64,000 bases of DNA, taken from positions 186,001 through 250,000 of the forward strand of contig NZ_JAPJDA010000001.1 of assembly GCF_026241755.1 (NCBI RefSeq), read 5' to 3'. The notes beneath the pieces were generated by a model, which saw only the letters and a list, made by a program, of their open reading frames with translations, had not been told where the DNA came from and made no database searches. Below are positions 1 to 64,000 of this stretch, one piece after another. Every line of letters starts with the position of its first letter. Position 1 is the stretch's first letter. The DNA is from Salinimicrobium profundisediminis. GTDB taxonomy: Bacteria; Bacteroidota; Bacteroidia; Flavobacteriales; Flavobacteriaceae. The position numbers and the translations under genes are program-made.

Positions 1-1774
1 CGTCTGCAATGGTGTTTGCATAATCCAACTTCAACTGATAGAAAATTTTACGCCATGTCAAATCATTATCTACAGTTCCGGTCGCAGGAGACCATCTTGG
101 TCCAGGGTTATAAAAGTCAATTCCGGTTGTAGAACTAATTCCTTCTGCAAGGGTCACCTCTCCTGTTTCTGGATCAATCCACTTTTGCTGAGCATCGTTG
201 TACAGGTCATTCACCCCTCTCTCATTTTCTATAAAGGTGTTATCAACGGCCAAAGTTCCATTGAACTTCAATCCTTTCAATATCATACCAAGATCCTGGT
301 CCAGTACAAAGGTTGTAGAGATACGGGCAGTAGTTTCTTTCTCTACACCGCTAAGAGAAAGTATGCGCACAGAATTAAGTCCTTTTTGAGCATTTGGAGC
401 ATAGTATCCATAATTCCCATCAGAGTATCGCGGCATGAAAAGGGTTGGATCTCCATTATATGCAGCATCCCAGAACGGATACTCGTTACCACCACCCCAT
501 GGGCTTTTGCGAACCCCGTAGGTACCACCCAAATCTGTACGAAGTGTGGTTGTAGATGTAAGTTGAAAATCTAAATTACTTCGGAAGTTAAGACGGTTAT
601 ATTCATAACCTGGATCATAACCCCGGTCATTTTCAAAATCTCTGAATAAATCCCCTTCATTCTGGAAATCGATAGTAGCAAAATATTTAACGAAATCTGT
701 ACCTCCACGGATGTTTACGTTAGCATTATAAGACATAGCATAATCCTTAAAGAGGGTCTTTTGCCAATTAACATCAGGATAACGCTCTCTTTCTGCCAGG
801 TTGGCCGGATTACGATATTTATCCCTTATTTCTTCAGGAATCATTTGCCCCCAACTGGCGGGGTTAGTAGAAAGTTCATATTCGATAGCCCTGTTTCTTA
901 TACCTATAGCATCATAAGCATCATAGGTACCCGGTAACTTAGAAACCAACTTCATGGTAGAGCTAAAGTTTGCAGTGATTTCAGCCTTACCAGAAAGTCC
1001 TCTTTTTGTAGTTACAATAATAACCCCATTAGCCCCTCTGGAACCAAATACAGCAGTAGCCGATGCATCTTTTAAAACAGACATGGATGCAATTGAACTA
1101 ATCGACATGTTATTAAAAAATTCGGGGCGCTCTACCCCATCCACCAGGATAAGGGGAGAGGTGCCATTCCAGCTATTCTGCCCCCTTATTACAATTTGAG
1201 GCGCTTCCCCACCTGGTAGCCCTGTACTGGCCGATGTTATTAACCCCGGCAATGCACCAGTTAGCGCAGAACCAACATCAGACACCCCTCCGGTACGCTC
1301 CAAAACTTCACCAGTAGTTTGAGTAACAGCTCCCACTACAGTTTCTTTTCTTTGTGTACCGTAGCCCACAATTACAACTTCTTCAAGCGCATCTTGATCT
1401 GGCTCAAGCACCACATTAACAACAGATTGTCCTGCCACTGATTTTTCTACAGTTCCAAACCCCACATAACTAAAAACAAGAACTGCATCTACAGAAGAAA
1501 CCTCTAATGAGTAATTTCCATCAATATCTGTAGCAGTACCTTTTTCAGGAAACCCTTTTTCAAAAACATTAGCCCCAGGAAGACCAAAACCATCTATAGA
1601 CGAGGTTACCGTTCCTGTTACAATAGCCTGTTGCTGAATTGGATTCTCCAATCCAACACCAAAACTGTCTACTCTATTGGCCGCTAATAGGGAGCCAGAA
1701 AAGAAAAATTTTAAAAATATCCCTAAGAAAATATATCTTATCAGATATGAAAATTTAAATAGATGTAAAGTCAT
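1..1774 (-). CDS. SusC/RagA-family TonB-linked outer-membrane receptor, 3'-truncated
   Basis: I translated this on the minus strand from an ATG at 1774; it stays open for about 591 codons to the window edge, so the C-terminal barrel is missing. A hydrophobic signal segment (residues 1-33) is followed by a carboxypeptidase-like regulatory beta-sandwich (about 54-130). Then come the GYGTQ motif near residue 136 and the plug signature SRGANGVIIVTT near 245, both hallmarks of SusC/RagA. The family imports oligosaccharides or peptides across the outer membrane with a SusD lipoprotein and TonB energy. A SusD partner would be expected beyond the left edge. The gene is divergent from a sugar-type NUDIX regulator, which suggests carbohydrate-controlled expression. 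The substrate cannot be read from the sequence. Confidence 0.93.
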   Translation of the reverse strand, partial: MTLHLFKFSYLIRYIFLGIFLKFFFSGSLLAANRVDSFGVGLENPIQQQAIVTGTVTSSIDGFGLPGANVFEKGFPEKGTATDIDGNYSLEVSSVDAVLVFSYVGFGTVEKSVAGQSVVNVVLEPDQDALEEVVIVGYGTQRKETVVGAVTQTTGEVLERTGGVSDVGSALTGALPGLITSASTGLPGGEAPQIVIRGQNSWNGTSPLILVDGVERPEFFNNMSISSIASMSVLKDASATAVFGSRGANGVIIVTTKRGLSGKAEITANFSSTMKLVSKLPGTYDAYDAIGIRNRAIEYELSTNPASWGQMIPEEIRDKYRNPANLAERERYPDVNWQKTLFKDYAMSYNANVNIRGGTDFVKYFATIDFQNEGDLFRDFENDRGYDPGYEYNRLNFRSNLDFQLTSTTTLRTDLGGTYGVRKSPWGGGNEYPFWDAAYNGDPTLFMPRYSDGNYGYYAPNAQKGLNSVRILSLSGVEKETTARISTTFVLDQDLGMILKGLKFNGTLAVDNTFIENERGVNDLYNDAQQKWIDPETGEVTLAEGISSTTGIDFYNPGPRWSPATGTVDNDLTWRKIFYQLKLDYANTIAD

Positions 1775-1879
1775 ATTGCCAAAGTGTTAATTTATGTTAT
1801 AATATGAGTCTTTAGAAGTTTCTGCTACAAAACAAATGCACGAAAACGATTGAATTATAGTTTAGAATTAACCTCGATT

Positions 1880-1905
1880 TATTAGTGTAGATTTTACACT
1901 TAGTA
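1880..1905. promoter_or_regulatory. Candidate operator between susC and the NUDIX regulator
   Basis: The divergent intergenic region (1775-2068) contains an inverted repeat, AGTGTA (1884-1889) and TACACT (1895-1900), separated by five bases and with partial symmetry beyond the arms. Its position between a NUDIX-type regulator and a SusC gene fits an operator, but this is inferred from symmetry and location only. Nothing else in the interval is recognised. Confidence 0.35.
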
Positions 1906-2068
1906 AAAGTCATAAAGATTTTTAGATTTTCCAAATTTATTTTCACACAATTTTAACTACATGTAAACAACTAGTACATGAAGAATTGGAGTTATGAGGT
2001 TATGATTAAATTCAAATATGATAGAAATGTTAAATAAGTTTTATAATATTGCTTATTAAATACAAACT

Positions 2069-2758
2069 ATGATTCACGATTACAGTTTTGAAGATAAAGT
2101 CTTACTGGCTGTAGATTGTATAATTTTTGGATTTGATGAAGAAGATTTACAAATCCTTTTGATCAAGAGAGATTTTGAACCTGAAAAAGGTAATTGGTCC
2201 CTTATGGGAGGATTTCTAAAAAAAGACGAAGATCTTGACCAGGCTGCTAATAGAATTCTTCATCATCTTACCGGAATTAATAATGTCTATATGGAGCAGC
2301 TTTACAATTTTAGTAAAGTAAATCGTGATCCCGCAGAAAGAACATTGTCGGTGGCTTACTATGCCCTCATTAATATTGCCGAGCACAGACAGGAGTTAAC
2401 AGAAAATTATTCGGCAAAATGGTTTAAAATATCCGACTATCCCAGCTTGATTTTTGACCATGACCAAATGGTTCAAAAAGCCATCGCCAGGCTTCGTTAC
2501 AGAACCTCAACCAATCCTATTGGTTTTGAATTGCTTCCTGAAAAATTTACAATGCGTCAATTACAGAAGTTATACGAGACCATCTTAAACGAAAAGTTAG
2601 ATAAAAGGAATTTTATTAATAAAATCAAATCTTTGGATATTCTGGTGAAATTAAATGAAAAAGATATGGTTTCTTCTCGCAAAGGTTCTTTCCTTTATAA
2701 ATTTGATGCAAAAAAATATAATGCAAAAGTGGAAGAAGGTTTTTCTTTCAGGTTATAA
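2069..2758 (+). CDS. NUDIX-domain transcriptional regulator (AraR/NrtR-like)
   Basis: This is a 229-residue protein with an N-terminal NUDIX fold (about 10-145) and a C-terminal winged helix (about 150-225, with the FTMRQLQKLYE helix). The NUDIX box starts normally (GGFLKKDEDLDQAA), but the REuxEE core that binds metal is replaced by RILHHL. Hydrolysis is therefore unlikely and the domain probably senses a ligand. NUDIX-winged-helix proteins of this kind regulate arabinose and other sugar genes in Bacteroidota (AraR of Bacteroides) or NAD genes (NrtR). The divergent SusC gene favours a sugar role. The specific effector is not determined. Confidence 0.88.
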   Translation: MIHDYSFEDKVLLAVDCIIFGFDEEDLQILLIKRDFEPEKGNWSLMGGFLKKDEDLDQAANRILHHLTGINNVYMEQLYNFSKVNRDPAERTLSVAYYALINIAEHRQELTENYSAKWFKISDYPSLIFDHDQMVQKAIARLRYRTSTNPIGFELLPEKFTMRQLQKLYETILNEKLDKRNFINKIKSLDILVKLNEKDMVSSRKGSFLYKFDAKKYNAKVEEGFSFRL

Positions 2759-2950
2759 TAAGTTTATTTTCTTTTGTTATTATCCCTCACTTTATCCAGG
2801 CTAGGGTTCTGAAGCTTTACTGAGACTAATTTCAGCGTCACCACTAACACACATGTAGATGACGAATGAATCCAGGTGAGCGAAATATTATTACTATCAA
2901 ATCTTTTCTTTCAGAATGAGTTCAAATTTTACAGGATAATTCAGCATTTA

Positions 2951-3024
2951 AGTTTCTTTTGTTCCTGATAAGATAAAAAATCCACCTACAGCTTATTATT
3001 CCGAAAGCACAAAAGAAACTTTTT
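2951..3024 (+). terminator. Long-loop hairpin with T-run
   Basis: AGTTTCTTTTGT (2951-2962) pairs perfectly with ACAAAAGAAACT (3009-3020), enclosing 46 nt and followed by a short T-run. It could terminate the NUDIX transcript, though it lies about 190 bp past the stop. The large loop is unusual for an intrinsic terminator. Confidence 0.4.
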
Positions 3025-3242
3025 AAATCTTACACAGCATTACCGCCAACAAAAAATCCAAATTCTTTAGGCTATACCATAAAACAAATAACCTCTGCTT
3101 CAATAATATTAGGAATCAGCCTTGACCTTCAACCTTACACATTTATTTCAATTAGCCCTTTTCTTATCTTATCTCTCCTAATTACTCAGACAAATACTTC
3201 GGAATAAAAGTAACATTTACTCGCTTAATTCAAAATTATCCT

Positions 3243-3261
3243 TCTAAAATGCCATTTTTGA
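3243..3261. repeat. Dispersed 19-bp palindrome, copy 1
   Basis: TCTAAAATGCCATTTTTGA differs by one base from the window consensus TCAAAAATGCCATTTTTGA. It lies about 50 bp upstream of the possible GTG start of the next gene. Confidence 0.6.
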
Positions 3262-3342
3262 AAGGTTTTATTTCAGAAAAGTTTATTTTGGTGCAGATTT
3301 GATATAAGCTCCGGTGAAATATTATGTAATCATTTTTTTTTT

Positions 3343-4065
3343 ATGTTCCTGCTCCTCCCCCTCCAGGCACAGGAAAGATCCCCGGTTCAGGGAATCGTGA
3401 AAAACAATGATTCGCTGCTTAAAAATGTGCACATCAACAATGTTTCTTCAGGAAAATTTTCTGTTTCGGGGGAGCAGGGGTTGTTTCAGCTAAAGATAAA
3501 AACCGGTGATACTTTGGTATTGTCTCATGTAGGAATGAATGACCTTATAAGCTTCATAAAAGCTGAAGACCTTCAGAAGTCACCATTGTTCTTTCAGATG
3601 ATTGAAAACTCCCAGGAATTAGGAGAAGTAGTAATTGATGAAAATTCAGAAATTAATGCGGTAAGCCTGGGAATCATTCCGAAGAAAATAGAAAAGCTCT
3701 CCATGAACGAGAGGAGATTGGAAACAGCCGGCGATTTTAAATTTATTCACCTGCTGGGCCTGCTGGGAGGTTCTTTAGAGATTGATCCTATTCTAAATGC
3801 CATTAACGGCCGTACAAAAAAGCTGAAGAGAAATATCAGGATAGAAAAAGAACAGCGCAATATCGCATTTTTGGAGATCCACTACAAACCTTATATGCTG
3901 GAGACAATGCAATTGACCAGCGGAGAAGTCACCTTGCTCATCGATTTTGCCTTGGAGAAAAAAGAACTACAAGCCTTGTTGGATGAAAAAAATGATGCTG
4001 CTATAAAACTTTTTCTTCACGATTGTTGGTTTCACTTGAGCAAACGAATGGAATCATCTAATTAG
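3343..4065 (+). CDS. Secreted carboxypeptidase-like regulatory domain protein; start interrupted by a T tract
   Basis: The ORF has 240 codons from ATG 3343. After QAQ comes a carboxypeptidase-like regulatory (TonB N-terminal-type) beta-sandwich, roughly residues 15-95, with the pattern V.G.V.......NV.I and GDTLV.S.VGM. An alpha-helical, charged C-terminal half follows that I do not recognise. From ATG 3343 the signal peptide is too short (MFLLLPLQAQ) and has no positive n-region. A GTG at 3314 in another frame encodes MKYYVIIFF and runs into a ten-T tract (3333-3342); eleven or eight Ts would join it to FMFLLLPLQAQ as a normal signal peptide. Either the T tract is slippery or the assembly lost a base. 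Membrane or periplasmic function is unknown. Confidence 0.7.
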   Translation: MFLLLPLQAQERSPVQGIVKNNDSLLKNVHINNVSSGKFSVSGEQGLFQLKIKTGDTLVLSHVGMNDLISFIKAEDLQKSPLFFQMIENSQELGEVVIDENSEINAVSLGIIPKKIEKLSMNERRLETAGDFKFIHLLGLLGGSLEIDPILNAINGRTKKLKRNIRIEKEQRNIAFLEIHYKPYMLETMQLTSGEVTLLIDFALEKKELQALLDEKNDAAIKLFLHDCWFHLSKRMESSN

Positions 4066-4208
4066 CATTTTCCAACAACTATTAAAATTGCTGTTAAACA
4101 TGGCTAATAGCTGCACTTTTATTGCATTTTTCTAATAAATTTAAGACCCATGATTAACTAGCTGAATAATTTTCTTTCATTTGCTATGCGTGCATAATAA
4201 AATTTTCT

Positions 4209-4216
4209 TAACTTTG
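4209..4216 (+). promoter_or_regulatory. Possible -7 box upstream of marR-fad genes
   Basis: TAACTTTG matches the Bacteroidota -7 consensus TAnnTTTG and lies 7 bp before the marR ATG, implying a nearly leaderless transcript. The nearest TTG upstream (4181-4183) is 25 bp away, slightly outside the usual 17-23 bp spacing, so this is tentative. Confidence 0.35.
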
Positions 4217-4223
4217 AAATTGT

Positions 4224-4664
4224 ATGAAAGAAAAAACCATTGATTACGTTCTTCGCGCGACCTGGATTGCTATTGCTAAAATGTACAATGAAGAGGCCGG
4301 AAAAGAAGGAAGTACAATGGCTACAGGCTTTGCTCTTTTGAGTATAGATCCCGAGGAGGGCACCCCTTCTACCTCCCTGGGCCCAAAAATGGGAATGGAA
4401 GCCACCAGTTTGTCGCGAACCCTTAGAACCATGGAGGATAAAGGTCTCATAAAGCGGAAGAAAAATCCGGTAGACGGGCGTAGTGTCTTAATTTACCTCA
4501 CCGATTTTGGAAAAGAGATGCGCGATTATTCTAAGAAAGTGGTACTTACTTTTGACCAGGCGGTAAGAAATGAAATCCCTCAAGAAGATCTCGATAAGTT
4601 TATTGAGGTAGCTTCAAAAATCATGGATCTTATTGCCACGCGTAAAATTTACAATGAATCATAA
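4224..4664 (+). CDS. MarR-family winged-helix transcriptional regulator
   Basis: This 146-residue protein has the MarR arrangement: N-terminal dimerisation helices, a recognition-helix region around residues 45-75 (MGMEATSLSRTLRTMEDKGL) and the winged hairpin KRKKNPVDGRSVLIYLTDFG (about 76-96). It sits immediately upstream of fadN with 34 bp between its stop and the preferred fadN start, so it is probably the first gene of the beta-oxidation operon and its regulator. MarR proteins commonly respond to acyl-CoA or aromatic ligands; an acyl-CoA effector is inferred from context only. Confidence 0.9.
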   Translation: MKEKTIDYVLRATWIAIAKMYNEEAGKEGSTMATGFALLSIDPEEGTPSTSLGPKMGMEATSLSRTLRTMEDKGLIKRKKNPVDGRSVLIYLTDFGKEMRDYSKKVVLTFDQAVRNEIPQEDLDKFIEVASKIMDLIATRKIYNES

Positions 4665-4698
4665 AATCGTTCAGGCGATTATCAAAATAAATAACAAC

Positions 4699-7104
4699 AT
4701 GAAAAGACGAATCAACAAAGTTGCAATTATAGGTTCGGGGATTATGGGAAGTGGTATTGCCTGCCATTTCGCCAACATTGGCGTAGAGGTGCTACTACTA
4801 GATATTGTTCCCCGGGAACTGACCGAAAAAGAAAAAAAACAGGGTCTTACCCTGGAAGACAAACAGGTGAGGAACCGTATTGTTAACACAGCACTGCAGG
4901 ATGCTTTAAAATCGAAGCCCTCTCCTATTTATCATAAAGACTTTGCCAATCGCATTAAAACCGGAAACCTGGAAGATGATATCTCGAAGGTATCGGAAGT
5001 TGACTGGATCATGGAGGTTGTTGTGGAGCGCCTGGATATTAAAAAACAGGTTTTTGACAATCTTGAAAAGCACCGCAAACCGGGAACATTGATCACCTCC
5101 AATACTTCAGGAATCCCAATTCAGCAAATGAATGAAGGCCGAAGTGAAGATTTCCAGAAACACTTCTGCGGAACACACTTTTTCAACCCTCCGCGATATT
5201 TAAGACTGTTTGAAATTATTCCGGGGCCAGATACTTCCGAAGAAGTTTTGGAATTCCTCAATGAGTATGGAGAGAAATTCCTTGGAAAAACTTCGGTAGT
5301 CGCAAAAGACACTCCGGCGTTTATTGGGAACAGGATTGGCACTTACAGTATCATGAGCCTTTTCCACATGGTGAAGGAGCTTGATCTTACTATTGAAGAA
5401 GTTGACAAACTTACAGGTCCCGTTATAGGAAGACAAAAATCTGCCACTTTTAGAACTGTAGACCTTGTAGGACTTGACACGCTTAAACATGTTGCTGAAG
5501 GCCTGCATAAAGGAGTGCCTACCGATGAAGAGCACGATCTTTTTGCCATGCCCGACTATATTAATACCATGGTCGAGAATGAGTGGTTTGGAAGTAAAAG
5601 CGGACAGGGTTTCTACAAAAAGATCAAGAACAAAGACGGTTCAAGTGAAATCCAGTCACTTGACCTTAATACACTTGAGTACCGGGCACAAAAAAAGGCA
5701 AATTTTGCTACTCTTGAATTAACGAAAACGATTGATAAAGTTTCAGATAGGTTTAAAGTTCTGGTTGACGGTAAAGACAAAGCCGGGGAGTTCTACCGAA
5801 AGAATTTTGCTGCTATTTTCGCCTACGCCTCTAAAAGAATTCCTGAAATCACCGATGAACTCTACAAAATAGATGACGCCATGAAAGCCGGTTATGGCTG
5901 GGAACATGGTCCGTTTGAAATTTGGGATGCCATAGGTGTTAAAGAAGGTATGGAAATTATGAAAGCTGAAGGCAAAGAGCCTGCAGCCTGGGTAAACGAA
6001 ATGCTTGAAAAAGAAAATAAAGGCTTCTATACCGTTAAAGACGGTAATACCTGGTATTACGATATTCCGGCAAAGGAGTACAAAAAGATTCCGGGGCAGG
6101 ATGCATTTATCATTCTGGATAACATCAGGGAATCCAAAAAAGTATTCAGTAACAGCGGAGTTGTAGTTGAAGATCTTGGCGACGGCATCCTGAATGTGGA
6201 ATTCCGCAGTAAGATGAATTCGATTGGCGGAGATGTTCTTGACGGACTCAACAAAGCCATTGATCTTGCTGAAAAAGAATACCAGGGGCTGGTTGTCGCC
6301 AACACCGGAAAAAACTTTTCTGTAGGAGCTAATATTGGGATGATCTTCATGATGGCTGTGGAGCAGGAATATGATGAGCTTAATATGGCTATAAAATATT
6401 TCCAGGACACCATGATGAGAATGCGCTACTCCTCTATTCCAACAGTTGCAGCACCACACGCTATGACTTTGGGTGGTGGATGTGAACTTTCACTACACGC
6501 AGATAAAGTTGTCGCTGCAGCCGAGACTTACATCGGACTTGTTGAATTTGGAGTTGGGGTAATTCCCGGCGGTGGAGGTTCCAAGGAAATGACCTTGCGT
6601 GCTGCCGATACCTTCCAAAAAGATGATGTGGAGTTGAACCGACTTCGGGAACATTTTCTCACCATTGGTATGGCAAAGGTTTCAACCTCAGCTTACGAAG
6701 CTTACGACCTGAATATTCTTCAGAAAGGAAAAGACATTGTGGTAATTAATCCAGATCGCCAGCTGGCAATTGCTAAAAAGCATGCGCTGCTCATGGCAGA
6801 GAATGGTTATACCAAACCTGTAAAGAGAACAGATATTAAGGTATTGGGTAAACAAGCACTGGGTGCCTTCTTAGTAGGTACAGACCAGATGTACGCCGGT
6901 AAATACATTAGCGAACACGACAAGAAGATCGCCAACAAACTGGCTTACGTAATGGCCGGAGGTGACCTTTCTGAAAACTCTTATGTGAGTGAACAATACC
7001 TGCTCGATCTGGAAAGAGAAGCATTCCTTTCTTTAACAGGAGAAAGAAAAACCCTGGAGAGATTGCAGCATATGTTGCAGAAAGGGAAACCGTTGAGAAA
7101 TTAG
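4699..7104 (+). CDS. fadN: 3-hydroxyacyl-CoA dehydrogenase/enoyl-CoA hydratase (FadN-type)
   Basis: This bifunctional beta-oxidation enzyme carries out hydration of enoyl-CoA and NAD-dependent oxidation of 3-hydroxyacyl-CoA. I chose ATG 4699 (801 aa, MKRRINKVAIIGSG) over upstream in-frame ATGs that overlap marR. The Rossmann motif GSGIMGSG is at residues 12-19, and catalytic His lies in HFFNPPRYLRLFEIIPG near 160. Two 3HCDH C-terminal domains follow. The crotonase domain is at the C-terminus (about 490-690), with GGGCELSLHA and GLVEFGVGVIPGGGG carrying the two catalytic Glu. Dehydrogenase-first order and length match B. subtilis FadN rather than FadB/FadJ. It is followed by an inserted S23 gene, then fadA and fadE. 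Confidence 0.95.
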   Translation: MKRRINKVAIIGSGIMGSGIACHFANIGVEVLLLDIVPRELTEKEKKQGLTLEDKQVRNRIVNTALQDALKSKPSPIYHKDFANRIKTGNLEDDISKVSEVDWIMEVVVERLDIKKQVFDNLEKHRKPGTLITSNTSGIPIQQMNEGRSEDFQKHFCGTHFFNPPRYLRLFEIIPGPDTSEEVLEFLNEYGEKFLGKTSVVAKDTPAFIGNRIGTYSIMSLFHMVKELDLTIEEVDKLTGPVIGRQKSATFRTVDLVGLDTLKHVAEGLHKGVPTDEEHDLFAMPDYINTMVENEWFGSKSGQGFYKKIKNKDGSSEIQSLDLNTLEYRAQKKANFATLELTKTIDKVSDRFKVLVDGKDKAGEFYRKNFAAIFAYASKRIPEITDELYKIDDAMKAGYGWEHGPFEIWDAIGVKEGMEIMKAEGKEPAAWVNEMLEKENKGFYTVKDGNTWYYDIPAKEYKKIPGQDAFIILDNIRESKKVFSNSGVVVEDLGDGILNVEFRSKMNSIGGDVLDGLNKAIDLAEKEYQGLVVANTGKNFSVGANIGMIFMMAVEQEYDELNMAIKYFQDTMMRMRYSSIPTVAAPHAMTLGGGCELSLHADKVVAAAETYIGLVEFGVGVIPGGGGSKEMTLRAADTFQKDDVELNRLREHFLTIGMAKVSTSAYEAYDLNILQKGKDIVVINPDRQLAIAKKHALLMAENGYTKPVKRTDIKVLGKQALGAFLVGTDQMYAGKYISEHDKKIANKLAYVMAGGDLSENSYVSEQYLLDLEREAFLSLTGERKTLERLQHMLQKGKPLRN

Positions 7105-7129
7105 TATTGAGTAGTAAATAGAGCTAGTA
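7103..7129 (-). repeat. Left heptad array flanking the S23 gene
   Basis: Between the fadN stop (7102-7104) and the S23 ATG (7130) the whole spacer has seven-base periodicity, each unit carrying a TAG/AGTA core (e.g. AGTATTG, AGTAGTA). AGTATTGAG at 7103-7111 is the exact reverse complement of CTCAATACT at 7489-7497 on the other side of the S23 gene. Confidence 0.7.
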
Positions 7130-7483
7130 ATGCACAAACTGAGCGACCTTAAGATCTGGAACAAAGCCATGGATGTGGCTGAATTGACATACTTACTTTC
7201 AGCTAAATTTCCTTCAGAAGAAAAATTTGGCTTAACAAGTCAAATAAGGCGCAGTGCAATTTCAGTTCCTTCTAATGTTGCCGAAGGAGCTGGTAGATCT
7301 ACAAAGGGAGAATATAAAAATTTCTTAAGTATTGCTAATGGATCTTCTTATGAACTTCTAACTCAACTCATTTTATCTCATCGACTCAATTTGGTGCCTG
7401 AAGAAGATACCAGAGAAGTTATTTCGGAGGTGATTGAAATACAGAAAATGAATTATGCATTGATAAAATCGTTAGAAAAGTGA
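7130..7483 (+). CDS. S23-type four-helix-bundle protein (IVS/Avd-like family)
   Basis: This 117-residue helical protein carries family signatures LKIWNKAMDVA (7-17), FGLTSQIRRSAISVPSNVAEGAGR (about 33-56, with Q-I-R-R-S and N-I/V-AEG) and the C-terminal amphipathic helix. The family (23S rRNA intervening-sequence protein, TIGR02436-like) includes the ORF of 23S rRNA intervening sequences and the Avd accessory protein of diversity-generating retroelements. Its molecular role outside DGRs is unclear. The gene is an obvious insertion into the fadN-fadA pair and both edges are heptad arrays in inverted orientation. No reverse transcriptase or variable repeat is visible, so a DGR role is not supported here. 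Confidence 0.9.
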   Translation: MHKLSDLKIWNKAMDVAELTYLLSAKFPSEEKFGLTSQIRRSAISVPSNVAEGAGRSTKGEYKNFLSIANGSSYELLTQLILSHRLNLVPEEDTREVISEVIEIQKMNYALIKSLEK

Positions 7484-7521
7484 GTAGTCTCAATACTCAC
7501 TACTAACTACTAAATACTGAA
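7484..7521 (+). repeat. Right heptad array flanking the S23 gene
   Basis: The array starts at the S23 stop and ends just before the fadA ATG (7524). From 7494 it consists of four consecutive heptads beginning TACT (for example TACTCAC, TACTAAC). The stretch 7488-7517 agrees closely with the two heptad arrays near the pyc stop at about 53.2-53.3 kb, so it belongs to a dispersed family. Confidence 0.75.
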
Positions 7522-7523
7522 AA

Positions 7524-8717
7524 ATGAACAAAACAGCTTACATCGTAAAAGGATACCGAACTGCAGTGGGAAAAGCGCCGCGGGGGGTATTCCGATTTAA
7601 AAGGCCAGATGAATTAGCGGCAGAAACTATCCAGTTTATGATGGATAAGCTGCCCGAATTTGATAAAAAACGCATCGATGACGTGATCGTTGGTAATGCT
7701 ATGCCCGAAGCCGAACAGGGACTTAACGTAGGGCGTTTTATCTCCCTCATGGGGCTAAACACAGAAGACGTTCCCGGGATGACGGTGAACCGTTACTGCG
7801 CCTCAGGTCTCGAAACCATTGCTATTGCAACAGCCAAGATCCAGAGCGGAATGGCTAATTGTATTATTGCAGGTGGTGCAGAAAGCATGAGCTATATCCC
7901 AATGGGCGGTTATAAACCAGTTCCCGATTATAAACTGGCTAAAGCCGGAAAGGAAGATTATTACTGGGGAATGGGATTAACTGCGGAAGCAGTTGCTCAA
8001 AAATACAAGGTTTCAAGGGAAGACCAGGATGAGTTTGCATTCAACTCTCATCAAAAGGCTCTAAAAGCCCAAAAAGAAGACCGCTTCCAGGATCAGATCG
8101 TACCAATCACCGTAGATCAAACTTATGTGGATGAAAATGGTAAAAAACAAACGAAATCTTACACCGTCAATAAAGATGAAGGACCTAGAGCCGATACTTC
8201 AAAAGAAGTTTTAGGAAAACTAAGACCTGTTTTTGAAGAAGGTGGTAGTGTGACTGCAGGTAACTCTTCTCAAATGAGTGATGGTGCCGCTTTCGTCATG
8301 GTAATGAGCGAAGAAATGGTGAAAGAACTAAACCTGGAGCCGGTGGCAAGACTTGTTAGCTATTCGGCTGTTGGGGTTGAACCAAGGATCATGGGAATTG
8401 GACCCGTACATGCCATTCCTAAAGCAGTTAAACAAGCTGGGATTCAACTTAATGACCTTGAGCTGATCGAGCTTAACGAAGCTTTTGCATCTCAGTCTTT
8501 AGCAGTGATTAGAGAACTTGGACTTGATATGAACCGCATGAACCCTAACGGAGGCGCTATTTCGATGGGTCACCCGTTGGGATGTACAGGAGCCAAACTA
8601 TCAGTGCAGTTGTTCGATGAAATGCGCAAACGTGACCTGAAGAATAAATACGGAATGGTAACCATGTGCGTAGGTACAGGACAGGGAGCCGCAGGAGTTT
8701 TTGAATTTCTGTCGTAA
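7524..8717 (+). CDS. fadA: Acetyl-CoA C-acyltransferase (3-ketoacyl-CoA thiolase)
   Basis: This 397-residue thiolase catalyses the CoA-dependent cleavage that ends each beta-oxidation cycle. The nucleophilic Cys is in VNRYCASGLETIA (near residue 92). The other signatures are NEAFASQ (about 322), NPNGGAISMGHPLGCTG with the catalytic His (about 343), and CVGTGQGAAG with the second Cys near the C-terminus. Length matches the family. It is the second fad gene in fadN-fadA-fadE order, separated from fadN by the S23 insertion and from fadE by a 103-bp spacer containing CTAG heptads. Confidence 0.96.
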   Translation: MNKTAYIVKGYRTAVGKAPRGVFRFKRPDELAAETIQFMMDKLPEFDKKRIDDVIVGNAMPEAEQGLNVGRFISLMGLNTEDVPGMTVNRYCASGLETIAIATAKIQSGMANCIIAGGAESMSYIPMGGYKPVPDYKLAKAGKEDYYWGMGLTAEAVAQKYKVSREDQDEFAFNSHQKALKAQKEDRFQDQIVPITVDQTYVDENGKKQTKSYTVNKDEGPRADTSKEVLGKLRPVFEEGGSVTAGNSSQMSDGAAFVMVMSEEMVKELNLEPVARLVSYSAVGVEPRIMGIGPVHAIPKAVKQAGIQLNDLELIELNEAFASQSLAVIRELGLDMNRMNPNGGAISMGHPLGCTGAKLSVQLFDEMRKRDLKNKYGMVTMCVGTGQGAAGVFEFLS

Positions 8718-8722
8718 AAAAA

Positions 8723-8812
8723 GAGACTAGAAACTAGAGTCTAGATACTAGACTTTTCAACTAAAATAAAAACCAGTCTAGACTCTAGGTTCTAGAAGTC
8801 TAGGTTCTAAAA
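8723..8812. repeat. CTAG heptad arrays forming a hairpin
   Basis: CTAG occurs at 8727, 8734, 8741 and 8748, exactly seven bases apart, and again at 8778, 8785, 8792 and 8800. CTAGAAACTAGAGTCTAGA (8727-8745) pairs with 8777-8795 with 18 of 19 matches and a loop of about 31 nt. The element fills most of the fadA-fadE spacer, has no ORF, and shares the seven-base period of the arrays around the S23 gene. Confidence 0.75.
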
Positions 8813-8820
8813 AAAACAAA

Positions 8821-10641
8821 ATGAGCACACAAACAGATAGCAACAAAAAAGACCTTCTTCGCGGAGGGCAGTTTCTGGTAAAGGAAACAAAAGCAGAGGA
8901 TATTTTTACTCCCGAAGATTTTTCGGATGAGCAAAAAATGATGCGCGAATCGGTACAGGAGTTCGTGAATCGGGAAGTAATGCCGAAGAGAGAAGAGTTC
9001 GAAAAGAAGAATTACGACCTCACAAAAGAGTTAATGGAAAAGGCCGGGGAAATGGGCTTTTTGGGAGTTTCAGTTCCTGAAGAGTACGACGGGCTGGGAA
9101 TGGGATTTGTAACTACCATGCTGGTAGTGGATTATATTTCAGGGGCTACGGGATCATTTTCGACTGCTTTTGGAGCCCATTCGGGGATTGGAACGCTTCC
9201 AATTACCCTCTATGGTAATGAGGAACAAAAGAAAAAATATCTTCCGAAGCTCGCTACTGGAGAATGGTTTGGGGCCTATGCATTGACCGAGCCGGGAGCT
9301 GGTAGTGATGCAAATTCAGGAAAGACAAAAGCAGTTCTTTCTGAAGACGGAAAGTATTACAGCATTACAGGTCAAAAAATGTGGATCTCCAATGCCGGGT
9401 TCTGCAATATGATGATCGTCTTCGCACGAATTGAAGATGACAAAAATATCACCGGATTTATCGTGGAATATGATCCTGAAAATCCAAATGGTATTTCTCT
9501 TGGGGAAGAGGAAAAGAAACTTGGTATCCACTCCTCCTCTACCCGTCAGGTATTCTTTAATGAGACAAAAGTGCCTGCAGAGAATATGCTTTCAGAAAGA
9601 GGAAACGGATTCAAAATTGCCATGAACGCCCTTAACGTGGGCCGTATCAAACTTGCAGGAGCCTGTCTTGACGCCCAGAGAAGATCTATTGATGCTTCAG
9701 TAAAATATGCAAATGACCGCGTGCAGTTTAAAACTCCAATCTCCCAGTTTGGTGCGATACAGTCTAAACTTGCAGAGATGGCAACTTCAGCTTACGCAGG
9801 GGAATCGGCTTCATATCGTGCTGCAAAAGATATTGAAGACAGGATTTCTATCCGTCAGGAAGAAGGAAATTCCCACCAGGAAGCCGAATTGAAAGGGGTT
9901 GAAGAATACGCTATTGAATGTTCTATTCTTAAAGTGGCAGCTTCAGAAGATCTTCAGAATTGTACCGATGAAGGTATCCAGATCTTTGGGGGAATGGGCT
10001 TCTCGGCCGATGCTCCTATGGAATCTGCCTGGAGAGATGCACGTATCACCCGTATTTATGAGGGTACAAACGAGATTAACCGAATGCTTTGCGTAGGGAT
10101 GCTCGTAAAGAAAGCTATGAAAGGCCATGTTGATCTTTTAGGGCCTGCTACCAAAGTTGGAGAAGAACTCACTGGAATTCCCTCTTTTGACAAACCTGAT
10201 TTTTCTGAACTTTTTGCTGAAGAGAAAGAAATGGTCAAAAAGTTGAAAAAGGTATTCCTGATGGTTGCCGGTAGTGCAGTTCAAAAATTTGGACCTCAGC
10301 TGGAAGATCACCAGCAGTTGTTATTGGCTTCTGCCGATATTTTAATAGAGATCTACATGGCTGAATCCACGATCTTGAGAACTGAAAAAAATGTGAACCG
10401 CTTTGGTGCCGATACTCAAAAAGAGCAAATTGCGATGGCAAAATTGTACCTGTACCACGCTGTTGACATTATTAATCAAAAAGCCAAAGAAGGAATTGTT
10501 TCTTTTGCTGAAGGTGATGAACAAAGAATGATGTTGATGGGACTAAAAAGATTTACAAAATATGAAAATCAGCCAAACGTCGTAGAATTGCGTAAGGTGA
10601 TTGCCGATAAAGTAATTGGAGAGAATAAATATCCTTTCTAA
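8821..10641 (+). CDS. fadE: Acyl-CoA dehydrogenase, FadE type with C-terminal extension
   Basis: This 606-residue FAD enzyme introduces the first double bond in fatty-acyl-CoA. The ACAD fold spans about residues 40-440. It includes the flavin/substrate motif AYALTEPGAGSDANSG (about 158-173) and the catalytic Glu in RIYEGTNEINRM near 420. The remaining 165 residues form a helical extension, as in B. subtilis FadE (about 594 aa). Together with fadN and fadA it completes a beta-oxidation cycle except for the acyl-CoA ligase and the electron-transfer flavoprotein, which are not in the window. A strong terminator follows, marking the operon end. Confidence 0.95.
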   Translation: MSTQTDSNKKDLLRGGQFLVKETKAEDIFTPEDFSDEQKMMRESVQEFVNREVMPKREEFEKKNYDLTKELMEKAGEMGFLGVSVPEEYDGLGMGFVTTMLVVDYISGATGSFSTAFGAHSGIGTLPITLYGNEEQKKKYLPKLATGEWFGAYALTEPGAGSDANSGKTKAVLSEDGKYYSITGQKMWISNAGFCNMMIVFARIEDDKNITGFIVEYDPENPNGISLGEEEKKLGIHSSSTRQVFFNETKVPAENMLSERGNGFKIAMNALNVGRIKLAGACLDAQRRSIDASVKYANDRVQFKTPISQFGAIQSKLAEMATSAYAGESASYRAAKDIEDRISIRQEEGNSHQEAELKGVEEYAIECSILKVAASEDLQNCTDEGIQIFGGMGFSADAPMESAWRDARITRIYEGTNEINRMLCVGMLVKKAMKGHVDLLGPATKVGEELTGIPSFDKPDFSELFAEEKEMVKKLKKVFLMVAGSAVQKFGPQLEDHQQLLLASADILIEIYMAESTILRTEKNVNRFGADTQKEQIAMAKLYLYHAVDIINQKAKEGIVSFAEGDEQRMMLMGLKRFTKYENQPNVVELRKVIADKVIGENKYPF

Positions 10642-10669
10642 ATTAATTCTGCATCAATTAAATCTGATC

Positions 10670-10696
10670 AAGGTCGCCAATGGCGGCCTTTTTCTT
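10670..10696 (+). terminator. Intrinsic terminator of the fad operon
   Basis: AAGGTCGCC (10670-10678) pairs with GGCGGCCTT (10682-10690) around a 3-nt loop and is followed by T5-C-T4, 29 bp after the fadE stop. Confidence 0.85.
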
Positions 10697-10764
10697 TTGT
10701 TATTTCTTTAACAGGTTATTTCCTCTTCATTTTATAGCTTGAAAAGAAAGGAAAGACAAATCCT

Positions 10765-11832
10765 ATGGGAGACACAACAAGGAATATTCTCATCTTTTTA
10801 GTCGCTTTACTGGTTCTCTATTTCCTGGTTCACTTTCTACTGAAGAAACTTGGAAAAGACCCTGCTAATATTCTACCTCACAATATTGCAAGTCGCCTGA
10901 AGGTTCCCATAATTGTTCTCTTTCTTGCAGTTGCAATTCAGGCAGGGCTCATAAACAGGGAAATTATAACAGATGAAAACCAGATAGATTTATTCCAGCA
11001 AATAAGGTCTATCCTGCTTATTTTCAGTTTCACCTGGTTTATTGTAGTTGCTATAAGAATTGCCAAAAATCAATTTTTAAAACAATTTGATGTCAATACG
11101 GCCAATAATCTTCGTGCCCGTAAATTTTACACCCAATTCAACATAATAGAAAGGATAGCCATCTTTGTTGTTGTTCTTTTTGCCCTTGGTATAGCTCTCC
11201 TCACTTTTGATGGGGTAGAGGAAATTGGGGTAAGTATTCTAACTTCTGCGGGGATTGCAGGTATAGTGCTGGGGCTTTCTGCACAAAAAGTGTTTGGAAC
11301 CATATTCGCCGGAATTCAAATAGCCATAGCTCAACCTATACGTATTGATGATGTTGTTATCGTGGAAGGGGAATGGGGGCGTATTGAGGAAATTAAACTC
11401 ACTTATGTAGTTGTACAAATTTGGGACAAACGCCGGCTGGTACTGCCTACCACCTACTTCATTGAAAAACCCTTTCAAAACTGGACCCGTAATTCATCGG
11501 ACATTCTGGGGACTGTCTATATTTATACCGACTTTGATCTTCCTATTGATAAGTTAAGAGAGGAACAGACACGGCTTTTAAATGCAACCGAGCTTTGGGA
11601 TCGAAAAGTTGATGTGATCCAGGTGACAGATCTTACTGAAAAAACCATGGAACTAAGGGCATTAATGAGTGCAAAAGATGCTCCTACCGCCTGGGACCTA
11701 CGGGTGTATGCCAGGGAAAATCTCCTGAAGTTTATTCAGGAAAACTTCCCCGACAGTCTGCCGCGTACACGTCTTGAAGTTAAAGAAGAGCGTCCTCGTC
11801 AAGAAGGGCCTTCAAATTTGCCTCAGAAGTAA
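10765..11832 (+). CDS. MscS-family mechanosensitive channel
   Basis: This 355-residue membrane protein has about four N-terminal transmembrane segments (about 8-25, 45-62, 80-100, 125-145). The MscS pore helix and beta domain follow: GIAGIVLGLSAQKVFGTIFA (near 165-185) and PIRIDDVVIVEGEWGRIEEI (about 192-210). The family releases osmolytes during hypo-osmotic shock. Its 3' end overlaps the convergent GH15 gene by 53 bp. No terminator fits between the two genes, so converging transcripts must overlap. Confidence 0.92.
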   Translation: MGDTTRNILIFLVALLVLYFLVHFLLKKLGKDPANILPHNIASRLKVPIIVLFLAVAIQAGLINREIITDENQIDLFQQIRSILLIFSFTWFIVVAIRIAKNQFLKQFDVNTANNLRARKFYTQFNIIERIAIFVVVLFALGIALLTFDGVEEIGVSILTSAGIAGIVLGLSAQKVFGTIFAGIQIAIAQPIRIDDVVIVEGEWGRIEEIKLTYVVVQIWDKRRLVLPTTYFIEKPFQNWTRNSSDILGTVYIYTDFDLPIDKLREEQTRLLNATELWDRKVDVIQVTDLTEKTMELRALMSAKDAPTAWDLRVYARENLLKFIQENFPDSLPRTRLEVKEERPRQEGPSNLPQK

Positions 11833-13597
11833 TATTCTGAGAAAAATTCATTGCCGTCTCAATCAACGCCAGGTGTGAATATGCCTGCGGAAAATTACCT
11901 AAAAGACGCTTGGTTTTAAAATCAAGGTCTTCACTAAACAACCCAAGGTGGTTACTGTAAGAAAGCAATTGATCAAACATTTTCATTGCCTTTTCCTTTT
12001 CTCCAATTTTGTAAAGGCTGTTTATAAACCAGAAAGTACAAATAGTAAAAGACGATGATGGGGTTCCAAAATCATCTTTGTTCTTGTACCTGAATAAAAG
12101 TCCGTTATAGCTGAGTTCTCTTTCAGTCGCTTTTACTGTGCTTATATAGCGTGGATCTTTAGCTTTTATAAATCCGTAGTTCTCCATTAACAAGGTAGAA
12201 GCATCTAAGTCTTTAGAACCATAAGATTGGGTGTAAGCCTGTACCTCCTCGTTCCATCCCCGGTGATAAATATCATCATAGATCTCCTGTCTCAGGTCTT
12301 TCCACTTTTGGTCATTAATCCCATTCCTAAGGATTTCCCCGATTTTTACTGCCCTGTCTACTGCTACCCAACACAGCAATTTAGAAAAGGTAAAATGTCG
12401 CTCTTCTGTTCTAAACTCCCATATTCCTTTATCGGGCTGTTTCCAGTGTTCCTCAACAATTCGTACAATCCCTCTAACAATCGTCCACAGTTCTTCACTG
12501 TTCCCAAGACTGGTTTCAAACCTTAAGAACTGCTGGTAGATCACCTCCATTAGAATACCATAAATATCATTCTGCTTCTGAATGTAGGCTGCATTCCCAA
12601 TCCTAACAGGCTTTGATCCTTCATAGCCTTCAAGATGAGTAAGAATATGTTCGGTCAATTCTTTTTCCCCGTTAATCCCATACATTATTTGCAGCTTCTC
12701 ATTTTTATTAGGAATAAGGTCGATGATAAACTGAAGGAAACTTTCTGCCGATTCCCGGTGGCCCAGGCTTGTCATAACCTTTATAACCATAGAGGCATCA
12801 CGAATCCAGCAGAAACGGTAATCCCAGTTACGCACTTCCCCGATAGTTTCAGGCAAAGAAGTTGTCACAGCGGCAAGCACTGCCCCGGTTTTTTGATAGC
12901 TCATAGCCTTTAAGACAAGAGCACTGCGATTTACAGCTTCGTCGTAGAATGGAAATTTGGTGGTAGATTCGCTCCAGTTCATCCAGTACGTCTTGGTGCG
13001 CTGGAATTTCAAATAGGCTCTTTCCAGATTCTGTTCCCTCAGTTTTTCATGATATCCCAGTAAGAAATATGCATTATCTTCAAGAGTGATTTCCTCCCCA
13101 TTCAACACCCTGTCAAGATCAAGGCTGGTGTAGAGATAGAGGGAGTCATAGGTCCCTTTTTTGGTAAAGCTCTTCAGGTAGTACCGGTGATTTTCAGTAA
13201 AGGTTTCCTCACGGGCATAATCAAGGCGGGGCTGATAATTGACCTTAATCTTCGGTTTCCCTTTTTGAAGGTGAATATATCTCACAACATCGGGTGGCGT
13301 ATAAAAAGTTCCATCCTCCTCGCGGTATCGGGGCATAAAATCAATTACCTGGAAAGCTGCTGCTTCCGAAGTAAAAGTGGTACATAAAATATTTGTTTTC
13401 CGAAGGTACTTTTGAGTTACAGTATATTCGGGCGATACTTCAAAAGAGAAATGACCGCCTTTATTCTTGTCGAGCAATTTTGCAAAAACCGAAGCCGAAT
13501 TAAAGTTGGGCAAACAACACCATTCCAGCGAGCCCGATTTCGATATTAATGCGGCACTTTTACAATTGCCTATCAATCCATAATCCAGTGTATTCAT
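11780..13597 (-). CDS. Glycoside hydrolase family 15 protein (glucoamylase/trehalase-like)
   Basis: This 605-residue protein begins with the GH15 N-terminal signature YGLIGNCKSAALISKSGSLEW and the CLPNFNSASVFAKLLD block. The (alpha/alpha)6 barrel carries VRNWDYRFCWIRDASM (about 258-273), a family fingerprint. No signal peptide is seen, so it is probably cytoplasmic. Related GH15 enzymes act as trehalases in actinobacteria. Head-to-head arrangement with the trehalose-6-phosphate synthase/phosphatase gene (95-bp spacer) supports a role in trehalose turnover, but glucoamylase activity cannot be excluded. Confidence 0.9.
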   Translation of the reverse strand: MNTLDYGLIGNCKSAALISKSGSLEWCCLPNFNSASVFAKLLDKNKGGHFSFEVSPEYTVTQKYLRKTNILCTTFTSEAAAFQVIDFMPRYREEDGTFYTPPDVVRYIHLQKGKPKIKVNYQPRLDYAREETFTENHRYYLKSFTKKGTYDSLYLYTSLDLDRVLNGEEITLEDNAYFLLGYHEKLREQNLERAYLKFQRTKTYWMNWSESTTKFPFYDEAVNRSALVLKAMSYQKTGAVLAAVTTSLPETIGEVRNWDYRFCWIRDASMVIKVMTSLGHRESAESFLQFIIDLIPNKNEKLQIMYGINGEKELTEHILTHLEGYEGSKPVRIGNAAYIQKQNDIYGILMEVIYQQFLRFETSLGNSEELWTIVRGIVRIVEEHWKQPDKGIWEFRTEERHFTFSKLLCWVAVDRAVKIGEILRNGINDQKWKDLRQEIYDDIYHRGWNEEVQAYTQSYGSKDLDASTLLMENYGFIKAKDPRYISTVKATERELSYNGLLFRYKNKDDFGTPSSSFTICTFWFINSLYKIGEKEKAMKMFDQLLSYSNHLGLFSEDLDFKTKRLLGNFPQAYSHLALIETAMNFSQNITSEANLKALLDEDALL

Positions 13598-13692
13598 TTA
13601 GTCTTAAAGTTCTTTTAAAAAGGTAGGGCACTTATTTTAAATTTCGGAAATTTAAGCAAAATGAATAAGATAGAACCCGCTTAAAATTTACT

Positions 13693-15909
13693 ATGGGCAA
13701 AACAATAATTATCTCTAATCGCCTACCCTTACAAATAAATATTACCGAAGATGAAAAATTAGAAGTTACACCCAGCGTTGGTGGGCTTGCAACGGGACTT
13801 AAGAGTTTTCACCAGGAGGGAGACAGTATATGGATTGGATGGACCGGACTGGCTGCGGAAGATATTTCGGAAGGTTTGGAAGAGGAAGTGAAATCTGAAG
13901 CCAGGAAACAAGCCTGTGTACCTGTTTCTTTGACTACCGAAGAAATTGAAAAATTTTACTACGGCTTTAGCAACCGCACAATATGGCCTCTGTTCCATTA
14001 CTTTATGGAATACACAGAGTTTCAGCCCGACCACTGGGAGGCCTACAAACAAGTGAATGAAAAATATGCCGAAGCTGTTGTTGAGCACCTCGATGATGAT
14101 GATGTAGTGTGGGTGCATGACTACCAGCTCCTGTTACTGCCCGAGTACATCAGGAAAAAGAACCCGAAGGTTACCATAGGATTCTTTAATCATATCCCCT
14201 TTCCTTCTTCTGAAGTATTTCGCACCCTGCCGTGGAGGGAAGAAGTATTAAAAGGTATGCTGGGAGCCGATCTTATTGGCTTTCACACCTACGACTATGA
14301 AAGGCATTTTCTGCGTTCTGTAAACCGTATACTTAGGTATGACATCAACTTTAATAGTGTAAATATTGGAAGCCGCATCGTACGGTCTGATTCATTTCCT
14401 ATGGGAATTGATTATAAGAAGTTCCGCACCGCAGCAAAAGAACATTTTAATCAGCCGCGAAGTGAGAATTCAGATATTCAGAAAAAGCTGGACTACCACA
14501 AATACGTGACCCGCAACACAAAGCTTATACTTTCTATAGACCGGTTGGATTATACCAAGGGTATAGCCAACAGGATAAGAGCCTTTGGTTATTTTCTTGA
14601 AAAGTATCCGGAATATCAGGAAAAGGTTAGACTTATCATGCTGGCGGTACCTTCACGGACCAATGTACCGCAATACCAGCTTTTAAAGAGGGAAATTGAC
14701 GAACTGGTAGGCCGCATCAATGGAAAATTTGCTACTATCAACTGGACACCTATATGGTACTTTTACCGTTCTATGCCCTTTGAAAATCTTATAGATCTTT
14801 ATACATCCAGTGATGTTGCGCTTATTACCCCAACCCGTGACGGGATGAACCTGGTGGCAAAAGAATATATCGCCACAAGAACAGACCAAACCGGAGTTCT
14901 AATTTTAAGTGAAATGGCGGGGGCAGCGCATGAACTCAATGAGGCACTTATCATCAACCCGAATAATTTTGAACAGATTGTAGATACCATTAAAATGGCT
15001 CTCGAAATGCCCGAAGAAGAGCAGGTGCGCCGCAACAAGATCCTTCAGAAGAGACTTAAGAGATATAACGTAGAAAAATGGGCCAAAGATTTTATGAAAA
15101 GCCTGAAAGAAACAAGAAGTTCCAGAAAAGCTTTTAAGGCAATACAGCTTTCAGAGAATGTAAAAAAAGACCTTTTTGACAAGTATAGTGCAGCCCAGCG
15201 CCGCATTTTGTTCCTAGATTATGACGGAACTCTTCGGAAATTTGTCGATAAACCCGAAGAAGCCATGCCCGACCCTGAGCTGCTCGAGTTGATTACCCGC
15301 CTTGGAGAACAAAAAAACACACGCGTAGTTCTTATAAGCGGAAGAGATAAAGAAACCCTGGGAACCTGGTGGAAAAATGTTCCTATAGAATTAATTTCTG
15401 AACACGGGGTATGGAACCGGCCGGTAAACGAGAAGTGGCAACTCACCGAGAACCTCAACAATAACTGGATGGCCTCGGTAAGACCGGTGCTGGAAACTTA
15501 TGTAGACCGCACCCCCGGAACTTTTATCGAAGAGAAAAACTTCTCTCTTGCCTGGCATTACAGAAAAGCTAACCCCGAACTGGGCGAAGTTAGAGCCAAT
15601 GAACTATCTGCCGTTCTTAAAGACATGATTGCAAATCATGGTCTTACCGTACTACAGGGGAATAAAGTACTTGAAATAAAGAACAGCGGTGTCAATAAAG
15701 GCAAGGCAGCCAACAAGCTACTGGTAGAAAAATACGATTTCATATTTGCCATTGGAGATGACTGGACAGACGAATATTTATTCACCGAACTCCCCGATCA
15801 AACAGTAAGCGTGAAAGTAGGACGAAACAAAACTGAAGCCAAATACTACATTGAAGATGTAGATGAAGTACGGGAACTCCTGGAGCAGTTTGTGAGCCTA
15901 ACACATTAA
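13693..15909 (+). CDS. otsA-otsB: Fused trehalose-6-phosphate synthase/phosphatase
   Basis: This 738-residue fusion carries GT20 trehalose-6-phosphate synthase (about 1-470) and HAD-type trehalose-6-phosphate phosphatase (about 495-735). GT20 hallmarks are NRLP near the start, GGLATGLKSF, WVHDYQLLLLP (about 138), DRLDYTKG (about 282) and DGMNLVAKEY (about 395). The phosphatase domain has the nucleophile motif LFLDYDGT (about 512) and GDDWTDEYLF near 690. One protein thus converts UDP- or ADP-glucose plus glucose-6-phosphate to trehalose. The product is a compatible solute, consistent with the nearby MscS channel and stress genes. Confidence 0.96.
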   Translation: MGKTIIISNRLPLQINITEDEKLEVTPSVGGLATGLKSFHQEGDSIWIGWTGLAAEDISEGLEEEVKSEARKQACVPVSLTTEEIEKFYYGFSNRTIWPLFHYFMEYTEFQPDHWEAYKQVNEKYAEAVVEHLDDDDVVWVHDYQLLLLPEYIRKKNPKVTIGFFNHIPFPSSEVFRTLPWREEVLKGMLGADLIGFHTYDYERHFLRSVNRILRYDINFNSVNIGSRIVRSDSFPMGIDYKKFRTAAKEHFNQPRSENSDIQKKLDYHKYVTRNTKLILSIDRLDYTKGIANRIRAFGYFLEKYPEYQEKVRLIMLAVPSRTNVPQYQLLKREIDELVGRINGKFATINWTPIWYFYRSMPFENLIDLYTSSDVALITPTRDGMNLVAKEYIATRTDQTGVLILSEMAGAAHELNEALIINPNNFEQIVDTIKMALEMPEEEQVRRNKILQKRLKRYNVEKWAKDFMKSLKETRSSRKAFKAIQLSENVKKDLFDKYSAAQRRILFLDYDGTLRKFVDKPEEAMPDPELLELITRLGEQKNTRVVLISGRDKETLGTWWKNVPIELISEHGVWNRPVNEKWQLTENLNNNWMASVRPVLETYVDRTPGTFIEEKNFSLAWHYRKANPELGEVRANELSAVLKDMIANHGLTVLQGNKVLEIKNSGVNKGKAANKLLVEKYDFIFAIGDDWTDEYLFTELPDQTVSVKVGRNKTEAKYYIEDVDEVRELLEQFVSLTH

Positions 15910-16053
15910 AAAGCTCACTTTTTTTGTTAATAATGAGCAAAAATTGTTACTTAATTTAAATCAACCTTAACTGAACGATTTACTGCAAATCACCTTTATA
16001 GACTATCTTAGTAGTTGGATATAACACCATTATCAATTTAGAAAAAACTCAAC

Positions 16054-16320
16054 ATGAAAACAGGAAAAATTTTAGCAGGCATACTATCAGGAGCCGCAGT
16101 TGGTGCCATAGCAGCTTTATTATTTGCACCAAAAAAAGGATCTGAAACCCGTAAAGATATTGCTGACAGAGGTAACGAATATCTTTATGGAGCAAAAAGC
16201 AAATACAACGATCTCAGCGATAATCTTTCCCACAGGTATGATTCTGTAAAATCAAAATTAAAAGGAAAGCAGGAAAAGCTTGAGGCAGAAATGAATGGAG
16301 ACGACAAGATCATCTACTAA
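16054..16320 (+). CDS. YtxH-domain protein
   Basis: This 88-residue protein has one N-terminal hydrophobic segment (about 5-26, GKILAGILSGAAVGAIAALL) followed by the YtxH signature FAPKKGSETRKDI and a highly charged, coiled-coil-prone tail. YtxH proteins are small membrane-anchored general-stress proteins. The molecular role is not established. Confidence 0.88.
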   Translation: MKTGKILAGILSGAAVGAIAALLFAPKKGSETRKDIADRGNEYLYGAKSKYNDLSDNLSHRYDSVKSKLKGKQEKLEAEMNGDDKIIY

Positions 16321-16446
16321 GTTTTTCTTAGCACCACTAAGAGGTTGCTTTAAATGCTATAAAAAGTTTGTCTAAAATTGTAGACCTATCCCTATAGGTC
16401 TGTTTATCAGAAAAGGGATACAAACCAGGTTTAGATCAACGAAAAT

Positions 16447-16473
16447 GGGGCTTTAAAACAGCCTCTTTTTTTT
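16447..16473 (+). terminator. Terminator-like hairpin downstream of ytxH
   Basis: GGGGCT (16447-16452) pairs with AGCCTC (16460-16465), with one G-T wobble, followed by eight Ts. It probably ends the ytxH transcript. The preceding spacer also has a small AGACCTAT/ATAGGTCT hairpin. Confidence 0.6.
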
Positions 16474-16515
16474 GCGCTATTTTCACTATTTTGCCTTTTA
16501 GAAATTTAAAAAATT

Positions 16516-17871
16516 ATGTTCAAAAATGCCATTTTTGCCACCCTACTATTTTGCGGTTTATCCACTTATGCTCAAAAAGTAGCCCCGCCACAGGTAGATC
16601 TTCGAATCTATGATATCATCGAAGAAGTTTCGGCCAATGAAATTGAAGCCGACATTCGTCGCCTCGCAGGTTTTGGCACCCGGAACACCTTTAGTGACAC
16701 CGTTTCTAATACCCGCGGTATAGGTGCTGCCCGCCGATTCATAAAATCTGATTTTGAAGAAATTTCCAGAAACTGTAATGACTGTCTTGATGTATTTTAT
16801 CAAAAAGATTTTGTCACCAAAGAAGGAAATGACCGTGTTCCAAAAGATGCATGGGTGGTAAATGTAGTTGCGGTGCAAAAAGGTTCAAAGTATCCCAATC
16901 GGTATATTATCATGAGTGGTGATATAGATTCCCGTGCCAGCAATACGATGGATTTTACCACAGATGCTCCCGGCGCCAATGACAACGCCAGCGGAATGGC
17001 AGGAGTTATGGAAGCGGCCCGTGTACTCTCAAAATACGATTTTGAGAACAGCATCATTTATCTGGGCTTGTCGGGAGAAGAACAAGGGCTTTTTGGCGGC
17101 CGCGGATTTGCAAAAATGGCAAAAGATAAAGGCTGGGAAATCATTGGAGTGCTTAACAATGACATGATAGGTAACATTGAAGGAGTAGACGGCGTTATTG
17201 ACAATCGCACTTTCAGGATCTTTTCTGAACCCGTGCCTCCTACCGAAACTGAAAGGGAGCGGAATATGAGGAGGTTCTATGGCGGTGAAGTAGATGGTAT
17301 TTCCCGTCAACTGGCAAGGTATGTACACCGTACTACCCAAACCTATATGCCCGAAATGAACCCAATGATGGTCTACAGGCTGGATAGGTTTGGCCGTGGT
17401 GGGCACCACCGTCCTTTTAACGATCTTGGTTTCCCCGGAATCAGAATAATGGAAGCCCACGAAAAATACACGCAGCAACACCAGGATATACGTACCGAAA
17501 ATGGCATTGAATATGGAGATGTTATTGAGCACGTAAACTTTTATTATGCTGCCAAACTCACTGCAGTGAATGCAATTACCATGGCCAGCCTTGCCTGGGC
17601 ACCTCCTGCCCCAAAAAAGGTAGCTATTGGTGGGATTGTTGAACCTTCAGCAAAATTAAAATGGGAAAAAGTAGTGGGAGACAATGTTGCCGGCTACAAG
17701 GTTTACTGGAGAGACACTACTGCGCCACAGTGGGAGCATTCAAGATTTGTGGGTGATGTAGACAATTTTACTCTTAAAGGCATTGTGATTGACAACTTCT
17801 TCTTTGGCGTCTCAACAGTGGGAAAAAACGGAAATGAAAGCGTGGTGGTATTTCCATCGGCTACTTTCTGA
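16516..17871 (+). CDS. Secreted M28-family zinc peptidase
   Basis: This 451-residue protein has a signal peptide ending near SAYAQ (residues 1-19: MFKNAIFATLLFCGLSTYAQ). The M28 catalytic region has ATDAPGANDNASGMAG (metal Asp, about 155-170), LSGEEQGLFGGRGFA with the catalytic/metal Glu pair (about 193) and NNDMIGN (about 214). A fibronectin-type III-like domain (about 375-450) ends the protein. The family comprises aminopeptidases acting in the periplasm or outside the cell. One copy of the dispersed palindrome forms codons 2-8. Confidence 0.9.
   Translation: MFKNAIFATLLFCGLSTYAQKVAPPQVDLRIYDIIEEVSANEIEADIRRLAGFGTRNTFSDTVSNTRGIGAARRFIKSDFEEISRNCNDCLDVFYQKDFVTKEGNDRVPKDAWVVNVVAVQKGSKYPNRYIIMSGDIDSRASNTMDFTTDAPGANDNASGMAGVMEAARVLSKYDFENSIIYLGLSGEEQGLFGGRGFAKMAKDKGWEIIGVLNNDMIGNIEGVDGVIDNRTFRIFSEPVPPTETERERNMRRFYGGEVDGISRQLARYVHRTTQTYMPEMNPMMVYRLDRFGRGGHHRPFNDLGFPGIRIMEAHEKYTQQHQDIRTENGIEYGDVIEHVNFYYAAKLTAVNAITMASLAWAPPAPKKVAIGGIVEPSAKLKWEKVVGDNVAGYKVYWRDTTAPQWEHSRFVGDVDNFTLKGIVIDNFFFGVSTVGKNGNESVVVFPSATF
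16520..16538. repeat. Dispersed palindrome, copy inside M28 peptidase start
   Basis: TCAAAAATGCCATTTTTGC lies inside the signal-peptide codons (K-N-A-I-F). It matches the consensus except for the final base. Confidence 0.65.
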
Positions 17872-17884
17872 TAAAAAATAATGC

Positions 17885-17903
17885 TCTAAAATGTCATTTT
17901 TGA
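17885..17903. repeat. Dispersed palindrome, copy between convergent genes
   Basis: TCTAAAATGTCATTTTTGA lies between the M28 stop and the App1 stop (convergent genes). It is two bases from consensus, one of them the central base. Confidence 0.6.
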
Positions 17904-17910
17904 GTAGGGA

Positions 17911-18873
17911 TCACACGATCCCTATTTTTTTTGAATGTGCAATGGCTTTTCCGCTATCGGCAAAATAGCAGGTAGCCACCCCAAGATCCTCAATGTTCTC
18001 CAGGACTTCTTTCACCTTTGATTTTTGTTTTTTTGAGGTTTGCCGAATATAAATGGCCCTAATGTTCATAGGAAACATTTTGGTGACCCGCTCATAAAGG
18101 TGAGGGTCCTGCTGGGAATCATCTCCCATTAGCACATACTGAAGCTGAGGATAAAAAGAAATAATGTCTTTTATCTTAATAAATTTATGGTCGTGCCCGC
18201 CCCTGCCGGTAAATAGAAAATCCCCTAGACCGGTTTTGATACTCTTTAGTTTAATGACGGCTTTTGGCAGTCCATGTTTCCGGGCAAACTGCAGAATGAA
18301 TTCGTAGAGGTTCCATTCACTGCTCGAAACATAGAAAAAAGAGTTGAACTGCCCTTCCTCCTGCCCTGCACGGCTCAAAGCCCGGTAATGTGGCACCACA
18401 TCATCAAAAACTTCCCTGTTATCAATATTCTGGGTAAGAATTACATAGAGTTTCTTGAAAAAATTCTGGGTATGGGAAATCAGAAAAGTATCGTCAATAT
18501 CCGATATAATTCCCAGTTTACTTTTGAAAGGCTTCAGCAGCTCCCCCCGCTCAACCACCCCTTTTTCCCCTATTTTACAGGAAACTGAATACTCATGCCA
18601 GCCGCTCTCTAAAAATTTATTATACGGAAGGTTAAACCTGAAGTAACCGTCATCTGTAGTTTTGGTAACAACTTCCAGCTCTTTAAAATTCAACTGGATA
18701 GTGGCATTTTTGATGGGGCTGATGGTAAACATTTTATAAACAGATTTGGCATGTCTGTAACCCCTGCGGTCTATTTCATATTTATCTGGTGCCCACGATT
18801 TAAAAACATGGCCGAAGACTACCAATTCCTGATCATTTACATAGCCGCGATAAAGCTTTATGTCTAGCTTCAT
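17911..18873 (-). CDS. App1-type phosphatidate phosphatase (DUF2183)
   Basis: This 320-residue protein has a beta-rich N-terminal region (about 1-125) and the App1 catalytic domain with GIISDIDDTFLISHTQNF, whose DxDxT-like acidic cluster (about 138-146) is the HAD nucleophile motif. VLMGDDSQQDP supplies the distal acids near 248. App1 dephosphorylates phosphatidic acid to diacylglycerol in yeast. The divergent neighbour is a diacylglycerol-kinase-type protein that would run the opposite reaction. No signal peptide is visible. Lipid substrate is inferred. Confidence 0.88.
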   Translation of the reverse strand: MKLDIKLYRGYVNDQELVVFGHVFKSWAPDKYEIDRRGYRHAKSVYKMFTISPIKNATIQLNFKELEVVTKTTDDGYFRFNLPYNKFLESGWHEYSVSCKIGEKGVVERGELLKPFKSKLGIISDIDDTFLISHTQNFFKKLYVILTQNIDNREVFDDVVPHYRALSRAGQEEGQFNSFFYVSSSEWNLYEFILQFARKHGLPKAVIKLKSIKTGLGDFLFTGRGGHDHKFIKIKDIISFYPQLQYVLMGDDSQQDPHLYERVTKMFPMNIRAIYIRQTSKKQKSKVKEVLENIEDLGVATCYFADSGKAIAHSKKIGIV

Positions 18874-18912
18874 ATTACATTATTTTTAACTGCCATTCCT
18901 TCCCAAATTACT

Positions 18913-18920
18913 TATTTTTG
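18913..18920 (+). promoter_or_regulatory. Possible -7 box of the lipid kinase gene
   Basis: TATTTTTG fits TAnnTTTG and lies 17 bp upstream of the ATG at 18938. No TTG is present at the expected -33 distance, so support is partial. Confidence 0.35.
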
Positions 18921-18937
18921 AGCACAAGCTCAATAAA

Positions 18938-19813
18938 ATGGCCGAATTTAGCAGGGTTTTAATGGTTGTTAATCCTATTTCGGGAGGAAAAGATAAATCT
19001 GACATTGTTGAAGAAGTAGAAAAGCAGGTGTCGGGGAGAAATCTTGAACTCGAAATTTATTATACCTCCGGAAAATGGGATAAAGAAGCTTTATTTTCTG
19101 TCATTGAAGAGTACGACCCTCAGCGTATAATATCGGTAGGAGGTGATGGTACGATTAAATTGATTGCAGAGCTACTTACTGATGATTCCATTCCCATTGG
19201 GATCTTTCCTGCCGGTTCTGCTAACGGGCTTGCCGAAAACCTCAACCTGGACAGGAATAATGCCGAATTAACCCGCATTGCCCTGGGAGAAAAGTTTAAA
19301 TTAATAGATGCCATCCTCATCAATGATGAACTATGCCTTCATATTAGTGACATTGGCCTTAATGCAGCTTTAATCAAAAATTATCAGGAAGGAAATATCC
19401 GCGGAAAGCTGGGATATCTCATACAGTCTATACCTACCCTAATTAAAAGCGATTTCCCTTTTCAGTTTAATATAGAAGTAGACGGTAAGGAAATTTCCCG
19501 TAAAGCTGTGCTCATCGCTGTGGCCAATGCAAAAAAGTACGGAACAGGATCTAAGATCAACCCAAACGGCAGGTACGACGACGGTAAATTCGAGATCCTC
19601 ATCTTTAAAGAATTCAACATCCCTCAAATTCTTCAAACCTTCAGGGAAAATGTAGAAATCGATGAAGATTTCCTTGAAATTATTTCAGCAGTAGAGACCC
19701 GCATTTACAGCCAAAAAAATATCCCTTTCCAAATTGACGGAGAGTACCGGGGAGACGTTAAAGAAGTAACTGCACGAATCTCTCCCATCAAGATTAAAAT
19801 TGCAGTTCCGTAA
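18938..19813 (+). CDS. Diacylglycerol/lipid kinase family protein
   Basis: This 291-residue protein has the DAGK catalytic domain: VVNPISGGK (about 9-17), the nucleotide-binding VGGDGT (about 66-71) and FPAGSANGLAENL (about 91-103). The C-terminal two-layer domain contains PFQIDGE. It resembles YegS/DgkB/BmrU enzymes that phosphorylate diacylglycerol or related lipids. The 64-bp divergent spacing to the App1 phosphatase suggests a lipid phosphorylation/dephosphorylation pair. The exact lipid is not readable. Confidence 0.9.
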   Translation: MAEFSRVLMVVNPISGGKDKSDIVEEVEKQVSGRNLELEIYYTSGKWDKEALFSVIEEYDPQRIISVGGDGTIKLIAELLTDDSIPIGIFPAGSANGLAENLNLDRNNAELTRIALGEKFKLIDAILINDELCLHISDIGLNAALIKNYQEGNIRGKLGYLIQSIPTLIKSDFPFQFNIEVDGKEISRKAVLIAVANAKKYGTGSKINPNGRYDDGKFEILIFKEFNIPQILQTFRENVEIDEDFLEIISAVETRIYSQKNIPFQIDGEYRGDVKEVTARISPIKIKIAVP

Positions 19814-19968
19814 AAATATTTTCATCTATCTTCTTCTACACTGGCATTAATGCAATTAATTTGCTCTTTTAATGCTTAATTAACAATACTTTAGGCTGCC
19901 ATTAATTAAAATAGCTTTCAAAATCAGTAATTTAGAGATCAATCTAACTAATAAAAAAAAGAAGAATT

Positions 19969-20616
19969 ATGGCAGAGATCAAGATCGAAAAGAAAAAACC
20001 AATTTGGCCCTGGATCATCCTGGTTCTTGTTATCCTGGCAATCTTATACTTTTTAGTATTTGCCGATGACGACAACGATTTGGATGATGTACAAACCGAA
20101 CAGGTAGAAGAAACCACCTGGGAGGAAGATGCTGAAACCACCACCTGGGATGACCAAACCGACACCACAGGATGGGAAAATACCGGGGATACACTTTCCG
20201 GAACAGGAGGAGTATCTGGTTACCTGGCTTACATTGGAGATGAAAGCAAAATGGGTATAGACCATGAGTATACCAATAAGGCTATCATTCACCTTATGAA
20301 TGCAGTACAGGCAAAAGCTGATGAAATGAATTATGACATTAGTGCCGACATGCAGGCTGTAAAACAGGATGCTCAACAAATACAGCAAGATCCTATGGCA
20401 TTGACCCACGCAGACAAGATAAAAACAGCCGGAACTAAACTGGCAAACATTATCGAAAAGATGCAAAAGGAAAAATATCCAAATCTTTCCGACGATGTTA
20501 ATGAAGTAAAAACTGCAGCACAAGACATCAATACCTCTACCCCAACCCTGGAACAGAAAGACCAGGTCAAGGAGTTCTTTGATGAGGCAGGTGATGTTTT
20601 AAGAAAAATGAGCTAA
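19969..20616 (+). CDS. Membrane-anchored protein with Trp/acidic repeats
   Basis: This 215-residue protein of unknown function starts with a short basic n-region and one transmembrane segment (about 10-30, WPWIILVLVILAILYFLVF). An acidic linker follows (about 31-75) with three TTW-type units (TTWEED, TTWDDQ, TGWENT) spaced 10-11 residues apart. The C-terminal 140 residues are helical and resemble a four-helix bundle with conserved-looking IHLMNAVQAKADEM and DQVKEFFDEAGDVL. It lies 18 bp upstream of the PRC-barrel gene, so the two are probably cotranscribed. Confidence 0.75.
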   Translation: MAEIKIEKKKPIWPWIILVLVILAILYFLVFADDDNDLDDVQTEQVEETTWEEDAETTTWDDQTDTTGWENTGDTLSGTGGVSGYLAYIGDESKMGIDHEYTNKAIIHLMNAVQAKADEMNYDISADMQAVKQDAQQIQQDPMALTHADKIKTAGTKLANIIEKMQKEKYPNLSDDVNEVKTAAQDINTSTPTLEQKDQVKEFFDEAGDVLRKMS

Positions 20617-20634
20617 AAATAAAAAAGAGAGATT

Positions 20635-21375
20635 ATGACAGATAGAAAAGAAAATAAAAAGCATTTATATTACCTCAACGAACTTTCCGATTTTAAAGTG
20701 GATAGTGACGATCCCGATGTAAGGGGTTGGCCCGTCAAAGATGTGGACAACAGAGTGGTAGGAAAGGTAGACAACCTCCTGGTAAGCAAAGAAAAAAGGA
20801 GAGTAGTGTATCTGGACGTTGAAGTGGATAAAACCATTATTGAAGCTAACCACGATCCTTACGGGAAACCGGCATCTGGCAATGTTCATGAGTTCATAAA
20901 CAAGGAAGGTGAAAATCACCTCATCCTGCCTATAGGGCTTGCAAGATTAAACGTGGATGACAAGTTTGTATATACAGACAAAATTGACCACCGCACTTTT
21001 GCAGAAACCAAGAGGTATGAAAAAGGTTATGACATTGACCGTGATTATGAAATAGTTGTCTTAGAATCTTATAACAGGGATGACAACTATGATCGTGACA
21101 ATGACAGAACTGTAGATCGCAATAATGATCTGGATGAGGAAAGAAGAAGAATGAGAGAAGGAGATCGCGATAAAGATCATCACGGAGAAGGAAAAATAGC
21201 CGGTAGAAGCGGAAGTATTGCTGATAGTGATAGCAGAAGCGTAGACCGCGACCGTGATGCCCTTACAGGCAATGAAAGCGGAAAATACTCCGATCGCCGC
21301 TCCAGCGGAACAATTCCTGAAGACGACTCTTTCTATGACAGAGGAGAATTTGATAGAACCAAGTATCGCAGATAG
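20635..21375 (+). CDS. PRC-barrel domain protein with charged low-complexity tail
   Basis: In this 246-residue protein, residues about 12-125 form a PRC-barrel (VRGWPVKDVDNRVVGKVDNL, then VVYLDVEVD), known from the photosynthetic reaction-centre H subunit and RimM. In non-photosynthetic bacteria such proteins are often stress-associated. The C-terminal 105 residues are Arg/Asp/Ser-rich with repeated DRD/DRN motifs and look disordered. It is probably in an operon with the preceding membrane-anchored protein. Confidence 0.85.
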   Translation: MTDRKENKKHLYYLNELSDFKVDSDDPDVRGWPVKDVDNRVVGKVDNLLVSKEKRRVVYLDVEVDKTIIEANHDPYGKPASGNVHEFINKEGENHLILPIGLARLNVDDKFVYTDKIDHRTFAETKRYEKGYDIDRDYEIVVLESYNRDDNYDRDNDRTVDRNNDLDEERRRMREGDRDKDHHGEGKIAGRSGSIADSDSRSVDRDRDALTGNESGKYSDRRSSGTIPEDDSFYDRGEFDRTKYRR

Positions 21376-21400
21376 TAAACAGAATCTGTAAGAAGACAAG

Positions 21401-21510
21401 GGCTTTTAAAAAGTTATAAGTATTCCATATTTTAAAGAATCTCGAGAAACCTTTATGGGATCTCCAGTGTACAAATGGAATCCTGAACTGCTTTTTAAAA
21501 GCCTTTTTTT
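21401..21510 (+). ncRNA. Candidate structured RNA or long-loop terminator
   Basis: GGCTTTTAAAAAG (21401-21413) pairs perfectly with CTTTTTAAAAGCC (21491-21503) and seven Ts follow. Inside, ATTCCAT (21423-21429) can pair with ATGGAAT (about 21475-21481). It may simply terminate the PRC-barrel operon. The 77-nt internal region with a nested stem leaves open a small structured RNA. Confidence 0.4.
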
Positions 21511-21527
21511 AATTTGATTTTTCACCT

Positions 21528-22742
21528 ATGAACTACAAAAAGATAAGCTTCACCAATTCTGACGGTCTGGAGCTTTCAGGTTATCTGGAACTTCCTTTAA
21601 ACACGCACCCTCACAGCTATGTGCTATTTGCCCATTGTTTTACCTGCAATAAGAATTTCTTTGCGGTAAAGAATATTGCCAGGGCTTTATCGGCTAAAGG
21701 TTACGGGGTACTGCGTTTTGATTTTTCGGGTCTTGGTGAAAGTGATGGCGAATTTGCAAATACAACATTTTCAGGAAACGTGGAAGATCTACTGGCAGCT
21801 GCCGATTTTCTTGCTTCAGAATATGCAGCCCCCGAGATGCTTATAGGTCACTCCCTTGGCGGGGCAGCAGCGATCTTTGCTGCCAATAAATTGCCTTCTG
21901 TAAAAAGTGTAGTTACTATTGGCGCTCCGTCTTCTCCCGTACATGTAAAACATTTGCTGAGATCAAATCTTGATGAGATAGAGAAGAATGGTGTGGCCGA
22001 AGTCAACGTAGGCGGCAGAAACTTTACGATTAAGAAAAATTTTCTTGAAGATATTAATACCCATGACCTCAGTCATTTTGCCCGCGATCTCAAAAAGGCC
22101 TTTTTGATCATGCATTCTCCTCAAGACACGGTGGTTAATATCAGCAATGCCGAAACCCTTTACAAAAGTGTAAAGCACCCTAAAAGTTTTCTTTCTTTAG
22201 ACGGTGCAGATCATTTACTTACCAATAATGAAGATTCAAAATATGCGGGAGATGTAATTGCCTCCTGGGCCTCACGATACCTGGAAATCCCTGAAGATAA
22301 AGAGCTAAAAACCGACCACCAGGTAGTAGCCAACCTTGGCAAGGAAGGTTTTACCACTCAAATGAGAGCAGGAAGGCACTATTTCACTGCCGATGAACCT
22401 AAATCTTTTGGAGGAGAAGATTTTGGCCCTTCTCCCTATCAACTCCTTTCAGCAGGTCTTGCTTCCTGTACTTCTATGACCATCCAAATGTATGCCAGTC
22501 GCAAAAAATGGCCTCTGGTTAATGTAGAAACTCATGTAGACCACAAGAAAACTCATGCTGAAGATTGTGAAAACTGTGAAAGAAACACGGCTAAAATTGA
22601 CATTTTTGAGAGGGAAATTGTTCTTGAAGGTAACCTTGATGAACAGCAGCAACAAAAATTACTGGAAATAGCCGATAAATGTCCGGTCCACCGAAGCCTT
22701 TCCAATAAAGTAAATATTACCACCCATCTTAGAAAAATATAA
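21528..22742 (+). CDS. Alpha/beta hydrolase-OsmC fusion protein
   Basis: In this 404-residue fusion, residues 1-255 are an alpha/beta hydrolase with the nucleophile elbow IGHSLGGAA (about 107-115) and distal Asp/His region (SPQDTVV, DGADHLL). Residues about 265-404 are an OsmC/Ohr-like domain with the peroxidatic Cys in LASCTSMT (about 313) and the resolving Cys in DKCPVHRSL (about 385). OsmC proteins reduce organic hydroperoxides. The fusion could couple ester hydrolysis with peroxide reduction. No signal peptide is present. SOD and catalase-peroxidase genes follow. Confidence 0.92.
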   Translation: MNYKKISFTNSDGLELSGYLELPLNTHPHSYVLFAHCFTCNKNFFAVKNIARALSAKGYGVLRFDFSGLGESDGEFANTTFSGNVEDLLAAADFLASEYAAPEMLIGHSLGGAAAIFAANKLPSVKSVVTIGAPSSPVHVKHLLRSNLDEIEKNGVAEVNVGGRNFTIKKNFLEDINTHDLSHFARDLKKAFLIMHSPQDTVVNISNAETLYKSVKHPKSFLSLDGADHLLTNNEDSKYAGDVIASWASRYLEIPEDKELKTDHQVVANLGKEGFTTQMRAGRHYFTADEPKSFGGEDFGPSPYQLLSAGLASCTSMTIQMYASRKKWPLVNVETHVDHKKTHAEDCENCERNTAKIDIFEREIVLEGNLDEQQQQKLLEIADKCPVHRSLSNKVNITTHLRKI

Positions 22743-22862
22743 CATCAGGGAGATGTATTCTGAAATGTGGGCATAAAGGAAAATCAGAATTTAGTTCAGG
22801 AAATACAGGCGTTTTGAGACCTCGGGAAATCTGTTTTTCTATGAAAGAGCAATAGATTTCGG

Positions 22863-22899
22863 GAGGGAAGCTTTACTGCTCGCAGTGTTAAGCTCTCCT
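22863..22899 (+). other. Imperfect hairpin upstream of sodC
   Basis: The spacer 22743-22966 has no ORF. It contains an imperfect inverted repeat, GGGAAGCTTTACTGC and GCAGTGTTAAGCTCTCC, followed by AAATTTTT. It could terminate the hydrolase-OsmC transcript. Confidence 0.35.
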
Positions 22900-22966
22900 T
22901 AAATTTTTGGCTGTCCATTGTCCATATTCTATTTTAGTCGATTGTTACTAACTTAAACTAACTAAT

Positions 22967-23569
22967 ATGAAACGTATAGGAATATCTGCAGTTTTGGCAG
23001 CAGCTTTAGTGCTCACCAGTTGCAAAAACGAGAATCAAACCGCTGATGAACGTGTTGATGAGCACACCAACCTCACTCAACAAGAAGAAGAGGCAGGACC
23101 TGGTGATACCTATGTACAGGATGAGTTAACACTACAAATGGAGCCAAGAAGCGGCAGTAATGTTTCGGGAACCATCACTTTTGTTCAGGAAAACGACGAG
23201 GTGACTATGACCGCCGAACTTACAGGTCTTGAAGAAGGAATGCACGCAATTCACCTTCACGAAAACGCCGATTGTTCTGCCGAAGATGGTACCTCTGCAG
23301 GAGGTCACTGGAATCCTACATTTGAAGATCATGGAGAATGGGGTGATGCAGGAGGATATCACCGTGGTGATATCGGAAATTTTGATGTAAACTCTAATGG
23401 AGAAGGTAGTGTAACTTTCACTACAGATGAATGGTGTATAGGATGTGATGATGAGAAAAAGAATATCTTGAACAAAGCCGTTATCGTTCACGCGGGAGTA
23501 GATGATTATACTTCACAGCCCAGCGGAAATGCCGGTACCAGAATAGGTTGCGCAGAGATCAAAATGTAG
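22967..23569 (+). CDS. sodC: Cu/Zn superoxide dismutase lipoprotein
   Basis: This 200-residue protein has a lipobox (VLTSC, Cys 20) and an acidic linker to about residue 45. The Cu/Zn-SOD domain keeps the metal ligands: HLHENADC (two Cu His), GGHWNP (bridging His), EDHGEW and YHRGDIGN (Zn His and Asp), VIVHAG (Cu His), and the active-site Arg in GNAGTRIGC. It would detoxify superoxide in the periplasm, anchored to a membrane. An extra CIGC pair (about 151-154) is not part of the usual fold. It converges on katG across a bidirectional terminator. Confidence 0.94.
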   Translation: MKRIGISAVLAAALVLTSCKNENQTADERVDEHTNLTQQEEEAGPGDTYVQDELTLQMEPRSGSNVSGTITFVQENDEVTMTAELTGLEEGMHAIHLHENADCSAEDGTSAGGHWNPTFEDHGEWGDAGGYHRGDIGNFDVNSNGEGSVTFTTDEWCIGCDDEKKNILNKAVIVHAGVDDYTSQPSGNAGTRIGCAEIKM

Positions 23570-23591
23570 ATCTTTTTTATTCTAAAAAAAT

Positions 23592-23627
23592 AAGAGGCTG
23601 TCTTAAACCATTTTAAGACAGCCTCTT
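23592..23627. terminator. Bidirectional terminator between sodC and katG
   Basis: A perfect 16-bp stem (AAGAGGCTGTCTTAAA, 23592-23607, with its complement at 23612-23627) surrounds a CCAT loop, with T/A-rich flanks, between convergent stops. Confidence 0.88.
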
Positions 23628-23654
23628 TGCATTAAATCAACACTTAAACTTCTA

Positions 23655-25928
<2,274 letters not shown>

Positions 25929-26117
25929 TTAGTTAATATTTGAATATAAAAATACAATAATTTGACCTTATAGCTTTCATGAAACCATTGGAAAAATTGA
26001 TAATCACACTCAAAAAAATCGATAATTGGACAAAAATTTACCCATAGAAAATAATTATGGTATTTTAAGAAGCTATAGTAAAACACTTTCACTTATTCTT
26101 CTATTTAGGTTCCAAAG

Positions 26118-26900
26118 ATGTTTATAAATTTGTCTACTATGACAAGAGCTCTTTTCCTAATTATCTTCAGCCTTACTCCGGCAATTCTTTCTGCACAATT
26201 GGTGAACATTGAATCCAAACGCATGCAGACCGACTCAATAAGGTTTACCCTCAACGCCGATTTTTCTTTCAACCACACCAATAATGATGGAGAACAGGTC
26301 AATCAAATTGATGCTGCGCTTAGCACACAGCTTAAATCGAAAGACCTAAAGAAGATCTATTTTTTCCTGGGCAACTATAAGGTCATAGATTCCGAAGAGG
26401 GAAACCTACAAAATGCCTGGTTCCTTCACGGCAGGTTTAATTATAAGTTGAATGACCTATTAAGATTAGAATCGTTTTTACAGGGGCAGTACAACCAGTT
26501 GCTGGTGGTAGAACAACGGAACCTTATAGGAGCAGGACTCCGGTGGAAATGGGTAGATAAAGAACGTTTCACCGGCTATGCAGGTAATAGCTATATGTAT
26601 GAAGTGGAGTTTAGCGAACAGGCGGGAACCACTAATTATAATCACCGTAACAGCACATATCTCACTTTATCGTACACCCCAAAATCCCAAAAATTTTCTA
26701 TTGCCAATACTGTTTATTATCAGCCGCTGTACAGAGAACTGGGTGACTACCGAATCCTGGAACAATTCAGGCTTGATGTTCCCCTGTCTTCCTGGCTAAA
26801 GGTATTTACTCTTTATAACTATTACTATGACAGTAAAACTCCACTGAAGACCGAAGAATACACCTCAGACCTTAATATTGGGGTAGGGATTGGTTTTTAA
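26118..26900 (+). CDS. DUF481-like outer-membrane protein
   Basis: This 260-residue protein has a signal peptide; ATG 26139 (MTRALFLIIFSLTPAILSAQ) gives the cleaner one. The mature part alternates aromatic and polar residues in repeated beta-hairpins (for example FSFNHTNNDGEQVNQID, NYKVIDSEEGNLQNAWF), typical of DUF481 barrels and of a C-terminal strand ending in aromatic G-F. Function is unknown. It is divergent from katG and convergent with the next gene, whose stop is 16 bp away. Confidence 0.8.
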   Translation: MFINLSTMTRALFLIIFSLTPAILSAQLVNIESKRMQTDSIRFTLNADFSFNHTNNDGEQVNQIDAALSTQLKSKDLKKIYFFLGNYKVIDSEEGNLQNAWFLHGRFNYKLNDLLRLESFLQGQYNQLLVVEQRNLIGAGLRWKWVDKERFTGYAGNSYMYEVEFSEQAGTTNYNHRNSTYLTLSYTPKSQKFSIANTVYYQPLYRELGDYRILEQFRLDVPLSSWLKVFTLYNYYYDSKTPLKTEEYTSDLNIGVGIGF

Positions 26901-26916
26901 AGGCTCTTGCCTCCTT

Positions 26917-27675
26917 CTACTTAACAATAAAATTCAGCTGGTCTACTCCCGTATTGCCACTCATGCTGTCATAAGCATAAATCAGCAGCTCGTACATTCC
27001 CGGCTCCAGTGTAGTTTCCGTAGAAAAAGTACTGGGCTTCTCCCCTGCCTTAAGCTGCAGCTCTTTCACTTCTCTGCCTTCACTGCTTAGCACGGCAGTA
27101 ATCTCGTATTGATCTGCATCCCAAATGCCGCCGGGAGTAATGGGGCAACCACACATCATCACCACATTTGCTTTAATTTCTACATTTTCGCTGCTTATCC
27201 GCTCATGGGTTTGAGGAGAGAGTATATCTACCACAAAACCCGGCACCTCCAGCACAAGCCCATCTCCGGTAATATCTTTGCCGGGCAGCAGCCACAACTG
27301 GGTGCTGCTCGTAACCCGCGCCTGCTTCTTGTTGTAGGGTGCAATAGCTTCAACGGTCACAAAAACCGGTGCTTCCAGATTCAATTTCGCCAGGAACCCT
27401 GCAGTGTTTTCGTCGGTTAGCCGTTCATGCCTGGAATGGGGCTGCTGCATAATGAGCCGGGTGTCTCCGGTGCTGCCACTGGTCATGCCACTTGCCAGCA
27501 GCTCCCCGGTTTCAGCGTTTTTGATAATGATCCTGGCTCCTCCAATCGAGCTTCCAATAAATTTGGCGTCTTTAGACCTCACCCTTACCATCACTTCGGT
27601 TTCCTGTGCCTGTAGTGGGGGAATGATCAAAAGAATTCCCAACACCAGTATTAATTTAGAATACAATGTTCCCAT
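26917..27675 (-). CDS. Secreted protein of unknown function
   Basis: This 252-residue protein has a signal peptide (about 1-23, ending LQAQ). It is beta-rich with at least two Ig-like modules: residues about 25-130, and about 145-250, which begins PGFVVDILSPQTHERI. A distinctive VVMMCGCPITPGGIWDAD (about 172-189) has two nearby Cys in a CGC arrangement, possibly metal-binding. I do not recognise a named family. It probably acts in the periplasm or at the cell surface. Confidence 0.7.
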   Translation of the reverse strand: MGTLYSKLILVLGILLIIPPLQAQETEVMVRVRSKDAKFIGSSIGGARIIIKNAETGELLASGMTSGSTGDTRLIMQQPHSRHERLTDENTAGFLAKLNLEAPVFVTVEAIAPYNKKQARVTSSTQLWLLPGKDITGDGLVLEVPGFVVDILSPQTHERISSENVEIKANVVMMCGCPITPGGIWDADQYEITAVLSSEGREVKELQLKAGEKPSTFSTETTLEPGMYELLIYAYDSMSGNTGVDQLNFIVK

Positions 27676-28098
27676 TTTGCAGTTTTAATCCTCCTAATTT
27701 ACATTAACGGGCTGAGATGTAAAAAAATACCAACAGGTTTTGAAGCTTTCCCTTTCGGTTTTAGCAGTATTTAATTTTCTAAGATCCCTGCGGAAAGTTA
27801 CCTTTCAAAAATGGCATTTTTAGCTCCTCTTTTCCTGCGGAAATTAATCCGAGAAAAGCATCTTCCGAAGCCAATTAAAAAACTGCAATTGCATGTTTAG
27901 TGCATCAAATACCTGAAGTTTTCGAAAATCTGAAACCTTTTGCGCCAAAAATGCTCTTGATAGCGAGTAAAATCTTCAAAAAGGTGATTCCTAAGCTTTA
28001 TTTCTCCGGAAAAATCTGCTTTCAGGATAATTCTACTGACGCCTGATGGGCAGGGAGACCTTCAAAAAATACTATCTTTATATTCTGAATTTCCCATC
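27676..28098. other. Noncoding spacer with one palindrome
   Basis: This 423-bp stretch between divergent genes has no supportable ORF. It contains the dispersed palindrome at 27805-27823 and a TATCTTTA box at about 28073-28080 that loosely resembles a -7 element for the GH53 gene. Nothing else is recognised. Confidence 0.4.
27805..27823. repeat. Dispersed palindrome, intergenic copy
   Basis: TCAAAAATGGCATTTTTAG has the central base G instead of C (the opposite-strand reading) and one end mismatch. It is about 280 bp upstream of the GH53 gene. Confidence 0.6.
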
Positions 28099-29190
28099 AT
28101 GAAAAAGCTCTTTTTCCTCTCCATATTATTAGTATTTATCGCCGCTTGCAGCAAAGATGATGATACTTCTAAAAGTCCGGAACCCACACCTCCCGTTTCA
28201 GAAGAGGAGTTGCCGGTAAGGGCGGTTGATATTTCGGCTTTTCCCGAAATCAATGCTGCCGGAACCATTTTTTATAATACAGCAGGTCAAAAAGAGGATT
28301 TTTTAGACATTTTAAAGGCATCTGGAGTGAATACGGTGCGGCTTAGATTGTGGATTGATCCTGCCCAGGGACATTCTGGTTTTGAAGAAGTAAAGTTGTT
28401 TTCCCAAACCCTTCGGAATAAAGGATTCGCTGTCTGGCTCACCTTACATTACTCCAATACGTGGGCTGATCCGGGAAATCAAACAAAACCTGAAGCCTGG
28501 AAAGATCTTTCTTTTGATGCTCTCAAAAAGCAGGTGCATGATTATACCGTCCTGATTTCAGAAGAAATTAAGCCCGAATATATACAGATAGGAAACGAGA
28601 TCAATTCCGGAATTCTTTTTCCGGAAGGAAATATTTCAAAGCACCCCAACCAGTTTCTGGAGCTTGTAGCAGCAGGAGTAACTGCTGTGCGAGAGACCCA
28701 TCCCGATTCAAAGATCATCGTCCACTTCGCCGGACTCGACAATGCCGATTGGTTTTTTGGGCAGGTTGCAGGCATCGATTATGATATTATTGGTCTTTCT
28801 TACTATCCTATCTGGCACGGCAAAGACCTCGATCTATTAGAGAACAGCATAAATTCTCTGGCTTCAAAGTACAACCGCCAGGTAGTCATTGCAGAAACAG
28901 CCTATCCTTTTACCCTCGATTATAATGACTGGACCAGCAACATCGTAGGCCTTAACGAGCATTTGATACCGGGATATGCCGCTTCGGCACAGGGACAAAA
29001 AGAATATCTTGAAACCATTGTTCAAATGCTGAAAGGATCTGACGCAGCCATCGGATTTTCTTACTGGGGTGCCGAACTCGTCGCCTGGAATGGTGCAGAA
29101 TCTACACAGGGATCTCCCTGGGAAAATCAGGCCCTATTTGATTTTAACAACAAAGCCCTGCCTGTACTGGAAGTTTTTAATCTTCAATAA
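28099..29190 (+). CDS. GH53 arabinogalactan endo-beta-1,4-galactanase lipoprotein
   Basis: This 363-residue lipoprotein (lipobox IAAC, Cys 17) has a Ser/Pro linker. The GH53 barrel runs from about residue 45, with VNTVRLRLWIDP (about 81-92), the acid/base Glu in IQIGNEINSG (about 168) and the nucleophile Glu in VVIAETAYPF (about 272). GH53 enzymes cleave beta-1,4-galactan of pectic arabinogalactan. Cell-surface attachment fits a glycan-degrading bacterium. It is not adjacent to a SusCD pair here. Confidence 0.93.
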   Translation: MKKLFFLSILLVFIAACSKDDDTSKSPEPTPPVSEEELPVRAVDISAFPEINAAGTIFYNTAGQKEDFLDILKASGVNTVRLRLWIDPAQGHSGFEEVKLFSQTLRNKGFAVWLTLHYSNTWADPGNQTKPEAWKDLSFDALKKQVHDYTVLISEEIKPEYIQIGNEINSGILFPEGNISKHPNQFLELVAAGVTAVRETHPDSKIIVHFAGLDNADWFFGQVAGIDYDIIGLSYYPIWHGKDLDLLENSINSLASKYNRQVVIAETAYPFTLDYNDWTSNIVGLNEHLIPGYAASAQGQKEYLETIVQMLKGSDAAIGFSYWGAELVAWNGAESTQGSPWENQALFDFNNKALPVLEVFNLQ

Positions 29191-29352
29191 ATGGTTTAGG
29201 CTATATGCTTCAGAAAAACGCCAAACTTTTATTACGATTCGCCTTTTTCATATTTAACCTCCTGATATACAATGAAAATAACAACAGATTAACATTACTT
29301 CAGAAGAAAGTGCTCTAAATTAGTGAATACTAACTTTTAAAATTAAAAAGTA

Positions 29353-29898
29353 ATGAGAGTACTTAAGAAAAATCTGTATACAACCCTTCTGGTACTGTTT
29401 GCACTTGTTTTAGCAAGCTGCGGATCGGCCAAAAAAACCGGTGATGACCTGGTTACAGATGCCCAGCAGGAAAAAGCCATGATAGAAAGAGAATTTCCAA
29501 TGATGACCAGTTATTTTGACGAGGCTGCAGGCTATGCAATTTTCCCTAACGTTGGTAAAGGCGCATATATTATTGGAGGAGCTTCGGGGAACGGGGCAGT
29601 TTATGAAAACGGAAATCTTGTAGGCTACGCCGATCTAAAACAGGTAGATGTGGGGTTGCAACTGGGAGGAAAAGCTTTTGTAGAAGTCCTCTTTTTTGAG
29701 ACTGATGAAGCCCTGGAACAATTTAAGGACGGAAGTTACAAACTGGAAGCAAATGCTTCTGCAGTGATCCTGGATAAAGGTTTTTCTGAAGACCTCAACT
29801 TCAAAGATGGCGTAGCCGTAGTAACCGTTCCTAAAGGAGGTGCAATGGCCGGAATTTCGGTTGGAGGTCAAAGATTTGAATTTAATCCTGTACAGTAG
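29353..29898 (+). CDS. SYLF-domain lipid-binding lipoprotein
   Basis: This 181-residue protein has a lipobox (VLASC, Cys 23). The mature part is a SYLF (YSC84) domain with AAGYAIFPNVGKGAYIIGGA (about 58-77), YADLKQVDVGLQLGGK and a glycine-rich C-terminus AGISVGGQRFEF. SYLF domains bind phosphoinositides in eukaryotes; the bacterial role is unknown. It would be anchored in the inner or outer membrane. Confidence 0.88.
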   Translation: MRVLKKNLYTTLLVLFALVLASCGSAKKTGDDLVTDAQQEKAMIEREFPMMTSYFDEAAGYAIFPNVGKGAYIIGGASGNGAVYENGNLVGYADLKQVDVGLQLGGKAFVEVLFFETDEALEQFKDGSYKLEANASAVILDKGFSEDLNFKDGVAVVTVPKGGAMAGISVGGQRFEFNPVQ

Positions 29899-29921
29899 GA
29901 AATATTTTCAGTAGAAATATA

Positions 29922-30006
29922 AAGCTGCCTCAAAAGTCTTTACACCTCATAATCTCAAAATAAGAAATGGAGCGTGGCGAAAAAAAGGGTTTTTGAGGCA
30001 GCTTTT
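29922..30006. terminator. Long-loop hairpin between SYLF and patatin genes
   Basis: AAGCTGCCTCAAAA (29922-29935) pairs perfectly with TTTTGAGGCAGCTT (29991-30004), enclosing 55 nt, with T-rich sequence after it. It lies between convergent stops and probably acts as a bidirectional terminator. The stem resembles the GGCTGTCTTAAA stem at 23.6 kb. Confidence 0.55.
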
Positions 30007-30059
30007 CTTCGTTTAAAAGTATATGATTTGAATAAGTTTACTCCTGAATAAAGCGAGTA

Positions 30060-30893
30060 TTAGCTGCCACTGTCAAGCGCTGCTGTTTGTAACCGCTTTA
30101 CAGGTAGCTCCCCGTTCTCTATCATTTTCACGGTGTGATCGTATCCCACTTTAATGATCTCTGTAATCTTACTGAAATCTAGAAGGGTATAATTTTGCAT
30201 TTTTGGAGGATCTATCACCACATCGCACAATTCCATTTCAGGTTTGGTATTTTGGGTGATTCCAAGGTTGATGGCTCGCTCCATTATACTGCGCGGACCC
30301 GAAAAATCACTTTTTGGGCCGGCAAAATTAACGTGAGAGCCTATCAAATACCGGCATTTTTCCCTGATAGCCGAGGCAGGAAGATTGCAAAGGAGTCCGC
30401 CGTCCACATAGTTTCCCTCTTCCAGGACTATAGGCGCAAAAAAACCGGGAACAGAGCAACTGGCTATGATATAGTCAAACAAGGCTCCACTACTCCGCAT
30501 TTCCCCACAGCCCTTGTTGAGGTTTGAAAGCGCCAGGTAAAATGGCTTTTTCAGGCTTGAAAAATCATCTTCAGGGATATATTTTTCCAGGGCCACTTTC
30601 ATTTTTTCCAACTTGTAAAGTCCGGTTCGCCTCCAGGAGAAATTGGTCATTTTTGAGAAAGTCTCTTCAGTAAGGATGGTCTGGATCTTTTCGGGGGAAT
30701 ATCCTGCTGCATAAAGTACCCCCACAACCGCACCCATGCTGGTACCCGAAATGATTTGTGGTTCAATTCCGTGTTCGTGAAGGGCTTTTAACACTCCTAC
30801 ATGCGCATAACCGCGGGCACTACCGCCGCTAAGGGTAATCCCAACTTTGTACTCGTATTTTTTTCTGAAGGGAAAGATTTCCGATAAGTTCAA
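30060..30893 (-). CDS. Patatin-like phospholipase
   Basis: In this 277-residue protein the patatin catalytic dyad is clear: oxyanion loop LSGGSARGYAHVG (about 21-33), nucleophile Ser in SGTSMGAVVG (about 50-59) and Asp in YVDGGLLCNLP (about 168-178). No signal peptide or barrel domain is present, so it is likely a cytoplasmic or membrane-associated acyl hydrolase. The substrate is unknown. Confidence 0.92.
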   Translation of the reverse strand: MNLSEIFPFRKKYEYKVGITLSGGSARGYAHVGVLKALHEHGIEPQIISGTSMGAVVGVLYAAGYSPEKIQTILTEETFSKMTNFSWRRTGLYKLEKMKVALEKYIPEDDFSSLKKPFYLALSNLNKGCGEMRSSGALFDYIIASCSVPGFFAPIVLEEGNYVDGGLLCNLPASAIREKCRYLIGSHVNFAGPKSDFSGPRSIMERAINLGITQNTKPEMELCDVVIDPPKMQNYTLLDFSKITEIIKVGYDHTVKMIENGELPVKRLQTAALDSGS

Positions 30894-31069
30894 GCGCTAT
30901 GTTTTAGGTGGTTCAACGCCTGCAAGATACTATTTTTGATAATTGTTCTTTTGATATAATTAAAAGGTCCTGCCAAATTCTCTTTCAGGAATAAAGACCT
31001 GACACCGCTCTTTAAAACTCAATCCAAAAGTTAATACCTGGAAGATTTCAGAAGTAAAAAGATCACCTC

Positions 31070-31088
31070 CCAAAAATGCCATTTTTGA
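31070..31088. repeat. Dispersed palindrome upstream of efflux operon
   Basis: CCAAAAATGCCATTTTTGA matches consensus at 18 of 19 positions. The surrounding spacer 30894-31202 has no supportable gene and nothing else recognised. Confidence 0.65.
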
Positions 31089-31382
31089 CACCTCGCTAAA
31101 CTATTGTATGCAAATAAAAAAGCTGTAACTTTAGAATTCTTCCTCTTTAAAGCTGTAAATCACAGATTAAGACTGGAATTTTAACCTAAATACGAAGAAT
31201 AGCTGAAGCCAAACTTTATCAAATATAGTTCCCCTGCCTGTTTTCAAACTCTATCTGCGGGTTGGGTTCAGATAACTGTTTCCTCATTTCTCCTACTCCT
31301 TTCCTCGTGCACGCCTAAGATCGCACCCCAGGAAGCCCCCATTCCTCAACCTGAAGCATTTACAGTTTCAGGAACAGTTCCC

Positions 31383-32627
31383 GTGCCAGATGAATGGTGG
31401 CGCAGTTTTGAAGACCCTGTTCTTGATTCCCTTGTACAACAGGGGCTTCAGGAGAATTTATCACTTGCTGGAAGCTGGCAGGAATACCAGGCTTCTCTCG
31501 CAGTTGTAAAAAGGGAAAAATCCTTTCTTTTTCCGCAGATAGATGCCTTTGCAGGAGTTGCAAAAGACAGGGGTCGTGAAAATTTTTCTGAAGATTTACA
31601 ATTACAAACCGGTCTTGCCGCTTCTTATGAACTGGATCTATGGGGGCGGGTTCGCGCCGGGGTACAGGCTGAAAAGTATACTGCTGAAGCTTTTCTTTAC
31701 GACTACCGGGCTGCTGCCATGACTATTTCGGCCGGGATTGCCAATACCTGGTACCAACTCCTCACTGCCCGAAAGCAACTGGAGCTTGTAGAAGAACAAA
31801 TAAATACCAATGAAGATATCGTAAAGCTGATTCGTGCACGGTTTGCGGGCGGCCAGATACGTGCGGTAGACATTCTACGACAGGAACAGTTGCTGGAAAG
31901 CACCCGTGATCAAAAAATTCTTTATGAAACAAATCTCGAATTATTAGAGAATCGCCTCTTGGTTTTGCTGGGTCGCCCTCCGCAGAACGCAACATATTTA
32001 AGAAATGGAATGCTACCCGCCCTGCCACCACTTCCGCAGACTGGCCTACCCCTGGAACTCATTCGTCGCCGGCCCGATCTACAGCAGGCTTACAACCTTG
32101 TTTTGGCTGCCGACAGGGAGATGGCATTTGCCGTAAGAAGCAAATTCCCGGTGATCTCTCTTGATGCCAGTGGCAGTTTTCGGGCTGAGAATGTAAGCAA
32201 TCTTTTTGAAAACTGGACCTACAGCCTGGCAGGAAACCTCCTGGCGCCGCTTATCTATGGCGGAAGATTATCGGCCGAAGTAGACCGTGCAGAAGCGGTT
32301 AAAAATCAGCTACTCTATGAATATGGGCAGGCTGTTCTTATCGCTTTTGAAGAAGTAGAAAATGCGCTGCTCCGGGAAAAGAAGCAAAGAGAAAGACTGG
32401 AGGTACTCGAGCGAAGGCTTGAACTGTCTACCAAAACATCGGGGCAGTTAAGAATAGAATTTTTGAACGGATTAAGTCCGTATCTTGATGTACTACTGGC
32501 ACTTGATGAACAACAACAATTAGAAAGAGAAATGCTTGAAGGAGAGCAGGAGCTACTTGAAATACGTATAGGACTATACAGGGCTTTGGCAGGAGCCTTT
32601 GAAAATCCACAAGAAACCGACCTTTAA
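31383..32627 (+). CDS. RND efflux outer-membrane lipoprotein (TolC/OprM type); true start upstream
   Basis: The first canonical start is GTG 31383 (414 codons), but the protein clearly begins earlier. The frame is open back to 31203 and encodes SFLLLLSSCTPK, a lipobox signal with Cys at codon 31308, then a Pro-rich linker into PDEWWRSFEDPVLDSLV. No ATG, GTG or TTG exists in frame between 31203 and 31382. The mature protein shows the OprM-type helical hairpins (YELDLWGRVRAGV, then the second repeat with LIRRRPDLQQAYN). It forms the exit duct of the tripartite pump encoded with the next two genes. Confidence 0.9.
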   Translation: MPDEWWRSFEDPVLDSLVQQGLQENLSLAGSWQEYQASLAVVKREKSFLFPQIDAFAGVAKDRGRENFSEDLQLQTGLAASYELDLWGRVRAGVQAEKYTAEAFLYDYRAAAMTISAGIANTWYQLLTARKQLELVEEQINTNEDIVKLIRARFAGGQIRAVDILRQEQLLESTRDQKILYETNLELLENRLLVLLGRPPQNATYLRNGMLPALPPLPQTGLPLELIRRRPDLQQAYNLVLAADREMAFAVRSKFPVISLDASGSFRAENVSNLFENWTYSLAGNLLAPLIYGGRLSAEVDRAEAVKNQLLYEYGQAVLIAFEEVENALLREKKQRERLEVLERRLELSTKTSGQLRIEFLNGLSPYLDVLLALDEQQQLEREMLEGEQELLEIRIGLYRALAGAFENPQETDL

Positions 32628-32636
32628 ATAAAGTTT

Positions 32637-33842
32637 ATGAGCACCAAAAAGATCGTTCTTATTTGCGCAGGCATCGTAGTCCTGGCCATAGCCGTGACCG
32701 CCTTTATATTTATGAGCGAACCCACAGCTCAAAGAGAAGGAGCCACCCGGGAAATGGCAATGCTGGTAAGCGTTACCCGTGCCGAAGCTGGTAATTTCTC
32801 CCCCTCGCTGTTGGCCACGGGCACAGTAGAGCCGGTAGAAGATGTGATTATTAGTGCCCGGGTGGGCGGTGAGGTGGTGCGTCGCTCCCCTGCCTTTGTA
32901 CCGGGCAGAACGGTAAAAAAGGGGGAACTGCTGCTACAAATTGACCCTGCAGATTATCGGAATCAGCTTGAGTTACGGCAAAGCGAGTTACTCCAGGCGC
33001 AGACAGAACTTGATGTTGAAATGGGAAGGCAGGAAGTGGCCCAGCAGGACCTTGACCTGGTAGGTAACCAAACCCTTACGCCACAGGAGCGGTCTCTGGT
33101 GTTGCGCCAACCTCAGCTCAACGCTGTAAAGGCAAGGATAAAAGCTGCACAGGCAGCAGTAGATCAGGCAAAACTCGATCTTGCCCGCAGTACCATCCGC
33201 GCTCCTTTTGATGCACATATTATTACACAGAATGTGACCACCGGTTCGCAGGTGGCTCCGGGGGAAGATCTTGGTCGCCTTGTGGGCACAGAAAAATACA
33301 GGGTAATCTTAAGTATGCCGGTCTCCCGCTTAAGATGGTTGCGATTTCCTGATTCAGAAAATGAGAAAGGCTCTTCAGTGCGCATAAGGAACACCGCTGC
33401 ATGGCCACCGAACACCTTTAGAACAGGCTATCTTGACAGTCAGGTGGGCGCACTTGATAACCAAACCCGAATGGCGAGAGTTCTTGTGGAAGTTCCCGAT
33501 CCACTTGCACAAACTACCGCCAAAGGAAAACCGGAACTCATTATAGGCACTTTTGTGGAATCCCTGGTGGAAGCAAACGAAATTACAAACGTAGTGCGGC
33601 TTAACAGAGATTATCTGCGTGAGAACAATAAGGTATGGGTTATGGAAGATGGAAAACTCTCAATAAAGGAAGTTGAAGTTCTTTTAACCGATAATCAATA
33701 TGTTTATATAAGTAAAGGGCTGGAGGGCGGAGAAAAAGTGATCACCACCAATTTAAGTACAGTAGCCGAAGGAGTAGCTGTGCGCACCGAAAGAGATTCA
33801 GCTTCCCACAACAACCCAACCCAAAATGACAGTTTAAATTAA
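32637..33842 (+). CDS. RND efflux periplasmic adaptor (membrane fusion protein)
   Basis: This 401-residue protein has an N-terminal signal/anchor (about 5-25) and barrel-sandwich lipoyl halves ([16 protein letters not shown], about 70-85; [14 protein letters not shown], about 185-198) around a helical hairpin rich in Gln. A beta-barrel and a membrane-proximal domain follow. Its stop codon overlaps the permease ATG by one base (TAATG), indicating translational coupling. It bridges permease and outer-membrane duct. Confidence 0.94.
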
Positions 33843-36800
33843 TGGGCGCAAAAGAGTCAAATACCCGCAAGGAAGGAGTCATTGCTTATATGGCGCGCAA
33901 CTCTATTGCCGCCAATTTGATGATGGTTCTTCTTATAGCAGGCGGGATTTGGACCATGTTGCAAATTCAGAAGGAGGTTTTTCCGCAGTTTCAGCTCGAT
34001 TATGTAAATGTGAACGTACAATATCCCGGTGCTGCTCCTGCCGAAGTTGAACAGGGAATCCTGCTACCGGTGGAAGAGGCCATTCGCGGAATACAGGGAA
34101 TAAAAGAGATCGTCTCCACTGCCAGGGAAGGTTCGGGTCAGGTGGAAATTGAACTTATAGCCGGCAGTGATCGCATGAAGGTCTTTCAGGATATAGACCA
34201 GGCGGTAAGCCGCATACGCACCTTCCCAGATGATATTGAACAGCCCCAGGTTAGCCTGCAGCTGCAACAACAGGACGTGATGGAGATCAGCCTTTATGGA
34301 CAGGTAGACATCTGGACGCTGCGGCAGCTGGGGGAACAACTGCGTAACATCCTGCTGAGTAACCCTAATATCACTCAGGTAGAACTGGGAAATGTGCCCA
34401 ACTATTTTACTCATATCGAAATTCCGCGGAATAATCTGCGTAAGTACAACCTTACATTAGATCAGGTAGCACAAATTGTAGCCGAATCAAGCGAAGATGT
34501 TCCGGCGGGAGCTGTGGAGACCGCTACAGGTGAGATCCTGCTCAGGATGAAGGAAAGAAAGCAATGGGCAGACGAATTCAGAAAAATTGCGATAATAAAT
34601 TCCGATTCGGGCGCAAAGGTGACCCTGGGGGAGATCGCTACAGTAACAGATGGTTTTGAGGAAACCGGGTTCCATGGCCAGTTTAACAGGGAACCGGCAG
34701 TAAGCCTGAGCATTTACCGGGTAGGCGATCAATCTCCTCTTGACATTGCCGACGAGGTATATACGATCCTTGAAGAATATCGCCTCCCGCCCGGAGTGAA
34801 ATACCGCATTGACAGCAATCGTGCAGAAGATTATAATGAACGCCTCTCCCTGCTCACAGAAAATGGTCTTATGGCAATAGGGATTGTGCTTATCATCCTT
34901 ACGCTTTTCCTGGAGTACCGTCTCGCCTTTTGGGTAATGATGGGAATGTCTATTTCTTTTATTGGTGGGATTATTTTTCTTCCACTTGTGGGGGTAAGCA
35001 TCAACATGATCTCCATGTTCGGGTTCCTGGTGGTACTGGGAATAGTGGTCGATGATGCCATTGTTGTGGGTGAGAACGTTTATGAATACCGTAAGAAAGG
35101 TCTTAGCCCCATAAATGCAGCAATAGCCGGGACCAAAGATGTCTCCCGCCCGGTGGTTTTCAGTATAGCCACAACCATTATTGCTTTCGTTCCTTTACTG
35201 CTCATGCCGGGGGAAACAGGTAAATTCTGGTGGCCGCTTCCGGTAGTTGTGATCGTGATCCTCGCCGTCTCCCTGCTTGAGGCACTTTTCATTCTTCCCT
35301 CCCATCTTGGCCATTTAAAAGAGAAGAAACCTAAAGGCTGGGCCTTAAAACTTGAAAACCTGCAGCAAAAATTTGCCAATGCCTTTGACAGGTTTGTACA
35401 AAATTATTACCGCCCTCTTCTGGACAAGTCTCTAGAATACCGTTATATCACACTCACAGTTGCCATTGCACTCTTGATCATGGTTGGAGGATATGGCTAC
35501 AGCGATCACATGGGTATGATCATGATGCCTGAAGTAGCCGCAGACGAGATTGAAGCCGGAGTACGCCTTCCGGAAGGCACCACTACCCAACAAGCAGCAA
35601 AAGTAGCAGAACAGATCACCAATTCTACCTTCGAAATGTTTGAAGAATATGATCTCTATGAAGTAGCCGAAGGCGTAAAAACTAATGTAAGGGGGCAGAA
35701 TTTTATAGATGTTGAGATTGTAATGAAACCGCCTGATGAACGCACTACCACTGCGAAAGAAGTGATTGCCCTTTGGCGGGACAATATTGGAGAGATAGAA
35801 GGGGTAGATCAAATAACTTTTGAAGCCGAAAGAGGTCCCGGAGGTTACCAACAGGCCATAAGCGTTGATCTTAGCCATACCAGCATTGATGTGCTGGAAA
35901 AAGCCAGTACAGCTTTTTCTGAAAGACTTGAAGCTTTTGAAAACACACGGGACATTAGTGACAACTACAATAAAGGAAAGCAGCAGTTTGATTTTAAACT
36001 CCTTCCCGAAGGCCGTAATCTTGGCCTCACCTCCAACGAAGTGGGGCGGCAGGTAAGAGATGCTTTCTACGGTGCGCTTGCTATGAGGCAAATGCGAACT
36101 ACCAATGAAATAGAAGTGCGCGTAAAATTACCTTTAGAAGAAAGGCGGGATATCCAAAATCTTGAAAACTTCCTCATTAGAACACCTCAGGGCGTAGAAG
36201 TACCTTTGCTGGACGTGGTGCGGATTGAACAGGATGAAGCCTTTAGCAGCATCAACAGGCGCGATGGCAGGCGCGTGGTAAGTGTGGGGATGGACGTGGA
36301 GCCGGCCAACACAGTGGGCCAGGTGCTGGCAGCAATCCAGAATGAGGTGCTACCTCAGCTAAGGGCTGATTTTCCCGGGCTCACCTGGACCTTTGAAGGT
36401 AGCCAGGCCGATATGCGCGAATCTACAAATTCCCTGTGGAGCACCTTTTCGATGGCTATGTTAATTATCTATGTACTTCTGGCTATCGCCTTTAGCAGTT
36501 ACGCCCAGCCGCTCATCGTTATGGCCGCTATCCCGTTTGGAATAGTAGGTGCCGTGATTGGGCATATTTTACTGGGTTACGACCTTTCACTGGTAAGTCT
36601 TATGGGGGTTATCGCTTTGACCGGCGTCGTTGTGAATGACAGCTTGATCATGATAGACTATGCCAATAAAAAGCGGGAAGACTGTTCGGTTTATGAGGCA
36701 ATTCACGAGGCGGGGCTCAGGCGTTTCAGGCCTATTATACTTACAACACTCACCACCTTTGGAGGTTTGACCCCCATAATCCTGGAGACATCCAGCCAGG

Positions 36801-36967
36801 CATATTACCTAATTCCAATGGCTATTTCTCTTGGGTTCGGGATCATTTTTGCCACTTCCATCATTTTGTTGATCGTCCCCTGCCTTTATCTAATCTTAGA
36901 GGATGCCAAATTATATATGAAACATCGGCGTACCGTAGAGCGGAATATTTCTTCGGAAAATACCTGA
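33842..36967 (+). CDS. RND-family efflux permease
   Basis: This 1041-residue permease has the usual length. Twelve transmembrane helices are implied by the first helix (residues about 17-38), two clusters after the periplasmic loops (about 335-500 and 870-1020), and the motif [16 protein letters not shown] in TM4 carrying paired Asp of the proton relay (near 400). It is probably driven by protons and exports hydrophobic compounds. The gene order OMF-MFP-RND differs from the common MFP-RND-OMF. The substrate is unknown. Confidence 0.95.
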
Positions 36968-37063
36968 AATGCCTGTAAATCTAAAAGCTTCCTTAACAGC
37001 CTTAACAGCTCGCCTGAATTTTCTTATCTTTAGGTCTACACTATTGAAACAGAATAACAGATC

Positions 37064-37082
37064 TCAAAAATGCCATTTTTGG
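37064..37082. repeat. Dispersed palindrome between RND permease and mscS
   Basis: TCAAAAATGCCATTTTTGG is 18/19 to consensus and sits 34 bp before the preferred start of the MscS protein. This argues against the upstream start that would translate it. Confidence 0.65.
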
Positions 37083-37115
37083 CACCCAATACAGCAGAAC
37101 CTTCAGCCGGACAAG

Positions 37116-38936
37116 ATGACTAGAATACGCTTCCAAAATCCTATTTTTAAAACGAACTACTTCATTCTCTTCAGTTTAATCTTGAGCCTTCAGTTTTGGC
37201 CCGCTACGATGCATGCCCAAATCCCCGGAATGCAATCTGAAACAGAAGAACCGGCAGAGCCGCAATGGCCCGATGACGCTCTTGAACGTCGCACCCCACG
37301 AGGTAGTATTGCCGGATTTATCTCGGCCGTAGCCGAAAAAAATTACGAAAAGGCAGGAGAATATTTTAAAGTAGGCGAAGGAGAAGCCGAAGATGCCCGA
37401 AGTGCCGAACTGGCCCAGCATCTGGAGATCTTATTGAATCAGGGTGGGCAAATCATGCCGTACTCATGGATTAGCAGAAGTGTGGAAGGAAGAACAGACG
37501 ATGATTTACCCAATCACCTTGAACGCGTGGGAACCATTGACTCTTCCAGGGAAGATTTTGATCTCCTGCTTGAAAAGGTAGAAGGCCCGGAAGGAGGTCC
37601 GCTATGGCTTTTTTCAGACCAAACGATCCAATACATCGAAGAACTCTCTGCACTTGATGAAAACGTACTGCTACTTAACCGAATCATGCCCGACATCCTG
37701 GAGCGCTACGAACTCTGGGGAGCGACCGTAGGCCAGTGGCTCGCTATAATTTTGCTCGCAGCTTTCTCTTATGCAGTAGCCTGGCTGCTTACCCATTTCT
37801 TTTTATACATCATTCCGCTGGTATGGAAAAGAGCCCGTACCGAACCTACTGCAGGTGTACTAAAAGCCTTTGCACTGCCAGTCAAGCTTTACCTGGCAGT
37901 ATGGCTCTTCGTAATGCTCTCTACAGAAATAGGCATTTCAATAATTCTGCGGCAGCGGTTTAGCGGAATAACCATTGTAATTGGCCTGCTGGCTTTTCTT
38001 ATCCTTTTATGGCGCTTATCAGAATTTCTGGGAACATTCAGTACAAATAAAATGAGCTCCCGCGGAAATTTATCGGGAGTCTCTGTTGCACTTTTTCTGA
38101 AAAGAGCTGCAAAAATTGCTATTGTAATCTTTGGGATTATCGCCATTCTTGGTGCTATAGGAGTAGATATTACCACAGGACTGGCAGCACTGGGAATAGG
38201 TGGTTTAGCCCTTGCACTGGGGGCACAAAAGACCATAGAAAATTTTGTGGGCAGTGTGACCCTTATTACAGACCAGCCTATACGCGTAGGAGATTTTTGT
38301 AAGGTAGGTGATACTTTGGGAACTGTAGAGAAAATTGGAATGCGCTCTACCAGGATAAGAACGCTGGATCGCACTCTTATTACCATTCCCAATGGAGAGT
38401 TCTCTTCGAGTAAAATTGAAAACTATGCTCATAGAGACCGGTTTTGGTTTCATCCCACTATAGGCCTGCGATACGAAACCACACCCGATCAAATTCGGTA
38501 TCTTCTTGTAGAGCTCAGGTCTATTCTTTACGCTCACCCCATGGTCACTTCCGATCCTGCCAGGGTAAGATTTACAACTCTGGGAGCCGACTCCATAAAT
38601 CTTGAGATTTTCACTTATGTAAAGGTGTCTACCTTTGATGAATTTCTGGAAGTTAAGGAAGACCTCCTGCTACGCATTATGGATGTGGTAAACGAAAGCG
38701 GTACTGGCTTTGCCTTCCCATCTCAGACTATTTACTTTGGAAAAGATACAGGGCTTTCAAAAGAAAAATCCAAATCGGCTGAAGATAAGGTGCGCCAATG
38801 GAAAGAGAAGGGAGACTTACAGCTTCCAAAATTTGATCCTGAACATATTAAAGAGATCGAAGACAAGATCCCGTACCCTCCCGAAGGCTCAGCTGAACAA
38901 AGAAATAAAGGCACCGGCACCATTCCGGGGCTATAG
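37116..38936 (+). CDS. MscS-family mechanosensitive channel with periplasmic N-terminal domain
   Basis: I prefer ATG 37116 (606 aa, MTRIRFQNP, then a hydrophobic signal ending MHAQ) to an in-frame ATG at 36969 that would read through a dispersed palindrome. A periplasmic region (about 35-190) with EKNYEKAGEYFKVGEGEAED precedes about five transmembrane segments (from about 210). The MscS core GLAALGIGGLALALGAQKTIENFVGS is near 400. Beta domain PIRVGDFCKVGDTLGTVEKIGMRSTRIRTLDRTL follows. It is probably osmotic or membrane-tension related; it may be read from the efflux operon 150 bp upstream. Confidence 0.9.
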   Translation: MTRIRFQNPIFKTNYFILFSLILSLQFWPATMHAQIPGMQSETEEPAEPQWPDDALERRTPRGSIAGFISAVAEKNYEKAGEYFKVGEGEAEDARSAELAQHLEILLNQGGQIMPYSWISRSVEGRTDDDLPNHLERVGTIDSSREDFDLLLEKVEGPEGGPLWLFSDQTIQYIEELSALDENVLLLNRIMPDILERYELWGATVGQWLAIILLAAFSYAVAWLLTHFFLYIIPLVWKRARTEPTAGVLKAFALPVKLYLAVWLFVMLSTEIGISIILRQRFSGITIVIGLLAFLILLWRLSEFLGTFSTNKMSSRGNLSGVSVALFLKRAAKIAIVIFGIIAILGAIGVDITTGLAALGIGGLALALGAQKTIENFVGSVTLITDQPIRVGDFCKVGDTLGTVEKIGMRSTRIRTLDRTLITIPNGEFSSSKIENYAHRDRFWFHPTIGLRYETTPDQIRYLLVELRSILYAHPMVTSDPARVRFTTLGADSINLEIFTYVKVSTFDEFLEVKEDLLLRIMDVVNESGTGFAFPSQTIYFGKDTGLSKEKSKSAEDKVRQWKEKGDLQLPKFDPEHIKEIEDKIPYPPEGSAEQRNKGTGTIPGL

Positions 38937-39063
38937 TTTCCAAAAAAGGCTTTTTCAGAAGTAATTTTCAGAGACCCCTGCATTAATTTTCAGATTGTGC
39001 AGCAGTGGCCTAATATTTGTTAAAATTTAAATATCTTCTATTATCCACTTAAATTTTAACCAA

Positions 39064-40842
39064 ATGAATATCATTTTACTACTCTTTGTCTCCACATTAT
39101 TGAATATTTCTGTTGAAGCCGAAGTAATTTCCGGAACGGTAACAGATGAGAACAATCGCCCGCTCCCGGGTGTTAATATCACTGTAGAAGGCACTAACAC
39201 TGTGACCCAAACAAACTTTGATGGTAAATACACTATTAAAGCCGAAGAAGGTGATAAACTGGTCTTTAGCTATATTGGGTATAAAACCGCAAAAATAAAA
39301 GTGGGTGACAAAAAAGTAATAGATGTTGCCCTGAAACCCGATTTTACAGCCCTCGAGGAGCAAATAGTAGTAACAGGCATCCAGAACTCACAGTTAAGGA
39401 TTCGCGGGGTAGCCACCCACCTTCCGCCACAGCGGGAATCTTATAACCAGATTGAAGAAAATATCTTCAAAAGTACAAACACCACTCCCCTCTCCACCTT
39501 TTCAATAGATGTAGATAAAGCTTCTTACAGCAACGTGCGTAGAATGATCAATAATGGCCAGAAAGTTCACAAAGATGCAGTGAAAATTGAGGAAATGCTT
39601 AACTATTTTAATTACGATTACGCACAACCTGCCGGAGAGCATCCTTTTGCCATACATACGGCTGTAGCAGAAACTCCCTGGAATAGTGATACCCGACTGG
39701 TAAAAATAGCGCTACAGGGCAAAACCATCCCATTAGATGATGTGCCTGCATCAAACCTGGTATTTCTCTTAGATGTATCGGGATCAATGAATTCCCAAAA
39801 TAAACTTCCGCTTTTAAAATCGGCTTTTAAGCTTTTAACCGCTCAATTAAGGGAAGAAGATAAAGTTGCCATAGTAGTTTACGCAGGTGCAGCCGGTGTG
39901 GTATTACCCTCAACAAAAGGAAGTGACAAAAAAGCCATTTTTGAGGCTATAGATAATTTATCGGCCGGGGGTTCAACTGCAGGTGGAGAAGGCATTGAAT
40001 TAGCCTATAAAATTGCACAGGAAAATTTTATTGAAAATGGAAACAATCGCGTGATCCTGGCTACCGATGGAGATTTTAACGTTGGCGCCAGCAGCGACCG
40101 CGCCATGGGAGAACTTATCGAAGAAAAAAGGGATACCGGAATTTTCTTAACCGCTCTTGGTTTTGGAATGGGGAACTATCAGGATTCAAAACTGGAAACT
40201 CTTGCGCAAAAAGGCAATGGCAATCACGCTTACATAGACACCATGCAGGAAGCTAAAAGAGTGCTGGGAACAGAATTTGGCGGCACCATTTATACTATTG
40301 CCAAAGATGTAAAGATACAGGTAGAGTTCAACCCCGCGAAAGTCCAGGCTTATCGCCTAATCGGATATGAGAACAGGCTGCTCAATAACGAAGATTTTAA
40401 CGACGATAAAAAAGATGCCGGCGAACTGGGCAGCGGCCACACGGTTACTGCACTTTATGAAATCATTCCGGCAGGGGTAAATAGTAAATACCTGAAAGAT
40501 ATTGATGACCTTAAGTACAGCGACAGAAAAATAAAATCTTCTTCGGAAGAATTACTCACAGTGAAATTCAGGTATCAAAAACCTGAAGGTTCCAAAAGCA
40601 TCCTGATTACCAAATCCCTTAAAGATGAGGTCGAACCTATGGACGCCGATTTCAAATTTGCTTCGGCTGTAGCCCTCTTTGGTATGCAGCTCCGGGAATC
40701 TGAATTCACCAATAATGCACCCGAAAGTCTTGTAATTTCTCTTGCCGATGCCGGAAGAGGCGAAGATCCTGAAGGTTATCGTGCAGAATTCATTCGACTT
40801 GTAAAAACAGTGAATACAGGGCAAACAATGAATGAAGAGTGA
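39064..40842 (+). CDS. Secreted von Willebrand A-domain protein with carboxypeptidase-like N-terminal domain
   Basis: This 592-residue protein has a signal peptide of about 19 residues. A carboxypeptidase-like regulatory domain (VISGTVTDENNRPLPGVNITV, about 20-95) is followed by a linker, the YfbK N-terminal domain (TFSIDVDKASYSNVRRM, about 145) and a VWA domain with intact MIDAS DVSGSMN (about 238-244) and LATDGDFNVG. A DUF3520 C-terminal domain ends the protein. VWA proteins bind metal-dependent ligands; related genes occur in surface or aerotolerance-type clusters. The partner here is unknown. Confidence 0.9.
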   Translation: MNIILLLFVSTLLNISVEAEVISGTVTDENNRPLPGVNITVEGTNTVTQTNFDGKYTIKAEEGDKLVFSYIGYKTAKIKVGDKKVIDVALKPDFTALEEQIVVTGIQNSQLRIRGVATHLPPQRESYNQIEENIFKSTNTTPLSTFSIDVDKASYSNVRRMINNGQKVHKDAVKIEEMLNYFNYDYAQPAGEHPFAIHTAVAETPWNSDTRLVKIALQGKTIPLDDVPASNLVFLLDVSGSMNSQNKLPLLKSAFKLLTAQLREEDKVAIVVYAGAAGVVLPSTKGSDKKAIFEAIDNLSAGGSTAGGEGIELAYKIAQENFIENGNNRVILATDGDFNVGASSDRAMGELIEEKRDTGIFLTALGFGMGNYQDSKLETLAQKGNGNHAYIDTMQEAKRVLGTEFGGTIYTIAKDVKIQVEFNPAKVQAYRLIGYENRLLNNEDFNDDKKDAGELGSGHTVTALYEIIPAGVNSKYLKDIDDLKYSDRKIKSSSEELLTVKFRYQKPEGSKSILITKSLKDEVEPMDADFKFASAVALFGMQLRESEFTNNAPESLVISLADAGRGEDPEGYRAEFIRLVKTVNTGQTMNEE

Positions 40843-40961
40843 AAAGGAGAGGATCAATAAAGATCATCATCAACTCATTTTATGTACTAATTAATAAAGA
40901 GAATGAACAAATGGGCTGAAAGCTTATCTTCCTTTATAATTTCACTTTAAATAACAAGCCT

Positions 40962-40980
40962 TTAAAAATGCCATTTTTAG
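40962..40980. repeat. Dispersed palindrome upstream of ankyrin gene
   Basis: TTAAAAATGCCATTTTTAG differs from consensus at the ends and lies 23 bp before the ankyrin ATG. Confidence 0.6.
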
Positions 40981-41002
40981 AAGGTATAAATAAACAACTA
41001 CA

Positions 41003-41464
41003 ATGAGTTTTCAGGACAATATAAGATTAGGAAATACTAAAGAGTTAGAACGTCAAATTGAAGCCGACCCGGCTTTAGTAAACCTGCGGGATGAAAAGGG
41101 CTTTCCTCCTATCATCCTCGCCACCTATTTTGACCAACCCCAAGTTACCCGGCTACTGCTTGAAAAAGGAGCCGAAGTTGATGGCCGCGACGCCGCCGGC
41201 AATACTGCTCTTATGGGAGTTTGTTTTAAAGGAAATATGGATATTACCCGCATGTTGATCTCTGAAGGAGCCGATGTTAACGCCCGAAATTCTGGCGGCA
41301 CCACTCCCCTCATTTTCGCAGCTATGTTTGAACAGCTGGAGGTTACTCAACTTTTATTACAAAACGGGGCCGATAAGACCATGAGGGATGCGCAAGGCAA
41401 TTTCGCTTACACCTATGCCGAAAAGAAAGAAAATCAAAACCTAATGACGCTACTTAAAGAATAA
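41003..41464 (+). CDS. Ankyrin-repeat protein
   Basis: This 153-residue protein has no signal peptide. Four ankyrin units are visible: DEKGFPPIILATYFDQPQVT, DAAGNTALMGVCFKGNMDIT, NSGGTTPLIFAAMFEQLEVT and DAQGNFAYTYAEKKEN. Between them are the canonical LLLEKGAEVDGR, LISEGADVNAR and LLLQNGADKT turns. Ankyrin repeats mediate protein binding. Related short ankyrin proteins sit next to catalases in some bacteria, but katG is 15 kb away here. Confidence 0.93.
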   Translation: MSFQDNIRLGNTKELERQIEADPALVNLRDEKGFPPIILATYFDQPQVTRLLLEKGAEVDGRDAAGNTALMGVCFKGNMDITRMLISEGADVNARNSGGTTPLIFAAMFEQLEVTQLLLQNGADKTMRDAQGNFAYTYAEKKENQNLMTLLKE

Positions 41465-41577
41465 AAGTTGATGAGCTAAAACACAGCTATCGTTCGGCTC
41501 CGTGAATATTAAAGTTTACATAATTCGTTGTTTTTGAGCTCATTTTCTTCTAATTTAGAAGGAAACCAACTAAAATT

Positions 41578-42372
41578 ATGATAGACGAAAAGATTAAGAA
41601 AATGGCCCGCACAGGGTTTGTAGCTAAGGGAGTGGTGTATGGAATTATTGGTATTTTAACCTTTAAAGCTGCTTTTGATATGGGCGGCAAAAAAGCGGGA
41701 CAGCTTCAGGTTCTTGAATTCCTTGAAAAACAAACTTTTGGTAACATTCTGCTTGTTCTAATGGCCCTGGGGCTAGCCTGCTATGCCGCCTGGAGATTTG
41801 TACAGGCAATAAAAGATCCCGAGAATATAGGCGATGACAAAAAAGGAACTGCAAAACGAATCGGTTTCTTTTGCAGTGGCCTGCTGTATTTGGGAATAGG
41901 AGTACTCGCAGCACTTAAAGCCTTTGGCGCCGGCCGTGGAGGTTCGGGTTCTTCAGGTTCCATGCAAAAATCTTCCTTCCTGGCCAGTGAGACCGGACTT
42001 TGGATTATTGGTATTGTAGGAGTAGGAATTATCATTGCCGGAATATTTCAGTTCGTGAAGGCGTATAAGAATGACTATTACAAAAAGTTAGGACTGGCAT
42101 CTTTGAGTGAGAAGAAAAAGAGGGAAACCGTCAAAAAAACTGCTGAATTTGGCCTTAGTGCCAGGGGTGTTATCCTGGTAATCATCGGATTCTTTGCAAT
42201 TAAAGCCGCTGTAAATTCCAATCCTTCAGAAATAAAAACTACACAAGAAGCTTTTTCATTCCTTCAGGATTCGGCTTACGGCCCCTGGTTAATGGGTGTG
42301 GTAGCTGCAGGCCTGGTTGCATATGCGGCTTACATGTTCCTCATGGCAAAGTACAGAAGGTTTCATGCATAA
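41578..42372 (+). CDS. DUF1206 membrane protein
   Basis: This 264-residue membrane protein is built of three repeated helix pairs. Equivalent first helices start at GFVAKGVVYGIIGILTFKAA (about 13), GFFCSGLLYLGIGVLAALKA (about 95) and GLSARGVILVIIGFFAIKAA (about 190), a threefold internal duplication. Its function is unknown. The internal repeat suggests a channel- or transporter-like fold. Confidence 0.9.
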   Translation: MIDEKIKKMARTGFVAKGVVYGIIGILTFKAAFDMGGKKAGQLQVLEFLEKQTFGNILLVLMALGLACYAAWRFVQAIKDPENIGDDKKGTAKRIGFFCSGLLYLGIGVLAALKAFGAGRGGSGSSGSMQKSSFLASETGLWIIGIVGVGIIIAGIFQFVKAYKNDYYKKLGLASLSEKKKRETVKKTAEFGLSARGVILVIIGFFAIKAAVNSNPSEIKTTQEAFSFLQDSAYGPWLMGVVAAGLVAYAAYMFLMAKYRRFHA

Positions 42373-42479
42373 AAATTAGGGGATTTCCCCTATATGTAAT
42401 GATAACCATTGAGTGATATATTTACCCTACCAATTAATAGGCACGCGCTTTTATTAAAGGGTATTTGTAAATTTTTATA

Positions 42480-42509
42480 AAGAAGAGAGATTGGGGGATC
42501 TCTCTTCTT
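42480..42509. terminator. Bidirectional terminator between DUF1206 and racemase genes
   Basis: A perfect 12-bp stem, AAGAAGAGAGAT (42480-42491) with its complement at 42498-42509, loop TGGGGG, between convergent genes. Confidence 0.8.
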
Positions 42510-42511
42510 AC

Positions 42512-43210
42512 TTATATACCCTCCTTATCTCTTTGAAAAATATAATCTACAGCCATTTTTGCATGTAGATTGGTACTTTGCAGCAAAGGAAGATCGGTGT
42601 CTTCATCATTCACGAGGATGGGCAGTTCTGTACATCCCATAATTACAGCCTGAGCCCCTTTTTCCTTTAGTAACTGAATATGATCTAAAAAGAATGACTT
42701 TGCAGACTCTGTGAATTTTCCGCGGGTGAGTTCGTGAGCAATATAATAGTGTATCTCGTCCATAAAATCATCTTCTGGAACGATGACTTCAATACCAAAT
42801 TTCTCTTTAAGTCTTTTATGAAGAAAATCTCCTCTCATTGTAGGACGGGTACCTAATAAGCCAAGTTTTGTCAATCCCTTACTGCGCGCTTCAAGCCCTA
42901 CAGCATCTGCAATATGGAGAATGGGAATAGAAATTTTGTTTTGCACATACTCATAAACAAGGTGAGGTGTGTTGGCACATATCACAATAGCACGGGCTCC
43001 GGCGATTTCCAGCTTTCGGGCTATATGCAGGTAGGTTGTCTTTATTTTATCCACATTGTGTTCCCTCATCAATTCTACATTGAGACTGTAAAGCATAAGG
43101 GGTGGGTTTGAATGAGTTCCTGTTCGTTTCCCGGCCATTTCATTAATGAGCCGGTAATAGACTATGGTAGAATGCCAAGAAGTGCCGCCGATTAATCCTA
43201 GAGTACGCAT
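42512..43210 (-). CDS. Aspartate/glutamate racemase family protein
   Basis: I chose the ATG at 43210 (232 aa, MRTLGLIGGTSWHSTIVYY); the longer in-frame ORF would extend through a terminator hairpin. The racemase fold shows N-terminal GLIGGTSW, first catalytic Cys in IVICANTPH (about 83) and second in IMGCTELPIL (about 193). Asp/Glu racemases interconvert enantiomers without cofactors, possibly for peptidoglycan or D-amino-acid use. The amino acid specificity is not determined. Confidence 0.9.
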   Translation of the reverse strand: MRTLGLIGGTSWHSTIVYYRLINEMAGKRTGTHSNPPLMLYSLNVELMREHNVDKIKTTYLHIARKLEIAGARAIVICANTPHLVYEYVQNKISIPILHIADAVGLEARSKGLTKLGLLGTRPTMRGDFLHKRLKEKFGIEVIVPEDDFMDEIHYYIAHELTRGKFTESAKSFFLDHIQLLKEKGAQAVIMGCTELPILVNDEDTDLPLLQSTNLHAKMAVDYIFQRDKEGI

Positions 43211-43280
43211 GAATGGTAAGTTTTTATAAAGGTACTTATCTACCCTTGGAGCAATGGTGATCAAAATCATTAAAACCCAA

Positions 43281-43304
43281 AAAAGCATCCCGAAGGATGC
43301 TTTT
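43281..43304. terminator. Terminator between the S8 peptidase and racemase
   Basis: AAAAGCATCC (43281-43290) pairs with GGATGCTTTT (43295-43304) around CGAA. It follows the subtilase stop (minus strand) and is 71 bp before the racemase start. Confidence 0.85.
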
Positions 43305-43322
43305 AAGATAATAAGAGAAATC

Positions 43323-44558
43323 TTAATGAACAGAAATTGGATCTGCATCACCATCGGGATCGCCAGAAGCGTAACCACTGGTCGAGATATTCCCTAATAG
43401 CCAAACTCCGGCAGTGTGTGGTGCAGCCATTGATGTTCCGCTGATTGTATTGTAACCTCCACCTTTCCAGGTAGATTTTATACTAACTCCCGGTGCCGCA
43501 TAATCTACCGGAGGATTACCCCAGTTTGAAAAAGATGCAAATGTATCACTGGAATTGATGGCAGAGATAGTTACCACATTAGAATGATTAACCCGTGCAG
43601 GTGATGAATCATTAGCATCTGTGCCTTCATTACCTGCAGCCAGTGCAAACTTAATACCTGCCTGGGCAGCTGCTAGAACAGCATCATCAAGGGCCTGTGA
43701 AATTGGGCCTCCCAGACTCATGTTCGCTACATCTCCCGGTTTCCCGTTTGCCGCCACATGATTAACCCCTGCTACAACACCAGAATATGATCCGCTTCCA
43801 CGGCTGTCAAGTACTTTTACTGGAATAACTGTCGCTCCGGCCGCTACTCCAATAACTCCTACATTATTATCAATTGCAGCAATAGTTCCGGCAACATGTG
43901 ATCCATGACCATTGCCGTCGTCAAGAGACTGTCCGTCTTTTCCCGAAGTAAAGGCATTGTAACCCCTGGAGACATCCACATTCAGATCTTCGTGATCAAG
44001 ATCTATTCCTGTGTCAATTACCCAGGCTACGCCAGAACCGGTATAAGTTACACCACCATTCACACGACTAATTCCGTAAGGCGTTTCCTGAGCAGATGTT
44101 CCGCCGTCATCACCTCCCCCGTCTCCGGGGTCGTCACATGGTCCGCCATTGGGTGTGCCGCATGGAGGCGCAAGAGCAACAATTCTATCCTGCTCAACAT
44201 AGGCAACATCTTTACTTTTGCTCAATTTGAGGGCTGCATCCTTAGACATCTTTAAAGCAACACCCGAAATTGCTGCGCTGTAAACCTGCACAATTTCGGC
44301 ACCATCAACAGCATTAACCGAAAGGACTTCCTGTGTTTTTTGCTGAATCTGCAAGCTGTTAAGCCGGTGGTCACCTTTCATCTTGCCATTTTCCCTATAC
44401 ACTACAATGTATTGCCCGGGAATAACTTCAGAATAGGATTGAGCCGTCTGGGGCTCTTCTTGAGTGGGTAAATTGGTCGTTTCCTCCTGTGAACACGACA
44501 CCATTGCGGTTAAAGCTAGAGCAGCCGCAAAACCTGAGTAGTACTTCTTAAAATTCAT
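43323..44558 (-). CDS. Secreted subtilisin-like S8 serine peptidase
   Basis: I chose the ATG at 44558 (411 aa), which begins MNFKKYYSGFAAALALTAMV then a lipobox-like VSC at Cys 22. An I9 propeptide inhibitor domain (about 45-120, ending VEQDRIVAL) is followed by a Gly/Asp-rich linker and the proteinase-K-type catalytic domain. Catalytic Asp is in WVIDTGIDLDHEDL (about 165), His in GNGHGSHVAGTIAA (about 200) and Ser in ISGTSMAAPHTAG (about 380). It is probably exported and self-activating. Confidence 0.94.
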   Translation of the reverse strand: MNFKKYYSGFAAALALTAMVSCSQEETTNLPTQEEPQTAQSYSEVIPGQYIVVYRENGKMKGDHRLNSLQIQQKTQEVLSVNAVDGAEIVQVYSAAISGVALKMSKDAALKLSKSKDVAYVEQDRIVALAPPCGTPNGGPCDDPGDGGGDDGGTSAQETPYGISRVNGGVTYTGSGVAWVIDTGIDLDHEDLNVDVSRGYNAFTSGKDGQSLDDGNGHGSHVAGTIAAIDNNVGVIGVAAGATVIPVKVLDSRGSGSYSGVVAGVNHVAANGKPGDVANMSLGGPISQALDDAVLAAAQAGIKFALAAGNEGTDANDSSPARVNHSNVVTISAINSSDTFASFSNWGNPPVDYAAPGVSIKSTWKGGGYNTISGTSMAAPHTAGVWLLGNISTSGYASGDPDGDADPISVH

Positions 44559-44748
44559 AAAAATAGTTTGGGTTAATGTTAAAAGATCTTCCGAATCTAT
44601 ATGATTAAATCTTTTAAAAAAAGTATTTAACATCAACTCCTACAGCTTTTTATGAAATTTAACATCGAAAAATCCTGAAAAATATCAGTATAATTATTGT
44701 TAATTTTTCTTTACAGCGACTGCTGCTACTGTAACTCCCATAAATGTA

Positions 44749-44780
44749 AAAGGGCAGAATTTGCACAAATTCTGCCCTTT
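44749..44780. terminator. Hairpin downstream of rhodanese gene
   Basis: A perfect 15-bp stem, AAAGGGCAGAATTTG (44749-44763) and complement 44766-44780, sits 25 bp past the rhodanese stop (minus strand). It is the likely terminator. Confidence 0.82.
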
Positions 44781-44804
44781 AAGTAGAATATAAAGTTTGT
44801 AAGA

Positions 44805-45116
44805 TTATTCTGTTGTTTCGCCTTCCCAGTTTGAGAATCCTCCAATGAGGTTATATGTATTGCCAAACCCTTTTTGATCCATTATAGCGCAGGCTTGACC
44901 ACTTCTATTGCCACTTCGGCAGTAGACATAATAATTTTTATCCTTATCTAACTTTTCAATTTCATCGATAAATTCCTGCCCTTTATAGATGTCTATCATT
45001 TTAGCTCCCGGGATGTAGCCTTCCTCTATTTCTTCTTCGGTCCTTACATCAAGGATCACAGCTTTATCATCCTGAGCTATTTTCTCTCTCCACTCTTCCT
45101 GATTTAATTCTTTCAT
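44805..45116 (-). CDS. Rhodanese-like domain protein
   Basis: This 103-residue single-domain rhodanese has VILDVRTEEEIEEGYIPGAK (about 19-38) and the active-site persulfide loop VYCRSGNRSGQA with Cys near 66. The six-residue loop CRSGNR fits thiosulfate- or polysulfide-type sulfurtransferases. It is cytoplasmic. The acceptor is unknown. Confidence 0.92.
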   Translation of the reverse strand: MKELNQEEWREKIAQDDKAVILDVRTEEEIEEGYIPGAKMIDIYKGQEFIDEIEKLDKDKNYYVYCRSGNRSGQACAIMDQKGFGNTYNLIGGFSNWEGETTE

Positions 45117-45247
45117 GATTTTTTCTCATTTAAGTTATGTTCACAAATATAAGAATCACCTGCTCTTTTTTAGCCCCTTTCGATTCGGGGATTGCGTGGA
45201 AAGCAGAAAAATTTTCAAAAAATATTTTTTTAGAATAAATTCCCTTC

Positions 45248-45255
45248 TATATTTG
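45248..45255 (+). promoter_or_regulatory. Probable trp promoter -7 box
   Basis: TATATTTG is an exact TAnnTTTG match 9 bp before the leader-peptide ATG at 45264, so the leader would be nearly leaderless. There is no TTG at the ideal -33 distance; only T-rich sequence lies there. Confidence 0.55.
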
Positions 45256-45263
45256 CTATTCAA

Positions 45264-45320
45264 ATGAACCTGATCAACAAAAATAACTGGTGGTGGAAAT
45301 TCTTACGTCAATCGTCGTGA
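45264..45320 (+). CDS. trpL: trp operon leader peptide
   Basis: This 18-codon ORF encodes MNLINKNNWWWKFLRQSS, with three consecutive Trp codons (45288-45296), and ends at TGA 45318. It lies 80 bp upstream of trpE, before a terminator hairpin. Three adjacent Trp codons immediately ahead of an attenuator are the signature of ribosome-mediated transcription attenuation. Confidence 0.85.
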   Translation: MNLINKNNWWWKFLRQSS

Positions 45321-45376
45321 GCAACACCTCCTGTAATAATATACAAAGGCTTGTCAATCACGACAAGCCTTTTTTT
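45314..45376 (+). promoter_or_regulatory. trp attenuator (terminator plus antiterminator)
   Basis: AAAGGCTTGTC (45345-45355) pairs with GACAAGCCTTT (45362-45372), followed by a T run: the terminator. GTCGTGA (45314-45320), which overlaps the leader stop codon, can instead pair with TCACGAC (45358-45364). That would disrupt the terminator when the ribosome stalls at the Trp codons. Confidence 0.75.
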
Positions 45377-45399
45377 ATGCTCATAATTCAGTAAAAACA

Positions 45400-46800
45400 A
45401 TGAATATGTACAATCTTACCACTACTTATAAAAAACTTCTGGCAGATACTTTTACTCCGGTAAGTGTTTACCTGCGGCTGCGGGATATCTTCCCCAACAG
45501 TCTCTTGCTTGAGAGTAGTGATTACCACGGTAACGAGAACAGCTTTTCCTACATTTGCTGCAACCCTGTAGCAAGCGTAAAGGTTGAAAAAGGGCAGTTT
45601 ATTGAATCATTTCCCGACGGCACTTCCAATGAAACTCAAATAACTCCCAAATTTGACGTGCCTGCTGCTATTCATGAATTCTCACAAAAATTTAAAACCA
45701 CGGGTCCCGACTTTAATTTTATTAATGAAGGCCTCTTTGGATACATCGCCTATGACGGGGTGCAGTATTTTGAAAAACTCGACCTGTCAAAAAAGAAAGA
45801 TGATCTTGAGATCCCCGAGATCAATTACTCTGTTTATCAAAACATCATTGCGATCAACCACTTTAACAATGAAGCATATATTTTTGATCACAGCTATTCC
45901 GAAAAAACCTACCTCGATCAAATAGAACAGCTCCTAAAGGTGAAGAATTTCGCCTCTTATCCTTTTTCTACGGAAGGGGAACCTGCTTCTAACGAGACCG
46001 ATGAAGGTTACCGCAACATGGTGATAAAAGCAAAGGAACATTGCCATCGTGGAGATGTCTTTCAACTGGTACTCTCCCGAAGGTTCTCTCAGGGCTTCAA
46101 GGGTGACGAATTCAATGTTTATCGTGCCTTACGCAATGTGAATCCTTCGCCATATCTCTTCTATTTTGACTACGGAAGCTTTAAGATCTTCGGAAGTTCG
46201 CCCGAAGCACAATTGGTAGTCAAAGAGGGCAAAGCAGAGATCCATCCCATTGCCGGCACCTTTAAACGCACCGGAAATGACGAACAGGATGCAGCCAGTG
46301 CTAAAGACCTGGCATCCGATGAAAAGGAAAACGCAGAGCATGTAATGCTGGTTGACCTTGCCCGCAATGATCTTAGCCGAAGCAGCAAAGAAGTAAAAGT
46401 GGAAAATTATAAGGAGATCCAGTATTTCTCCCACGTAATTCATTTGGTAAGTAAAGTCACCGGACAAAAAAATGAAGAGGTGAGCACCATGCAGATGGTT
46501 GCAGATACTTTCCCTGCAGGAACCTTAAGCGGAGCACCAAAACACAGGGCTATGCAGCTCATAGAGCAATATGAAAATGTGAACCGGGACTTTTATGGGG
46601 GCGCCATTGGGTTTATGGACTTCAACGGAAATTTTAATCATGCCATTATCATCAGGTCGTTCCTAAGCAAAAACCACAGGCTCTACTACCAGGCAGGTGC
46701 CGGAATAGTATCAGGATCAACTCCCGAAGGTGAACTTCAGGAAGTGTACAACAAAATAGGAGCATTAAAAAAAGCATTGGAGCTGGCTGAAGAAATCTAA
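45400..46800 (+). CDS. trpE: Anthranilate synthase component I
   Basis: This 466-residue chorismate-binding enzyme makes anthranilate from chorismate and ammonia supplied by TrpG. Signatures are the N-terminal LLESSDYHGNENSFSYIC (allosteric Trp-binding LLES element, about 31-48), HIVLSRRF-like FQLVLSRRF (about 220-228), HPIAGTFKRTG (about 275) and TFPAGTLSGAPKHRAM (about 365-380). The presence of the LLES element suggests feedback inhibition by tryptophan. It is the first structural gene of the trp operon. Confidence 0.97.
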   Translation: MNMYNLTTTYKKLLADTFTPVSVYLRLRDIFPNSLLLESSDYHGNENSFSYICCNPVASVKVEKGQFIESFPDGTSNETQITPKFDVPAAIHEFSQKFKTTGPDFNFINEGLFGYIAYDGVQYFEKLDLSKKKDDLEIPEINYSVYQNIIAINHFNNEAYIFDHSYSEKTYLDQIEQLLKVKNFASYPFSTEGEPASNETDEGYRNMVIKAKEHCHRGDVFQLVLSRRFSQGFKGDEFNVYRALRNVNPSPYLFYFDYGSFKIFGSSPEAQLVVKEGKAEIHPIAGTFKRTGNDEQDAASAKDLASDEKENAEHVMLVDLARNDLSRSSKEVKVENYKEIQYFSHVIHLVSKVTGQKNEEVSTMQMVADTFPAGTLSGAPKHRAMQLIEQYENVNRDFYGGAIGFMDFNGNFNHAIIIRSFLSKNHRLYYQAGAGIVSGSTPEGELQEVYNKIGALKKALELAEEI

Positions 46801-46905
46801 GCCTCACCAGACCCCTCCAAACGAGGGAAATAAAAAAAAGAAGAATGGAAAATAAGCAATATAATACCAGCAATTCCCACCCCTCAGGGGAGGGCCAGAT
46901 GGGGG
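46801..46905. repeat. Inverted REP-like GC-rich element at the trpG 5' end
   Basis: Between trpE and the conserved start of TrpG lie two similar GC-rich units in opposite orientation (ACCCCTCCAAACGAGGG near 46809-46826 and CCCCTCAGGGGAGGG near 46880-46894). The second lies in codons that a longer TrpG would translate. They resemble repetitive extragenic palindromes common in Bacteroidota. Confidence 0.5.
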
Positions 46906-47531
46906 AGAAAAAAACTCCTTCCGTGTTGGTGATCGACAACTACGATTCCTTCGTCTACAACCTTGTACATTACCTGGAGGAGCTGGATTGTAAAGTCACG
47001 GTTCGTAGAAATGATGAACTGGAACTGGAAGAAATTGAGAAATACGACAAGATCCTGCTTTCTCCCGGCCCGGGAATACCAGATGAAGCCGGACTTTTAA
47101 AAGAGGTCATCTCTACCTACGCCGCCAAAAAGAGCATTTTTGGAGTGTGTTTGGGTCAGCAGGCCATTGGTGAAGTTTTTGGAGGAAAACTCATCAATCT
47201 AAAGCAGGTGCACCATGGGGTAGCTTCAAAAATTAAACTCTGTGTGACCGATGAACCTCTTTACAGCGAATTGGAAAATGAACTGGAAGTTGGCCGTTAC
47301 CACTCCTGGGTAGTAGACCGGGCACTTCCCGATTGTCTGCAAGCCACTTCTTATGATGAAAACGGGGAAGTAATGTCCCTGCGCCACCGGGATTTTGATG
47401 TGCGCGGAGTACAGTTTCACCCCGAGTCGGTTTTGACCCCACAAGGGAAAAAGATGATCGCCAACTGGATCAATAGTCCGGTGAAGAAATCTACGGAAGA
47501 AAAGAATGACCAGCAACCTGAAACAATTTAG
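46899..47531 (+). CDS. trpG: Anthranilate synthase component II (glutamine amidotransferase)
   Basis: The class I glutamine amidotransferase core begins VLVIDNYDSFVYNLVHYL. The catalytic Cys is in FGVCLGQQAIGEVFGG, and the His and Glu are in VQFHPESVLTPQGKKM. I prefer ATG 46899 (210 aa). A second in-frame ATG at 46845 would add 18 residues encoded by a REP-like element and has no family support. It supplies ammonia to TrpE. The stop is 4 bp before trpD. Confidence 0.95.
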   Translation: MGEKKTPSVLVIDNYDSFVYNLVHYLEELDCKVTVRRNDELELEEIEKYDKILLSPGPGIPDEAGLLKEVISTYAAKKSIFGVCLGQQAIGEVFGGKLINLKQVHHGVASKIKLCVTDEPLYSELENELEVGRYHSWVVDRALPDCLQATSYDENGEVMSLRHRDFDVRGVQFHPESVLTPQGKKMIANWINSPVKKSTEEKNDQQPETI

Positions 47532-47535
47532 CAGC

Positions 47536-48525
47536 ATGAAAGACATTTTAAACAGGTTGATCAACCACGAAACTATTTCAAAGGAAGAAGCCAGGAATGT
47601 GCTGGTAAACATTTCTGCAGGAAAGTACAATCACAGTCAGATTGCCGCTTTTCTTACCGTCTATATGATGCGCAGCATCACCCTCGAAGAGCTCGAAGGT
47701 TTCAGGGATGCCCTACTCGAAATGTGCCTTTCTACAGATCTTGCACAGTATGATCCTATTGATCTCTGCGGAACAGGAGGCGATGGCAAAGACACATTTA
47801 ATATTTCAACTTTGGCCTCCTTTGTGACGGCAGGTGCCGGTGTAAAGGTTGCAAAACATGGGAATTACGGCGTTTCTTCAGGCTGCGGCAGCTCGAATGT
47901 GATGGAGCATTTGGGAATAAAATTCAGTAATGAACAGGATTTCCTGAAGCGCAGTATGGACGAAGCCGGAATTTGTTTTCTTCACGCTGCACTTTTTCAC
48001 CCGGCCATGAAAAATGTAGCTCCTATACGTAAGGAACTGGGTGTAAAAACATTTTTCAATATGTTGGGACCAATGGTGAATCCCGCATTTCCAAAAAATC
48101 AGGTGGTTGGGGTATTCAGTCTTGAACTCGCGAGAATGTACGCCTACCTGTACCAAAAAACTGATAAGAATTTTACCATTTTACACGCCCTTGACGGGTA
48201 CGACGAGATCTCCCTTACCGGAAATACCAAATTGATCACCAATAACGCCGAAGCCGTTTTACGCCCGGCCGATCTTCAGCTGAAATCGATTAAAGCATCT
48301 GAAATTTCGGGAGGGAATACTGTGGAATCGGCGGCAGAGATCTTTATGAACGTGCTTAAAAATCAAGGTACGGCCGCCCAGGAGAATGTGGTTTGCGCCA
48401 ATGCTGCCGTAGCGATAAACACTGCAAAAAACACAGGCCTCGAAAATGCCTTTTTAGAGGCTAAAGAAAGTCTGCGGTCTGGTCGCGCCCTTACAGCCCT
48501 TGAAAAACTTCAGCAATTAAATTAA
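47536..48525 (+). CDS. trpD: Anthranilate phosphoribosyltransferase
   Basis: I chose ATG 47536 (329 aa, MKDILNRLINHETISKEEA); the longer ORF from 47506 overlaps trpG by 26 bp. The enzyme transfers phosphoribose to anthranilate. Signatures are DLCGTGGDGKDTFNIST (about 78-94, phosphoribosyl-pyrophosphate loop), VAKHGNYGVSSGCGSSNVME (about 107-126) and the family C-terminal GNTVESAAEIFM. Length fits. Confidence 0.97.
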   Translation: MKDILNRLINHETISKEEARNVLVNISAGKYNHSQIAAFLTVYMMRSITLEELEGFRDALLEMCLSTDLAQYDPIDLCGTGGDGKDTFNISTLASFVTAGAGVKVAKHGNYGVSSGCGSSNVMEHLGIKFSNEQDFLKRSMDEAGICFLHAALFHPAMKNVAPIRKELGVKTFFNMLGPMVNPAFPKNQVVGVFSLELARMYAYLYQKTDKNFTILHALDGYDEISLTGNTKLITNNAEAVLRPADLQLKSIKASEISGGNTVESAAEIFMNVLKNQGTAAQENVVCANAAVAINTAKNTGLENAFLEAKESLRSGRALTALEKLQQLN

Positions 48526-48533
48526 AGCTTAGC

Positions 48534-49316
48534 ATGAACATACTTGATAAAATAGCAGCAAGAAAAAGAGAAGAAGTAGCGTTTTTAAAGGAAGAAGTGC
48601 CAGCAGAATCCCTGCAACTCCTGCCCCACTTTAACCGGAGATGCATTTCTTTAAAGGAAAATCTTAAGAATTCTTCCACAGGGATTATTGCCGAATTTAA
48701 ACGTCGCTCCCCGTCTCACCCCGAGATCAACCTGGAGGCAGATGCTGCCACAGTCACGGCAGGTTATGAAACTGCAGGCGCTTCGGGGATTTCGGTGCTT
48801 ACAGACGAAGAATTCTTTGGCGGAAGTCTTGACGATCTTGCCATAGCACGTGAAACCGTTAAACTACCATTGCTTCGGAAGGATTTTATGATCGATGAAT
48901 ATCAAATCATTGAAGCAAAAGCCATGGGTGCCGATGTGATTTTATTGATCGCAGCCATCCTGAAGCCTGACGAGATCAAAACCCTTTCAAAAAAGGCAAA
49001 AGATCTTGGCCTTGAGGTATTGCTGGAAGTTCACAATGAAGAGGAGCTCAAAAATGCCATTTTTGACACCGTAGATATGATTGGCGTCAATAACCGAAAC
49101 CTCAAGACTTTTGAGGTAGACCTGCAAACGAGCAAAGATTTAGCTGAAAAGATCCCTAATCAATTTGTGAAGATCTCTGAAAGTGGGATTAGTGAAACTT
49201 CAGCAATTACAGAGCTTCAAAAAAGCGGATTTAAAGGATTTCTTATCGGCGGAAATTTCATGAAGACCGAAGATCCGGGAAAAAGCGCTTCAGAATTTAT
49301 TCAGAAATTAAAATAA
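48534..49316 (+). CDS. trpC: Indole-3-glycerol-phosphate synthase
   Basis: This 260-residue TIM-barrel enzyme closes the indole ring. Signatures are IIAEFKRRSPSHPEINLEAD (about 50-69, catalytic Lys), GISVLTDEEFFGGSLDDL, LPLLRKDFMIDEYQIIEAKA (about 112) and VNNRNLKTFEVDL (about 183) with KISESGIS. One copy of the dispersed palindrome is embedded in frame (codons for K-N-A-I-F near 173-177). Confidence 0.97.
   Translation: MNILDKIAARKREEVAFLKEEVPAESLQLLPHFNRRCISLKENLKNSSTGIIAEFKRRSPSHPEINLEADAATVTAGYETAGASGISVLTDEEFFGGSLDDLAIARETVKLPLLRKDFMIDEYQIIEAKAMGADVILLIAAILKPDEIKTLSKKAKDLGLEVLLEVHNEEELKNAIFDTVDMIGVNNRNLKTFEVDLQTSKDLAEKIPNQFVKISESGISETSAITELQKSGFKGFLIGGNFMKTEDPGKSASEFIQKLK
49048..49066. 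repeat. Dispersed palindrome inside trpC
   Basis: TCAAAAATGCCATTTTTGA is a perfect 19-bp odd palindrome within coding sequence. A degenerate partial copy (TCAAAAATGGCATT) also lies in trpA near 51908. Confidence 0.7.
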
Positions 49317-49322
49317 AAACCC

Positions 49323-49970
49323 ATGAACCTGAAACTGAAGATCTGTGGCATGCGAGAGCCCGAAAATATGAGCAGGATTGCGGCTTTACATCCCGATTAC
49401 CTGGGACTCATCTTTTTTGAAGGTTCTCCGCGGAATGTTGTTGGGGAAATCTTTCAGGGGGATCAAAAAATTAAGAAAACAGGAGTTTTTGTGAATGCTT
49501 CCGAAGAAAACATCCTGGAAAAGATTGAAAAATATCAACTTTCGGCACTTCAGCTACACGGAGAGGAAAGTCCGGAATTTATCAACAACCTGAAGCAGAA
49601 GATTTCCGAAGAAATTGAGCTAATCAAAGTTTTCAGTATTGGAAATGAGTTTGATTTTGAGAAGCTGCAGCCGTATGAAGGTGTTGTGGATTATTTCCTT
49701 TTTGACACCCTGGGAAAAAGTAAGGGTGGCAACGGCATCAGGTTTAATTGGGATGTACTGCAGGATTATCCTTCTACCACTCCATTTTTCCTTAGTGGCG
49801 GGATTGGACCCGATGATGCAGCCGCAGTAAAAGAACTTTACCATACCTTCCAAAAAAGGCAAAAAGAAGAGCTCTTTTACGGCATTGACATAAACAGTAA
49901 ATTTGAAACTGCCCCGGCAGTAAAGGATGCCGAAGCTTTGAAGACCTTCAGGGAACGGCTATACAATTAA
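49323..49970 (+). CDS. trpF: Phosphoribosylanthranilate isomerase
   Basis: This 215-residue TIM barrel begins [13 protein letters not shown] with the catalytic Cys at about residue 8. [10 protein letters not shown] (about 32) and [12 protein letters not shown] (about 77) follow, and the second catalytic Asp lies in [15 protein letters not shown] (about 126). [17 protein letters not shown] carries the phosphate-binding loop. The operon position between trpC and trpB is tight (6 and 5 bp). Confidence 0.96.
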
Positions 49971-49975
49971 AAATT

Positions 49976-51157
49976 ATGAGTTATCAAGTAAACGAAAAAG
50001 GATATTACGGAGATTTTGGCGGCGCCTTTATTCCCGAAATGTTATACCCAAATGTGGAAGAACTCCGTTCCCGCTATTTGAATATCATGCAGGAAGAGAG
50101 TTTTCAGAAGGAATTCCGCCAGCTGCTGAAGGATTATGTAGGGCGGCCCACCCCGCTTTATTTTGCTGAAAGATTTAGCGAGAAATTCGGCACTAAAATA
50201 TATCTGAAGCGCGAAGATCTCTGCCATACGGGGGCACATAAAGTTAATAATACAATCGGGCAGATCCTTATGGCAAAGCGCCTGGGCAAAAACCGAATTA
50301 TTGCTGAAACCGGGGCAGGCCAGCACGGCGTTGCCACTGCGACGGTTTGTGCTTTAATGGGCATTGAGTGCGTGGTGTATATGGGCGAGATTGACATTAA
50401 AAGGCAGGCGCCAAATGTGGCCCGGATGAAGATGCTGGGCGCTACGGTGGTGCCGGCAAAATCGGGCAGCCGAACATTGAAAGATGCCACCAATGAAGCC
50501 ATCCGCGACTGGATCAACAATCCGGTAGACACGCATTACATCATTGGTTCGGTGGTGGGGCCTCATCCCTACCCCGATATGGTAGCCCGTTTCCAGAGTG
50601 TTATTTCTGAAGAGGTGAAAAAGCAGTTGCAGGAAAAAGAAGACCGTGAAGCACCAGATCATGTGGTAGCCTGTGTGGGCGGAGGCAGTAATGCCGCCGG
50701 AATTTACTATCACTACCTCGACAATGAGAAAGTAAATATCATCGCTGTGGAAGCCGCCGGGGAAGGAATACTTACCGGAAAAAGTGCTGCAACCTCGGCT
50801 CTTGGCCGCGAAGGGATTATTCACGGTAGCAAAACCCTGCTGATGCAAACCGATGACGGGCAGATCACCGAACCTTATTCCATCTCCGCCGGACTGGATT
50901 ATCCGGGGGTTGGGCCTATGCATGCGAACTTATTCAGGACCGGCCGCGGGGAATTTATTTCGGTTACCGATGAAGAAGCCATGGCTGCCGGGTTGCAACT
51001 TTGTAAGCTGGAAGGGATCATTCCGGCGATTGAAACAGCCCATGCTTTAGCCATTTTTGACAAAAGAAAATTTGAAAAAGATGAAGTGGTTGTAGTGAAC
51101 TTATCGGGTCGCGGGGACAAAGACCTGAATACTTATATAGAACATTTTAATTTGTAA
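49976..51157 (+). CDS. trpB: Tryptophan synthase beta chain
   Basis: This 393-residue PLP enzyme condenses indole with serine. The PLP Lys is in [15 protein letters not shown] (about 80-94). Active-site and phosphate loops are [13 protein letters not shown] (about 110) and [10 protein letters not shown] (about 231). The C-terminal serine loop is NLSGRGDKD. Length fits TrpB1-type chains. Confidence 0.97.
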
Positions 51158-51303
51158 ATAAAGCAGACCTCACAGGTTTTAAAAACTACCGTCATCCTAA
51201 ACTTATTTCAGGATCTAATGGAAGCTGAAATTCCCGACAGTTAGGGACAGCTTAACGTAGAAATAAATCAAACCTAACAGGTTTTGAAAACCTGTTAGGT
51301 TTA
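51158..51303. repeat. REP-like hairpins between trpB and trpA
   Basis: The spacer has a perfect 33-bp odd palindrome with arm AAACCTAACAGGTTTT (51270-51285) and complement at 51287-51302. A degraded copy is seen at 51165-51188. Near 51190-51215, ATCCTAAACTTATTTCAGGAT is of the widespread Bacteroidota REP type. No ORF is present. Confidence 0.65.
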
Positions 51304-51314
51304 AATCAGAATAA

Positions 51315-52082
51315 ATGAACAGAATCAAACAAAAACTCCAGGAAAATTCTTCAAAAAAGCTGCTTTCCATCTACTTTACCGCCGGTTATCCTCAACCTGA
51401 AGATACAGTTACAATTTTAAAGGAACTACAAAGCAGCGGTGTAGACATGGTTGAAATTGGATTGCCCTTTAGTGATCCTTTGGCAGACGGGCCGGTAATT
51501 CAAAGAAGTTCGGAGATTGCGCTGGAAAACGGCATGACCACCACAAAACTTTTTGATCAGTTGGAGAACATCAGGGAAACCATTAATATTCCGTTGTTGA
51601 TCATGGGATATTTTAATCCGATACTTCAGTACGGGGTGGAGAAATTCTGCCGCAAGTGCAGTGAAACAGGTATTGACGGACTTATTATTCCCGATCTTCC
51701 GCTGGAAGAGTATCAGCTGCATTATAGAGAGATATTTCAGCAGTACGATCTGCTTCCGGTGTTCCTGATCACGCCTCAAACTTCCGAAGAAAGAATAAGA
51801 GAGATTGATGAAGCTTCCGAAGGGTTTATCTATATGGTGAGTACCGCCGCGGTGACCGGAGGAACAGGAGGTTTTGGAGACACGCAAAAGGAGTATTTTA
51901 CCAGGGTGTCAAAAATGGCATTAAAGAACCCTCTTATTGTAGGATTTGGAATAAAGGATCGCGAGAGTTTTGAGCAGGCTACGGCGGTGACGAATGGCGC
52001 AATTATTGGCAGTGCTTTTATCAAGCAGCTTACTAACGGAGGCACCTCCGGGATTTCGGATTTTATAAGTTCCATAAGATAA
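51315..52082 (+). CDS. trpA: Tryptophan synthase alpha chain
   Basis: This 255-residue TIM barrel splits indole-3-glycerol phosphate. Signatures are YFTAGYPQPEDT (about 20), DMVEIGLPFSDPLADGPVIQ with catalytic Glu (about 46-65), YFNPILQYG and GIDGLIIPDLPLEE with catalytic Asp (about 120-133). FIYMVSTAAVTGGTGGF carries the phosphate loop (about 175-191). It is separated from trpB by a 157-bp REP-containing spacer, the only large gap in the operon. Confidence 0.97.
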   Translation: MNRIKQKLQENSSKKLLSIYFTAGYPQPEDTVTILKELQSSGVDMVEIGLPFSDPLADGPVIQRSSEIALENGMTTTKLFDQLENIRETINIPLLIMGYFNPILQYGVEKFCRKCSETGIDGLIIPDLPLEEYQLHYREIFQQYDLLPVFLITPQTSEERIREIDEASEGFIYMVSTAAVTGGTGGFGDTQKEYFTRVSKMALKNPLIVGFGIKDRESFEQATAVTNGAIIGSAFIKQLTNGGTSGISDFISSIR

Positions 52083-52162
52083 TTAACCCTCTTATTAACA
52101 AGTATTTAATAGAGCTCGGGTATGAATTTTCGTATCTTGAAGTGAATTCAAAAAACGAAATT

Positions 52163-52309
52163 ATGGGACGTATAGAAGATAAACACGATAAAAGAAAAAG
52201 AAGTAGTGATAATGATCCTCTTAGTGGCCAGATAGGAAACCGCGATAGGGAAACGAACGAATTTGATCTTGAAAAAGACAATATCAAAGACCAGCAGAAC
52301 AAAAAGTAA
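52163..52309 (+). CDS. Small charged protein upstream of bTHX
   Basis: This 48-codon ORF starts with ATG 52163. It is highly charged (MGRIEDKHDKRKRSS, then DLEKDNIKDQQNKK) and likely disordered. Its TAA overlaps the next ATG by one base (TAATG), suggesting coupling. No family is recognised. Support comes from the coupled arrangement and the length. Confidence 0.45.
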   Translation: MGRIEDKHDKRKRSSDNDPLSGQIGNRDRETNEFDLEKDNIKDQQNKK

Positions 52310-52443
52310 TGGGCAAGGGTGAAAAAAAGACCAAAACCGGTAAGAATCCGCTCAATACCTTCGGAAAGCTGCGACCCAAAAGAGGGAAATTTACCACGAA
52401 ACCACAGCAAATAAAAAATCCGCTAGAAAAAGAATCCGTTTAG
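52309..52443 (+). CDS. Putative ribosomal protein bTHX
   Basis: This 44-residue basic protein begins MGKGEKKTKTGKNPLNTFGK followed by LRPKRGKF. The MGKG-KK-K-GK opening and the later G..RP basic run resemble the short bTHX protein that binds the bottom of the 30S head in Thermus and some Bacteroidota. The C-terminal 15 residues extend beyond that core. It follows a coupled small ORF. Its stop shares bases with the convergent glycosylase stop. Confidence 0.6.
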   Translation: MGKGEKKTKTGKNPLNTFGKLRPKRGKFTTKPQQIKNPLEKESV

Positions 52444-53105
52444 TCCTCAAAAAACTGACGGTATTGCAAGACCCTGAAATCAATTGTATTGAATTCAGGG
52501 TCTTGTTTTTTTAAGTGTTTGTACAGCTCCATACTTCCAATAGCCCTGTTCGCAGATCCCGACGGTGCGGTGAGTGATACCGTATTGATTGGCCGCCCAT
52601 CCAGCAGGAACTGGTGTACCCTGGGCACATCATTGGAAATCACCTTGATCTTAATATCATGATGCTTTAGGAGCTTTCTGAAGAAGAACTCAGGGCCGTT
52701 TTTACTGTTTCCGCCGGTAAATAACAACGTATCTATTTCTGGATGTTTCCGAAGGATTCCGATAAGATCCCGCAACTCTACGTGGAGCATTCCGAGGTCT
52801 GAGGCGTCTATTTTGTCCCTCCTGCAACTTTCTACCGTATCGCAAATCCCAATCCCCTTACTCGCCAGGAAATCCTTTCGCTGTTTTACGGCTTCGGGAG
52901 TATTCTCAAATTTGAGATCCAGATCAAAGATCCTGTCGATGATTTGCCACAACATCCCGTCCCTGCTGCCATAGCAAAAATCCACATCATCTTCTTTTAA
53001 TTCCCCTGTTGTAAACCGGGGTGGTGGCAAGGTGCCAACAATGAGTTTCGTAGCATTTTCGGGAATAAATGGTTTGTAGGGATGTTGGTGATGAAACAGG
53101 TTCAA
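52440..53105 (-). CDS. Uracil-DNA-glycosylase-superfamily protein
   Basis: This 221-residue protein resembles the compact UDG superfamily: LIVGTLPPPRF (about 22-32, motif I region, G-T-L-P-P-P), FCYGSRDGMLWQIIDRIF (about 43-60) and LLFTGGNSKNG (about 127). The last motif is SLTAPSGSANRAIG (about 178-191). It presumably removes a deaminated base. The ORF begins with TTG (53105-53103) because an in-frame stop lies just upstream and no ATG or GTG precedes the conserved residues. The start overlaps a heptad array. Confidence 0.75.
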   Translation of the reverse strand: MNLFHHQHPYKPFIPENATKLIVGTLPPPRFTTGELKEDDVDFCYGSRDGMLWQIIDRIFDLDLKFENTPEAVKQRKDFLASKGIGICDTVESCRRDKIDASDLGMLHVELRDLIGILRKHPEIDTLLFTGGNSKNGPEFFFRKLLKHHDIKIKVISNDVPRVHQFLLDGRPINTVSLTAPSGSANRAIGSMELYKHLKKQDPEFNTIDFRVLQYRQFFED

Positions 53106-53330
53106 GGTTTAATGTTTAAGGTTTATCTCACGATCCAGGTTGCAGGTTACAAGTCTGACAAGGTGTTGCGGGTTGCGCAAAAATCAATATTGGAATTTGG
53201 TGCTTGAAATTTGGTGCTTTAATCTCAATTCTCAGTACTAACTTCTCAATACTTTTATTGCGTAATAGGCACGGATTGCAAATCCGCGCCATCTATTTCT
53301 CAATACTCAGTACTAACTTCTCAATACTAT
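53103..53330. repeat. Heptad arrays flanking a REP-like hairpin
   Basis: Seven-base periodicity runs through most of this spacer: AAGGTTT-type units at 53104-53124, GGTTRCA at 53138-53151, a 14-base unit near 53193-53219 and TCTCAAT-type units at 53223-53257. A second copy of the TCTCAAT array is at 53298-53330, almost identical over 31 bases. Between the two copies lies a hairpin, GGCACGGATT (53268-53277) with AATCCGCGCC (53281-53290). The second copy ends at the pyc stop codon (53327-53329). Confidence 0.7.
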
Positions 53331-56300
53331 TTAAGCACAACCACCAGATCATCGGCATACACCATGTCTCCTTCTTTGAGCACGATCTTGTCTACTTCTC
53401 CCGCAGTATTGGCGGTGATGGTAGTTTCCATTTTCATAGCCTCGATCACAAACAGCGGCTGATTTTTCTCCACTTTTTGCCCCGGCTCCACCTGGATATT
53501 TGACAGGGCTCCCTGTAGTGGTGCGCCTACCTGCTTTTTGTCGTTTTTATCGACTTTTTGATGTACTACTTTCTCTACCTTAACAGATCGGTCTTTAACT
53601 TCTACTGCCCTGGTTTGGCCATTTACTTTAAAGAAAACTTTTGCCATTCCGTCTTCATCGGTTTCTCCAATAGACAGGAATTCGATAAGCAGCGTTTTAC
53701 CACGGTCAAGATCTACAATGATCTCTTCTCCGGGTTCCATCCCATAGAAGAAATTCTTTGTAGGCACATTCATTACTTCTCCAAATTCTACATGGTGGTT
53801 ATAAAAATCTGTAAATACTTTTGGATATAATTTATAGGAAAGGAAATCGGTGATCTCCACGTCCCTGCCCATTCCTTCACTGAAGGTTTTTTCAAATTCG
53901 GCAAATTCCTTTTCAAAATCTATGGGTTCCAAATGTGCGTTTGGCCTTTCGGTATAAGGTTTTTCATCCTTGAGGACGATCTTCTGGATCTTTTCAGGAA
54001 ATCCTCCATGAGGCTGACCAAGATCTCCTCTAAAGAAACTTTTTACTGACTGGGGAAAAGAAATATTTTCTCCTTTTTCAAGCACATCTTCTATTGAAAG
54101 ATTATTACTAACCAGGTACTGCGCCATATCGCCCACCACTTTTGAGCTGGGTGTAACTTTGATGATGTCGCCAAAAAGGTCATTTACTTTGCTGTACATT
54201 TCAGTGATCTCGTGAAAACGATCGGCCAGGCCAAGGCTTTCTGCCTGCGGCTTGAGGTTGGAATATTGTCCACCGGGAATTTCATGCTTATAAACTTCTC
54301 CCGAACCTGCCTTTAAGCCAGATTCAAAAGGATAGTAGTAGCGCCTTACAGCCTCCCAGTATTGGGAATATTCATTTAGTTTATCTGTATTAAAAGCCCT
54401 TCCGCGGTCATGGAACCTCAACATTTCCACTATAGAGTTGAAGTTTGGTTGCGAGGTAAGGCCCGAGAGACCTCCAAGGGCAACATCAACCACATCTACC
54501 CCGGCTTCTATGGCTTTAAGGTAAGTTGCCGCCTGAATGGAGGAGGTGTCATGCGTATGTAAATGGATTGGTACATTAATTCTGGATTTAAGAGCCGATA
54601 CCAGTTCAAAAGCTGCATCGGGCTTCAGGATACCCGCCATATCTTTGATCCCGATAATATGTGCCCCGGCATTCTCAATATCTTTACCGAGCTGCACGTA
54701 ATAGTCGAGGTTGTATTTTGTTTGTTTCGGATCCATTAGATCTCCCGTATAGCAGATGGTTCCTTCTGCCAGCCCGTTAGTTTTATTTCTAACATGTTCA
54801 ATACACGGAGCGATGGATTTCATCCAGTTAAGACTGTCAAAGATTCTGAAGACATCAACTCCATTTTCCCAGGCCTGTTCCACAAATTTCTCAATCAGGT
54901 TATCGGGATAGGCCGTGTAGCCCACACCATTAGAACCACGCAAAAGCATTTGCAGGAGCACATTGGGCATTGCCGCGCGAAGCCTTCTTAACCTTTCCCA
55001 TGGATCCTCTTTCAAGAATCGCATACAAACATCGAAGGTGGCACCTCCCCAAACTTCCATACTGAAAACTTCAGGGTGGTTTCGGGCAAAACCTTCGGCT
55101 ACTTTTTCCATATCATAGGTACGCATACGCGTAGCCAGCAGACTCTGGTGTGCATCACGCATGGTAGTGTCGGTAAAATGCACCTTCCCATCATGTAAAA
55201 GCCAGCGAGAAAACTTTTCGGGACCGTATTCCTTTAGCAAATCTTTAGTGCCCCTTGGATAACCGTTATCCTTAAAAGAGGGAACTGCAGGCTTAATAAA
55301 TTTCTTCTTTTCAGGGTTTTTCACATCCTCACTTCCATTGATGATCACATCTCCCAGGAACTTTACCATTTTTGTCGCCCGGTTGCGTGTCTTCCTGATC
55401 TTGAAAAGATCCGGATTATCTTTAATGAAATTCACAGTCACATCGCCCTGCCTGAAGGTTTGATGCGACAGGATATTATCGAGGAAACCAATATTGGTCA
55501 TCACACCCCTTATCCTGAACTCGGCCAGTGCCCTACGCATTTTTCGGCAGGCGCCATCAAGAGTACGGCTGCTGGCCGACACTTTCACCAGCATAGAATC
55601 AAAGAAAGGAGAAACTTTTACACCCTGGTAAATACTACCGGCATCCAGTCTAATCCCAAAACCTGATGCACTTCTATAAGTGGTGATGGTACCGTAATCT
55701 GGTTTAAAATCATTTGTAGGATCTTCGGTAGTGATTCGGCATTGCAAAGCATAACCGCTTATCTTAATAGATTCCTGAGATTCAATTTTGATTTGTTTGT
55801 CACTCAGTTTATAGCCACCGGCAATAAAGATCTGCGCCTTAACGAGGTCAATATTCGTAATGATCTCGGTGACGGTGTGCTCCACCTGAATCCTGGGGTT
55901 TACTTCAATAAAGAAGATCTCCCCGGTTCTGTCTACCAGGAACTCTACAGTCCCAATATTGTTGTAATCTACGGCCTTACAAAGTTTAACCGCATAATCG
56001 TAAAGGTTCTGTTTTACTTTTTCATCAAGCCCCATCGAAGGAGCAAATTCAATTACTTTCTGGTATCTGCGCTGTACAGAACAATCCCTCTCAAACAGGT
56101 GCACCAAATTACCATGGTGGTCACCCACAATTTGTATCTCGATATGTTTGGGATCTTCCACGAATTTCTCCAGGAAAACGGTGTCATCGCCAAAAGCATT
56201 TTTCGCCTCCCTTTTAGATTCATTAAAGCCACTTTTTAGATCATCTTCTGAGCGTATTACCCGCATACCGCGGCCTCCCCCGCCCGATGCAGCCTTAAGC

Positions 56301-56773
56301 ATGACCGGATATCCAATTTTTTCAGCTTCTTCAAGCGCAATTTCAACTGTAGTAAGGTCTTTTTCATTACTCCGAATAACCGGAATATCATTTGCCACCG
56401 CAACTTCCTTGGCTTTTACTTTGTCTCCTAAAGATCTAAGCACAGAAACTTTTGGACCTATAAAAATGATCCCGTTTTCTTCACATTGTTTAGCAAATTC
56501 GGCATTTTCAGAAAGAAATCCGTAGCCGGGATGAATAGCATCTACGCCGTTCTTTTTGGCCACCTTTATTATGGCTTCTATATCTAAATAAGGTTTTAAA
56601 GGATCTTTATCTGCCCCTATCTGGTAAGATTCATCAGCCTTGTAACGGTGTAGCGAATAGCGATCTTCATAGGTATAGATCCCTACGGTTCTCAACCCAA
56701 TCTCTGTACAGGCCCTAAAGATTCGTATGGCTATTTCTCCTCTGTTTGCTACTAAAACCTTTTTAATTTTCAT
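53327..56773 (-). CDS. pyc: Pyruvate carboxylase
   Basis: This 1148-residue multidomain biotin enzyme carboxylates pyruvate to oxaloacetate. Domains in order: biotin carboxylase (about 1-455, with KAASGGGGRGMRV ATP loop), carboxyltransferase (about 530-810, with RDAHQSLLATRMR metal/Lys site), the PC C-terminal linker (about 850-1050) and a biotin carrier domain whose biotinyl Lys is in VIEAMKMETTI (about 1117-1127). The stop is at a heptad array. It replenishes the TCA cycle. Confidence 0.97.
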   Translation of the reverse strand: MKIKKVLVANRGEIAIRIFRACTEIGLRTVGIYTYEDRYSLHRYKADESYQIGADKDPLKPYLDIEAIIKVAKKNGVDAIHPGYGFLSENAEFAKQCEENGIIFIGPKVSVLRSLGDKVKAKEVAVANDIPVIRSNEKDLTTVEIALEEAEKIGYPVMLKAASGGGGRGMRVIRSEDDLKSGFNESKREAKNAFGDDTVFLEKFVEDPKHIEIQIVGDHHGNLVHLFERDCSVQRRYQKVIEFAPSMGLDEKVKQNLYDYAVKLCKAVDYNNIGTVEFLVDRTGEIFFIEVNPRIQVEHTVTEIITNIDLVKAQIFIAGGYKLSDKQIKIESQESIKISGYALQCRITTEDPTNDFKPDYGTITTYRSASGFGIRLDAGSIYQGVKVSPFFDSMLVKVSASSRTLDGACRKMRRALAEFRIRGVMTNIGFLDNILSHQTFRQGDVTVNFIKDNPDLFKIRKTRNRATKMVKFLGDVIINGSEDVKNPEKKKFIKPAVPSFKDNGYPRGTKDLLKEYGPEKFSRWLLHDGKVHFTDTTMRDAHQSLLATRMRTYDMEKVAEGFARNHPEVFSMEVWGGATFDVCMRFLKEDPWERLRRLRAAMPNVLLQMLLRGSNGVGYTAYPDNLIEKFVEQAWENGVDVFRIFDSLNWMKSIAPCIEHVRNKTNGLAEGTICYTGDLMDPKQTKYNLDYYVQLGKDIENAGAHIIGIKDMAGILKPDAAFELVSALKSRINVPIHLHTHDTSSIQAATYLKAIEAGVDVVDVALGGLSGLTSQPNFNSIVEMLRFHDRGRAFNTDKLNEYSQYWEAVRRYYYPFESGLKAGSGEVYKHEIPGGQYSNLKPQAESLGLADRFHEITEMYSKVNDLFGDIIKVTPSSKVVGDMAQYLVSNNLSIEDVLEKGENISFPQSVKSFFRGDLGQPHGGFPEKIQKIVLKDEKPYTERPNAHLEPIDFEKEFAEFEKTFSEGMGRDVEITDFLSYKLYPKVFTDFYNHHVEFGEVMNVPTKNFFYGMEPGEEIIVDLDRGKTLLIEFLSIGETDEDGMAKVFFKVNGQTRAVEVKDRSVKVEKVVHQKVDKNDKKQVGAPLQGALSNIQVEPGQKVEKNQPLFVIEAMKMETTITANTAGEVDKIVLKEGDMVYADDLVVVLK

Positions 56774-56820
56774 TTTACGAACTTGCTTTTTTATTAATTT
56801 TATTTACTTCTGAAGACTCC

Positions 56821-56839
56821 TCAAAATATGACATTTTTG
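56821..56839. repeat. Dispersed palindrome upstream of pyc (degenerate)
   Basis: TCAAAATATGACATTTTTG is an imperfect copy with an extra TA. It lies about 48 bp upstream of the pyc start. Confidence 0.45.
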
Positions 56840-56869
56840 GAACCTTATGCAGGTTCAGAAATTAAAAAG

Positions 56870-56896
56870 AAAAAAGCGGTGAGACACCGCTTTTTT
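56870..56896 (-). terminator. Intrinsic terminator downstream of yaaA
   Basis: AAAAAAGCGGTG and CACCGCTTTTTT form a 12-bp stem around AGA between yaaA (stop at 56926) and pyc. It probably separates the two transcripts. Confidence 0.85.
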
Positions 56897-56925
56897 AAAT
56901 ACTTTAACAATTCCTGCTGCTGAAG

Positions 56926-57687
56926 CTATCTGGTAAAAACCGGCTCGTTTTCATTGGTAGTTTCTTCCGCCGAAAATCTATAGCCATCGCCATCAAAAGC
57001 TTTGAGCTGGTCAAGTGTCTGGGCTTCAGATTCAATTAGAAATCTGGCCATAGTACCACGGGCTTTTTTAGCAAAAAAACTGATGATCTTTAATTTTCCA
57101 TTCTTGAAATCTTTAAATACCGGTGAAATGACCTGCACCTTTAGTTTTGAAGCATCTACAGCTTTAAAATACTCCTGACTGGCAAGATTCACAAAAAGTT
57201 CATCTTCTTTAAGTTCATTGTTCAAATAACCGGTCACCTTCTCCTGCCATACCTCATAAAGGTTCTTCTTTCGGTTTACCGGCAATGAAGTTCCCATTTC
57301 CAGGCGGTACGGCTGAATAAGATCCAGCGGCCTTAAAATTCCGTAGTAACCCGAAAGGATCCGCAGGGAATCCTGCATAAAATCGATTTTTTCAGTAGGA
57401 ATGGTATAGGCATCAAGCCCCGTATAAACATCTCCGGCAAAGGCGTAGACTGCAGGCCGGGAGTTTTGTTTGTTATGTTCTTCAGAAAATTCCTGATAGC
57501 GGCTGTAGTTAAGATCGGCCAGCTTATCGCTAATGCTCATGAGATCGGCGATTTCTTTTTTAGACATGCGCGAAAGCTTCCGGTTGATGCCGGCTGTAGT
57601 TTCCAGAAATGAGGGTTGTGTTCCTCTGGTGGTTGGCAGTTTAGATTTGTAGTCGAGGGTTTTGGCGGGTGATACAACTATTTTCAT
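56926..57687 (-). CDS. yaaA: YaaA-family peroxide-stress protein
   Basis: This 253-residue protein has the YaaA (DUF328) hallmarks [12 protein letters not shown] (2-13), [12 protein letters not shown] (about 84-95), [24 protein letters not shown] and the C-terminal [13 protein letters not shown]. In E. coli YaaA lowers free iron and DNA damage under peroxide stress. It is the likely downstream partner of rluD on the minus strand. Confidence 0.95.
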
Positions 57688-57731
57688 GGAATGCTCTTAA
57701 GAAATTTTCTATTACCCCTCAAAAATATCAA

Positions 57732-57757
57732 ATCCCGACAAGATTTCCTGCCGGGAT
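57732..57757 (-). terminator. Hairpin between rluD and yaaA
   Basis: ATCCCG and CGGGAT with partly paired interior make about a 9-bp stem, 35 bp past the rluD stop. Terminator function is plausible but the following T-run is weak. Confidence 0.5.
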
Positions 57758-57791
57758 CGTTTATTCCTTTTGATAGGTCTATCAAAAAAGC

Positions 57792-58847
57792 TTATTCATC
57801 AATGAATTCTTTCTGATTTTTAGCATAATTCCTCCATCGCTCTATACAATCCTGCATATCTTGTGGTACAGGAGAATCAAACCTTAGCCACTCGCCTGTT
57901 TCAGGATGTTTGAAGCCCAGGGTTTTTGCATGCAGTGCCTGCCGGGGCAGCACTTTAAAGCAGTTGTCTACAAACTGTTTGTATTTTGTGAAGGTTGTAC
58001 CTTTCAAAATCTTATCACCACCATAGCGCTCATCATTAAAAAGCGTGTGGCCAATGTGCTTCATGTGAACCCTTATTTGGTGGGTTCTCCCGGTTTCAAG
58101 TTGGCAGGAAACCAAAGTCACATATCCCAGCCTTTCCAGGACCTTGAAATGCGTTACCGCCGGTTTTCCTTTATCTTCATCATCTCCCAGATACACGGTG
58201 TTTTGCAGTCTGTTTTTGGGGTGGCGGCCAATATTGCCTTCAACCGTACCTTCATCCTCTTCAACATTTCCCCAAACAAGAGCCACATACTCACGCTCGC
58301 TGCTTTTGTCAAAGAACTGCTTTGCCAGTTTGGTCATTGCCTTTTCGGTCTTTGCAATAACGAGAAGTCCGCTGGTATCTTTGTCAATCCTGTGTACAAG
58401 CCCTGGGCGCTCATCGCTGTTTTGTGGCAGATTTTCAAAGTGGTAAACCAGCGCATTAATAAGTGTGCCGCTGTAGTTCCCATGGCCGGGATGCACCACC
58501 ATACCTGCTGGTTTGTTGACCACAAGCAGGGAATCGTCTTCATAGACAATATCCAGCGGAATATCCTCTGGCGTGAGCAGGAATTCGTAAGGCGGATGCT
58601 CAAAAAGCACCTGTATCACATCTCCCGGCTTTACCTTATAATTAGATTTTACGGGAACTTCATTTACGTGAATATTGCCTTCTTTAGCCGCAGTTTGAAT
58701 TTTATTACGAGTGGCCTTTTCGATATAATTCATCAGGAATTTATCTACCCGCAATGGCTGCTGGCCTTTATCGGCTACAAACCTGTGGTGTTCATACAGG
58801 TCATCATCGTTCTCTTCGGGTTCGGGGTTATTATTTTCAGAAATCAT
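57792..58847 (-). CDS. RluA-family pseudouridine synthase (RluD-like)
   Basis: This 351-residue protein has an S4 RNA-binding domain (about 34-85) and a catalytic domain with VHRIDKDTSGLLVIAKT (about 151-167) holding the nucleophilic Asp. GRTHQIRVHMKHIGH (about 253-267) follows. RluD-like enzymes modify uridines of 23S rRNA; the exact site is not assignable. It overlaps the PASTA gene by 11 bp, so they are coupled. Confidence 0.94.
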   Translation of the reverse strand: MISENNNPEPEENDDDLYEHHRFVADKGQQPLRVDKFLMNYIEKATRNKIQTAAKEGNIHVNEVPVKSNYKVKPGDVIQVLFEHPPYEFLLTPEDIPLDIVYEDDSLLVVNKPAGMVVHPGHGNYSGTLINALVYHFENLPQNSDERPGLVHRIDKDTSGLLVIAKTEKAMTKLAKQFFDKSSEREYVALVWGNVEEDEGTVEGNIGRHPKNRLQNTVYLGDDEDKGKPAVTHFKVLERLGYVTLVSCQLETGRTHQIRVHMKHIGHTLFNDERYGGDKILKGTTFTKYKQFVDNCFKVLPRQALHAKTLGFKHPETGEWLRFDSPVPQDMQDCIERWRNYAKNQKEFIDE

Positions 58848-59472
58848 ATTCTTCGTCTTCCAGGTCGTTCAAAATTGGGTCTTGTGCGGTACTATCCTCT
58901 TCTTCTTCCATTCCATATCTCCTGGAGCCATCGGCAAGCACAAGGTCAATTTTTGAAGTTTTCATCAGTTTCATTCCCGGTTCCAACAGTTGCCCTCTGT
59001 GACGCATTTCAAGCACCACATCTTTAGCTACATCGGGTTTATAAGTAATTGTTCCTATTTCAAAACCAAGGGAACGCAAGGTTGGCTCTACCTGCCTGCG
59101 CGTTCTTCGGATAAGATTTTCAGGGATTTCAACTTTCGTAAATCCTGAAGGATTGAGCGTCAAATAGATCTTTCGGTTCTCCTTCACCTCTTTCCCCGGA
59201 AGCGGCACCTGATCTATCACCGAGTACGGCGGAAAGTCGGGGTTATAATTGGCAGAATCCAGAATTTCCCTGCGCAGGTCTAGTTCCGCAAGCTGCTCAT
59301 CAACCTTATCCAGGGACAAACGTTCCAGGTTGGGTACGGTAATTCTTTGATCTTGATTTGTAGAATAATCGAGCCATTGAAGTATAATAAAGGCGATCAA
59401 AACTACCGCAAATACAGCCAAAACCAATTGAATTAGAAAGGTTTTGCTAAAGAGAAATCGAAAGAAACTCAT
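58837..59472 (-). CDS. PASTA-domain membrane protein
   Basis: This 211-residue protein has a transmembrane anchor (about 10-32) and PASTA repeats beginning RITVPNLERLSLDKVDEQLA (about 38) and TKVEIPENLIRRTRRQVEPT (about 112). A third short module and an acidic tail follow. PASTA domains bind muropeptides or beta-lactams in other bacteria. Divergence from ddl fits a cell-wall context. It lacks a kinase or penicillin-binding domain. Confidence 0.9.
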   Translation of the reverse strand: MSFFRFLFSKTFLIQLVLAVFAVVLIAFIILQWLDYSTNQDQRITVPNLERLSLDKVDEQLAELDLRREILDSANYNPDFPPYSVIDQVPLPGKEVKENRKIYLTLNPSGFTKVEIPENLIRRTRRQVEPTLRSLGFEIGTITYKPDVAKDVVLEMRHRGQLLEPGMKLMKTSKIDLVLADGSRRYGMEEEEDSTAQDPILNDLEDEEYDF

Positions 59473-59488
59473 AGTTTAATTTAAAAGG

Positions 59489-59496
59489 CAAAGATA
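59489..59496 (-). promoter_or_regulatory. -7 box of the PASTA-rluD unit
   Basis: On the minus strand TATCTTTG (59496-59489) fits TAnnTTTG, 17 bp before the PASTA ATG (59472). No TTG is evident at -33. Confidence 0.4.
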
Positions 59497-59510
59497 TAAA
59501 ATCAGGCGGT

Positions 59511-59544
59511 TTTGCAGACATTCATTTATTAGTCGCTATTTTTG
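59511..59544 (+). promoter_or_regulatory. ddl promoter
   Basis: TTTG at 59511-59514 and TATTTTTG (59537-59544) are 22 bp apart, within the Flavobacterium spacing of 17-23, and about 30 bp before the ddl ATG. Confidence 0.5.
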
Positions 59545-59574
59545 CTAACGAAAATAATTGGGCGATATTTAATT

Positions 59575-60552
59575 ATGAAGAAAAATGTAGCCATAGCCAT
59601 GGGCGGCTTCTCCAGCGAATACCGTATATCTATCAACAGCGGTAATGTTGTTTACAAAAACCTTGACCGCAGTAAATACAACCCTTACCGGGTACATATC
59701 CTGCAAAAAGAATGGTTTGTCATTGGAGAAAATGACACACCATACCCCATAAACCGCAGCAATTTTACAGTCACCATTGATGGGCAGTTAATCACTTTTG
59801 ATTGCGTTTTTAACACCATTCACGGTACACCTGGTGAAAATGGCCTTTTACAGGCCTATCTCGAGTTGCTCGACATTCCGCAGACTTCCTGCGATTTCTA
59901 CCAGTCGGCACTCACTTTTAATAAAAGAGACCTTATTAGTGTGCTCAAACCCTTCGGAATAAAAACTGCTGAAAATTACTTCGTCGATAAAGGAGATGAA
60001 GTTGATCCCGATGAAATTATTGCCAAAGTTGGTTTGCCGTGCTTTGTGAAAGCTAATAAAGCCGGAAGTAGCTTCGGAATTACAAAAGTGAAATCGCGTG
60101 ATCAAATTATTCCTGCCACAAAATTTGCTTTTAAGGAAGATAACGAGATCATTATTGAATCATTTCTCGATGGCACCGAAGTTTCGGTTGGAGTGATCAC
60201 TCACAACGATGAGATTCTCGCGCTGCCAGTCACCGAAATTGTTTCTGAAAATGAGTTTTTTGACTATGAAGCCAAGTACCTCGGAAAATCTCAGGAGATC
60301 ACCCCTGCCCGAATTTCAGAAGAACAAACCAAAAAGGTGCAGGAAATTGCAAAATTGATCTACCGCAAGCTGAAGATGAAAGGCTTTTCGAGATCTGAAT
60401 TTATTTTCCACAACAACGAACCACATTTTATTGAAATGAATACTAACCCGGGGCTTAGTGAAGCCAGTATTCTGCCGCAGCAGGCCCAGGCAGCAGGCAT
60501 TTCTTTAAAAGAGCTTTTTGGCAGCGCTATTGAAACTGCCTTGAAATCTTAG
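59575..60552 (+). CDS. ddl: D-alanine-D-alanine ligase
   Basis: I chose ATG 59575 (325 aa, MKKNVAIAMGGFSSEYRIS). The ATP-grasp ligase makes the D-Ala-D-Ala dipeptide for peptidoglycan. Signatures are NTIHGTPGENGLLQAYLE (about 82), LPCFVKANKAGSSFGITKV (about 154-172), EVSVGVI and FIEMNTNPGLSEASILPQQA (about 283-302). An upstream in-frame ATG at 59542 overlaps the -7 box and is unlikely. Confidence 0.96.
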   Translation: MKKNVAIAMGGFSSEYRISINSGNVVYKNLDRSKYNPYRVHILQKEWFVIGENDTPYPINRSNFTVTIDGQLITFDCVFNTIHGTPGENGLLQAYLELLDIPQTSCDFYQSALTFNKRDLISVLKPFGIKTAENYFVDKGDEVDPDEIIAKVGLPCFVKANKAGSSFGITKVKSRDQIIPATKFAFKEDNEIIIESFLDGTEVSVGVITHNDEILALPVTEIVSENEFFDYEAKYLGKSQEITPARISEEQTKKVQEIAKLIYRKLKMKGFSRSEFIFHNNEPHFIEMNTNPGLSEASILPQQAQAAGISLKELFGSAIETALKS

Positions 60553-60591
60553 GTATCAAAAAATGACTATTTTAGAGTAAATTTTTTCAGC

Positions 60592-61047
60592 ATGAAAACA
60601 GCAGTTTTTCCCGGTTCTTTTGATCCCATCACCCTGGGACATGTTGATATCATTAACCGCGGACTCCCACTTTTTGACCAGGTCATCCTCGCAATTGGTA
60701 CCAATTCAGACAAAAAATATATGTTCTCTCTCGAAGAGCGGGTCAGGTTTTTGGAAGAGACCTATAAAGATGAACCAAAGATCAAGGTGATGACCTACAA
60801 AGGCATGACAGTGGATTTTTGCAGGGAACAAAACGCCGGATTCATTTTACGCGGCCTTCGTAATGCCATTGATCTGGAATTTGAAAAGAGCATTGGCCAA
60901 ACCAACTTTAAAATGAGCGGAGTAGAAACCCTTTTCTTTATCACTTCCTCCGGAAAAAGCCATATTTCCTCAACCGTTGTTCGCGATGTGATTCGCAATG
61001 GCGGAGATTATCATTTTATGGTACCAGATGCCGTTTCAAAGGAATAA
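60592..61047 (+). CDS. coaD: Phosphopantetheine adenylyltransferase
   Basis: This 151-residue nucleotidyltransferase makes dephospho-CoA from phosphopantetheine and ATP. GSFDPITLGHVDII (8-21) contains the T/HxGH motif. RGLRNAIDLEFE (about 87-98) and GKSHISSTVVRDV (about 121-133) with the ISST motif are also present. It follows ddl by 39 bp and is probably cotranscribed. The final codons merge into a heptad array. Confidence 0.96.
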   Translation: MKTAVFPGSFDPITLGHVDIINRGLPLFDQVILAIGTNSDKKYMFSLEERVRFLEETYKDEPKIKVMTYKGMTVDFCREQNAGFILRGLRNAIDLEFEKSIGQTNFKMSGVETLFFITSSGKSHISSTVVRDVIRNGGDYHFMVPDAVSKE

Positions 61048-61155
61048 GGAATATTGTTTATTGAATATTTTATTATTATTTATTTTTTGTGGTTTAAAAG
61101 GAATACTGCTTACTATTGATTGATAATTGCTGATTGCTAATTGTTCATTGATTTA
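61041..61155. repeat. Heptad arrays between coaD and the TonB receptor
   Basis: From within the coaD stop region (61041) GGAATAA/GGAATAT-type heptads run to about 61075. From 61114 six exact heptads, mostly starting TG and ending AT, run to 61155. That covers the stop codon of the minus-strand receptor (61153-61155). There is no ORF. Confidence 0.65.
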
Positions 61156-63462
61156 AAACTTATATCCAACCGCAAGACCACCATAAAACTTACGGGGCAT
61201 TCCGGGATAGAAGTAGCGCGGGGCATTACCGCCAAATCCTACTGCATTTGGTATTACCGAAGCCGCATAATGTTCATCAAGCGCATTGTTCACACCCCCA
61301 AAAATTTCCAAATCCCAGTTCTTATTTATGGAAGTATTGATCATTTCCAGTGGTTTCAGGGCGAGTTTGAAATGCAGGAGGTCATAATGACTCCTAAATT
61401 CGGTATTTGCATCATTTAAAGGCATTTCCCCTTCAAACTGGTAAGTAGTTCGCAGGGTTAAGCCAAAGGAAGTGATAATGTCAAGCCCGGCATTGAGGGT
61501 TTCCTGCGGCACTGCCGGAAGATCGTTGCCGGAGAAATCTTCTTCCTCATCTATAAATTCGTCAAATTTGAAGGAGTTGTAGGCTGCATTGACAAAGGTG
61601 CGTGCCCGTACATTTGCTGAAACAGGGAAATTGTAATTGAGCAACAATTCGATTCCGTTGTGGTCAGTTTTTCCGGCGTTGCGGCCAATATACCGGTCTT
61701 CGGCCACTCGTTCGGCTACTAACAGATTTTCCACCTGGATTGAAAACGCGGCAATTTCAGCATAGAGTCGGTTGTTTAGGAAGTTTCCTTTGAAGCCCAG
61801 CTCGTAATTAATTCCGGTTTCGGGTTTGAGATTAGTATTGATCAAACCTTCCGGAGTAAGTGTTTCGGCTACCGTGGGAGTAGAAAATCCGTGACTTACC
61901 GAAGCATATAAATTCTTACCCGGGGTTACTGTGTAAACGGCACCAATCCTGGGTGACAGCACTTCCTTAAAACTGTAGGCTCCACTTTGGTCTACATCGT
62001 CTTCCTCATAAAGGTCACTCAGCTCGTAAGAAGAGGCGTTGAGATTTAATCCGGCTTCCAGTTTAAGTCGCGAGGTCACCTCCTGGTTCCATTGAAGAAA
62101 TATATTATAGTAACGCCTGTCCTGCTCGTTATGGCTCAAATAACTACCGGGCACACTGCCCTCATCTTCAAACTGCTCGTACAGGTTCTCAAAAGTGGCA
62201 GTATCATACCACTCGTTATAGAATTCCACACCAAAGCTCAATTGTGCAGGGGCTCCAAAAATGTCTTTTTCAAGACTGAATTTTGTCCTTGCCCCCAAAG
62301 CTGACTGCCCTTCGTTAAGGATATCAAAAGGCCTTGGCTCATACGCATCTCTAAAACTGCCGTAAACACTGGTGATATTTGAAAATTCTTCCGAAAAACG
62401 ATAGTCATAGGAGAACCCAAGTAGACCTTTGTCGTAAGATTCGTAGCCTTTGGCCGCAGCCCAGGTAAAAGCCGCCGAAGAAGGATCTTTAAGAAAAGTC
62501 TCCCGGTTTACCGAACTCGGAATAAATGCTTTTAAGCGCACAAAGTTCCCCAGTACCGACAATTCTCCGTTTTTTCCTGCCAGCACCTGCCCAAAAAGGG
62601 TAAAAGAATCCCTGTCATAAGCCGAATTATCACGCCAGCCATCGGTTTCCACATGATTGTAAGTGGCAGTGATGTTGGCCGATTTTGAAGCGTGAGATGC
62701 CCGGGCAGTTCCCCTAAAAAGGCCGTAGCTTCCAAAAGTGCCTTTTACATCAGCCTTTGTTCCCTGCTCCATGGCACGGGCAGGAAAAAGAGTGATCACC
62801 CCGCCAAGACCTGCGCCATAAACACTTGATGTAGGTCCTTTTATAATTTCTATCCGCTCCAGGGCGGCAGGATCAAGGTCGTCTAACGTTGTCTCCCCTT
62901 CGGCGCTAGTTATTGGAATTTCCATAAAGTAAGCCTTTACCCGGTTTGTGCTGTACTGAGACCGTGCACCCACCCCGCGAATGCTCATTTTATTGGTGTT
63001 TAAAGCCCCCTGGTGCACATTCACGCCCGGCACGGTACTTATATTCTGCATCACATTAGTTTCATCAAACCTTTGCAGCTCTTCTTCGCTTAATACTGAA
63101 ACCGACGACGGAGTTTGCAATAATTGCTTCGGAATTATGGTACTTCGCAGCACAACTTCAGACAGGGAACCTTCGGAAGGTGCAAGAACAACAAAAAGAT
63201 CTTCGGAAGAAGAATTGGCAAGCAGGATTTTTCGGCCGTAGCCGGGAGCTTCAAAAATGAGGTTTACAGGCAATCCTTCCACAGAAAAATTGAATACGCC
63301 TGAAGCATCTGTAAAAACAGCTTCAGAAGATTTTCCTGAAGTAATTTTGACATTTTCAAGAGGTTTATTGGTAAAGGCATCAGTTACTTTTCCGCTAATT
63401 TGCTGTGCAGAGAGCTTTCCGAAGAAAAATATAGCGAATACCAGGAATAGATATTTTTTCAA
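61153..63462 (-). CDS. TonB-dependent outer-membrane receptor
   Basis: This 769-residue receptor has a signal peptide (about 1-19) and a carboxypeptidase-like domain (QISGKVTDAFTNKPLENVKI, about 21-95). The plug domain runs about 105-225, with SVLSEEELQRFDE, NTNKMSIRGVGARS and IEIIKGPTSSVYGAGLGGVI. A beta-barrel follows, ending in GGLAVGYKF. It lacks SusC-type extras, so it is a siderophore-, metal- or vitamin-type receptor; the ligand cannot be stated. Confidence 0.95.
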   Translation of the reverse strand: MKKYLFLVFAIFFFGKLSAQQISGKVTDAFTNKPLENVKITSGKSSEAVFTDASGVFNFSVEGLPVNLIFEAPGYGRKILLANSSSEDLFVVLAPSEGSLSEVVLRSTIIPKQLLQTPSSVSVLSEEELQRFDETNVMQNISTVPGVNVHQGALNTNKMSIRGVGARSQYSTNRVKAYFMEIPITSAEGETTLDDLDPAALERIEIIKGPTSSVYGAGLGGVITLFPARAMEQGTKADVKGTFGSYGLFRGTARASHASKSANITATYNHVETDGWRDNSAYDRDSFTLFGQVLAGKNGELSVLGNFVRLKAFIPSSVNRETFLKDPSSAAFTWAAAKGYESYDKGLLGFSYDYRFSEEFSNITSVYGSFRDAYEPRPFDILNEGQSALGARTKFSLEKDIFGAPAQLSFGVEFYNEWYDTATFENLYEQFEDEGSVPGSYLSHNEQDRRYYNIFLQWNQEVTSRLKLEAGLNLNASSYELSDLYEEDDVDQSGAYSFKEVLSPRIGAVYTVTPGKNLYASVSHGFSTPTVAETLTPEGLINTNLKPETGINYELGFKGNFLNNRLYAEIAAFSIQVENLLVAERVAEDRYIGRNAGKTDHNGIELLLNYNFPVSANVRARTFVNAAYNSFKFDEFIDEEEDFSGNDLPAVPQETLNAGLDIITSFGLTLRTTYQFEGEMPLNDANTEFRSHYDLLHFKLALKPLEMINTSINKNWDLEIFGGVNNALDEHYAASVIPNAVGFGGNAPRYFYPGMPRKFYGGLAVGYKF

Positions 63463-63496
63463 GAGTTTCGTTTTAGTTAGTGACCGGGAAGGGGCG

Positions 63497-63515
63497 TCAA
63501 AAATGCCATTTTTGA
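63497..63515. repeat. Dispersed palindrome in the receptor/M14 divergent spacer
   Basis: TCAAAAATGCCATTTTTGA is perfect, extended to 21 bp by flanking G and C. It lies 35 bp upstream of the receptor start. Confidence 0.7.
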
Positions 63516-63650
63516 CACCTTTTTCTTCCGAAGAAATGGGCTTTACGAATTTAAGCTTTTTATCATGTTCTGGAAAACCTGCTTTATTCTTAGCAATACT
63601 TTATGCTTTTGAAGTTTTTCTTTATGTTTACGGCGGTTAAAATTCCCTGC

Positions 63651-64000
63651 ATGAAAAAAATACTGGTTTTGGCAGTAATTGCCATTGGCCTTAGCTCCTG
63701 CGATTTTTCGAACTATATACTGGAGCAGGATTATGATTTCACCACTGTTTTTGAAAAATCGGGAGGAACAGAGACTGCTACCTACCCCGAGATCATTGAC
63801 TTTTACGAAGATCTTGCCGCGGTGTACCCCAGCATTAATCTGGAGCGCATTGGAGAAACCGATAGTGGCGAACCCCTACACCTGGTGACTTACAGCCTTA
63901 ACAAATCTTTTGATTTTGAAAGCCTTCGCGAAGACCATAGCATAGTAATGATCAATAACGGCATACACCCGGGCGAGAGCGACGGGATTGATGCCACCAT
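63651..64000 (+). CDS. M14-family zinc carboxypeptidase, 3'-truncated
   Basis: The CDS starts at ATG 63651 and runs off the window, about 116 codons visible. A lipobox (LSSC, Cys 17) follows a hydrophobic segment. YPEIIDFYEDLAAVYPSINL is the M14 N-terminal helix region. INNGIHPGESDG carries the zinc-binding H-x-x-E. M14 enzymes remove C-terminal amino acids. The rest lies beyond the window. Confidence 0.85.
   Translation, partial: MKKILVLAVIAIGLSSCDFSNYILEQDYDFTTVFEKSGGTETATYPEIIDFYEDLAAVYPSINLERIGETDSGEPLHLVTYSLNKSFDFESLREDHSIVMINNGIHPGESDGIDAT

Follow-up and report, generated by a model that had tools for sequence, protein, structure and literature searches.

Tandem heptad arrays in inverted orientation around S23 four-helix-bundle genes at the fadN-fadA junction of Salinimicrobium profundisediminis and in other bacteria

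Introduction

Why should an S23 gene, of the family found in 23S rRNA intervening sequences (IVSs), stand between the fadN- and fadA-type genes of a fat-burning operon in Salinimicrobium profundisediminis, and how are the seven-base repeats on either side related to it? To our knowledge, no function has been assigned to S23 / four-helix-bundle genes. The available part of PMC4990558 likewise describes S23 proteins as having no known function and rRNA IVSs as having no settled origin, while no settled cause for heptamer repeats is given in the available parts of PMC4679880 and PMC4692102. The locus lies in a 64-kb window, by which we mean the whole stretch of 64,000 nucleotides analysed, and was compared with S23 loci of the same genome, genus, family, phylum and other species.

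The S23 gene and its arms at the fadN-fadA junction

The S23 ORF (7130..7483, + strand) is intact, and its product, an S23 / 23S_rRNA_IVP four-helix-bundle protein of 117 codons (117 aa), belongs to this family by matches above the curated cut-offs of both PF05635 (126.7 bits; cut-off 33.8) and TIGR02436 (121 bits; cut-off 24). The Pfam search of this protein returned no family other than PF05635 and no transposase domain. Its upstream neighbour (4633..7104, +), the start of which may be further in, carries 3HCDH_N, 3HCDH and ECH_1 domains, and we take it to be fadN-type from this pairing of 3-hydroxyacyl-CoA dehydrogenase and enoyl-CoA hydratase domains. The downstream neighbour is a fadA-type thiolase (7524..8717, +; TIGR01930 above cut-off). 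The left heptad arm, of AGTATTG type (7102..7129, +), starts inside the fadN-type gene's stop codon, and the right arm, its inverted counterpart of CTCAATACT type (7484..7518, +), ends 5 nt ahead of the thiolase start codon.

A preliminary description of this DNA claimed that the two spacers are inverted with respect to each other and share a 9-nt complementarity. Both statements hold, as AGTATTGAG (7103-7111) is the exact reverse complement of CTCAATACT (7489-7497) and the arms flanking S23 form an imperfect inverted repeat (75-84% over 16-28 nt). The two arms also pair in the predicted fold of the 441-nt segment (z -3.4; 1/100 shuffles equally stable). With complementary termini, a fold that pairs the arms and no rRNA match in the 64-kb window at gathering thresholds, the S23 gene lying among fad genes, the plan of an IVS (an S23 ORF within a terminal stem) was correctly recognised outside rRNA. 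The further claim that both spacers are entirely seven-base periodic is true of the right spacer only, because no significant period of 7 appears in the 160 nt that precede S23, where the best lag-7 score over 28 positions is 15 (p 0.077 by shuffling), in comparison to 23/28 (p 0.0025) on the 3' side. The left spacer measures about 25-28 nt, and its arm is short and degenerate, that of the G004 orthologue being longer.

The fad operon proved less tight elsewhere than had been supposed, as the 103-nt fadA-fadE spacer (8718-8820) is an S23-less inverted pair of heptad arrays (fold z -4.24) with a unit differing from that of the fadN-fadA cassette. Its arms, of CTAGA type, occupy 8722..8754 (+) and 8776..8809 (+), followed by the fadE acyl-CoA dehydrogenase gene (8821..10641, +; NF058590 above cut-off). 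Judged by eye, the CTAGA unit at 8722..8754 is also the unit of S23 cassettes in G007, G011, G003 and G005 (0.66 to L032).

S23 genes with inverted arms across bacteria

This genome has 15 PF05635 matches, three of which contain an internal stop, and of 148 genomes sampled from the phylum, 116 carry S23 / four-helix-bundle genes, with up to 16 copies per genome. Peaks at lags 7, 14 and 21 were found on either side of S23 in four sets (own genome, 15; genus, 26; family, 28; and genomes of 80 species). With an arm called at a score of at least 17/28, both arms were present at 8/14 loci in this genome, 63/100 in the genus, 10/28 in the family, 12/29 in the phylum and 49/78 in the 80-species set, in comparison to 2/345 control genes of this genome and 14/117 other ORFs at the 80-species loci. 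An inverted score of at least 24 was reached by 7, 59, 13, 16 and 51 loci of these sets, respectively, and by 5 and 12 controls. These peaks, arm scores and controls rule out a chance local repeat, and the counts for the genus and for the other species indicate that S23 with inverted heptad arms is common outside rRNA. S23 genes devoid of heptad flanks, which the preliminary description had proposed to look for as counter-evidence, do exist as a minority, with 12/101 genus loci having no array of at least 17/28 on either side. Low lag-7 scores on both sides were also obtained for loci labelled Azonexus, Opitutae and Desulfosarcina.

Across the 80 species, the left arm scored a mean of 29.5 against its own right arm taken as reverse complement, in comparison to 15.8 (sd 5.2) when the right arm came from another locus and 21.5 when its own right arm was taken in direct orientation; the own pairing exceeded 95% of foreign ones in only 46/80, and the direct orientation outscored the inverted one in 18/80. 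Where both arms are clear, unit and period are common to the two, the period being 7 and sometimes 8 (genus concordance: (7,7) 48, (8,8) 10, mixed 7/8 4). Twelve S23 loci on cyanobacterial plasmids gave lag-7 scores of 20.7 / 20.8 of 28. S23 is co-directional with both neighbours in 135/149 cases, and the cassette takes up the interval from the stop codon of the gene before it to the start codon of the gene after it, both genes reading the same way. These loci hint at a kind of small genetic cassette that is widespread and seems not to have been described before.

Exchange, loss and selection

Empty fadN-fadA sites, which the preliminary description had proposed to look for among relatives, did not appear in the genus, as S23 occupies the junction in 11/11 genomes where it was found; S23 also lies between fadN and fadA at 22/80 loci of other species. 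S23 conserved at this junction between unrelated spacers had been named beforehand as counter-evidence and is literally what these genomes contain, but in the genus a differing spacer usually goes with a differing S23 lineage, which points to cassette exchange. Four different arm-S23-arm cassettes are scattered over the species tree at this junction, which takes 6 changes on a tree of the 11 species (the minimum possible is 3, and shuffling gives a mean of 6.2), and in same-type pairs S23 pS was lower than fadA pS in 11/11 (0.22-0.52 vs 0.39-0.73). Lateral exchange is clear at fadN-fadA but is not general, as most same-site pairs look vertical; S23 pS fell below 0.75 of core pS in 27/163 same-site pairs overall. 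The suggestion of a small IVS-like mobile element is borne out in part, by the exchange of the cassette as a unit at this site and by a published rRNA IVS with heptamers.

Presence or absence of S23 varies at atpA-atpG and scoA-scoB, and orthologous junctions can be S23-less yet keep arrays or array remnants. Purifying selection acts on S23, with a median dN/dS of 0.07 (85/128 pairs gave a finite value), and 88/101 ORFs are intact. The arms showed no concerted evolution, with a likeness of 31.4 within loci vs 32.6 across orthologues.

Association of the repeat unit with the S23 lineage

In the genus, 89 of 101 loci have an array. Among these, 44% of different-site, different-genome pairs with an S23 similarity of at least 0.70 share arrays (n=50), in comparison to 0.2% of those with a similarity below 0.25 (n=2808), these pairs reusing loci and so not being independent. 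Not every pair of similar S23 genes at different sites has arrays in common. Same-site pairs in the genus with unlike S23 (<0.55) share arrays in 2/61, so that here the arrays belong to the cassette and not to the junction. The repeat unit tracks the S23 lineage, not the site.

Arrays without S23 in this genome

Tandem heptads are over-represented in this genome, with 24 arrays at lag 7 and 10 at lag 8 in 464 kb, in comparison to 0, 3, 1, 2 and 0 at lags 5, 6, 9, 10 and 11. Of the solo arrays, 23/32 have a unit matching one of the S23 cassettes in this genome, in comparison to 8.2% when units were shuffled, with 14/32 coming from one cluster. In the window, a solo array at 53091..53125 (unstranded) has a unit common to the S23 cassette own4, two at 61039..61154 (61039-61073 and 61114-61154; unstranded) share units with own15 and own7, and by eye two direct copies of the AGTATTG family (53224-53253 and 53299-53328, within 53224..53328; unstranded) surround a REP-like palindrome. 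Inverted REPIN-like doublets are mostly not what these arrays are (inverted pairs, 2/32). As a driver of genome-wide heptad density, S23 copy number found weak support across 17 genomes (rho 0.46, p 0.06; for spacer-wide heptad excess, rho 0.28, p 0.28).

Interpretation of the cassette

We consider it probable that this is an intercistronic cassette which can be exchanged and in which the S23 protein recognises repeats of its own family, the rRNA IVS being one special site; both the recognition and the copying of repeats are inferred. The cassette consists of an arm (a short tandem array), the S23 gene and an inverted arm, placed between co-directional genes. Its protein, a four-helix bundle distantly related to Avd, the helper of diversity-generating retroelements (DGRs), and with a solved relative that is a pentamer, may bind its cognate repeat in single-stranded form, as DNA or RNA. 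The arms on either side of S23 would be home copies and the solo arrays dispersed or relic ones, in a pair resembling REP/RAYT in which a non-enzymatic binding protein may borrow host replication or recombination; a 23S rRNA IVS would be this cassette lodged in an rRNA loop. More tentatively, and with somewhat more doubt than belief, S23 proteins and short tandem repeats could form a two-part system in several phyla, each lineage recognising and helping to copy its own repeats and so giving rise to inverted arms and solo arrays. If so, S23 proteins would gain a function, heptamer repeats (TAACTGA, STRR, GGGAATC) an origin, and rRNA IVSs would be explained as one place where this element landed by accident. 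The lineage-specific link of protein to repeat ties S23 genes, heptamer repeats and rRNA IVSs together, and a single protein with its cognate array would suffice to test each of them.

The arms might instead form an intercistronic mRNA hairpin that is cut or bound and tunes translation of the next gene, S23 being an RNA-binding regulator of its own arrays. Strong co-direction, stop-to-start placement and predicted hairpins agree with this, as do the purifying selection on S23, the conservation of arms among orthologues, the better pairing of own than of foreign arms as RNA (-26.3 vs -16.3 kcal/mol, 80-species set) and the suggestion by MacGregor 2015 of translational control by TAACTGA heptamers at start codons (PMC4679880). 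We nevertheless regard it as unlikely, as antisense pairing of the arms is on average stronger than sense, raw A.C mismatches exceed G.U, the arms do not track each other by compensation, and junctions lose or swap the cassette. The G-U excess after composition correction is weak (genus, 0.430 vs 0.376 expected, p 0.03; family, phylum and 80-species sets together, 0.403 vs 0.349, p 0.03), indicating at most weak selection on RNA-level pairing. These results lend little support to the RNA processing of fad mRNA that the preliminary description also proposed. That S23 and heptads are unrelated, polymerase slippage creating the heptads in spacers and S23 genes settling at existing arrays, is already disfavoured and in our view improbable: the slippage hypothesis is cited for heptamers in PMC4692102 and arrays do occur without S23, but the unit follows the S23 lineage across sites, the two inverted arms of a locus agree in unit and period, and an inverted partner is rare for solo arrays. 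Inverted termini built of repeated sites, and exchange at one site, would also fit a classical transposon-like element with the heptads as terminal inverted repeats to which a transposase supplied in trans would bind. Such an element is very improbable, given the near-fixed orientation (135/149) and stop-to-start fit, S23 as sole gene between the arms with no transposase domain, and the vertical look of most same-site pairs.

Relation to known systems

The exchangeable cassette preferred here resembles the 23S rRNA IVSs of Leptospira and Coxiella in having an S23 ORF inside complementary ends at about 400 nt, and tandem heptamers lie just 5' of the S23 ATG in the published Coxiella IVS (PMC4990558). 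Its position differs, the fad cassette lying between protein genes and not inside a 23S rRNA gene, and S23 here has an intact ORF subject to purifying selection; the authors of the Coxiella account, by contrast, describe a decaying ORF and a protein that is probably not expressed (PMC4990558). A further mark of IVSs is that RNase III cuts them out of the RNA.

REPINs are inverted doublets predicted to form hairpins (PMC3116915). The present loci share with REPIN/RAYT systems a gene linked to a lineage-specific cognate repeat that lies beside it and is dispersed elsewhere, as the solo arrays described above illustrate. RAYT genes are flanked by their own repeats. Unlike RAYT, S23 is a small four-helix bundle and not a tyrosine transposase (Y1), PF05635 being the only Pfam family found in it, and the S23-linked repeats are tandem heptads whose solo copies are mostly single, not doublets.

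Cyanobacterial STRR are heptamer repeats, and the arrays of this genome are similar to STRR and other heptamer simple repeats in being intergenic and tandem. TAACTGA heptamers of Beggiatoaceae and others are intergenic and tandem, mostly just 5' of start codons (PMC4679880), and GGGAATC heptamers occur in Xanthomonas and Nostoc (PMC4692102). The available parts of these two papers do not link either heptamer to a gene between inverted arrays, and the words S23 and 'four helix' are absent from their main text.

The S23 protein is distantly similar to the DGR accessory protein Avd (NF033474, E 2.1e-5), but at 24.8 bits the match is far below the cut-off of 80. In DGRs, Avd lies beside a reverse transcriptase and a variable repeat; the immediate neighbours of S23 here are fad genes. 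Finally, 18 23S_rRNA_IVP genes with the motif GxxRxxxSxxxNxxE have been reported in cas loci (PMC3936711), repeats going unmentioned in the available part of that account, and S23 was found here between cas6 and cas4 on two cyanobacterial plasmids.

An S23 gene with inverted heptad arms between fadN and fadA

An intact S23 gene of 117 codons (7130-7483), encoding a four-helix-bundle protein of family PF05635, separates a fadN-type gene (end at 7104) from a thiolase gene (start at 7524). Its left spacer consists of AGTATTG-type heptads starting within the upstream stop codon, and its right spacer holds the inverted counterpart, which stops 5 nt short of the thiolase start codon. The exact 9-mer complement between the spacers named in the preliminary description is present in the sequence, and the seven-base periodicity described there for both spacers was supported by shuffling downstream (p 0.0025) but not upstream (p 0.077, not significant). 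An inverted heptad pair with a different unit (CTAGA) and no S23 also occupies the fadA-fadE spacer (fold z -4.24). Related solved structures are 2gsc (XCC0516, E 1.4e-22) and 2rld (E 0.0008); PMC4990558 describes the Xanthomonas campestris S23 protein as a pentamer of four-helix bundles.

Distribution of armed S23 genes

This genome has 15 PF05635 matches, and lag-7 self-match exceeded shuffles (p < 0.05) upstream of 9 and downstream of 10 of them; S1, S11 and S13, which failed this test, appear by eye to have period 8. Flank periodicity, measured as the best 28-position self-match per lag, had maxima at lags 7, 14 and 21 both upstream and downstream of S23 in this genome (15 loci), the genus (26), the family (28) and an 80-species set, the last being the best 80 of 576 confirmed stretches, a biased sample that leans to the query and is mostly Bacteroidota by title. 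Among these best 80 of 576, where MAG titles are fallible, clear arrays occurred in loci titled Ignavibacteriae, Terriglobia, Clostridia, Thiohalocapsa, Thiodictyon, Patescibacteria and Campylobacteraceae, and loci titled Azonexus, Opitutae and Desulfosarcina stayed below 17/28 at lag 7.

Arrays of lag 7 or 8 flanked S23 on both sides in 8/14 loci of this genome, 63/100 of the genus (which include those 14), 10/28 of the family, 12/29 of the phylum and 49/78 of the species set (best 80 of 576), after four loci with short or masked flanks were dropped (genus 1, phylum 1, species set 2). Control ORFs had two-sided arrays in 2/345 cases in the own-genome sample and 14/117 in the species-set loci (best 80 of 576). 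Inverted arms were found at 7/14, 59/100, 13/28, 16/29 and 51/78 S23 loci of the same five sets, the last again from the best 80 of 576, and at 5/345 and 12/117 controls of the two samples, the latter from loci of the best 80 of 576. The two arms of a locus agree in period, as shown by the tallies for the genus (48 with periods 7,7, 10 with 8,8, four mixed 7/8 and three others) and for the remaining sets, including the best 80 of 576 (58, 8, 3 and 4, respectively).

Within the best 80 of 576, the left arm scored a mean of 29.5 against the reverse complement of its own right arm, compared with 15.8 (sd 5.2) for right arms of other loci and 21.5 in direct orientation, which exceeded the inverted score in 18/80 loci. 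Own arms outscored 95% of foreign pairings in 46/80 of these best 80 of 576, and in 10/15, 14/26 and 12/28 loci of the own genome, genus and family. Cyanobacterial plasmids carry the same anatomy: in the 12 loci fetched from 29 matching plasmid records, all cyanobacterial, lag-7 means were 20.7 and 20.8 of 28 (units such as GGGAACA and AGGGTGT) and the inverted score was at least 24 in seven, while L310 and L308 were in direct orientation, L304 and L305 were near-copies and L311 had no array. The S23 arms of L131 and L132 appear by eye to consist of 8-9-base units (e.g. CAACTTCAA), not heptads.

Both neighbours were co-directional with S23 in 135/149 loci, and in 70/80 of the species set (best 80 of 576). 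Junctions occupied in this genome include atpA-atpG, scoA-scoB, ffh-folD (FolD being named from family models, all below their cut-offs), ruvC-hemW and the spacer preceding peptide deformylase.

Repeat unit lineage and cassette exchange

The repeat unit follows the S23 lineage. In the genus, 101 of 119 matches were used, at 27 sites defined by neighbouring genes; arrays flanked 89 loci, 64 of them on both sides. Among those 89, pairs from different genomes and different sites had arrays in common in 44% of cases at S23 similarity of at least 0.70 (n=50) and in 0.2% below 0.25 (n=2808). Same-genome pairs had common arrays in 0/372 cases below 0.40 and 2/3 at 0.70 or above, and same-site pairs in 2/61 when their S23 were unlike (<0.55) and in 76.5% of 119 when alike (>=0.70). 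Across all sets, different-site pairs of similarity at least 0.65 (n=31) had same-sense arrays in common in 45%, against 0.6-0.9% below 0.40, and opposite-sense arrays in 42%. The opposite-sense sharing indicates that an S23 gene can be inverted relative to its array. Certain loci, notably L097 and L061, enter more than one of these pairs, and some similar S23 pairs had no arrays in common, for example site 0 versus site 10.

The thiolase locus was found in 11/12 sampled genus genomes, the exception (G008) being 74% complete, and S23 lay between fadN and fadA in all 11. Four cassette types were distinguished by eye: A (AGTATTG) in the genome of the window (G000) and G004, B (CTAGAGT) in G007, G011, G003 and G005, C (GTATAGT) in G010, G006 and G001, and D (GAGATTT) in G009 and G002, both with an internal stop in S23. 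On the fadA+atpG+scoB tree these types required 6 changes, where the minimum is 3 and the label-shuffled mean 6.2. In each of the 11 same-type pairs pS was lower for S23 than for fadA, widely in G001-G006 (0.22 versus 0.71), G001-G010 (0.32 versus 0.73) and G007-G011 (0.35 versus 0.63) and barely in G000-G004 (0.41 versus 0.46) and G003-G005 (0.34 versus 0.39). In the two A-versus-D pairs S23 pS was the higher (0.76 versus 0.61 and 0.72 versus 0.56), as expected of different cassettes. A lower synonymous rate of S23 at this junction would likewise reduce its pS, but such slowing is absent at other sites, and the S23 cassette at fadN-fadA has clearly been exchanged as a unit. Over all sites, S23 pS fell below 0.75 of core pS in 27/163 pairs (site 0, nine; site 4, seven; site 3, four; site 2, three; four others, one each); exchange is therefore clear at fadN-fadA and rare or old elsewhere.

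Relics and solo arrays

Spacers at two further junctions were read by eye, with S23 presence taken from profile matches. At atpA-atpG, S23 flanked by GAGTTA arms was present in six genomes, in one of them as a partial match; three had an inverted AGTATTG pair without S23, two had other spacers, and one had a 49-nt spacer reading GAGTTGG...ATAACTCATAACT and resembling arms left after S23 loss. At scoA-scoB, six genomes had S23 with period-8 arms; without S23, right-arm pieces remained in four, both arms in one and a 10-nt spacer in one. In G002, the spacers of these junctions (L288 and L299), which carry S23 cassettes in relatives, contain a palindromic repeat that reads ATTCCCGCGAAAGCGGGAAT in one spacer and is reverse-complemented in the other.

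A 464-kb sample of this genome contained 24 strict lag-7 arrays, among them the right arm of the window S23, compared with 10 at lag 8 and 0-3 at lags 5, 6, 9, 10 and 11. A slightly looser rule with period 8 added gave 32 arrays without S23, of which 23 matched own-genome cassette units (8.2% for column-shuffled units) and 28 matched genus units (28.7%). Fourteen of the 32 form one 6-kb cluster, outside which 10/18 match own-genome units. This cluster (L186 11915-18212; G000:C90, about 131.9-138.2 kb) mixes periods 7 and 8, and 13 of its 14 arrays match the S23 cassettes own15 or own11. A partner within 160 nt was inverted for 2/32 solo arrays (one being the fadA-fadE pair) and direct for 11/32, by a test that differs from that used for S23 arms; this suggests that inverted pairs belong with S23, or with junctions holding S23 in relatives, and not with arrays generally. 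In a spacer between two minus-strand ORFs (window 53190-53330), two direct copies of an AGTATTG-family array enclose a palindrome, GGCACGGATTGCAAATCCGCGCC (about 53268-53290), labelled REP-like by eye.

A further 16 genomes were sampled at 100 kb each: strict lag-7 arrays were absent from the five without S23 and also from G024, G031, G134 and G172, with 4-13 copies; one genome with three copies had 14. Over 17 genomes, any correlation of heptad density with S23 copy number was weak, at rho 0.46 (p 0.06; strict) and 0.28 (p 0.28; spacer-wide excess), and zero versus nine or more copies gave p 0.045.

Selection on S23 and conservation of its arms

S23 ORFs were intact in 88/101 genus loci, with a median dN/dS of 0.07 (128 same-site pairs, finite for 85, synonymous sites being nearly saturated), compared with 0.049 for atpG, 0.030 for fadA and 0.023 for scoB. 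Across 101 pairs of orthologues the arms were conserved (left arms 64.7, right arms 80.8). The two arms of a locus were no more alike (31.4) than opposite arms taken from orthologues (32.6), so their complementarity seems to date from the origin of the cassette rather than to be maintained. Predicted RNA pairing was -26.3 kcal/mol for own and -16.3 for foreign arms, and -29.3 on the antisense strand (best 80 of 576). Raw A.C mismatches exceeded G.U, and G.U was slightly enriched over a composition shuffle in two sets (p 0.03 each), which hints weakly at constraint on the arms as RNA.

Proposed mechanism and relation to known repeats

The arm-S23-arm unit is an exchangeable cassette with lineage-specific repeats, tolerated between adjacent co-directional genes. 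S23 oligomers may bind their own repeat in single-stranded form and so promote its copying or annealing by host enzymes. Such copying or annealing could yield inverted arms at cassette birth, allow swaps at junctions bearing arrays, and leave solo arrays and relics behind. The closest analogue is the RAYT gene with its REPs, although the S23 cassette has no transposase. The rRNA intervening sequence (IVS) would be an S23 cassette lodged in an rRNA loop, where RNase III excision would render it harmless.

Other heptad cases are the cyanobacterial STRR and the heptad hairpins of Nostoc introns. Among the open-access papers listed in literature searches, no entry connected four-helix-bundle genes in general with heptad arrays. 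TAACTGA heptamers are described as lying mostly just 5' of start codons, and 'no mechanism' for spreading them horizontally is said to be evident (PMC4679880); GGGAATC heptamers are described in PMC4692102. The terms S23 and 'four helix' are absent from the main text of both papers. PMC4990558 reports that the Coxiella rRNA IVS has three tandem GACAGAT heptamers and one degenerate copy ahead of the S23 start codon (ATG), their number differing between strains, and its authors consider that S23p is probably unmade and its ORF decaying.

IVP genes within cas loci have been noted (PMC3936711). On cyanobacterial plasmids, S23 lies between cas6 and cas4 in L307 (1180-1548; type I-D cas1d is also present) and L310 (1201-1560; long AGCTAAA-type arrays, direct rather than inverted). 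L110, titled Limnohabitans (MAG) and possibly a misbinned contig, has a fadN-S23-thiolase junction as in Bacteroidota, with a type C-like S23. The window also contains a Bacteroidete tryptophan peptide leader RNA at 45244-45355 (RF01692, 51.2 bits against a cut-off of 49).
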